DNA from: Myxococcaceae bacterium
Lineage (GTDB): Bacteria; Myxococcota; Myxococcia; Myxococcales; Myxococcaceae
Assembly: GCA_019694595.1 (NCBI GenBank)
Contig: JAIBBQ010000060.1
Coordinates: forward strand, 1-32,152
Reading direction: 5' to 3'
Length of the DNA: 32,152 nt
Shown: positions 1 to 32,152 of the stretch, in pieces
Numbering within the stretch: the stretch's first letter is position 1
Layout of the letters: each line of letters opens with the position of its first letter
Made by a program: the position numbers and the translations under genes
The notes under the pieces: model-generated
Told to the model about the DNA's origin: nothing
The model's database searches: none
The model's input: only the letters and a program-made list of their open reading frames with translations

Positions 1-2
1 CC

Positions 3-2192
3 TTCGCCGCGCTGTCGCCCCAGGCGGCGCAGCAGCCCCAGGCGGTCGCCGCGGGTCCGGCCACCAGCGCCCAGCCGTCGCAGCCGCCGCCCCCGCGGGC
101 GCCTCCGCTCATCGTGCAGCCGCCCTCGCCGCCCCCGGAAGCCTTCCTCTCGCTGCCGCCGCAGGCGCTGCAGTCGATGCCGCCCGCCCCGGTCGCGCTC
201 AGCATGCCGGTGGACCTGGGCGCCCCCCAGGCCCCCCCGCAGACCGCGGGCGATGGGCTGGCCACGCCGCTCATCGTCGAGCCCAAGGCCCCGCCCAAGC
301 CGACCACCAAGAAGGTGCAGGAGCAGTTCGAGTTCCTCGGCGGGCGCACCAGCTTCGCGGTACCGCCGCTCGACGTGCTCCGGGCGAGCGACCGCGTCCG
401 CACCGAGATCGACAAGAACGAGTTCTACGCCACCGCGGAGAAGCTCCGCGCCAAGCTGCTCGACTTCAAGATCGACGGCCAGGTGGTGGAGATCCGCCCC
501 GGTCCGGTGATCACCACCTACGAGTACCGGCTGGCGCCGGGCATCAAGATCTCCAAGGTGGCCTCGCTCGCCGACGACCTGGCGATGGCGATGGAAGCCC
601 AGAAGGTGCGCATCGTGGCGCCGATTCCGGGCAAGAACGCCATCGGCATCGAAGTCCCCAACCGCGAGCGCGAGGCGGTGGTGCTCAAGGAGATCGCCGA
701 GCAGGACGCGTTCCAGAAGTCGAGCTCCAAGCTGGCGCTCTGCCTGGGCAAGGACATCGAAGGCATGCCGTACGTGCTCGACCTCGCCAAGGCGCCTCAC
801 CTGCTGATCGCCGGCACCACCGGGTCCGGCAAGTCGGTGGGCATGAACGCGATGATCGTCAGCATGCTGCTCAAGGCGACGCCCGAAGAAGTGCGCTTCA
901 TCATGGTCGACCCCAAGCAGCTCGAGCTCGCCCCGTACGACGGCATTCCGCACATGCTGCTGCCGGTGGTGACCGACCCGCGCAAGGCGGCGCTCGCGCT
1001 GCAGTGGGCGGTCGACGAGATGGAACGTCGCTACTCGCTGCTCGCCAAGGAAGGCGTGCGCCACGTCAACGACTACAACCGGCTGGTCGACGCGGAGAAG
1101 AAGAAGGGCCCCAAGGCCAAGCGCGCCGGCCCGCTGACGCCGCCCAAGCCGGCAGAGGCCGCGCCCGCCCCCGCGGTGGAAGCGAAGCCCCCCGAGCCGG
1201 CGCCGTCGCCGGTCACCCCGGCCGGCAAGAAGCGCAAGCTGCTCATCGTCGACGTCGACGAGCCGGTGTCCGACGCGGTGCTGGTCGACTCGGCCGCCGC
1301 GCCCGCGGTGGAGACGCCGGCCGCGCCGGTGACCGACCTGGGCATCGGGGTGCCTGCCCCGGTGGAGCCCAAGGAAGAGGTGCGGGTCGAAGGCGCGGTG
1401 GAAGACGAAGGCGAGATCCGCATCGAGGAGATCACCGCCGAGGAGCGCGCCGCGCTGGAAGCGGCGGCCCAGGCCGACGAGGGCGCCGAGGCCCCCGCCG
1501 AGCGGCAGCGGCTGCCGTTCATCGTGGTCATCATCGACGAGCTCGCCGACCTGATGATGGTGGCGGCGAAGGAGATCGAGACCTCCATCGCGCGCATCGC
1601 GCAGAAGGCGCGCGCCGCGGGCATCCACCTCATCGTGGCCACCCAGCGCCCGTCGACGGACATCATCACCGGCGTCATCAAGGCGAACTTCCCCACCCGC
1701 ATCAGCTTCCGGCTGGCGGCGAAGTACGACTCGATGACCATCTTGAACAGCGTGGGCGCCGAGAAGCTGCTCGGCATGGGCGACATGCTCCTGGTGCCGC
1801 CCAACGCGTCCGACCTGGTGCGCGTGCACGGCTGCTACGTGGGCGACAACGAGATTTCCCAGGCGGTCGACCACCTCAAGGCCCAGGGCAAGCCGGTGTA
1901 CGACGAGAGCATCCTCGTCGAGCGCGCCGAGAGCGACGGCGGTGGCAGCTTCGACGGCGAGAACTCGTCGGGCGACGACCTCTACGACAAGGCGCTGGCC
2001 TTCGTGGCCACCCAGAAGACCATCAGCGTCTCGCTGCTCCAGCGGCGCATGGGCATCGGGTACAACAAGTCGGCCAACCTCATCGAGCGCATGGAAAAGG
2101 AAGGCATCGTCGCCGCGGCGAACGGGGCCAAGCCGCGCACGGTGCTCATCGGCCAGCTGGGCCAGATGTCGGCCGCCCCCAACCCGATGTGA
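3..2192 (+). CDS. ftsK: DNA translocase FtsK/SpoIIIE, C-terminal part (5' truncated by window)
   Basis: This is the linker and motor of FtsK, the hexameric ATPase that pumps chromosomal DNA through the division septum. The frame is open to the window edge, so the N-terminal membrane domain lies upstream; a GTG at 114 is an internal codon of the Pro/Ala/Gln-rich linker. Counting from 114, the alpha domain is about residues 80-200. Walker A (GTTGSGKS) is at about 234-241, followed by FIMVDPKQLELAPY. Walker B is IIDELADLMM near 470, then ATQRPSTDIITG. The gamma winged helix (LLQRRMGIGYNKSANLIERM), which reads polar DNA motifs, is at about 640-670. An unusual Pro/Ala/Glu-rich insert of about 135 residues (nt 1105-1510) sits between the two Walker motifs, where family members normally have a short loop. 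The identification is secure. Confidence 0.96.
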   Translation, partial: FAALSPQAAQQPQAVAAGPATSAQPSQPPPPRAPPLIVQPPSPPPEAFLSLPPQALQSMPPAPVALSMPVDLGAPQAPPQTAGDGLATPLIVEPKAPPKPTTKKVQEQFEFLGGRTSFAVPPLDVLRASDRVRTEIDKNEFYATAEKLRAKLLDFKIDGQVVEIRPGPVITTYEYRLAPGIKISKVASLADDLAMAMEAQKVRIVAPIPGKNAIGIEVPNREREAVVLKEIAEQDAFQKSSSKLALCLGKDIEGMPYVLDLAKAPHLLIAGTTGSGKSVGMNAMIVSMLLKATPEEVRFIMVDPKQLELAPYDGIPHMLLPVVTDPRKAALALQWAVDEMERRYSLLAKEGVRHVNDYNRLVDAEKKKGPKAKRAGPLTPPKPAEAAPAPAVEAKPPEPAPSPVTPAGKKRKLLIVDVDEPVSDAVLVDSAAAPAVETPAAPVTDLGIGVPAPVEPKEEVRVEGAVEDEGEIRIEEITAEERAALEAAAQADEGAEAPAERQRLPFIVVIIDELADLMMVAAKEIETSIARIAQKARAAGIHLIVATQRPSTDIITGVIKANFPTRISFRLAAKYDSMTILNSVGAEKLLGMGDMLLVPPNASDLVRVHGCYVGDNEISQAVDHLKAQGKPVYDESILVERAESDGGGSFDGENSSGDDLYDKALAFVATQKTISVSLLQRRMGIGYNKSANLIERMEKEGIVAAANGAKPRTVLIGQLGQMSAAPNPM

Positions 2193-2201
2193 TTCTCGGC
2201 G

Positions 2202-2218
2202 GCCCCTTGGTAAGGGGC
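2202..2218 (+). promoter_or_regulatory. Hairpin enclosing the Shine-Dalgarno of the rRNA methyltransferase gene
   Basis: GCCCCTT (2202-2208) pairs perfectly with AAGGGGC (2212-2218) around a 3-nt GGT loop. The right arm contains the purine-rich AAGGGG (2212-2217), which lies 6 nt before the GTG start at 2224 and is the only plausible ribosome binding site. When folded, the hairpin would hide that site. It begins 10 nt after the ftsK stop, so it could alternatively be a weak terminator, but no T-run follows it. Confidence 0.5.
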
Positions 2219-2223
2219 GCCGC

Positions 2224-3372
2224 GTGTCGCGCGCGCTCGAGCTTCTGGCCACCACGTCCAAGGGGACGGAAGCGCTCCTGCGCGACGAGCTGGAAGGCCT
2301 GGGCGTCAAGCGGGTGAAGCTGGACCGCGGCGGGGTGCGCTTCCGCACCACGCTCGACGAGGCGCTCTACGTCTGCGTGCACAGCCGCATCGCGATGCGG
2401 GTGCTGCTGCCCCTGGTGGACAAGGTGCAGGCGCCCGGCGCCGACGGGCTGTACGAGGCGGCGCGCAACGTGCCGTGGGAAGAGCACCTCGACGAGCGCA
2501 CCACCTTCGCGGTGGAAGCGACGCTGCGCGACAGCGAGCACAACCACTCGGGCTTCGTGGCGCTCAAGATCAAGGACGCCATCGTCGACCGCATGCGCGA
2601 GGCGACCGGGCGCCGCCCCGACGTCGACACCCGCGCGCCGATGATGCGGGTGGTGGCCCACCTCGCGAAGCAGACCTTGAGCCTCTCGCTCGACCTGGCC
2701 GGCGAGCCGCTCCACCGCCGCGGCTACCGCCGCGAGAGCGTGGTGGCCCCGATGAAGGAGACCCTGGCCGCCGCGGTGCTGCGCGCCGCCGGGTACGACG
2801 GCACGGTGCCCTTCGCCGACCCGATGTGCGGCTCGGGCACGCTGGCGGTGGAAGCGGCGCTCATCGCCACCAACCGCGCGCCGGGGCTGCACCGCGACTT
2901 CGCGGTCACCGAATGGCCGGCGCTCGGGCAGCGCGCCCGCACCATCCTCACCGAGGTGAAGGCCCAGGCCCGCGGCGCGATGCGCAAGGCGCCGTCGACG
3001 CTGCTGGCGCGCGACCGCGACGAGGCGGCGGTGGAAGCGACCCGCAAGAACGTGCGCGCGGCGGGCCTGGAAGGCGTCGTCCGCGTGGAGCTGGCCGACG
3101 CGCTCAGCGCCGAGCCGCCCGAAGGTCCGCCGGGGCTCCTGGTGAGCAACCCGCCGTACGGCGACCGGCTGTCCGCGGGCGGACAGAAGGGCATGAAGAC
3201 CTTCTATTACCAGCTGTCCCAGTCGCTCGAGCGGTGGCACGGCTGGCGCACGTGGATGCTGTGCGCCAACGAGGCCTTCGAGAGCGCCTTTCACCGCCGG
3301 CCGCACACCCGGCTCCCGCTGTGGAACGGCCCGCTGGAATGCCAGCTGCGCGGCTACCCCGCTTCCCCGTGA
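2224..3372 (+). CDS. rlmL: RlmL-type 23S rRNA (guanine-N2) methyltransferase
   Basis: The 382-residue protein is a THUMP-domain class I methyltransferase (COG0116) that would transfer methyl from S-adenosylmethionine to a guanine N2 in 23S rRNA (m2G2445 in E. coli). The N-terminal part, about residues 1-165, is the ferredoxin-like/THUMP RNA-binding region. The SAM-binding motif I is DPMCGSGTL starting at D199, and the catalytic NPPY motif starts at N309. E. coli RlmL is about 700 residues because it carries a second methyltransferase (RlmK); this protein corresponds only to the N-terminal RlmL half, as in many other phyla. The GTG start at 2224 is chosen because an AAGGGG sits 6 nt upstream and the encoded THUMP fold begins immediately. 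It lies 31 nt after ftsK and may be co-transcribed. The exact target base is inferred from the family. Confidence 0.88.
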   Translation: MSRALELLATTSKGTEALLRDELEGLGVKRVKLDRGGVRFRTTLDEALYVCVHSRIAMRVLLPLVDKVQAPGADGLYEAARNVPWEEHLDERTTFAVEATLRDSEHNHSGFVALKIKDAIVDRMREATGRRPDVDTRAPMMRVVAHLAKQTLSLSLDLAGEPLHRRGYRRESVVAPMKETLAAAVLRAAGYDGTVPFADPMCGSGTLAVEAALIATNRAPGLHRDFAVTEWPALGQRARTILTEVKAQARGAMRKAPSTLLARDRDEAAVEATRKNVRAAGLEGVVRVELADALSAEPPEGPPGLLVSNPPYGDRLSAGGQKGMKTFYYQLSQSLERWHGWRTWMLCANEAFESAFHRRPHTRLPLWNGPLECQLRGYPASP

Positions 3373-3433
3373 CGAATCGCACGCCCCCCCCTTGCGCCCC
3401 GGAAAACGCGCTCCGTAGTGTGGGTGGGTTCGA

Positions 3434-4924
3434 ATGAGTCTGCTCATGTCCGGCGACGACCCGCTGACCAGCACGGTGACCACGCCGGGCGTGGACACGC
3501 TCCTGGGCAGCGTGGTGGCCGGGCGCTTCCGGGTGGTGGAACCGGTGGCCCGCGGCGGCATGGGGCGCGTGTACCGGGCGGTGCAGACGCCGCTCAACCG
3601 ACCGGTGGCGCTCAAGGTGCTCGACACCAAGATGGGCGCGGGCACCGACGTGCAGTTCCGCCAGCGGTTCCTGGTGGAAGCGGCGCTCACCGCCAAGCTC
3701 TCGCACCCCAACACGGTGACGGTGCTCGACTACGGCGCCACCGACGACGGGCTCTTCTACATCGCGATGGAGTACCTCGACGGGCGCACGCTCGACGAGG
3801 TGGTGATGGCCGAAGGCCCGCTGGAGTGGCCGAGGGCGCTGAGCATCGGCCAGCAGATCTGCCGCTCGCTGCGCGAGGCGCACCAGCTCGGCGTGGTGCA
3901 CCGGGACCTCAAGCCCGCCAACGTGATGCTGCTCAACGCCGACGAGGACCAGGACCTGGTCAAGGTGCTCGACTTCGGGCTGGTGAAGAGCTTCGTGCAG
4001 GGGCAGGAGCTCGAGGGCCGGGCGGTGACCCAGCAGGGCATGCTCATGGGCTCGCCGCCGTACATGGCGCCCGAGCAGGGCGAGCACAACCGGGCGGACC
4101 CGCGCAGCGACATCTACTCGCTGGGCACGGTGCTGTACGAGGCGCTGACCGGCAAGCCGCCGTTCTCGGGGAAGAACCCGCTCGAGGTCATCCTCAAGCA
4201 CGTGAACGAGCCGGTGCCGCCGCTGATGACGCCGGCGAACCGGGAAGCGATTCCGCCGCAGCTGGTGGCGCTGGTGCTCAAGTGCCTGGCGAAGTCGCCG
4301 ATGGACCGCTTCCAGACGATGGACGAGGTGCTGCACGCGTTCGCGGAGATCGCGAACCCGGGCCGCTACCTCACCCCGGCGACGGGCATCGCGCTCACCA
4401 ACCTCGTCCCGACCGAGCCGCCGCTCAAGAAGGCGATTCCCGCGATTCTCTTCCTGCTCGCGGTGACCATCGGCGCCGGCGTGGCCTGGGTGGGCATCAA
4501 GGCGCTGCGCCACGAGACGACGCCCGCGGTGCGCGAGATTCCGGTGGACCCGGTGGCGGTGCCCGTCGTGGTGCCCGAGCCGAAGCGCGCACTCACGCCG
4601 CTGCCGCAGCGCCCGAGCGTGCCCGAGAAGCCGGTGGCCGAGGTGAAGCCTGCCCCCAAGCCCGTCGCCGAGGTGAAGCCGCCGCCCGAGGTGAAGCCTG
4701 CGCCAGAGGTGAAGCCGGCGCCCAAGCCGGTGGCCGAGGTGAAGCCCAAGCCGGCGCCTGCACCGGCGAAGGTGGCCAAGCCCGCGCCGGCTCCGGCGCC
4801 CGCGCCCAAGAAGCACCGGGCGAGCGCCACCCGGCTGGGCGCCAAGCGCTCGACGGGCCCGGCGACCAAGCTGGGCGACGACGACGACGGCGACCCGGCG
4901 GACGACGCGCTCAAGCGGCCGTGA
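3434..4924 (+). CDS. Membrane-anchored Ser/Thr protein kinase (Pkn/PknB type)
   Basis: This 496-residue protein has a complete Hanks-type kinase domain at about residues 30-305. The Gly-rich loop is ARGGMGRVY (39-47), the catalytic Lys is K61 in VALK, the alpha-C Glu is likely E82, the catalytic loop is HRDLKPAN (156-163), DFG is at 180-182 and APE at 212-214. All key residues are present, so it should be active. One transmembrane helix follows at about 334-355, putting the kinase in the cytoplasm and the tail in the periplasm. The tail (about 385-465) is rich in repeated EVKP and APKP units, a probable extended spacer, and ends with two similar ATRLG/ATKLG motifs and an acidic patch. There are no PASTA repeats. 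ATG 3434 is taken as start; the ribosome site is weak and ATG 3446 is an alternative. Confidence 0.92.
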   Translation: MSLLMSGDDPLTSTVTTPGVDTLLGSVVAGRFRVVEPVARGGMGRVYRAVQTPLNRPVALKVLDTKMGAGTDVQFRQRFLVEAALTAKLSHPNTVTVLDYGATDDGLFYIAMEYLDGRTLDEVVMAEGPLEWPRALSIGQQICRSLREAHQLGVVHRDLKPANVMLLNADEDQDLVKVLDFGLVKSFVQGQELEGRAVTQQGMLMGSPPYMAPEQGEHNRADPRSDIYSLGTVLYEALTGKPPFSGKNPLEVILKHVNEPVPPLMTPANREAIPPQLVALVLKCLAKSPMDRFQTMDEVLHAFAEIANPGRYLTPATGIALTNLVPTEPPLKKAIPAILFLLAVTIGAGVAWVGIKALRHETTPAVREIPVDPVAVPVVVPEPKRALTPLPQRPSVPEKPVAEVKPAPKPVAEVKPPPEVKPAPEVKPAPKPVAEVKPKPAPAPAKVAKPAPAPAPAPKKHRASATRLGAKRSTGPATKLGDDDDGDPADDALKRP

Positions 4925-5207
4925 ACTGTGCTCGCGAGGGCGCTGCCCGCGAGCACGGCGGGGCTCACGCCCCGTCCCACGGGTGAGGGTCGAAGGGCTC
5001 TCGCCCGGCTTCGCACTCGTCCCCTTCATTCCCTGCAGGACCGGGCCCCAGGGAGCTCGTGAACTGTGCTCGCGAGGGCGCTGCCCGCGAGCACGGCGGG
5101 GCTCACGCCCCGTCCCACGGGTGAAGATCGAGGGGCTCTCGCCCGGCTTCGCACTCGTCTCCTTCGTTCCCTGCAGGACCGAGCCCCAGGGAGCTCGCGA
5201 GGGCGCT
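4921..5207 (+). repeat. Tandem 138-bp structured intergenic repeat (two copies plus a fragment)
   Basis: Copy 1 is 4921-5058 and copy 2 is 5059-5196; a 14-nt piece of a third unit (CTCGCGAGGGCGCT) follows at 5194-5207. The copies differ at six positions, all transitions and all in the second half; the first 66 positions are identical. Each identical half can fold into two hairpins. The first pairs GTGCTCGC with GCGAGCAC (4928-4935 with 4949-4956 in copy 1), with an inner GGGC/GCCC pair. The second is CGGGGC-TCAC-GCCCCG (4959-4974). Copy 1 begins within the kinase stop codon, and the array fills the gap between convergent genes, so a bidirectional terminator role is possible. An open frame across it has mostly amino-acid-changing differences between copies, which argues against coding. 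Confidence 0.9.
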
Positions 5208-5214
5208 CCTCGGA

Positions 5215-5742
5215 TCAGTCGACGGGGTACGCGTCGATGCGCGCTTCGAGCCGGCTGGTGAGGAAGCCGCTGGCGGCGCCCAGGCGCTCGAGAATGAGCT
5301 GGGCCTCGGCGCGGTAGCCGACCTTCTTCTCCCGCGACCAGGTCGGCGGCGGCGGGCCCAGGTTGGTGATGCGGTCGGCGAGCTTCACCATCGCCACCTC
5401 CGCCGGCTGCCGCAGGATGCGCTGCAGGCTGTCTTCCATGCGGCGCGGCTTCTCGACCCCGGCGTCCTTGGTGAGCGCCCCCACGCCGGCCGCCACCCGC
5501 GGGCCGAACGCCTTCTCCACCTCGTCGATGCGCGTCGCGGTGTCTTCCACCACGTCGTGCAGCAGCGCGCAGGCGACCGCGAGGTCCTCGTCGCGGCCAG
5601 GCTCCTCGCGCAGCGCCCGGGTGACTTCCATGCAGACGCCGCTCAGGTGCACCACGTACGGCAGGCCATGCGGGGTGAGCTGCGCCCCGTGCGCCCTCGC
5701 CGCGAAGGTGAGCGCCTTGCCGTAGAGGTCGGCGCTGAACAC
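5215..5742 (-). CDS. Small HD-domain (p)ppGpp hydrolase-like protein (MESH1/SpoT-HD type)
   Basis: This 175-residue protein is a stand-alone HD domain resembling small alarmone hydrolases. The metal-dependent hydrolase pattern is complete: H32 in PYVVHL, H62-D63 and E66-D67 in LLHDVVEDT, and D123...N127 in LADRITNL. That spacing agrees with the hydrolase half of SpoT and with MESH1, whose reaction removes the 3' pyrophosphate of (p)ppGpp. No synthetase, TGS or ACT domain is present, so it is not full-length RelA/SpoT. It starts with GTG at 5742 directly after the TAG of the upstream gene (TAGGTG), so it is probably translated by re-initiation in the galU operon. A different nucleotide substrate is possible, since MESH1 relatives can also act on NADPH. 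Confidence 0.8.
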   Translation of the reverse strand: MFSADLYGKALTFAARAHGAQLTPHGLPYVVHLSGVCMEVTRALREEPGRDEDLAVACALLHDVVEDTATRIDEVEKAFGPRVAAGVGALTKDAGVEKPRRMEDSLQRILRQPAEVAMVKLADRITNLGPPPPTWSREKKVGYRAEAQLILERLGAASGFLTSRLEARIDAYPVD

Positions 5743-6468
5743 CTAGAACGCGCCTTCCTCGAGCTTGGGCTTGAGGTCGCTCTTCTGCGCGTTCAGCCGC
5801 AGGAGCGGCTCGCCGTTGCGGAACACCGCCAGCGCGCGCGGAAACCACTCGCCCGTGCTCGACGACGTGTAGTCGAGGAACTGAACGTCGTACGCCGCGT
5901 CGCCTTCGGTGAAGGCCACCCGCACCGGCAGGAAGTGCTCGCGCTGCACCCAGAACTGGGGCGCGCCTTCCGCGGTGTCGCCGATGACGTACGCCACCGC
6001 GCCGCCGAAGCGGCCGAGCGAGGTGACGCGGGTGTTCACCTTGAGCCCCGCGAGGTACTTCTCCACCGCCGCCCGCGACTCGCCTTCGCCGGAAGCGTGC
6101 AACGCGAGCACGCCGCAGATGGCGTCGGCCGCCTGCTGCAGCCCCGGCACCTGGCCGCCATCGGCGCGGCGCTTGCCGAAGGCGTGCACCGCGGCGACCG
6201 CCTTGCCGCCGTCGAGCGTGCGCAGCTCCACCCGGCACCGCCCCGGCAGCCGCATGGTCACCGAGAACGCCGCCGGCAGCTCGCCCGCTTCCCAGGCGCT
6301 CCCCAGCGCGGCGGCCGCGTCCTTCGCCGCCGCAGGCCCCACCGCCGCCGCCCCCTCGACCTTCAAGGTGGTCAGCTGCAGGTCGTCGCGGCCTTCGGCC
6401 AGCCGCCGGAGAATGGAGTACGCCGGCAGGACGTACGAGACGATGAGCGCGGCGAGCAGGGCCTTCAC
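5743..6468 (-). CDS. Envelope protein of unknown function, LolA/LppM-like C-terminus possible
   Basis: The 241-residue product begins with a short hydrophobic segment (KALLAALIVSYVLPAY) that acts as a signal or single membrane anchor. The rest is soluble and beta-rich. The final 75 residues (for example FWVQREHFLPVRVAF, then YDVQFLDYTSSS) read like the strands of an outer-membrane lipoprotein-sorting (LolA-like) fold, where a measured lipid-derived polymer or carrier is handled, but this is only a shape resemblance. The GTG start at 6468 overlaps the galU stop by four bases (GTGA), giving a coupled galU-orf-HD operon. No catalytic motif is recognisable. Confidence 0.7.
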   Translation of the reverse strand: MKALLAALIVSYVLPAYSILRRLAEGRDDLQLTTLKVEGAAAVGPAAAKDAAAALGSAWEAGELPAAFSVTMRLPGRCRVELRTLDGGKAVAAVHAFGKRRADGGQVPGLQQAADAICGVLALHASGEGESRAAVEKYLAGLKVNTRVTSLGRFGGAVAYVIGDTAEGAPQFWVQREHFLPVRVAFTEGDAAYDVQFLDYTSSSTGEWFPRALAVFRNGEPLLRLNAQKSDLKPKLEEGAF

Positions 6469-7352
6469 TTCTTGCCGTCTTCCTTCGCCACCACCTCGCG
6501 CAGGTAGGGCATCAGGCCGCTCTTGAGCTCCGGCCGCTTGAGCGCGAAGGCCAGGTTCGCCTTGAGGTAGCCGACCTTGTCGCCCGCGTCGTGGCGGGTG
6601 CCGGTGAAGCGGTAGCCGAGGAGCCCTTCGGTCTCCATCAGCTTGGCGAGCGCGTCGGTGAGCTGGATCTCCCCGCCCACGCCGCGCTCCGTCTTCTCCA
6701 GGTGGCCGAAGATCGACGGCGGCAGCAGGTAGCGGCCGATGACCGCGAAGTTCGACGGCGGGTTCGTCTTCGGCTTCTCGACGATCTTGGTGATCTTCAT
6801 CGTGCGCTCGTCGAGCATCTCGCCGGCGGCGATGCCGTAGAGGTGCGTCTCCGACGGCGGTACCTCCATCAGCGCGATGACGCCCTTGCCGTGCTTCTGG
6901 TACGCGCGCCACAGCTGCAAGATTCCCGGGTCCTCGGCGTCGATCATGTCGTCGCCGAGCATCACGCCGAACGGCTCGTTGCCGACCAGGTGCTTCGCGC
7001 ACAGCACCGCGTGCCCCAGGCCGAGCGGGTGCTTCTGGCGCACCGACATCAGGTTCGCCATCGAGGAGATCTTCTTGAGCGCTTCCACGTCCTTCGTCTT
7101 GCCGCGCTCGGACAGCGTGTGCTCGAGCTCGTAGGACACGTCGAAGTGGTCTTCGATCGACGCCTTGTACCGGCCGTTGATGATGATGACGTCCTTCACG
7201 CCGGCCGACACCGCTTCTTCCACGATGTACTGGAGCGTGGGGGTGTCGACGATGGGCAGCATCTCCTTCGGCACCGCCTTGGTGGCGGGGAGGAACCGGG
7301 TGCCCAGACCTGCCGCGGGAATGACGACCTTGCGCAGAGAGGAAGAGGTCAT
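6465..7352 (-). CDS. galU: UTP--glucose-1-phosphate uridylyltransferase GalU
   Basis: GalU makes UDP-glucose from UTP and glucose-1-phosphate in the cytoplasm, supplying envelope and exopolysaccharide synthesis. The 295-residue length is normal. The nucleotide-binding motif GLGTRFLPATKAVPKEMLPI lies near the N-terminus, and later conserved elements include LGLGHAVLCAK, MLGDDMID and KITKIVEKP. I chose ATG 7352, where homologous sequence begins (MTSSSLRKVVIPAAG). An in-frame start at 7391 would add a 13-residue Arg-rich extension with no family counterpart. It is the first gene of the operon with the two downstream genes, and its promoter should lie in the 83-bp gap shared with the divergent gene at 7436. 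Confidence 0.95.
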   Translation of the reverse strand: MTSSSLRKVVIPAAGLGTRFLPATKAVPKEMLPIVDTPTLQYIVEEAVSAGVKDVIIINGRYKASIEDHFDVSYELEHTLSERGKTKDVEALKKISSMANLMSVRQKHPLGLGHAVLCAKHLVGNEPFGVMLGDDMIDAEDPGILQLWRAYQKHGKGVIALMEVPPSETHLYGIAAGEMLDERTMKITKIVEKPKTNPPSNFAVIGRYLLPPSIFGHLEKTERGVGGEIQLTDALAKLMETEGLLGYRFTGTRHDAGDKVGYLKANLAFALKRPELKSGLMPYLREVVAKEDGKK

Positions 7353-7435
7353 GGCGCGGCAATCTACGGCGAGCCGGCGCCGCCGCGGCACAGAAACGTG
7401 TCGTGCCCCGACGCCCGTAGTACGACGGCACGACG

Positions 7436-8281
7436 ATGACGCGGTGGCTTTCCCTGGCGCTCGGCTGCCTGGCGGCGACGGCCGCGGCCCAGACGTCGCC
7501 CGACGCCACCCACCTCGGCGAGCTGATGAACGCCCGCAACTTCGCCATGGGCCAGGCGTACCGGGGCCATGGCTACGGCACCGAGGCCATCGACGGGAAC
7601 CCGGCGGCGCTACCGCTCTACAAGCGCTACCAGGTCGAGCTCACCGGCGGCGGAGATTGGGGCCTCGGCTGGGGCCTGGGCGGCGTCGGCCTGGCGGACA
7701 GCGCCTCGTCCGACGTGGGCTTCGGGCTGAGCTACCACTTCGTCTCCTACGGTCGCGACGAGACCAAGCGCTCGGCCCACCTCACCACCGTGGCCGCGGC
7801 GCTCCCCATCGGCGAGCTCTTCTCGCTGGGCCTCAGCGTGCGGCACCAGGTCATCGTCGGCGAGCCCCACACCAACTCGGTCACCATGGGCGCCGGCGTC
7901 ATCGTGCGCCCGGTGCAGTTCCTCACCCTCGCCGCCTCGGGCCACAACCTCATCGGGGTGTGGAACCCCGACGTGCGCCGCTTCTTCTCGTTCGGCGCCA
8001 GCGCCAACCTGGGCTTCTTCACCCCGGCCTTCGACATGACCGCCGACTTCGAGGACGCGGGCGCCCCCCGCTTCACCTTCGGCGGCGGCCTGGAGTGGAT
8101 CGCCGCCGACACCTTCCCCATCCGCGGCGGATACCTCTACGACACCCACACCCAGACGCACTTCCTGAGCGCGGGCCTGGGGCTGTTCGAGGAAGGCAGC
8201 GGCATCGACGTCGCCTACCGCCACGAGCTCAACGGCCAGAGCCGGCTGGTGGTCATCACCCTGAAGGCGCAGTTCCGCTGA
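7436..8281 (+). CDS. Predicted outer-membrane beta-barrel protein
   Basis: This 281-residue protein has a signal peptide (MTRWLSLALGCLAATAAAQ, cleavage likely after AAA). Alternating Gly/aromatic strands follow, such as GLGWGLGGVGLADS, FGLSYHFVSYG and FTFGGGLEWIA, and it ends with an aromatic-basic pair (FR). The early GNPAALPLY stretch resembles the N-terminal motif of PorV/UPF0164/FadL-like barrels, which bind hydrophobic ligands or act as shuttles in protein export. No exact family is claimed. It is divergent from galU and converges on the lipoprotein gene at 8292 with only a 10-nt gap. Confidence 0.8.
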   Translation: MTRWLSLALGCLAATAAAQTSPDATHLGELMNARNFAMGQAYRGHGYGTEAIDGNPAALPLYKRYQVELTGGGDWGLGWGLGGVGLADSASSDVGFGLSYHFVSYGRDETKRSAHLTTVAAALPIGELFSLGLSVRHQVIVGEPHTNSVTMGAGVIVRPVQFLTLAASGHNLIGVWNPDVRRFFSFGASANLGFFTPAFDMTADFEDAGAPRFTFGGGLEWIAADTFPIRGGYLYDTHTQTHFLSAGLGLFEEGSGIDVAYRHELNGQSRLVVITLKAQFR

Positions 8282-8291
8282 CGCGGGCTCT

Positions 8292-8780
8292 TCAGAACTC
8301 CGGGCCGTAGCCCGCGTCCACCGTGCGCGCCGCGAAGTTGCCATACAGCGTGCGCCCCTGCCCCAGGTCGCCGCCCTCGCTCGAGAAGAGCACCGAGAAG
8401 CTGCCCTTGGTGACCTGCCCTTCCGCGCCGAGCTGGCTCACGTACAGGTCGCCGCGCTTCACGTTGGGGAACAGGCGCACCGGCTCGCCGCCCGGGGCGT
8501 GGGCGAACGAGGCGCGCTGGTGCCCGGGCGACGACTCGCCCGCCAGGTCCACCTTGGTGCCGGCCTTCAAGTCCACCCCGTCGAGCGCCACCGACACGCG
8601 CGCCACCACGTCGAGGAACGTGTCGCGGTTGCGGTAGTAGGTGACCTGCAGCCCGAAGGCGTTCCGGTACACCTCGCAGCGCGAGACGGTGAGGTCGATG
8701 ACCTCGCCCACGCTGCCGCCGAGCGAGACCTCGGCGCCGCAGCCGCTCAGCAGCAGCGCTGCGAGGAGCGCGCGCTTCAC
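8292..8780 (-). CDS. Lipoprotein of unknown function, 162 residues
   Basis: A short lipoprotein signal (VKRALLAALLLSGC) places Cys14 at the mature N-terminus, so the protein should be membrane-anchored. The mature part is beta-rich and includes two Cys (the lipidated one and SRCEVY), giving no obvious disulphide pair. No family was recognised. The GTG start at 8780 overlaps the stop of the upstream lipoprotein gene by four bases (GTGA), so the two are translationally coupled and probably act together at the cell surface. Confidence 0.75.
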   Translation of the reverse strand: MKRALLAALLLSGCGAEVSLGGSVGEVIDLTVSRCEVYRNAFGLQVTYYRNRDTFLDVVARVSVALDGVDLKAGTKVDLAGESSPGHQRASFAHAPGGEPVRLFPNVKRGDLYVSQLGAEGQVTKGSFSVLFSSEGGDLGQGRTLYGNFAARTVDAGYGPEF

Positions 8781-10099
8781 TTCTCCACCGCGAGCTTGAG
8801 CAGGCCGGTCTTCGGGTGCCGGTAGGCGAGCACCTTCTTGCCGTTGGCGAAGAAGGCGAGCTTGGGCAGGTAGCCGCCTTCGCCGTCGATGAGCGACTCG
8901 CGCCAGTTGCCCGAGATGCGCTGGGCGATGCGCAGCTCGTCTTCGCTCGCCAGGCACGCCGACTCGGTGACGCCGTCGCGCGGGCTGCACACGTAGTACG
9001 CGATGGCCGGCTCGTGGTTCACCGGGTCCATCGCCAGCGAGGGGAACCAGCCACCCGAGCCCGTGCCGTACACCGGGTCCGGCACGGTGAAGGTGGTGCC
9101 GTCGGTGCTGTGAATGTAGGTGAGCTGGTTGTTCGAGCGGTCGACCACCGCGATGCCGTAGCCCTCGGTGGCGTCGTAGGCGAGCGTGGCCCCCGACTGG
9201 GTGTTGGCGATGCTCAGCAGCGTCGCCGGCGTGGTCCACTGCATGTCCGCCTTGCGGCGCATGAAGATGACGTTCTGCCCCGAGGTGTCGGCGCCGCCGA
9301 AGGCCTGGTCGTGCACCAGCGCCGGCTGCCCGTTGGCCATGATCATCTGGATGCGGCCGCCGTACGCCTGCTTGTTGTTGCCGCCCACCTGCAGGCACTT
9401 GCTCGCCCACGACGACGGGCCGCCTTCCGACAGCTTCAGGTCGCTGCCCGCCCAGTCCTGCTGGGGGAACTGGCCGTTGTGCACGTCGCGCCAGGCCAGG
9501 TACGCCTTGGTGCCGTCGAAGACGAGCGCCGGCCACAGGCCCACCACGAAGCCGTTGTCGCTCACCGGGTTGCCGCACGGCACGTTGGGGCTGCCGGTGA
9601 CCGGGACCTGCGGCGTCCACGTCGAGCCACCCGACCGGTAGTCGACCTCGAGGTCCGACTGCAGCCAGAAGGCGCTCATGTCGTTGCCGCCGCCGAGGAA
9701 CGCCACCGCCGGCTCGCCGTTCGACTGGAAGGCCACCGTCACGCCCACCGTGCGCTGCACCGTGCGAATGACCTGCGGCGCCGAGAGCTGGCCGCTCTGC
9801 CACTCGACGTAGCGCAGCTCGAAGTCGGTCATGCTGCCGCCGTCGGGCGGCGCGCCCTTGTTGACGAAGTACGCCACGCCGACCTTCGAGGTCGCCGGGT
9901 CCACCGCCATCGCCAGGTACGACAGGCCGGTGCCGCTGCCCGGGTCCATGGGCGAGATGAAGTACGCGTCGTTGCCGCCGCTGCCGCCGGTGCCGCCGCC
10001 GGAGGCGCTCCCGCCGCCGCTGCCGCCGTCGTTGAGGCCGGGAGTGCTCGAACAGGCAGCGAGGAGAACGGCGAGCGCGAGCAGGGGGCGAACGGACAT
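8777..10099 (-). CDS. Surface lipoprotein with beta-propeller-like repeats
   Basis: The 440-residue product starts MSVRPLLALAVLLAAC, a canonical lipobox, followed by a Gly/Ser-rich tether (about residues 23-42). The remainder repeats a pattern of short strands ending in phrases such as LAMAVDPATSKVGVAYF, VAFQSNGEPAVAFLG and LAMDPVNHEPAIAYY. This is the look of sialidase/BNR-type beta-propeller blades that are found in many myxobacterial lipoproteins. No catalytic Arg triad or Asp boxes of true sialidases were identified, so an enzymatic role is not claimed. ATG 10099 is chosen because the lipoprotein signal begins there; an upstream in-frame start would add 29 Arg/Pro-rich residues. It is the first gene of a coupled pair with 8292-8780. 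Confidence 0.8.
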   Translation of the reverse strand: MSVRPLLALAVLLAACSSTPGLNDGGSGGGSASGGGTGGSGGNDAYFISPMDPGSGTGLSYLAMAVDPATSKVGVAYFVNKGAPPDGGSMTDFELRYVEWQSGQLSAPQVIRTVQRTVGVTVAFQSNGEPAVAFLGGGNDMSAFWLQSDLEVDYRSGGSTWTPQVPVTGSPNVPCGNPVSDNGFVVGLWPALVFDGTKAYLAWRDVHNGQFPQQDWAGSDLKLSEGGPSSWASKCLQVGGNNKQAYGGRIQMIMANGQPALVHDQAFGGADTSGQNVIFMRRKADMQWTTPATLLSIANTQSGATLAYDATEGYGIAVVDRSNNQLTYIHSTDGTTFTVPDPVYGTGSGGWFPSLAMDPVNHEPAIAYYVCSPRDGVTESACLASEDELRIAQRISGNWRESLIDGEGGYLPKLAFFANGKKVLAYRHPKTGLLKLAVEK

Positions 10100-10245
10100 G
10101 GGGCGCCTCGGGGAGAGGAAACGAAGGGGTGGAAGCGTACACGGGCCCGGTGTGCGACGGGGCCCTCTTCGTGGAACTGCGGGCACTTGCGGCGGTCAGT
10201 GCAGCCAGGCAGATCGCGCCGCCGGCCCGCGCGTTCGAAGGGCCC

Positions 10246-11163
10246 ATGCGCGCGCTCCTGCTCTCGGTCCTCTGCTCCACCGCGGCCTTCGCCGCCCCCG
10301 ACGTCTCTCACGCCAAGGTGGTGGTGGTGCGCGGCTCGGCCGACCACATGGAGCAGGTGCTCCAGCACGCCAAGGTCGACTTCGTGGCCGTCAGCCCGGC
10401 CGACCTCCCGGAGCTGGCGCTCAACGCCAAGCAGGTGCTGATGGTGAACTGCACCGGCGACATGTCGCCCCAGGCGCGCGAGCGGGTGCGCCGCTTCGTC
10501 GCCGCGGGCGGCTTCCTGTACACCACCGACCACGCGGTCCATCAGCTCATCGAGCCCATCTTCCCGCACACCATCGCGTGGACCGGGCAGACCACCCAGG
10601 AGCAGGTCTTCCCCATCAAGGTGCGCGGCACCGAGGCCGACCGCGGGCTGCTGAGCTCGCTCGGCGGCAACGCCAAGGAGCACTGGCAGACGGCCGGCGG
10701 CGGGTACGCGGTCAAGGTGCTCGACCCCAAGCGCGTCACCGTGCTCATGGAGTCCGACGAGGTCGCCAAGGCCTTCGGCTCGGGCGTCATCGCGGTGCGC
10801 TTCCCGTACGAAGACGGCCAGGTGATTCACGTCACCGGGCACTTCTACAGCCAGCCCGGGCAGCAGCCGGCGGCGGTGGCCAGCGCGGGCCGCGGCTTCG
10901 AGACCTTCTCGTCGAACGTGGTGCAGGAAAAGGCGCGCGACGAGCGCCGCATCGACGGGCTCTACTCCTCGGCGCTGAAGCGCGCGGTGCCGATGATGGC
11001 GGCGCCCGCGGCGGGCGCGCCCGCGGCGCCGATGATGGGGCCCAAGGCCGCCGAGCAGGGCGCCGTGGGGACCAAGGTGCGGGTGCTGGAGACGAAGAGC
11101 GGCTACGCCAAGGTGCGCGACGAGCAGGGCAACGACGGCTGGGTGCCCGCAGACGCGCTGTGA
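10246..11163 (+). CDS. Exported GATase1-like protein with C-terminal SH3 domain
   Basis: The 305-residue protein has a signal peptide (MRALLLSVLCSTAAFA) and ATG 10246 is preceded by GAAGGG at a good distance. About residues 20-230 look like a class I glutamine amidotransferase-like (ThuA/DUF4159-type) fold: a strand-rich core with VVVVRGSADH, VLMVNCTGD, FVAAGGFLYTTDH and VIHVTGHFYSQP. The nucleophile-elbow Cys of active amidotransferases is not evident, so a binding or scaffolding role is likelier. An Ala/Pro/Met linker leads to a bacterial SH3 domain at about 270-305 (GTKVRVLETKSGYAKVRDE, then GWVPADAL), typical of cell-wall attachment. It stands alone between divergent and convergent neighbours. 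Confidence 0.75.
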   Translation: MRALLLSVLCSTAAFAAPDVSHAKVVVVRGSADHMEQVLQHAKVDFVAVSPADLPELALNAKQVLMVNCTGDMSPQARERVRRFVAAGGFLYTTDHAVHQLIEPIFPHTIAWTGQTTQEQVFPIKVRGTEADRGLLSSLGGNAKEHWQTAGGGYAVKVLDPKRVTVLMESDEVAKAFGSGVIAVRFPYEDGQVIHVTGHFYSQPGQQPAAVASAGRGFETFSSNVVQEKARDERRIDGLYSSALKRAVPMMAAPAAGAPAAPMMGPKAAEQGAVGTKVRVLETKSGYAKVRDEQGNDGWVPADAL

Positions 11164-11175
11164 CGGCCTGGCCCC

Positions 11176-11529
11176 TCAGGACAGACGCGGCCCGCCCCGC
11201 TTGGGCGGCTCGAACAGGGAGGCGAGCTGCTGGTACTTCGCCTGCTGCTCCTGGAGGATCTCCTTGGCGTAGGCCTGGAACGCGTCGTTCTTCGCCTTGT
11301 TCGCCTCGCCGAGCGCATCGCGGTCGGCCTTGGTGGCGCCCGGGCGATTCGCGGTTACCCGGGCCGCCTCGGCGCGCTCGAGCGCATCGGCGTACGCGTG
11401 GGCGGTCGCCGCCGCCGGCCCCGTCACCCTCCGCAGCTGGGCGATGGTGTTCTTGAGGCCCTTGTCCTGGGCGGCCACCGAGCCGGCGCGGCTGGAGTGG
11501 TTGATGGGCGGGAACTTGGTGATGGACAT
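11176..11529 (-). CDS. Small helical protein of unknown function (117 residues)
   Basis: The protein (MSITKFPPINH...) has no signal peptide or membrane segment and is mostly predicted helix, rich in Ala, Lys, Glu and Gln, for example AYADALERAEAARVTANRPG and AYAKEILQEQQAKYQQL. Its tail is LFEPPKRGGPRLS. ATG 11529 is preceded by GGAG at about 7 nt. A degraded paralogue with the same core lies just upstream on the same strand (11738-12000). Function is unknown; a small coiled-coil, chaperone-like or secreted helical protein would fit the sequence. Confidence 0.65.
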   Translation of the reverse strand: MSITKFPPINHSSRAGSVAAQDKGLKNTIAQLRRVTGPAAATAHAYADALERAEAARVTANRPGATKADRDALGEANKAKNDAFQAYAKEILQEQQAKYQQLASLFEPPKRGGPRLS

Positions 11530-11737
11530 GGGCGGCTCCGCAAGGAAAGCGTGGTGGTCGTCGGAGGTGCGCCCCGACACGGAGTTGTCGCGCGCCCGGC
11601 CTTCTCGGATTCTGAGAGAAAGAGGTCGTTCGTTTCCAAGGGGTGGCTCGACTGCCGCGAGCCCCTGAGACGACAGAAACACATGAATTGATTGTTGTTT
11701 TATCGCCTGCAGGGGGGAAGACCCGGCGAAACCAGGT
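11530..11737 (-). promoter_or_regulatory. AT-richer leader region upstream of the small helical gene
   Basis: No gene is seen here. The stretch 11686-11711 is the most AT-rich pocket of the window. Within the likely 5' leader of the 11529 gene are a hairpin at 11639-11666 (GCTCG paired with CGAGC, extended by AGGG/CCCT) and an inverted repeat TTCTC...GAGAA at 11602-11620. On the minus strand TTGGAA-N19-CAGAAT is a poor sigma-70-like candidate. Together these suggest the promoter and leader of the downstream gene; none is certain. Confidence 0.3.
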
Positions 11738-12000
11738 CTGGCGGGGTCCGGCGCGCCGAGGCGACTCGAAGACCGAGCGCAGGGCTGGCTCCCGCTCTTG
11801 CCCGCTCCCGAGGAGCGCCCGGCCGTAGGCGAGGAACGCGTCCTCCTTGGACGTGGTGGCGTCGCCCAGCGCGTCGCGGTCCTCCTTCGAGGCCCCGGGC
11901 CGAACGGCGGTCGCTCGCGCAGACTCGAGGCGCTCCAGCGCATCGGCGTAGGCAGTGGCAGTTGGCGCCAGCGGGCCAGCGTTCTCGGAAGTCGGGTGAC
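11738..12000 (-). pseudogene. Decayed second copy of the small helical gene
   Basis: Reading the minus strand gives AYADALERLESARATAVRPG, then DRDALGDATTSKEDAFLAYG and SVFESPRRAGPRQ. These align across the whole core with the neighbouring gene at 11176-11529 (AYADALERAEAARVTANRPG, DRDALGEANKAKNDAFQAYA, SLFEPPKRGGPRLS). The copy lacks a recognisable start region matching MSITKFPPINH and has lost the stop codon: the frame runs on past it for about 300 unrelated codons. It is therefore read as a remnant of a tandem duplication. An expressed variant with a different N-terminus is possible but unsupported. Confidence 0.65.
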
Positions 12001-12093
12001 TTGGCGCACGCCCACCGTCACCCCTGCGGCCCCACTGCTGCGTGGCGCGCGACACCGTGGCGCCGGGCGTCACCTGGCCCGATACTCCGCGCC

Positions 12094-12735
12094 ATGAGCG
12101 CCCCCGAAGACGACGTGGACCAGGAGCGCCGCGTCCTGGTGCAGCGGCTGACGTTCCTCGGCGGCGGCGTGGTGCTCCTCGGCGGCTGCAAGAAGGACGA
12201 GCCCGCCCAGGCCCCTGCCCCCAAGCGCCCGGCGCCCCCGACCACCAGCCACCTCACCTTCACCGACGAGGAGTACCGCGTCCTCGAGGCGGCCTGCGAG
12301 CGGGTGCTCCCGCAGGACGAGGCGCCCGGGGCCAAGGCGCTCGGCGTGCCGGGGTACGTCGACCGCATCCTGCAGACGCCCGAGCTCTCGCGCATGAAGG
12401 ACGACTTCCCGCCCGGGCTGATGGCGCTCGACCGGCGGGCGCTGCGCCTGTTCGGCCACGGCTTCCCCGACTGCACCGCGGCCCAGCAAGACGAGGTGCT
12501 CACCGCGTTCAAGGACAGCCCCGAGGCCTCGGGCGAGGCGCGCTGGTACGAGATGCTCGTCGTGCTCACCCTCGAAGGCGCGCTGGGCGACCCCAGCTAC
12601 GGCGGCAACAAGGACCGCGCCGGCTGGGCGCTCATGGGCTTCACGCTCGTGGGCACCGCCGCCGCCGAGCCACCGCCGGACTACGACGGGCGCAAGGCGC
12701 TGCACGTGCGCTGCGGCGACGGCAAGGGCTGCTGA
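12094..12735 (+). CDS. Gluconate 2-dehydrogenase subunit 3-like lipoprotein
   Basis: The 213-residue protein matches the small-subunit family that accompanies membrane GMC dehydrogenases (Gluconate_2-dh3). It has the segment FTDEEYRVLEAACERVLPQD and the conserved VPGYVDRIL, followed by helices ending in YGGNKDRAGWALMGF. The N-terminus has twin arginines ahead of a hydrophobic stretch (ERRVLVQRLTFLGG) and a lipobox (LLGGC), so it may be a Tat-exported lipoprotein that carries its partner across the membrane. The stop overlaps the start of the GMC gene (TGATG), which supports a two-subunit enzyme. ATG 12094 is the only start that includes the twin-Arg region. Confidence 0.85.
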   Translation: MSAPEDDVDQERRVLVQRLTFLGGGVVLLGGCKKDEPAQAPAPKRPAPPTTSHLTFTDEEYRVLEAACERVLPQDEAPGAKALGVPGYVDRILQTPELSRMKDDFPPGLMALDRRALRLFGHGFPDCTAAQQDEVLTAFKDSPEASGEARWYEMLVVLTLEGALGDPSYGGNKDRAGWALMGFTLVGTAAAEPPPDYDGRKALHVRCGDGKGC

Positions 12736-14396
12736 TGCCGAACGACCCGGTCGACGTGGTGGTGGTGGGCAGCGGCGCCGGCGGCGCGCCGATGGCGCTC
12801 GAGCTCGCGCGCGCGGGCTTCTCGGTGGTGGTGCTGGAGAAGGGCGCGCACTACCAGCCGAAGGACTTCCTCCACGACGAGATCCTCAACAGCCGCCGCA
12901 ACTTCTTCATGCCCCTGCCGTGGGACGAGCCCCACTTGTGGCGCAAGGGCACCGACCAGCCGTTCGCCCGCACCAACGAGGCGTGGACCGCCAACTGCGT
13001 GGGCGGCGGCACGGTGCACATGAGCGGCTACTTCTACCGGATGAAGCCGGTGGACTTCCGGCTGCGCACCACGCTCGGCGAGGTGAAGGGCGCGTCGCTG
13101 GCCGACTGGCCCATCGAGTACAAGGACCTGGCGCCGTTCTACGACGTGGCCGAAGCCGAGCTCGGCGTCTCCGGCAACGCGGTGCCGCACCCGTTCCTCG
13201 AGCCGCGCAGCAGAAACTTCCCCCTGCCCCCGCTCGACGAGCACCCGGTCGCCAAGGCCATCGACGACGCGGCGAAGGGCCTGGGCTGGCATCCGCTCCC
13301 CACCGCACGCGGCATCCTGAGCCAGCCGTACCAGGGGCGCGCCGGCTGCTCGTACTGCACGCTCTGCGGCAGCTACGGCTGCGAGCACGGCGCCAAGGCG
13401 AGCACCAACGCCTCGGTGATTCCCAGGGCGCTGGCCACCGGCAAGGTCACCCTGCGGCCGCGCTGCATGGCGACCGAGGTGACGGTCGACGCCAAGGGCA
13501 ACGCGAAGAGCGTCATCTACAAGGACCCCGACGGGGTCACCCAGGAGCAGAGCGCCAGGGTGGTGGTGCTCTCGTGCACCGCGGTGGAGAGCGCGCGGCT
13601 GATGCTCAACTCGGTGTCCGCCCGGTTCCCCAAGGGCCTCGCCAACGGCAACGGCCTGGTGGGCAAGAACCTGGTCTTCTCGAGCTTCGGGCAGTCGAAG
13701 GCGACCTTCCGGGTGTCGAAGAGCGCGGGCAAGCGAGCGTGGATCGACAGCCAGGCGCCCTTCGTCAACCGCAGCCTGCAGGACTTCTACCTGATGCCCG
13801 ATGCGCGCTTCGGCTTCCGCAAGGGCGGCACGCTGGGCTTCATGTGGCAGCACCCCAACCCCATCTTCGCGGCGGTGGGACTGGCCAAGAAGGGCAAGGA
13901 CGGCGTCTTCGGCAAGGCGCTGAAGGACAAGCTGCGCGAGTACAAGGACAGCCGCATCCTGGAATTCGAGATCTACGGCGAGTTCCTGCCCAACCCCGAC
14001 ACTCTGGTCACCGTCGACGCCAAGGTGAAGGACCGCTACGGCCTCCCGGTCGCCGCCATCACCGTGAAGCGGCACCCGGTCGACCTCACCATGACCAAGT
14101 TCCTCGTCGAGCGCGGCGAGGAAGTGCTCGCGGCGCTGGAGCCCGACGCGCTCGAGCGCGTGGGCGTGGCGGGCGAGACCACCATTCTCCAGGGCGGCAC
14201 CTGCCGCTTCGGCAAGGACCCGGCGGCTTCGGTGCTCGACGCCGAGTGCCGAGCCCACGAGGTGAAGAACCTCTACGTGGTCGACGGCAGCTTCCTCCCT
14301 TCGTCCGGAGGCGTGCCGCTGACCCTCACCATCGCCGCCAACGCGTTCCGGGTGGGGGCGGCCCTCGTTCGCCGGTTGAAATCCGGCGGGCTGTAG
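12735..14396 (+). CDS. GMC-family FAD oxidoreductase, catalytic subunit
   Basis: This 553-residue flavoprotein would oxidise an alcohol or sugar and pass electrons onward with the upstream small subunit. The FAD-binding GSGAGG is at 12-17 with the ribose-contacting Glu at E35, and CVGGGTVHMSGYF (88-100) is the second GMC flavin motif. A Cys cluster, C205, C208, C211 and C216 (GCSYCTLCGSYGC), matches gluconate-dehydrogenase-like members and could bind an iron-sulphur centre. The C-terminal GMC block is present (GTCRFG 488-493; YVVDGSFLPSSGG), but the usual catalytic His before GTCR is L485 and the usual Asn/His before PTLTI is replaced (VPLTLTI). The start codon overlaps the preceding stop. 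No cytochrome c subunit is nearby. The substrate is unknown. Confidence 0.9.
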   Translation: MPNDPVDVVVVGSGAGGAPMALELARAGFSVVVLEKGAHYQPKDFLHDEILNSRRNFFMPLPWDEPHLWRKGTDQPFARTNEAWTANCVGGGTVHMSGYFYRMKPVDFRLRTTLGEVKGASLADWPIEYKDLAPFYDVAEAELGVSGNAVPHPFLEPRSRNFPLPPLDEHPVAKAIDDAAKGLGWHPLPTARGILSQPYQGRAGCSYCTLCGSYGCEHGAKASTNASVIPRALATGKVTLRPRCMATEVTVDAKGNAKSVIYKDPDGVTQEQSARVVVLSCTAVESARLMLNSVSARFPKGLANGNGLVGKNLVFSSFGQSKATFRVSKSAGKRAWIDSQAPFVNRSLQDFYLMPDARFGFRKGGTLGFMWQHPNPIFAAVGLAKKGKDGVFGKALKDKLREYKDSRILEFEIYGEFLPNPDTLVTVDAKVKDRYGLPVAAITVKRHPVDLTMTKFLVERGEEVLAALEPDALERVGVAGETTILQGGTCRFGKDPAASVLDAECRAHEVKNLYVVDGSFLPSSGGVPLTLTIAANAFRVGAALVRRLKSGGL

Positions 14397-14411
14397 TATC
14401 GAGCGCTGTCC

Positions 14412-15170
14412 ATGCGGTCCCTCGCCACAGCCCTCGCCGCGGCCGCCCTGCTCTGCGGGGGGTGCAAGAAGCCTCCGGAAGAGGAAGGCCCCACCACGCC
14501 GCCGCCGCGCGACGGCAAGCTGGGCGTGCGCCGCTGCGCGGAGACGCCGGGCCCCAAGAACCGGGTGCTGCCGGTGCTGCAGCGGCCCTTCGACAACCAG
14601 TACCCGGTCTTCTACGTCTTCGACCACCAGACGCCGGGGGAGATCAAACCGTACGACTCCGCCTCGCGCGCCGAGACCTGGTGCGGGCTGACGCTCTTCG
14701 GCATGCTCGAAGGCTTCGACGGCTACGCGTGGGGGCTGCCGCGCAAGACGCCGGTGCTCGCCGCCGCCAAGGGCGAGGTCGTCTACGCGGGTATCGAGGA
14801 GCCGTACCACTGCCCGCTCACCGGGCAGATCGTCCGCAACCAGCTCACCGTGCGCGTGAAGCACGAGAAGCTCGGCGGCATCGGCTTCATCACCGAGTAC
14901 TCGAGCCTGGGCAGCCTCACGGTGAAGGTGGGCGACAGCATCGTCGCCGGACAGCGCGTGGGGCTCTCGGGCGACACCGGCTGCGTCACCGAGCCGCTGC
15001 TCACCTTCAAGGTGCTGCGCCTCACCGGCACCCGCACCGGCCAGCCCACCACCGTCGACCCGTACGGGTGGGACGGCCCGGGCCCCGACCCCTGGGCGCG
15101 CCACGCCCGCGGCACCGAGAGCCTCTACCTCTGGCAAGACGGCGAAGCGCCGACGCTCGGCGGCCGCTGA
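14412..15170 (+). CDS. Lipoprotein with degenerate LytM/M23 peptidase-like domain
   Basis: The 252-residue protein has a lipoprotein-like signal (ALLCGGCKK) and a Glu/Pro-rich tether. From about residue 90 it follows the beta-strand order of the LytM/M23 fold: DGYAWGLPRKTPVLAAAKGEVVYAG, then LTVRVKHEKLGG, VKVGDSIVAGQRVGLSGDTG and LLTFKVLRL (key words quoted only in part). Active M23 enzymes need H-x3-D and HxH zinc ligands. Here the first His is absent and HLHF reads LLTF, so zinc peptidase activity is unlikely. Comparable non-catalytic LytM proteins (EnvC, NlpD) regulate amidases. It is followed without a gap by the thioredoxin gene (TGATG overlap). Confidence 0.75.
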   Translation: MRSLATALAAAALLCGGCKKPPEEEGPTTPPPRDGKLGVRRCAETPGPKNRVLPVLQRPFDNQYPVFYVFDHQTPGEIKPYDSASRAETWCGLTLFGMLEGFDGYAWGLPRKTPVLAAAKGEVVYAGIEEPYHCPLTGQIVRNQLTVRVKHEKLGGIGFITEYSSLGSLTVKVGDSIVAGQRVGLSGDTGCVTEPLLTFKVLRLTGTRTGQPTTVDPYGWDGPGPDPWARHARGTESLYLWQDGEAPTLGGR

Positions 15171-15700
15171 TGCTGGCGCGGGCGCGGGCCACCTGGGCGC
15201 GGTGGAACCAGCGCCGCGCGGTGCGCTGGGGCGTGGACCTGGCGCTCTTCGCCCTCGTCTTGCTCGGCGCGGGCTGGTGGCAGACCCGCGGGCACATGCG
15301 CGGCGAGCTCCCCGCGCTCACGCTGCCCCGGCTGGGCACGGACGAGGCCGTCGCGCTCTCGAGCTTCAAGGGGCGCCCCACCGTGCTCGCCTTCTGGGCG
15401 CCGTGGTGCGGGGTCTGCAAGCAGGAGTCGCCCAACCTCTCGCGGGCGCAGCGCTGGCTCGGCGACCGCGCCCGCATCGTCTCGGTGGTGGGCAGCTACC
15501 AGGGCCTCGAAGAAGTGCAGCGCACGGTGGACCAGACCGGCATCGACTACCCGGTGCTCCTGGCCGACGACCGCACGCTGGAGACCTTCGGCGTGCACGC
15601 CTTTCCCACCCTGTACTTCGTCGACGCCGAAGGTCACATCACCGGCTCGGCGAGTGGCTACACCACCACCCTGGGCGTGATGCTGCGCACCCTGCTCTAG
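15170..15700 (+). CDS. Membrane-anchored thioredoxin-like protein (TlpA/ResA type)
   Basis: The 176-residue protein has one N-terminal membrane helix (about 22-37) and a periplasmic thioredoxin fold. The redox motif WAPWCGVC has C80 and C83, and the cis-Pro loop is AFPTLYFVD. Such proteins reduce disulphides outside the cytoplasmic membrane, for example in cytochrome c maturation or for a specific partner. The start ATG overlaps the stop of the LytM-like gene, which itself contains several Cys (for example C18 and those near CVTE), so a partner role is possible but inferred. The length is normal for a single-domain TlpA. Confidence 0.9.
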   Translation: MLARARATWARWNQRRAVRWGVDLALFALVLLGAGWWQTRGHMRGELPALTLPRLGTDEAVALSSFKGRPTVLAFWAPWCGVCKQESPNLSRAQRWLGDRARIVSVVGSYQGLEEVQRTVDQTGIDYPVLLADDRTLETFGVHAFPTLYFVDAEGHITGSASGYTTTLGVMLRTLL

Positions 15701-15712
15701 CGAGCGACTCCG

Positions 15713-16267
15713 ATGCGTTCCTTCCGCCACCCCGCGCTCGTCGCCCTGGTCCTCGCCGCCACCGCCCGCGCGCAGGCGCCCGAAGCCTTCCCGTCGAACG
15801 GCGAAGGCGTCACCGTGCACGTCGCCCCGGAGGACGCCGACCTGCGGCTGGTGCGGCTCACCCTGGGCGTCGGGCAGCTGGGGAACGTGGTCTCCACTTC
15901 GCGCGAGGTCTGCCGCGCCCCCTGCGACCGGCTGGTGGCCGCGCTCGCCGACAGCTTCCAGGTCGCAGGCCCGGGCATCACGACGTCGGACCCCTTCTCG
16001 CTGCGCGGCCACGGCCCCTCGGTGAAGCTGACGGTGACGCAGGGCTCCTCGACGGTGCACTCGGTCGGCGAGGTGCTCTTCGGCCTGGGCATCACCGCGC
16101 TGGTGGTGGCCGCGGCCTCGCTGCCCCTGAGCGCCGGCGTGCCGGTGCTGCGGCCGGGGGGCTACATCGTGGGCGGGGTCTCGCTCGGCACCGGCCTCGT
16201 CAGCGGCGCCATCGGCCTGTTCCTGCTGCTCACCAGCGCGACCCGGGTCGAGCTCGCCGAGCGCTGA
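15713..16267 (+). CDS. Small exported membrane protein of unknown function
   Basis: The 184-residue product starts with a signal peptide (ALVALVLAATARAQ). A short beta-rich domain follows with a close Cys pair, C67 and C71 (VCRAPC), of the type seen in PEGA-like envelope proteins. Two Gly/Leu-rich membrane segments follow at about 118-140 and 150-175. It lies 12 nt after the thioredoxin gene and is probably in the same transcription unit; the Cys pair could be a substrate of that thioredoxin. Convergent with the gene at 16274, six nt away. Confidence 0.7.
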   Translation: MRSFRHPALVALVLAATARAQAPEAFPSNGEGVTVHVAPEDADLRLVRLTLGVGQLGNVVSTSREVCRAPCDRLVAALADSFQVAGPGITTSDPFSLRGHGPSVKLTVTQGSSTVHSVGEVLFGLGITALVVAAASLPLSAGVPVLRPGGYIVGGVSLGTGLVSGAIGLFLLLTSATRVELAER

Positions 16268-16273
16268 GGGCGG

Positions 16274-16783
16274 TCAGGTGCCGTCCTGGCCCTTGAGCCG
16301 CAGCGGGGTGATGTCCACCTTGAGGAGGTAGTTGGCGCGGGCGTCGGACTCGACCTCGAGCAGGTGGTCGCCCACCCCCGAGAGGTCGGCGCTGCGGAAG
16401 ACGGTGCCGTTCTGCTCCGCTTCGCCCACGAAGGTGCGGCCGGAGACGGCGACGCGCACCCGCGAGCGGCAGCGCTCCTCGAAGAAGGTGAGCACCGTCT
16501 GGTCGCCCGCCCCCGAGACCTGGTCGAGCAGGAAGGTGAGCTTCACCGTCGCCGGCTCGAAGAGCTGGATGCCGAGCTGCCGCTTCCCGGGGAACCGGCC
16601 TTCCAGGTAGCTCTTGTCGCCCACCAGGCAGCCGGCGATCTCCGAGCAGATGGGCCACTCGCCGCCGCAGGTGTCCTGCACCCGGGTCCCGATGAACTCG
16701 GCCCGGGGGTTGCTGCACGCAGCAACGCCCATCAGGAGCGCCGCCTGCGCTAAAAGCCCCGCCATGCTCCGAGCCACCCTCAT
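16274..16783 (-). CDS. Lipoprotein of unknown function, 5' end overlapping a divergent gene
   Basis: The 169-residue protein begins MRVARSMAGLLAQ and has the lipobox GVAAC. The mature region carries five further Cys (for example DTCGGEWPIC and EERC) and is otherwise beta-rich; no family was recognised. ATG 16783 is preferred because GGAG lies 6 nt upstream and it gives a basic n-region. The alternative ATG 16765 has GGAG only 1 nt away. With either start, the coding region overlaps the divergent gene at 16764, so neither gene has its own upstream non-coding space. Confidence 0.75.
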   Translation of the reverse strand: MRVARSMAGLLAQAALLMGVAACSNPRAEFIGTRVQDTCGGEWPICSEIAGCLVGDKSYLEGRFPGKRQLGIQLFEPATVKLTFLLDQVSGAGDQTVLTFFEERCRSRVRVAVSGRTFVGEAEQNGTVFRSADLSGVGDHLLEVESDARANYLLKVDITPLRLKGQDGT

Positions 16784-17210
16784 CGCGGTCTCCATTGTCG
16801 TCGGCTGTGCGGCCTGTGGGAAGGGTGAGGATCCACTTCCCGCCAAGCCCCAGCTCAAGCTCGACCGCGACTCCATCGGCTTCGGCCAGGAGTTCAACAG
16901 CGGCACCTACATCGGCCAGTCGCCGCTGCAGTCGCTGCGGCTGGAGAACGCGGGCCAGCAGGACCTGACCATCTCCTCGGTCACCTTCATGGGGCCTTCG
17001 CAGTTCGCCTTCTCGCAGCCGCCGAAGACGACGCTCAAGTCGAAGGAATACACCTACGTGCAGCTGAGCTTCACCCCCACCGAGGCCAAGATCTACGAGG
17101 GGACGCTCACCATCGTCAGCAACGCCGACAACACGCCGATGAAGGCGGTGAAGATCTCCGGCCGCGGCATCGCCCCGCCAGACGCCGGCGTCAGCGACGG
17201 CGGCATGTGA
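16764..17210 (+). CDS. Lipoprotein with ASH/choice-of-anchor-D-like domain
   Basis: The 148-residue protein starts MLRATLIAVSIVVGC, a lipobox-like VVGC with lipidation at C15. The mature part is a single beta-sandwich: KLDRDSIGFGQEF opens it, SLRLENAGQQDLTI is the central strand pair and GTLTIVSNADNTP then VKISGRG closes it. This is the pattern of ASH/SPD-2/Hydin or choice-of-anchor D domains, which in bacteria are surface protein modules. It ends with Asp/Gly-rich tail residues. ATG 16764 is the only start that retains the signal; no good ribosome site precedes it. Its start codon lies inside the 5' end of the divergent gene. Confidence 0.8.
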   Translation: MLRATLIAVSIVVGCAACGKGEDPLPAKPQLKLDRDSIGFGQEFNSGTYIGQSPLQSLRLENAGQQDLTISSVTFMGPSQFAFSQPPKTTLKSKEYTYVQLSFTPTEAKIYEGTLTIVSNADNTPMKAVKISGRGIAPPDAGVSDGGM

Positions 17211-17256
17211 GTCACCGGGGCCGGCCGGGGCCCTCCGCCTTTCCAGGGAGTCCCTC

Positions 17257-19200
17257 GTGCCCACGCCCCGCGCCGTCCTCGGCTGTCTCCTCGTCCTCGC
17301 CCCGCTGGCCCGCGCCGCGCCCGACGCCGGCCGGCCCGACGCCGGTCCAGCAGCGCCCGCAGTCACTCCCGACGTCATGGTGCGCTACGCGCCGCCGCCG
17401 CTCGAGCCCGCGCTCGCCCAGCGCATCCAGCACCTGCTCGACGTGCGCTCGCCGTCGAACGCCCAGCTGTCGCCCGACGGGAAGCAGCTCTTCTTCACCT
17501 GGGCGGTGACCGAGGTCGCCCAGGTCTGGCGCCTCGACGGCCCGGGCCGCTTCCCGGTGCAGCTCACCGGCGGCGACGACCCCACGGAGCTCGTCGACGT
17601 GGCGCCCGACGGCAGCTTCCTCGTCGTCTCCCGCGACCGCAACGGCGAGGAGAACCCCGGGCTCTACCTGCTGCGCCCGGGCGGCGGCGCGCTCGAGCCC
17701 ATCCAGCACGTGGCCAAGGCGCGCGCCATCTTCCAGGCCATCAGCGACGACTCGAAGTTCGTCTACTTCCGCGCCAACGACGTGAAGGCCGACGCCTACG
17801 TGCTCTACCGCACCGAGGTCGCCACCCGGCGCCGCGAGGTGGTCTTCGAGCAGGAAGGGCTGTGGTCGCTCGCCGGCCTGCAGAAGAACGGGCACCTGGT
17901 GCTCTCGAAGATGGTGGGCCACCACCTCGACGAGGTCTTCGACCTCGACCCCGCCACCAAGGCGCTCACGCCGCTCTTCGGCCAGGGCGAGCGCGAGGGC
18001 TACTCGGTGGACCTGGGCGCGCGCGACGAGCTCCTGGTGCTCACCGCCAAGCTGGGCGAGTTCCGCCGCCTCTACCGCTGGCGCGCGGGCAGCCTCGAGC
18101 CCGTCACGCCGGAGCTGAAGGCCGACGTGGAGCGCTTCCTCGTCGACCCCACGCGGACCCGCATCACCACCCAGGTGAACGAAGGCGGCTTCACCCGGCT
18201 CAAGGCGTTCGACGCCAAGACCTTCAAGCCCCTGCCGGTGCCGGCGCTCCCGAGCGCGGACCACGTGCGGGCCGGCGAGAGCACGCCCGACGGGCGCTAC
18301 CAGGTGGTGCGCCTCGACCTGGGGACCACGCCCAACGTCACCCTGGTCCTCGACTGGAAGAAGGGCACCGCCACCCCCTGGCTCGAGGCGAGCCTCCCCG
18401 AGCTCGACCCGGCGCAGTTCGTCAGGCCGGCGCTCGAGCACTACCCCGCGCGCGACGGCACGCCGATTCCGATGTTCGTCTGGCGGCCGAAGGCGTGCGC
18501 CGCGCCCTGCCCGGTGGTGGTGAACTTCCACGGAGGCCCCGAGCTGCAGAGCCGCGCCGGCTTCAACGAGCTCGCGCAGCTCTTCGTGGGCGAAGGCTTC
18601 GTCTACGTGGAGCCCAACGTGCGCGGCAGCGACGGCTTCGGCAAGGCGTGGCTGCACTCCGACGACGGGCCGAAGCGGCTCGCCGTCATCACCGACATCG
18701 AGGACGCCTCGCGCCACATCCGCGCCGCGTGGGCCAAGGACGGCAAGGCCCCGCGCGTGGGCATCATGGGCGAGAGCTACGGCGGCTACGCGGCGATGCT
18801 CGGCCTCACCATGTTCGCGGGCGCGTACGACGCGGTGGTGGAGATGGTGGGCCCGAGCAACCTGGTCAGCTTCCTCGAGAACACCGCTCCGTACCGCCGG
18901 GCGATGCGCATCTCCGAGTACGGCGACCCGGTGAAGGACCGCGACGCCCTGCTCCAGCTCTCACCCGTCACCTACGTGAGCCGCGCGCAGGCGCCGCTCT
19001 TGATGATGCAGGGGGCGAACGATCCGCGCGTGCCGGTGAGCGAGGCGCTGCAGATGCTGAAGGCGCTCGAGCCGAAGGGCCAGCCGAACCAGCTCTACGT
19101 CTTCCCCGACGAAGGGCACGTGATGCAGCGCCACAGCAACAAGGCCCTGCTCTACGGCCACGCGGTGCGCTGGTTCGAGACGCACCTCAAGGCGCCCTGA
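17257..19200 (+). CDS. Exported S9-family serine peptidase (prolyl oligopeptidase/acyl-aminoacyl type)
   Basis: The 647-residue protein has a signal peptide (VLGCLLVLAPLARA), then a seven-bladed propeller region (about 55-390) that gates access, then an alpha/beta-hydrolase domain. The catalytic triad is complete: S507 in GESYGGYA, D589 in GANDPRVP and H621 in DEGHVMQR. The oxyanion region HGGPE is present upstream. Such enzymes cleave short peptides in the periplasm or outside. GTG 17257 is chosen because AGGGAG lies 6 nt upstream. It converges on the PPC-domain gene with 37 nt between stops. Confidence 0.92.
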   Translation: MPTPRAVLGCLLVLAPLARAAPDAGRPDAGPAAPAVTPDVMVRYAPPPLEPALAQRIQHLLDVRSPSNAQLSPDGKQLFFTWAVTEVAQVWRLDGPGRFPVQLTGGDDPTELVDVAPDGSFLVVSRDRNGEENPGLYLLRPGGGALEPIQHVAKARAIFQAISDDSKFVYFRANDVKADAYVLYRTEVATRRREVVFEQEGLWSLAGLQKNGHLVLSKMVGHHLDEVFDLDPATKALTPLFGQGEREGYSVDLGARDELLVLTAKLGEFRRLYRWRAGSLEPVTPELKADVERFLVDPTRTRITTQVNEGGFTRLKAFDAKTFKPLPVPALPSADHVRAGESTPDGRYQVVRLDLGTTPNVTLVLDWKKGTATPWLEASLPELDPAQFVRPALEHYPARDGTPIPMFVWRPKACAAPCPVVVNFHGGPELQSRAGFNELAQLFVGEGFVYVEPNVRGSDGFGKAWLHSDDGPKRLAVITDIEDASRHIRAAWAKDGKAPRVGIMGESYGGYAAMLGLTMFAGAYDAVVEMVGPSNLVSFLENTAPYRRAMRISEYGDPVKDRDALLQLSPVTYVSRAQAPLLMMQGANDPRVPVSEALQMLKALEPKGQPNQLYVFPDEGHVMQRHSNKALLYGHAVRWFETHLKAP

Positions 19201-19237
19201 AGTCGCTCAGGGCACGCGCACTCCGAGAGGCCCCGGG

Positions 19238-21457
19238 CTACGGGTTGAAGGTGAACTGGCACCCGGCGTCTCCCGCCGGCACCGCCGGGCAGCTGAACGC
19301 CCCGCCGTCGACCGAGTAGCCCTGCGGGTACGCCGCCACCGACTGCCGCAGCGTGTAGCGCAGCGGCGCGTTGGTGTTGCGGTCCACCGCGGCCACGCGC
19401 ACCGCGTAGTGGGTCGAGCGCACGAAGCGCGGCTCGAAGCAGAAGCAGCCCACCGCCTGCGCGGTCACCGTGGTCGACCCGCTGCCCTTGTTGCGGTCCC
19501 ACAGCACCTGCCGGTCGGTCAGCACCTTGCCGTACCAGGGCATCAGCCGGTCGGGCTGCCAGGCGAGCGGCTGCACCGGGCCCGCGCACGTTCCGCCGTC
19601 GTTCGGCGTGCGGTCGGCGTCGCACCACTCGACTTCCAGCACCAGGTCGCCCGGCACGTCACCTGCGTCGGCGTCGTGCTGGATTTCCCACTGCAGCGCC
19701 CAGGTGCGGTCGAAGGGCGCCGTCTGCCCGCCGGGGAAGTCGAACTCGAAGCGGTCCACGTCGCTGGGGAAGGCGTCGTAGTCGTTGGGCCCGCGGATGC
19801 CTTCGCCCCTGTCGATGTCTTCCGGGGTGCGGTTGATGAGCCGGCCGTAGCCGTACGTCAGCACCCCGGTCACCTGGCCGCTCATCGACGGCACCGGGAA
19901 GCTCCCCGAGCTCAGCGCGGCCACCTGCGTCTGCCCCGGCAGACCGAACCGCGTGGCGTCGTCGGGGTCGGCCTCGTAGGAGACCTGCAGCGCGTAGTCG
20001 ACGTCGTCGGCGTAGTCGTTGCCGTCGTCCTGCACGACGAGGAAGTAGCGCGCGGTGCCCGAGTGCGCGGGGATCGGCAGCGCCCCTTCCACGTTGCGCA
20101 GGTTCTTGAAGGTCACTTCCTCGTCGCGTTCCGCCAGCAGGCAGAGCGGCGGGTCCTGCGCCTTGCACAGCCCCTGCACCAGGCCTTCGGCGAGCGAGGC
20201 CGGCTCGTAGCCCTTGGGGCACAGCGTCGAGTTGGTGAGGCAGGCCACCTGCCGGTCCTGCGTCGTCGCCCCTTGCGTCACCTGCGTCAGCACCCGCACC
20301 TGCCGGTCGGGAAGGAGCGCCAGCGGGGCGAAGCGGCCGGGCCCCATGCCGCCGTTCAGCTTGTACCGCAGCACCGTGGGCACGCTCGACGGCGCGAGGT
20401 CGAGCGCGAAGATGTCCGGGTCGGGCACGTAGCCCAGCCGGCCGGTGATGCTCTGGCTCGCCCCCACGCCCATCGCCACCACCTTGGGGCTGGCGAAGGT
20501 GTCGTTGGGCTCCTGGGTGTCGAGGTCGTCGAAGAGCTTCACTTCGAGCGTGTACTTCTCGCGCAGGTCGCCCGGCACCGGGCCCGGCTCGTTGGCCGCC
20601 AGGTAGCCCTTCACCACCACCGTGTACTTGCCCGCCGTCGACAGGCGCGCCGTCGCCAGGTCCACCGCGTTGGCGCCCGCGCGCACCACGCCTTCGCTCA
20701 CCTGGATGCCCGCGGGGTCGAGCAGCACGTAGCTCGCGCGCAGCGGCGGCGCGGGCGTCAGCGCCGGCGCGGTGAGGTGGAGGTAGATGATCTTGCGCCC
20801 CGCGGGCGCGGTGAAGGTGAACTTGTCGACGTCGTTCTCCGTCGCCAGCGCGCCCTGCGCGGTGCCCACCTGCGCCGCCCCCATCGCCATCAGCGGAATG
20901 TCGGTGGGCGTGGTGTCGTTCGGCTCGTTCAGGTCGGGGTTGTCCAGCACCTCGACCTTCACCGTGTACGGGCTGCGCACGTCGATGTGCGGCTGCTGCG
21001 TCGCCATCTCGTCGCCCAGCACCAGCAGCACCTTCGCGTTGCTCTTGGAGTACGGAATGATGAGCTCGACCGGCCTGGGCGCCATCTGCCCGTGGCGGTC
21101 GATGGCCCGCCCCACGCCCGTCTTGCCGTCTTCTTCCAGCACGCTGACCGCCAGGTTCACCGGCGTGTTCTGCGCCGCGTAGCCGGCGGTGACGTGCAGC
21201 AGGCTGCGGCCGGTCAGGTTCCCCGGCAGCGCGGCCGAGTACCAGTCGGAGTCCTGCGCGACCGAGATGTACCCTTCCTTCGCCGTGCCCAGCGTCAGCT
21301 GGCACTGGGCGTCGTTCAGCGCCTCGTCGCGCGAGTTGCACACGTCGGGCGGCACGCCGCCGTCGGTGCAGTCGTCGACCTCGGGGTCGCACGCCGGCGC
21401 CGACGGAGGACAGGCACACAGCACCATCGCCACGGCGGCCAGGAAAACGCGTCTCAT
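19238..21457 (-). CDS. Cys-rich exported protein with repeated PPC-like domains
   Basis: The 739-residue protein begins MRRVFLAAVAMVLCAC, a signal with Cys at 14 and 16 that may be lipidated, followed by more Cys within residues 23-52. It repeats bacterial pre-peptidase C-terminal (PPC)-like beta-sandwiches: EPND motifs at 178-181 and 316-319, and the paired strand signature D-x-D-x-[FY] at DSDWY (69-73), DVDKF (209-213) and DPDIF (346-350), with another DVDRF later. PPC modules normally sit at the ends of secreted peptidases; here there is no peptidase. AAGGAG lies 6 nt before ATG 21457 and overlaps the stop of the upstream VWA gene, so it is the last gene of the VWA operon. Confidence 0.82.
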   Translation of the reverse strand: MRRVFLAAVAMVLCACPPSAPACDPEVDDCTDGGVPPDVCNSRDEALNDAQCQLTLGTAKEGYISVAQDSDWYSAALPGNLTGRSLLHVTAGYAAQNTPVNLAVSVLEEDGKTGVGRAIDRHGQMAPRPVELIIPYSKSNAKVLLVLGDEMATQQPHIDVRSPYTVKVEVLDNPDLNEPNDTTPTDIPLMAMGAAQVGTAQGALATENDVDKFTFTAPAGRKIIYLHLTAPALTPAPPLRASYVLLDPAGIQVSEGVVRAGANAVDLATARLSTAGKYTVVVKGYLAANEPGPVPGDLREKYTLEVKLFDDLDTQEPNDTFASPKVVAMGVGASQSITGRLGYVPDPDIFALDLAPSSVPTVLRYKLNGGMGPGRFAPLALLPDRQVRVLTQVTQGATTQDRQVACLTNSTLCPKGYEPASLAEGLVQGLCKAQDPPLCLLAERDEEVTFKNLRNVEGALPIPAHSGTARYFLVVQDDGNDYADDVDYALQVSYEADPDDATRFGLPGQTQVAALSSGSFPVPSMSGQVTGVLTYGYGRLINRTPEDIDRGEGIRGPNDYDAFPSDVDRFEFDFPGGQTAPFDRTWALQWEIQHDADAGDVPGDLVLEVEWCDADRTPNDGGTCAGPVQPLAWQPDRLMPWYGKVLTDRQVLWDRNKGSGSTTVTAQAVGCFCFEPRFVRSTHYAVRVAAVDRNTNAPLRYTLRQSVAAYPQGYSVDGGAFSCPAVPAGDAGCQFTFNP

Positions 21458-21468
21458 GCCCTTCTCCT

Positions 21469-23259
21469 TCACTGCTGCGGCCCGCACCCCAGGATGAAGT
21501 CTTCCGGCTTCACCGTCACCACCCCGTCGACGGGCAGCTTGATGCCGCCCACCGGGTAGCGCGGCAGCTGCGTGCGGAACGAGCGAATCACCGTGCGGCC
21601 GGTCGGGTCGTCACCCGGCTTCATCGCCGTCGACAGCCACACGTCGTTGTAGCCCGCGGCCCGGCGGAAGAGCGGCGCCCCGCCGTCGGGGTTGCCCGCG
21701 TCGCGGGTGTCGCGAATCGTCGGCGCCAGGAGCACGTTGTCCACGCGGAAGTGGAAGCACTGCCGGCCCTGGTCGTCGAGCGGGCCCGAGCGCACCAGGC
21801 CGTAGCGGTAGCCCTGCGCGGTGAGCTTGGCGTTGTCCACCGTGTGCGGGTCCATGTGCATCAAGAGCTCGTCGTGGTTCGACAAGCCATCGGTGTCGGG
21901 GTCCTGCCCCAGGTCCTTGCCCGACGGCTGGGTCTGCATCTGCCACTCGACCATGTCGGGAATGCCGTCGTCGTCGGAGTCCACCCGCTGGGCGTTGGTG
22001 CCGATGATCTGCTCGTCGCAGTCGAGCAACCCGTCGCAGTCGGTGTCCACGCCGCGCAGCGCCGGAGGACAGCCGGGGTCGAGCCCGCCGCCGTCGGGCA
22101 GCGGCATGTTGTTGGGCGTGAAGGCGCCGCCCAGCGCGCGGAAGTGCACCTCGACGCCGTCGGAGAAGCCGTCGCCGTCGGTGTCCCGCACCCAGGGGTT
22201 GGTCATCTCCGTGGCCTCGTCCTGGTCGGACAGGCCGTCGCTGTCGGTGTCGGCCTGGTCGTCCGGCGAGCCGGGCAGCGCGGAGAAGTTCGAGGCCACC
22301 AGCGTGTCGAGCTCGAAGGTGCGGCGCACCTGCCCGAAGCGGAAGTTGAGGAAGTTGATCGGCTCGTTGTTGCGGAAGTCGCGGAAGTCGCCGCCGCCGA
22401 TCTCCGACATCTTGAGCAGGCGCTCCGCGTCCTGGTTCACCTGCAGGAGCGGGCAGGCCCCGGGCGGAATGATGGGAATGCGGCAGGCGCTCCCGCCCAC
22501 CGGCCCGGTGCCGCCGTCGATGTCGCACTTGGTCGAGTCGATGGGCTGGGTCGGGCGGAACACGTGCACCGTGTTCACCTTCACGTCGTCCGCCAGGTCC
22601 TTCAGCTGGCGCACCCGGCGCACCGCGTCGCCGCAGAGCAGCTCGTCGTCCTGGTTGTTGGTGGGCTCGCCGTCGGACAGGAAGATGACCGAGTAGCGCG
22701 CGCGGGTGTCGTTGGCGGTGTTCTTGGTCATCAGCCGGGTGTTGGCGATGTCGCGGCTGATGATCTCGTAGATGTCGGCCAGCGGCTTCACGAAGTCGGT
22801 GGAGTCGCGGTTCGCCATGGTGCCCGGCGCCGCGAAGTTGAGCAGCCGCTGCTCCAGCGCCTGCTTGTCGGCCGGCGTGTAGTCGATGAGCCGGTCGAAC
22901 TGCCCGAGGCCCGTCTTGGTGAGGTACGCCGAGGTGCTGCCGGCGAAGAGCATCACCAGGAGCGAGATCTCCGGGTCCTGCGGCAGCGTGTTCATCAGCT
23001 CGACCAGCGCGGTGGCGCGCGAGCCACCCGGGTCGGTCTTGATCATCGACTGCGACGCGTCCATCGCCAGGAGGATCTTGATCGGCCGCACCACGTCGTT
23101 GGTCGACGGGGTGCAGAAGTCGCCGTCCAGCGCGATGGCGCGGTCGGCGGGCAGTTTGTCGAGCCGCCGCTCGTCGTACAGGTACGTGTCGGTGCACGCA
23201 CCGGTCACCAGCGCGAGGAACGCCAGCGCCGAGGCGATGCGCACTGCCCTCAATCTCAC
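21469..23259 (-). CDS. VWA-TSP3 surface lipoprotein (second paralogue)
   Basis: The 596-residue protein has a lipoprotein-like signal ending at C22 (LVTGAC). Its von Willebrand factor A domain keeps the MIDAS metal site D67-A-S69-Q-S71 and the later LSDGEP (D195). After about residue 335 come Asp-rich calcium loops of TSP3 type: DTDSDGLSD, DTDGDGFSD, DTDCDGLLD, DSDDDGIPD and DPDTDGLSN. The C-terminus shares a box with its two paralogues (GRQCFHFRVDNVLLAPT) and ends VKPEDFILG. GTG 23259 overlaps the stop of the upstream VWA gene (GTGA); GTG 23244 is an alternative start. A ligand-binding adhesin role at the cell surface is inferred from the domain types. Confidence 0.86.
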   Translation of the reverse strand: MRLRAVRIASALAFLALVTGACTDTYLYDERRLDKLPADRAIALDGDFCTPSTNDVVRPIKILLAMDASQSMIKTDPGGSRATALVELMNTLPQDPEISLLVMLFAGSTSAYLTKTGLGQFDRLIDYTPADKQALEQRLLNFAAPGTMANRDSTDFVKPLADIYEIISRDIANTRLMTKNTANDTRARYSVIFLSDGEPTNNQDDELLCGDAVRRVRQLKDLADDVKVNTVHVFRPTQPIDSTKCDIDGGTGPVGGSACRIPIIPPGACPLLQVNQDAERLLKMSEIGGGDFRDFRNNEPINFLNFRFGQVRRTFELDTLVASNFSALPGSPDDQADTDSDGLSDQDEATEMTNPWVRDTDGDGFSDGVEVHFRALGGAFTPNNMPLPDGGGLDPGCPPALRGVDTDCDGLLDCDEQIIGTNAQRVDSDDDGIPDMVEWQMQTQPSGKDLGQDPDTDGLSNHDELLMHMDPHTVDNAKLTAQGYRYGLVRSGPLDDQGRQCFHFRVDNVLLAPTIRDTRDAGNPDGGAPLFRRAAGYNDVWLSTAMKPGDDPTGRTVIRSFRTQLPRYPVGGIKLPVDGVVTVKPEDFILGCGPQQ

Positions 23260-25244
23260 GGAGCGTTCCCCACGCAGCGGGCCGGGTTCCCGATGGGGTC
23301 GAGCGCTTGAGGCTGCACGAAGTTCGACGGCTGCAAGGTCAGGTCGGGCCCCGCCGGCATGCGGATCGACGGCGGGTCGAACTGCGCCCACGCGCACGCC
23401 GCCTTCCAGGTGCCGTAGTCGGTGGCCACGCCGGACTCGGGCGCCTCGCCGAAGACCACGCGGAAGAGGTTGAAGCCCTGCTGGCCGGAGTTGCCCGCGC
23501 CCGTCTTCGCGCACTGGGTGGCCGACATCTCGTTGCGGCAGTTGGCCGCGGTGACCAGCCTCAGGTTGCTCACGGTGAAGTCGTAGCAGACCCGGCCGTC
23601 GGGCTGGATCTCCGCCACCGTCTCGTACTGGTAGGCCTCCTTGTCGAAGAAGGCCAGGTCGCGGCGGATCGGGCTCGAGCCGGCGCGCAGCTCGAAGGCG
23701 TCGGGCCGGGAATCGCCGTCGGTGTCCAGCGCCTGGGCGGTGGGCGAGAGCGGGTCGAGCCCGTAGCGCACCTCGAGCCCGTCGCCGATGCCGTCGCCGT
23801 CGCTGTCGTAGAGCCCTTCGTTGGTCTTGAGGTACCGCTCGGCGAACTGCGAGAGGCCGTCGCCGTCGGTGTCGCGGCACGAGCAGCCGAGCGACAGCGG
23901 CGAGGCCGGGTCGCAGCCGCGGGTGTCCTTCTGGTCGGGGCGGAAGCCGTCGTCGAAGTGGCGCACCTCGAACTCGTCGTCGAAGCAGTCGCCGTCGCTG
24001 TCCGCGTAGAAGCGGTTGGTCTTCGACGTGAAGCTGTTGTCGAGCGTGTCGTCGAGCCCGTCGCCGTCGGTGTCGAGGATGCGCTCGGCGGGCCCGGGCA
24101 CCGAGGTGCCCGCCTGCACCAGCAAGGTCTTCATCACGTTGCGCGAGGCGAGCGAGCTGTAGTCGAGCGCGCCCAGGCCCAGGTTCTGGATCTCGCCGTT
24201 GTTGAACTCCTGGTACACGCCGTTGCCCCGCTGGGCGATCTGGGTGAGCACGTAACGGGCGATCTTCTTGGCGGCCTGCGGGTACTGCGCCGGCGGCGTG
24301 TTCGGGTAGGTGCCGTAGATGTCCTGGCAGATGGGGCCGCAGGCGGCCACCGCGCCCTCGTTGAAGAGCAGCACGGTGTGCATGCGGATGTCGCCGATGT
24401 TGTGCTGCTGCTTCAGCTCGATGAGCTGATCGACGTAGCTGTACAGCTGGTAGTTCTGGTTGCGGTCGGTGCCCTTGACGAACCCGGTGATGGCGTCGGG
24501 GTCCATGGGGTCGATCTGGTTGCAGAAGTCGCCCGCGCCCGAGGAGTCGGCCCAGGTGAGGTCGGGGTTGTCGGCGTCGGCGTAGACCGAGAGGTTGTCG
24601 TTCGCCGAGCAGCGGGGGAACGGCGTGCCGTCGGTCAAGAACACCACCACGTACCGGGTGCGCGGCAACAGCTGCGGGTTCTTCTGCTCGGTCACCGCGA
24701 TGTCGCTGGCGATGATGCCGTACGCGTTGGACAGCGCGCCCTGGTAGTCGGTGCCCTTGCCGAGCTCCGACTGCAGCTGCGCCACGCGGGTGTCGAGCGT
24801 GGAATCGGGCGGCGCGAAGCGCGCCTGGTTCTGCCCCGTGTTGGGCGGCCACACGCCCTTCACGTTGGTCTCGAAGGGCACCAGCGCCACCTCGACGTTG
24901 GGCTGGCCCTTGAACTGGTCGAGCAGCTTCTTGAGCGCGCGCACCCGCGCCGGCTCGGTGACGCCCGGGGGCACCACGCGGGACGCGATCTGCTGGCAGA
25001 AGCCGCCGACTTCCTGGGCGCCCGGCGGGTCGGACACGCACATCGAGCCCGACTCGTCGATGATGAAGAGCACCTTCACCGGGAAGCCGTTGGGGTCCGG
25101 CGGCGAGGTGCACACCCGGCCCTTCAAGCTCAGCCGGTCGTCGAGGTTGTTCTCCTGCACTGCCTTGGGCTCGAGCAGCGCGCCCGTGCAGCCCGCGCCG
25201 AGCAGGACGACGACCAGCGCGCGCACCAGAGGACGGGAGACCAA
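23256..25244 (-). CDS. VWA-TSP3 surface lipoprotein (first gene of operon)
   Basis: The 662-residue protein carries a lipoprotein signal (VVVLLGAGC, C19). Its VWA domain is about 55-330 with an intact MIDAS motif D63-E-S65-G-S67 and TDG at D205. Residues about 390-520 hold five DxDxDG calcium loops (for example DTDGDGLDD, DSDGDCFDD, DSDGDGIGD). Then comes the box DGRVCYDFTVSNLRLV (549-564), shared with the two other VWA proteins here. The start is TTG 25244: a perfect AGGAGG (25251-25256) sits exactly 6 nt upstream, and no ATG or GTG is as well placed. It heads the operon that continues with the second VWA gene and the PPC gene, downstream of a hairpin terminator. Confidence 0.88.
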   Translation of the reverse strand: MVSRPLVRALVVVLLGAGCTGALLEPKAVQENNLDDRLSLKGRVCTSPPDPNGFPVKVLFIIDESGSMCVSDPPGAQEVGGFCQQIASRVVPPGVTEPARVRALKKLLDQFKGQPNVEVALVPFETNVKGVWPPNTGQNQARFAPPDSTLDTRVAQLQSELGKGTDYQGALSNAYGIIASDIAVTEQKNPQLLPRTRYVVVFLTDGTPFPRCSANDNLSVYADADNPDLTWADSSGAGDFCNQIDPMDPDAITGFVKGTDRNQNYQLYSYVDQLIELKQQHNIGDIRMHTVLLFNEGAVAACGPICQDIYGTYPNTPPAQYPQAAKKIARYVLTQIAQRGNGVYQEFNNGEIQNLGLGALDYSSLASRNVMKTLLVQAGTSVPGPAERILDTDGDGLDDTLDNSFTSKTNRFYADSDGDCFDDEFEVRHFDDGFRPDQKDTRGCDPASPLSLGCSCRDTDGDGLSQFAERYLKTNEGLYDSDGDGIGDGLEVRYGLDPLSPTAQALDTDGDSRPDAFELRAGSSPIRRDLAFFDKEAYQYETVAEIQPDGRVCYDFTVSNLRLVTAANCRNEMSATQCAKTGAGNSGQQGFNLFRVVFGEAPESGVATDYGTWKAACAWAQFDPPSIRMPAGPDLTLQPSNFVQPQALDPIGNPARCVGNAP

Positions 25245-25250
25245 GGGGAA

Positions 25251-25256
25251 CCTCCT
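25251..25256 (-). promoter_or_regulatory. Consensus Shine-Dalgarno that fixes a TTG start
   Basis: The minus strand reads AGGAGG, six nucleotides before TTG at 25244-25242. It is the strongest ribosome binding site seen in the window and decides the start of the first VWA gene, compensating for the weak start codon. Confidence 0.8.
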
Positions 25257-25276
25257 GGAGAAGGCTACGAAACGCG

Positions 25277-25312
25277 AAGCCCCCCGTCAGCAAATCGCCG
25301 ACGGGGAGCCTT
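25277..25312 (-). terminator. Probable intrinsic terminator between the MYXO-CTERM gene and the VWA operon
   Basis: CCCCGTC (25282-25288) pairs with GACGGGG (25300-25306), extended inward by GC pairs around GATTT and outward by AAG/CTT pairs. On the minus strand it lies downstream of the 25343 stop and is followed by a short TTT rather than a long T-run. It separates the TSP3/MYXO-CTERM gene from the next operon on the same strand. Confidence 0.55.
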
Positions 25313-25330
25313 CTTGCTTCACCGGCCCGG

Positions 25331-25356
25331 AGACCCGCGCCTCTACGCGCGGGTCT
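25331..25356 (-). promoter_or_regulatory. Perfect 10-bp hairpin with the stop codon in its loop
   Basis: AGACCCGCGC (25331-25340) pairs without mismatch with GCGCGGGTCT (25347-25356). The TAG stop of the MYXO-CTERM gene lies in the 6-nt loop and the last codons form one arm. It may protect the mRNA 3' end or act with the terminator just downstream. Confidence 0.6.
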
Positions 25357-26662
25357 GCTTGCGGCGGCGCAGCAGCGAGAGCGCCGCCAGGCCGAGGCCC
25401 CAGAGCGGAGCGCCGAGGCCGGTGATGCTGCAGGCGCCGGAGTGACCCGAGCCGCTGCCGGTCCCCGCGTTGAGCGCCAGGGTGGAAGTCGACGAGTCGG
25501 CGTTCGGGTAGGTGCGGTCGGGGAAGACCAGCTTGCCGGACAGCTGGAGCTGGTACTCGCCGTCGACGTCCGCGGTGAAGCTCGGGACCTTGCCGTCGAC
25601 GTACGCGTACTCCCAGTGACGGCTGAGGCTGACGCCGCCCTTGGGGTTCTCGATGGCCGACGACGAGCCGTCCGGGCGCTTCACCACCGTCCACTGGTAC
25701 TCGATGGCGGTGTTGTTGCGGTTGGCGAACAGCGGGAGCCGGAACTTCTCACCCTTCTGCAGGGTGATGAAGCCGCCGCCGTGCACGCGGAACGGGCCGT
25801 TGGGGTCGAGGCAGTCTTCCTTGTTCGCCGGGTTCACCACCACGCAGTACTTGGGGTCGCAGAGATCGCCGAGGCCGTCGCCGTCGTCGTCGACCTGGTC
25901 GCGGTTCACCTTGCCCTGGCAGTTGTCGGCCTTGTTGAGCAGGCCGTCGTTGTCGATGTCGGCGTCGCAGAGGTCGCCCTGGCCGTCGTTGTCGGTGTCG
26001 GTCTGGTTGGTCGACGCGATCGACGGGCAGTTGTCGTAGTTGTCGCCGATGCCGTCTCCGTCCGTGTCCTTCTTGCAGACCGCGCCGGTGGGCATCACCT
26101 GGTCGGTGTTGGCGACGAGCGGGCAGTTGTCGACCGCGTCGGCCACGGTGTCGTTGTCGTCGTCACCGTCGCAGAGGTCGCCCGAGCCGTCGCTGTCGTT
26201 GTTCGCCTGGTCCTTGTTGGGGACGAGCGGGCAGTTGTCGGCCGCGTTGGCGATGCCGTCGCCGTCGGCGTCGTCGTCGCAGAGGTCGCCCTTGCCGTCG
26301 CCGTCGCTGTCGAGCTGCGACATGTTCGCCGCGCCCGCGCAGTTGTCGCACTGGTCGCCCACGCCGTCGGAGTCGCCGTCGAGCTGGTCGCGGTTGGACA
26401 CGAACGGGCAGTTGTCCTTGTCGTCGCTCTTGCCGTCGCCGTCGGCGTCATCGGTGTACGCCAGCGTCTTGCCGTCGTCGGTGTAGGCCACCCACACCGA
26501 GCAGCCGCAGCCGCACCCGCAGCCGCCGCCCTCTTCCTTCGGGGTGCCGCACTGCGAGCCCAGGCACTCCGGGTTCTGTCCATTGCCCAGCTGCGCGAAG
26601 GCCGGCGCCGCGGCCAGCGCTGCAGCAACCAGCATCAACCGCGAGGTTCGCATCAAGGTCAT
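25343..26662 (-). CDS. TSP3-repeat surface protein with MYXO-CTERM-like anchor
   Basis: The 439-residue protein has a signal peptide (RLMLVAAALAAAPAFA) and a Cys/Gly stretch (GGGCGCGCGCS, 47-55). A thrombospondin type 3 array spans about 72-269, with Asp-rich calcium loops and Cys at TSP3 spacing, for example DADGDGKSDDKDNCP and DTDGDGIGDNYDNCP. A beta-sandwich (about 290-398) of PKD/Ig character follows. The C-terminus has the layout of MYXO-CTERM sorting signals: a Gly/Ser linker, C411 in GACS, a hydrophobic helix (about 416-431) and RRRK. In Myxococcus such tails are processed for display on the cell surface. ATG 26662 is chosen for the GGAGAGAG upstream. Confidence 0.88.
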   Translation of the reverse strand: MTLMRTSRLMLVAAALAAAPAFAQLGNGQNPECLGSQCGTPKEEGGGCGCGCGCSVWVAYTDDGKTLAYTDDADGDGKSDDKDNCPFVSNRDQLDGDSDGVGDQCDNCAGAANMSQLDSDGDGKGDLCDDDADGDGIANAADNCPLVPNKDQANNDSDGSGDLCDGDDDNDTVADAVDNCPLVANTDQVMPTGAVCKKDTDGDGIGDNYDNCPSIASTNQTDTDNDGQGDLCDADIDNDGLLNKADNCQGKVNRDQVDDDGDGLGDLCDPKYCVVVNPANKEDCLDPNGPFRVHGGGFITLQKGEKFRLPLFANRNNTAIEYQWTVVKRPDGSSSAIENPKGGVSLSRHWEYAYVDGKVPSFTADVDGEYQLQLSGKLVFPDRTYPNADSSTSTLALNAGTGSGSGHSGACSITGLGAPLWGLGLAALSLLRRRKQTRA

Positions 26663-26726
26663 TGGTCTCTCTCCGAAGGAAGGCTGCACTGGACCCATTA
26701 GCAACCTCCGATCCACTGGCCTGCCG

Positions 26727-26766
26727 TGAAAACTGCCCTGTTGACGACCACTTGAAAACCGACCCC
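26727..26766. repeat. Short TGAAAAC direct repeats, possible IS21-type end relic
   Basis: TGAAAACTGCCC (26727-26738) recurs as TGAAAACCGACCCC (26753-26766), 26 bp apart, in an AT-richer patch. Similar spaced repeats occur near the ends of IS21-family elements, but no transposase or second end is present, so the origin is uncertain. The rest of the 162-bp gap 26663-26824 holds another direct repeat, CCCAGCTGTGGGG (26772-26784) and CCCAGGCTGTGGGG (26803-26816), and no gene. Confidence 0.35.
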
Positions 26767-26824
26767 GCTGGCCCAGCTGTGGGGTGTGGAGTGGATCCCA
26801 CGCCCAGGCTGTGGGGCGGACCCC

Positions 26825-28393
26825 TCAGGAGCCCAGGACGAAGTCGTCCGGGGTGACCTGGATGATGCCCTTCGGCTTCTTCTTGTTGGGCGGGGTGAAC
26901 TGGATCTGCTGGAGGAACAAGGTGCCGATGCCGGTGCCGCGGGGGTCGTTCTCCCGGCCCACCTGGAAGTACAGGTAGAGGTCGTTGGTGCCCTTGGGAA
27001 TGTCGGGGTACGGCGGGTTCGGCCGGCGCAGCGTGGGCACCAGGCTCAGGTTGTAGGCGGTGATGTCGTAGCAGGCGCGCCCGTCGGCGAGCGGCGGCGC
27101 GTCCTTGATGAAGTACCCGTAGCCGCGGTCGGCCTGGTACGCGAGGTCGGCGGACTGGGTGTCGGTGTGCTCGAGCACCTCGTCGGCGTTGGTGCGGCCG
27201 TCGCGGTCGTCGTCGTTCAGGTCCTCGGGCAGGAGCGGGTTGGTGCCGCCGAGGAGCTCGACGAGGTCGGGCAAGCCGTCGCCGTCGGTGTCGGAGATGC
27301 AGGCGTCGGTGCCCAGCACCCGCTCCTCGCAGTCGTTCAGGCGGTCGCCGTCGGTGTCCAGGGTGGGGTTGCAGCCCTGGATGGTGTTGAGCGTGAGCGG
27401 GTCCAGCCCCATGCGCCGCTCGAGGCCGTCGCCCAGGGAGTCGTCGTCGGTGTCGTACTTCACCGGGTCGGTGCCCTGCTCCTTCTCGACGTCGTCGGGA
27501 AGCCCGTCGCCGTCGGAGTCGACCAGCAGCGCGCCGTGGCGGGAGATGGCGTTGCGGTTGAAGGCGATGAGGCGCTTCAAGATGAGCGAGCGCTGGAGCG
27601 AGGCGTAGTTGAGCGCGTTCATCGCCATCTTCACGCCGTCGGGCGTGGTCTCCACGAGCTCGGTGCCGCCGGAGCGGGCGATGGCGGCGGCCTGGAAGCG
27701 GGCGGTGACGTCGGCGGTGGTGCGCACGTAGACCGGCTGCACCGAGACTTCGCCGGCGTTGTACTGGGTGGCGAGCGCCTTCAGCGCCTCGGTCTCGCGC
27801 GAGAGCTCGCAGCTGGTGCACTCGGCGGGGCTGGCCGCCATCTGGCACTTGGGGTCGATGTTGGCGTTGAACGACGGGTTGTTGCAGGAGTCGTCGGCGT
27901 TGGCGATGACCACCACCACGAGGTAGCGGGTGCGGGCGACCTGGCCGCGGCAGCCGGTCTGCATGTCGCCGGACACCAGGCTCTTGGCGAGGCGCAGGGC
28001 CGAGCGCACCGAGATGGGGCCCGCTTCCTGGTAGCTCGAGTACTTGGCGAGCGCGGTGGTGAGCGTGGTGCCGTCGGAGAACTGGCCTTGGAGGCCGGTG
28101 GCGACGGAGTGGTAGGCGATGAAGCCGAAGCTGGTGGAGCTGCCGGTGAAGCGGGCGCTCACCGCGGTGAGTGCGTCGGCGAGCTGGCCGACGACCAGGC
28201 GGTCGATGCCGGCCCCGCCCTGCACGGCGAAGAGCACCTTCACCGGGAACTGGTCGCCCGCGGCGAGCGGGACGCAGGCGCGGCCGGTGATCTCGGCGCG
28301 GTCCGGTCCTTCGACGCCTCCGGCGCCGGCGGCATAGAGCCCGGCGTCGGTGCAGGACACCACGGCGAGCACGATGGGGATCAGCCGCTTCAA
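26825..28393 (-). CDS. VWA-TSP3 surface lipoprotein with degenerate MIDAS (third paralogue)
   Basis: The 522-residue protein has a compact lipoprotein signal (MKRLIPIVLAVVSC, C14). The VWA-like domain aligns with its paralogues (FPVKVLF versus FPVKVLF), but the metal-binding DxSxS reads Q58-G-G-A-G and the later TDG/SDG is replaced by IANADDS, so it should not bind metal in the usual way. It keeps DxDxDG calcium loops from about 292 on (DSDGDGLPD, DTDDDSLGD, DTDGDGLPD) and the shared box DGRACYDITAYNLSLV (437-452), ending VTPDDFVLG. TTG 28393 is chosen because it starts the signal exactly; GTG 28459, overlapping the previous stop, would add 22 unlikely residues. No clear ribosome site is seen. 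Confidence 0.82.
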   Translation of the reverse strand: MKRLIPIVLAVVSCTDAGLYAAGAGGVEGPDRAEITGRACVPLAAGDQFPVKVLFAVQGGAGIDRLVVGQLADALTAVSARFTGSSTSFGFIAYHSVATGLQGQFSDGTTLTTALAKYSSYQEAGPISVRSALRLAKSLVSGDMQTGCRGQVARTRYLVVVVIANADDSCNNPSFNANIDPKCQMAASPAECTSCELSRETEALKALATQYNAGEVSVQPVYVRTTADVTARFQAAAIARSGGTELVETTPDGVKMAMNALNYASLQRSLILKRLIAFNRNAISRHGALLVDSDGDGLPDDVEKEQGTDPVKYDTDDDSLGDGLERRMGLDPLTLNTIQGCNPTLDTDGDRLNDCEERVLGTDACISDTDGDGLPDLVELLGGTNPLLPEDLNDDDRDGRTNADEVLEHTDTQSADLAYQADRGYGYFIKDAPPLADGRACYDITAYNLSLVPTLRRPNPPYPDIPKGTNDLYLYFQVGRENDPRGTGIGTLFLQQIQFTPPNKKKPKGIIQVTPDDFVLGS

Positions 28394-28407
28394 GCGGCGC
28401 GCATCAT
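28390..28407 (-). other. Possible 5-codon leader ORF overlapping the TTG start
   Basis: ATG ATG CGC GCC GCT TGA (MMRAA) ends with TGA sharing two bases with the TTG start at 28393. A TATGAT at 28408-28403 resembles a -10 box but has no matching -35. If translated, the leader could deliver ribosomes to the TTG start; this may be coincidence. Confidence 0.2.
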
Positions 28408-28455
28408 ATGCCCAGGCGGCGGCGCACGGGCGAACGTCGCGTAGCAGGCGGGGGG

Positions 28456-28773
28456 TCACCCCGGCCGGCCCGGGAGGGTGCCGGGCTCGAGCGCGGCGCC
28501 CCGGGCGTAGCGGGCGGCCGCGTCGACGAGCGCGGCGACGTCGTGCTTGGCGTGGAGCCAGGTGCGCTCGAAGGTGGGCCGGCCTTCGGCTTTGAGCTTG
28601 GCGTTGCAGGGAGTGTCGCAGCCGCCGAGGCAGCGGACGGGCTCGAGCTTGAAGAGCGGCTTGAGGCCGCGCTCGCGCCGTTCCTTCTTGAGGCGCTTGA
28701 AGAAGCGCTCGCCGGACAGGCGGTCATCGTCGCCGAAGCAGGAGACGCAGACCTTGAGCACGGGGCGCTTCAC
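28456..28773 (-). CDS. DUF1636-like Cys-rich metal-binding protein
   Basis: The 105-residue cytoplasmic protein has two Cys pairs: C9-x2-C12 (VCVSC) and C48-x3-C52-x3-C56 (RCLGGCDTPC), followed by NAKLKAEGRPTFERTWL and a short helix with LVDAAARYA. This matches the DUF1636 pattern of small ferredoxin-like proteins that are thought to bind metal, often near cobalt or corrinoid genes. No such neighbours are here. The start is GTG 28773, with no clear ribosome site. The stop overlaps an alternative GTG start of the VWA gene. Confidence 0.72.
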   Translation of the reverse strand: MKRPVLKVCVSCFGDDDRLSGERFFKRLKKERRERGLKPLFKLEPVRCLGGCDTPCNAKLKAEGRPTFERTWLHAKHDVAALVDAAARYARGAALEPGTLPGRPG

Positions 28774-28831
28774 GGGGGAGGGCTTAGCGGAGGGGACCGG
28801 GGGGCGCGAGCCCGGGCCGGCAGGGGGCGAA

Positions 28832-28859
28832 GTGGGGCCACGGTGAGTTGGGGCCCCAC
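28832..28859 (-). terminator. Strong GC hairpin just after the peroxidase-like gene
   Basis: GTGGGGCC (28832-28839) pairs with GGCCCCAC (28852-28859) around a 12-nt loop. It begins 4 nt beyond the stop of the upstream gene on the minus strand. A T-run is lacking, so it may stop transcription weakly or only protect the 3' end. Confidence 0.4.
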
Positions 28860-28863
28860 CTCG

Positions 28864-31095
28864 CTACAGGCACATCACGAACGCCAACACATCCGCCTGC
28901 TCCTGCGGCGTGAGCCCATCCGCCCTCCCATGCTTCGGCGCATACGCCATCACCGCCCGCGCCAGCGGGAACCTGTCGCTCACCTTCACGGCCCCATCCT
29001 CCCGCACGCTCAACCCCGCCAGCCCCGTGGTGAGCATCGGAAACACATCCCACGCCCCGAGGAGCGACGGCGGCGCGAACCCGGAGAAATGAGGATCCTG
29101 CTGCTTCTCCCTCAGCGGAAACAGATGCGGCGTCCCCACATCGATGAACCTCCCCCTCGTCTCTCCCTTGGCATCGGTGGTGAACCCCGGCCACGGGTGA
29201 CACTCCCCGCACTGCGCCTTCCCTCCGAAGAGCGCCGCGCCGGCGCGGGGGTGCCCTTCCTGCCCGTTGGGCAGGGTGAGCGTCTCCGGCAGCCCCGCGC
29301 TCAGGAACGGGTTGGGGAGCGTGAGCACCCCTGCGCTGTACGTGGTGAGCGCGTCGATCTCCGCCTCGGTGGGGTCCGGGTTGTGGAACCGGTTCCTCCC
29401 TCCGACGACCTTCGCGGTCTCCGCCAGGCTGCGGGTCGACGCGGGCGTGAAGTACGGCGGGCTGTCCCGCGTGCCGCGCACGGTGGGCACGCGGTAGACG
29501 CGCAGCGGCTGCGTCTTCTCGAACATGATGCCGCCGGTGTGGCCGGCCGGGTGGCACGCGTCGCAGCTCATCGCGGTGCGGCCGAGGTCGGCGAAGTAGA
29601 GGACTTCCCCGAGCCGGCGCGTGGGCTGGGTGAGCATCGGAGCGAGCGGCCACTGGGTGACCAGGGCGGCCTTCTTCTTCGCGGCGCCGCGCACGTCGAC
29701 CACCGCGACGGTGCCGGTGAAGCGGTCGAGCACGGTGAGCCGCTCGCCGAAGAGCCACAGCGCGGCGGGCCCGGAGTGGAGCGAGAGGCCGGCGCGGCCC
29801 TTCTCCCCGAAGTCCGCCTCGGGGCGGATGCGCGGGAAGTCCGCGGGAGGCGGAATCGCGAGTTCCTGCAGCAGCGCCTGCGACGGGTCGGCGGACAGGA
29901 GCTTCTTGAGGTCGAGCACCCTCACCAGCCCCAGCGAGACGTCGGCGGCGTAGACGAGCCCCTTCGCCTCGTCGACGGCGAGCGCCTGGGTGACGCCGGC
30001 GCCGAAGCCCAGGTGGTGGCGCACCTCGAGCGGCCCCAGCGCGGCGACGGTGACGCCGCCGTTCATGCTCACTTCCATGCGCAGGGCGTTGGGGCCCACG
30101 TTGGGGCCGATGGTGGCCAGCAGCGCGCGGCCGGCCTTGGGCGCGACGGCGATGGCGCGCACGCCGCTGCCGTTCATCACCTGGGCGGAGAAGGCCGCGG
30201 TGCCGCCGCCGAAGATGGGCGTGCCCGGCCCGGGCTCCGCGGAGCCGTGCACCAGGCCGTCGGCGAGCGCCAGCGTCTCCAGCTCGCCGGTCTGCATCGA
30301 GCCCACCAGCAGCGCGTCGCCCGCCACCGCGAGGGCCTGGGGGTTGGGCGCCACGGGGGTGCGCCACCGTTCCTTCCCCGAGGACAGATCGATGGCGCTC
30401 ACCGAGTCGCGCGCCTGCTCCGCGAGGTAGGCGACGCCCTGGTGCACCACGAGCGCGCTGGCCGACGCGGGGGCGGCGAGCGTGCGGCCTGCGCCGCCGT
30501 CGAGCGGCAGCACCCGCAGCTCCGGCGCGAAGCGGTGGGCGACCACCAGCTGCGGCCCCGCGTCCGACGGCCAGACGGCGAGCGCCACCGGCCCGTCGCC
30601 CACCGGGAAGCGGCGCACGCCGCCGTCGCGCAGGTCGAGGCCCAGCACCGCGTCCTCGCCCTGGGAGGTGGTGAACACCTCGTTCCCCGAAGGAGCACCG
30701 GCGAGGCCCGCGGGGGTCACGAAGCCGACGTCGTCGACCACCTGCAGCCGCACGCCCCCGTCGTCGTCGGACAGCCGCAGGGTCCGCGCGCCTTCGCCCG
30801 ACGGCGACGGCGGCACCGGGAGCCCCGCGGGAATGCGGGCCAGCGCGTGCTCCTCGTCGAGCACCTCGAGCGTCAGGGGCTCGCCGTCGAGCGTGAGGGT
30901 CAGCCCGGGCCGCAGCGCCTCGCCGGTGAGCCACACCCAGCTCGCGGTCTGGTTGCTGACCGCCCGCGGGCCGACGTCGAGCAGCCGGGGCCCGCCCGGG
31001 CGCGCCGCGGCAGCCCCGGCATCGGGCGGGGCCGACGGCGGCCTGGGGCAGGCGGTGAGCGCAAGGAAGAGGACGAGGACCCAGGGGGAGCGCAC
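28864..31095 (-). CDS. IPT/TIG - beta-propeller - di-haem peroxidase (MauG/CCP-like) lipoprotein
   Basis: The 743-residue protein has a lipoprotein signal (WVLVLFLALTAC). After a Pro/Ala tether, an IPT/TIG beta-sandwich lies at about 45-103. A YVTN/YncE-like propeller spans about 145-490 (for example GDGPVALAVWPSD and VLDRFTGTVAVVDV). The C-terminal third is a di-haem cytochrome c peroxidase/MauG-like domain with two CxxCH haem c motifs, C511-D-A-C514-H515 and C629-G-E-C632-H633. It probably acts outside the cytoplasm, using haem to oxidise a partner or peroxide. GTG 31095 is chosen because it begins the signal; TTG 31116 is an upstream alternative. The substrate is unknown. Confidence 0.86.
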   Translation of the reverse strand: MRSPWVLVLFLALTACPRPPSAPPDAGAAAARPGGPRLLDVGPRAVSNQTASWVWLTGEALRPGLTLTLDGEPLTLEVLDEEHALARIPAGLPVPPSPSGEGARTLRLSDDDGGVRLQVVDDVGFVTPAGLAGAPSGNEVFTTSQGEDAVLGLDLRDGGVRRFPVGDGPVALAVWPSDAGPQLVVAHRFAPELRVLPLDGGAGRTLAAPASASALVVHQGVAYLAEQARDSVSAIDLSSGKERWRTPVAPNPQALAVAGDALLVGSMQTGELETLALADGLVHGSAEPGPGTPIFGGGTAAFSAQVMNGSGVRAIAVAPKAGRALLATIGPNVGPNALRMEVSMNGGVTVAALGPLEVRHHLGFGAGVTQALAVDEAKGLVYAADVSLGLVRVLDLKKLLSADPSQALLQELAIPPPADFPRIRPEADFGEKGRAGLSLHSGPAALWLFGERLTVLDRFTGTVAVVDVRGAAKKKAALVTQWPLAPMLTQPTRRLGEVLYFADLGRTAMSCDACHPAGHTGGIMFEKTQPLRVYRVPTVRGTRDSPPYFTPASTRSLAETAKVVGGRNRFHNPDPTEAEIDALTTYSAGVLTLPNPFLSAGLPETLTLPNGQEGHPRAGAALFGGKAQCGECHPWPGFTTDAKGETRGRFIDVGTPHLFPLREKQQDPHFSGFAPPSLLGAWDVFPMLTTGLAGLSVREDGAVKVSDRFPLARAVMAYAPKHGRADGLTPQEQADVLAFVMCL

Positions 31096-31311
31096 GGCCG
31101 GGCTCGTACCAAACAACCGCCGCGAAGCCTTCGGGTGATTCCTCGGACCGGGCGCGCCCCGGGGAGAGGAACGTTCGGGCCCGGGCGCTTGTCAGGCTCT
31201 GGGATGCTGCCCAAGCGCACACACGCCCGGGTCAGGTGCGACCGCGACCGACACGTGGGCTGTTCAACTTCCGCGACCCGGCCGGGATTCGTCGCTACAC
31301 TTCGCCGCCGT
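31096..31311. other. Divergent intergenic region, promoters not resolved
   Basis: These 216 bp separate the di-haem gene from the divergent small exported protein gene and should hold both promoters. A GC-rich inverted repeat, CCGGG-CGCGC-CCCGG, lies around 31148-31162. TACACT at 31296-31301 resembles a -10 box for the plus-strand gene but has no -35 at the right distance. No gene was found here. Confidence 0.4.
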
Positions 31312-31668
31312 ATGGCTCCGCGCCTCCGCGTGCTGTGTGTGGTGATCCTCGCCTTCGCCTTGCCCGCGGTCGCCGGGCCCAAGAAGAAGGGGGCTCCGGC
31401 GGCAGCGCCCGCCGCGGCGCCGAGCACCAAGAAGGCGCCCACCTTGAACCTGAAGAGCCCCGCCCCCGAAGCTGCCCCGGCCGAAGCCGCGGCGCCGTCG
31501 GTGCGCGGGCCGACCCGCATCGACTTCGACGACCGGCTCATCCAGGGCCAGACGAACAAGTCGGGCGCGGTGTACCTGTACGACCGCAAGGAGCTGAAGG
31601 TGCGGTCGATGATCAAGAAGCGCGAGAGCTTTCGGGACGAGATTGTCGGCTCGGTGTACGACGGGTAG
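31312..31668 (+). CDS. Small exported protein upstream of an FHA gene
   Basis: The 118-residue protein has a signal peptide (VLCVVILAFALPAVAG) and an Ala/Pro/Lys-rich linker. A conserved-looking C-terminal block (RIDFDDRLIQGQTNKSGAVY, then LYDRKELKVRSMIKKRESFR) follows. It has no membrane anchor after cleavage. It lies 24 nt before the FHA gene and is likely co-transcribed. In myxobacteria a small exported gene next to an FHA gene occurs in Glt/Nfs-type envelope machinery; that link is inferred only from arrangement. No ribosome site is clear. Confidence 0.65.
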   Translation: MAPRLRVLCVVILAFALPAVAGPKKKGAPAAAPAAAPSTKKAPTLNLKSPAPEAAPAEAAAPSVRGPTRIDFDDRLIQGQTNKSGAVYLYDRKELKVRSMIKKRESFRDEIVGSVYDG

Positions 31669-31692
31669 TCCCCGTTCGAGGACGAACCAAGC

Positions 31693-32152
31693 GTGAGCGG
31701 GCAACCCTCGGTGCTGCAGGTCGTGATCCTGCGCGACGGGCTCCTGGTGGGCACGGAGGTCTTCGTGCCGGGCCAGTACACCCTCGGCAGCGACCCCGCG
31801 TGCGAGCTCAAGCTCGACGACGGCAGTGTCGGCGCCAAGCACGCCAAGCTCTACTTCCAGAACGGCAAGGCGGCCATCCAGGACCTGGGGGCCCCCACCG
31901 GCGTCTTCGTCAACGGTCACCGCGTCACCGCCTGCGAGGTCCGCCCGGTCGACGAGATCGCCATCGGGCCGTTCTCTCTCAAGACGCGCGTCATCCAGCA
32001 GAAGGCTGCGCAGAACGCGCCGCCGCCCGAGGTCGCCGCGCTCCTCGGCGCGCCGGGCGAGGCGCCCGGCCAGGCGCGCCCGCCGCCGCAGGGCCGCGCC
32101 CCCGTGCCTTCCACCGTGGTCTCGGCCCGCCGCCTGGCCGCGGTGGCCCAGC
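31693..32152 (+). CDS. FHA-domain protein, N-terminal part (cut by window end)
   Basis: GTG 31693 opens a frame that runs off the window after 153 codons. Residues about 7-98 form a forkhead-associated beta-sandwich: YTLGSDPACELKLDDGSVG, KHAKLYF, DLGAPTGVFVNGHRV and PVDEIAIGPFSLKTRV. The structural Gly, His and Asn are kept, but the pThr-contacting Arg after Gly is Ser (LGS) and the Ser-Arg of SRxH is Gly-Ala-Lys (GAKH), so phosphothreonine binding is doubtful. A Pro/Ala/Gln-rich linker starts near residue 105. It may be a GltG/NfsG/AgmX-like gliding or spore-coat protein, but the diagnostic C-terminus is outside the window. Confidence 0.8.
   Translation, partial: MSGQPSVLQVVILRDGLLVGTEVFVPGQYTLGSDPACELKLDDGSVGAKHAKLYFQNGKAAIQDLGAPTGVFVNGHRVTACEVRPVDEIAIGPFSLKTRVIQQKAAQNAPPPEVAALLGAPGEAPGQARPPPQGRAPVPSTVVSARRLAAVAQ

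What the first reader, a model, noticed from the sequence alone, without database searches (positions are those of the whole stretch)
26825..28393. Third VWA paralogue has lost the MIDAS metal site
The first two paralogues keep D-x-S-x-S (DESGS, DASQS) and a T/SDG motif; the third has QGGAG and IANADDS at the same points after the same FPVKVLF strand. Its calcium loops and C-terminal box remain. This points to a structural or decoy partner alongside two metal-binding VWA proteins.
Basis: partly seen in the sequence, partly recalled or inferred. Interest (0 to 1): 0.6.

Follow-up and report, generated by a model that had tools for sequence, protein, structure and literature searches.

The report
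Metal-less third VWA cohesion protein
One of three sister surface proteins in the myxobacterial cell-cell cohesion (mts) locus has lost the metal site that its sisters keep; the loss is ancient and conserved across the phylum Myxococcota, which suggests it has a structural, non-binding job in the complex.

Summary
Confirmed and extended. The minus-strand gene 26825-28393 (TTG start) encodes a lipoprotein with a VWA-fold domain (AlphaFold model, VIA Z up to 19.7), TSP3 calcium repeats and a C-terminal box. All three MIDAS loops are changed: QGGAG for DxSxS, Ile for Thr, no Asp-Gly. The next two VWA paralogues keep the full site. The cluster is the known mts cell-cell cohesion locus: NCBIfam names neighbours MtsC and MtsD above cut-off. 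In 21 orthologues outside the window's clade the MIDAS Thr is always Arg and the first Asp is kept. In the window's clade (30) both are gone together, replaced by an invariant Gly-Gly, with an invariant Ser and Asp in the other two loops: the pocket was rebuilt, not left to decay. Most likely a metal-independent structural subunit beside two metal-binding VWA lipoproteins; that role is inferred. Secondary lead: a GltG-like FHA/AgmX-tail protein lies within 8 kb in 13 of 24 genomes (0.9 expected), and ExbB-ExbD-ExbD genes follow class C in four.

The parts
26825..28393 (-). Class C VWA-TSP3 lipoprotein (P0001), the MIDAS-less paralogue; by gene order probably MtsB (letter not verified)
   Evidence: ORF and lipobox; orthologues 34-66% identical in related genomes
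27590..28267 (-). VWA-fold domain (mature residues 30-255)
   Evidence: AF2 model pLDDT mostly 80-90 here; VIA Z 19.7 to Mfa5 VWA, 18.6 to vWF A1, 18.4 to an integrin I domain
28208..28222 (-). Loop 1: QGGAG in place of DxSxS
   Evidence: Gly46-Gly47 invariant in 30 of 30 of this clade
28010..28021 (-). Loop 2: GPIS, Ile in place of the MIDAS Thr, invariant Ser115 next to it
27887..27907 (-). Loop 3: IANADDS in place of (T/S)DG; Asp154 invariant
27170..27520 (-). TSP3 (calcium-loop) stalk
   Evidence: PF18884 38.8 bits, 3 stretches
26828..27169 (-). Shared C-terminal box
   Evidence: alignment of the three paralogues
25343..26716 (-). MtsC: six TSP3 repeats, MYXO-CTERM-like tail
   Evidence: NF047638 599 bits, cut-off 350; PF02412
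23256..25244 (-). MtsD (class A): VWA with intact MIDAS, TSP3
   Evidence: NF047639 1046.5 bits, cut-off 800; DESGS/TDYQ/TDG
21469..23244 (-). Class B VWA-TSP3 lipoprotein with intact MIDAS (by order probably MtsE)
   Evidence: DASQS/STDF/SDG; orthologues in the same place across the phylum
19238..21457 (-). Large lipoprotein; PPC domain in a distant homologue (by order probably MtsF)
   Evidence: gene family F2, in 16 loci, next to class B where both are held; PF04151 in the L127 homologue
28864..31116 (-). Upstream lipoprotein: beta-propeller plus c-type haem motifs (by order perhaps MtsA)
   Evidence: sub-threshold PQQ_2 and cytochrome c matches; upstream of class C in most Myxococcaceae loci and near the cluster in L131
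31693..32151 (+). Start of the divergent FHA protein (GltG-like family), cut by the contig end
   Evidence: FHA-type matches; family F3; AgmX-tail protein near class C in 13 of 24 genomes

Best explanation
The gene encodes the third VWA-TSP3 lipoprotein of the mts cell-cell cohesion locus, a conserved pseudo-VWA without a canonical MIDAS. Shown: the VWA fold is kept; the loss is old (the paralogue's stem) and universal in the orthologues examined; two states exist, one with Thr replaced by Arg and the third-loop Asp lost, and one, in the window's clade, with the first Asp and that Arg both absent. Inferred: the Arg stands in for the metal by pairing with the remaining Asp, which locks the pocket. 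Inferred: the protein acts at the outer membrane as a metal-independent scaffold or partner subunit, while the MtsD and class B VWA domains do the metal-dependent binding and the TSP3 stalks hold the domains rigid with calcium.
For: MIDAS counts: class A 33/33 and class B 34/34 intact, class C 0/51; first Asp and Arg present together in 21/21 and absent together in 30/30. The tree puts all class C on one side of a branch (SH-aLRT 94; 61 with the MIDAS loops masked) and the xGG set together (100). VWA fold Z 19.7. Gly46, Gly47, Gly112, Ser115 and Asp154, all in the three pocket loops, are among only 29 invariant columns of 278. MtsC and MtsD named above cut-off; MtsC also above cut-off in distant families. 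Cluster content and order conserved. Class A is found in 114 of 195 genomes and class C in 107 of the same 114; no genome has C without A. A held paper ties the locus to cohesion, S-motility and development (PMC11980579).
Against: Metal binding and interactions were not measured. The model's coordinates could not be inspected, so a metal held by Ser115 and Asp154 is not excluded. The change in the window's clade is one event on the tree, so the joint absence of Asp and Arg is a single observation. Class C monophyly has only modest support once the loops are masked.
Confidence: 0.66

Rival explanations
1. The pocket was rebuilt to bind a different ligand or a non-canonical metal, so the domain is still a receptor, not a scaffold.
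For: The pocket loops hold invariant Gly46-Gly47, Ser115 and Asp154 in 30 of 30 clade members although most of the domain varies.
Against: The first metal position varies freely (Glu, Gln, Pro, Val, His), both loop-1 serines are gone, and Asp154 lies three residues past the canonical place. In the other class C proteins an invariant Arg sits at the Thr place.
Confidence: 0.2
2. Relaxed constraint: the domain lost function and its MIDAS is decaying.
For: Loop-1 sequences outside the window's clade vary widely (DTSGS, DTSAE, DGSGP, DQAAG).
Against: Arg is invariant in 21 of 21 and Gly-Gly in 30 of 30; the gene is kept with its cluster (107 of 114 genomes with class A) and other positions of the domain are conserved.
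Confidence: 0.06
3. Decoy: a non-binding copy that competes with the two binding paralogues for partners.
For: Shared architecture, anchor and locus with an altered site.
Against: No direct evidence; about 30% identity to the paralogues and class-specific conserved residues point to its own interface rather than mimicry.
Confidence: 0.08

Closest known systems
Mts cohesion locus of Myxococcus (MtsC NF047638, MtsD NF047639; Zhang et al. 2007, J Bacteriol 189:7937, not held here)
   Same: Same locus: neighbours pass the MtsC and MtsD equivalog cut-offs, in order
   Different: No curated model for the class C protein; no description of its MIDAS loss was found in the papers that could be searched
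CglB, VWA lipoprotein adhesin of Myxococcus gliding (from memory)
   Same: Outer-membrane VWA lipoprotein in myxobacteria
   Different: CglB is, from memory, a working VWA adhesin; the only NCBIfam gliding match of the window protein is CglD over the TSP3 repeats
VWA domains without a working MIDAS: vWF A1 and A2, TFIIH p34/Tfb4 (metal state from memory)
   Same: Same fold, Z 17.7-18.6; used for protein contacts without metal
   Different: No sequence relation beyond the fold (9-15% identity); different systems
CglD gliding lipoprotein (NF033765)
   Same: TSP3 repeats match (30.8 bits)
   Different: Far under the cut-off of 400; match confined to the repeats

Membership tests
VWA fold | Rossmann-like alpha/beta VWA fold | tested here: met
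   Foldseek and VIA, Z up to 19.7 over residues 30-255
VWA with MIDAS | DxSxS, Thr and Asp in three loops | tested here: not met
   All three changed in the window protein; 0 of 51 orthologues intact
VWA with MIDAS | Binds a divalent metal | not testable with these tools
   Needs a structure or calorimetry
mts cohesion locus | MtsC neighbour | tested here: met
   NF047638 599 bits, cut-off 350
mts cohesion locus | MtsD neighbour | tested here: met
   NF047639 1046.5 bits, cut-off 800
MtsD equivalog | Score above 800 bits | tested here: not met
   Window class C 106 bits, over the TSP3 and following region only
CglD | Score above 400 bits | tested here: not met
   30.8 bits
mts cohesion locus | Needed for cohesion | not testable with these tools
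   Known for the locus from a citing paper; not shown here for this gene

The most novel reading that the evidence does not exclude
Mts is an energised trans-envelope adhesion machine that works like the Agl-Glt gliding complex: a GltG-like FHA/AgmX-tail protein and, in some lineages, an ExbB-ExbD-ExbD motor act on the outer-membrane VWA lipoproteins, with the MIDAS-less class C protein as the force-bearing linker between motor and the two metal-binding adhesins.
Probability: 0.15. Interest if true: 0.75.

Novelty: new variant of a known kind. Interest (0 to 1): 0.55.

Why it matters
The mts locus has been tied to cohesion, social motility and development in Myxococcus, without a mechanism that I could find. 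A clear division of labour (two VWA lipoproteins with an intact metal site, one without, kept across a phylum) gives a testable model of how the complex is built. Arg in place of the MIDAS Thr, present with the first Asp and absent with it, is also a clean natural case of a metal site being replaced.

Tried and rejected
Class assignment by best score alone was unreliable for distant genomes (L068 and L120 were mis-sorted at first); gene order and the tree settled it. My first reading that L068 might be an orthologue with an intact site fell: loop 1 is DTSVS, but the Thr is Arg and the third-loop Asp is Asn. Seven genomes have class A but no class C hit (G002, G006, G013, G026, G098, G102, G156); they do not show loss of C, since in each the class A or partial C match lies near the end of a contig, as far as positions and contig lengths were seen. 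The MtsD model was predicted poorly (pLDDT 53.6), so pockets were not compared structurally. No solved structure is close by sequence. Literature searches for a described MIDAS loss, and for the mts paper itself, found nothing held.

Full report
Observation. After the strand FPVKVLFAV comes QGGAG (28208-28222) where the paralogues have DESGS and DASQS, and IANADDS (27887-27907) where they have TDG and SDG; the loop-2 Thr (TDYQ, STDF) is Ile in GPIS (28010-28021). Pfam finds only TSP3 repeats in this protein, but a VWA domain above cut-off in the first paralogue.

Fold. AlphaFold2 with 16 orthologues gave mean pLDDT 68.7, mostly 80-90 in the VWA part. Foldseek and VIA-align place residues 30-255 in the VWA fold, Z 19.7 to the Mfa5 tip protein, 18.6 to vWF A1 and 18.4 to an integrin I domain. 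The three changed stretches fall after strand 38-45, before the helix at 116, and after the strand at 143-150, that is, in the three MIDAS loops.

What the locus is. NCBIfam names the next gene MtsC (599 bits, cut-off 350) and the one after it MtsD (1046.5, cut-off 800). [quoted passage not shown] 2007 (PMC11980579); that paper itself is not held. By gene order the window gene is probably MtsB and the class B gene MtsE; this is inference. MtsC also passes its cut-off in distant families (479-579 bits), so the locus is spread over the phylum.

Orthologues. In Myxococcaceae and at least one further family (L065) the order is class C, MtsC, MtsD (class A), class B, large lipoprotein; in L066 and L067 the same without MtsC between; in more distant families class C lies after the large lipoprotein. 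Class A hits occur in 114 of 195 Myxococcota genomes and class C hits in 107 of the same 114; no genome has C without A. Some weak class C hits in distant genomes may be to the paralogues, so these counts are approximate there.

MIDAS states. On 118 non-identical proteins, class A is intact in 33 of 33, class B in 34 of 34, class C in 0 of 51 (L120 moved from B to C on its neighbours and tree position). Class C falls in two types. In 21 proteins of other families the first Asp is kept, the Thr is Arg in all 21, and the third-loop Asp is replaced (Asn, Ala, Ser, Gly, His or Glu) in 20 of 21. In 30 proteins of the window's clade the first Asp is Glu, Gln, Pro or Val (His in a related locus) followed by an invariant Gly-Gly, and the Arg is absent. 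The tree puts class C on one side of a branch (SH-aLRT 94; 61 with the MIDAS loops masked) and the Gly-Gly type together (100). The simplest history: one loss at the class C stem, a second remodelling in the window's clade.

Not decay. Of 278 well-filled columns in the Gly-Gly type only 29 are invariant, and Gly46, Gly47, Gly112, Ser115 and Asp154 of the pocket loops are among them. A rebuilt pocket for another ligand or metal is therefore a live rival.

Mechanism. Inferred: a metal-free VWA subunit serves as scaffold or partner, with MtsD and class B as the metal-dependent binders and TSP3 stalks stiffened by calcium. The Arg-Asp pair as a stand-in for the metal is a hypothesis from their co-occurrence, which is one evolutionary event.

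Neighbours. A protein with an FHA-type N-terminus and the AgmX/PglI tail (NF033768), GltG-like but far under the GltG cut-off (127-152 bits against 650), lies within 8 kb of the mts cluster in 13 of 24 genomes; 0.88 expected, P about 3e-13 treating genomes as independent, which related genomes are not. In one of these (G163) the protein also carries a kinase domain. In L068, L118, L132 and L135 the class C gene is followed on the same strand by an ExbB and two ExbD genes. The window's own FHA gene starts at 31693 and is cut by the contig end. This suggests, but does not show, a link to a trans-envelope motor.

Noticed in passing
window 31693-32151 (+): Divergent FHA-domain gene, cut by the contig end; its family carries the AgmX/PglI tail and recurs beside the mts cluster across the phylum.
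   Followed up: partly
L068 2257-3995, L118 11334-13118, L132 4346-7092, L135 3164-4961: ExbB-ExbD-ExbD sets (one TolQ-like, two TolR-like, as in AglRQS) after the class C gene on the same strand.
   Followed up: partly
window 16277-16801 (-): Small lipoprotein of an unnamed family that recurs near the mts cluster in 14 loci.
   Followed up: partly
window 11692-14396 (+): GMC oxidoreductase with a small partner gene; the pair recurs near the mts cluster in four loci from different families.
   Followed up: no
window 28864-31116 (-): Lipoprotein with beta-propeller and haem-type motifs (CDACH, CGECH) beside a cohesion locus, adjacent in most Myxococcaceae; its role there is unclear.
   Followed up: no
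genome G103, contig C342, 8514-9996: The class C gene appears split into two adjacent matches in one fragmented assembly.
   Followed up: no
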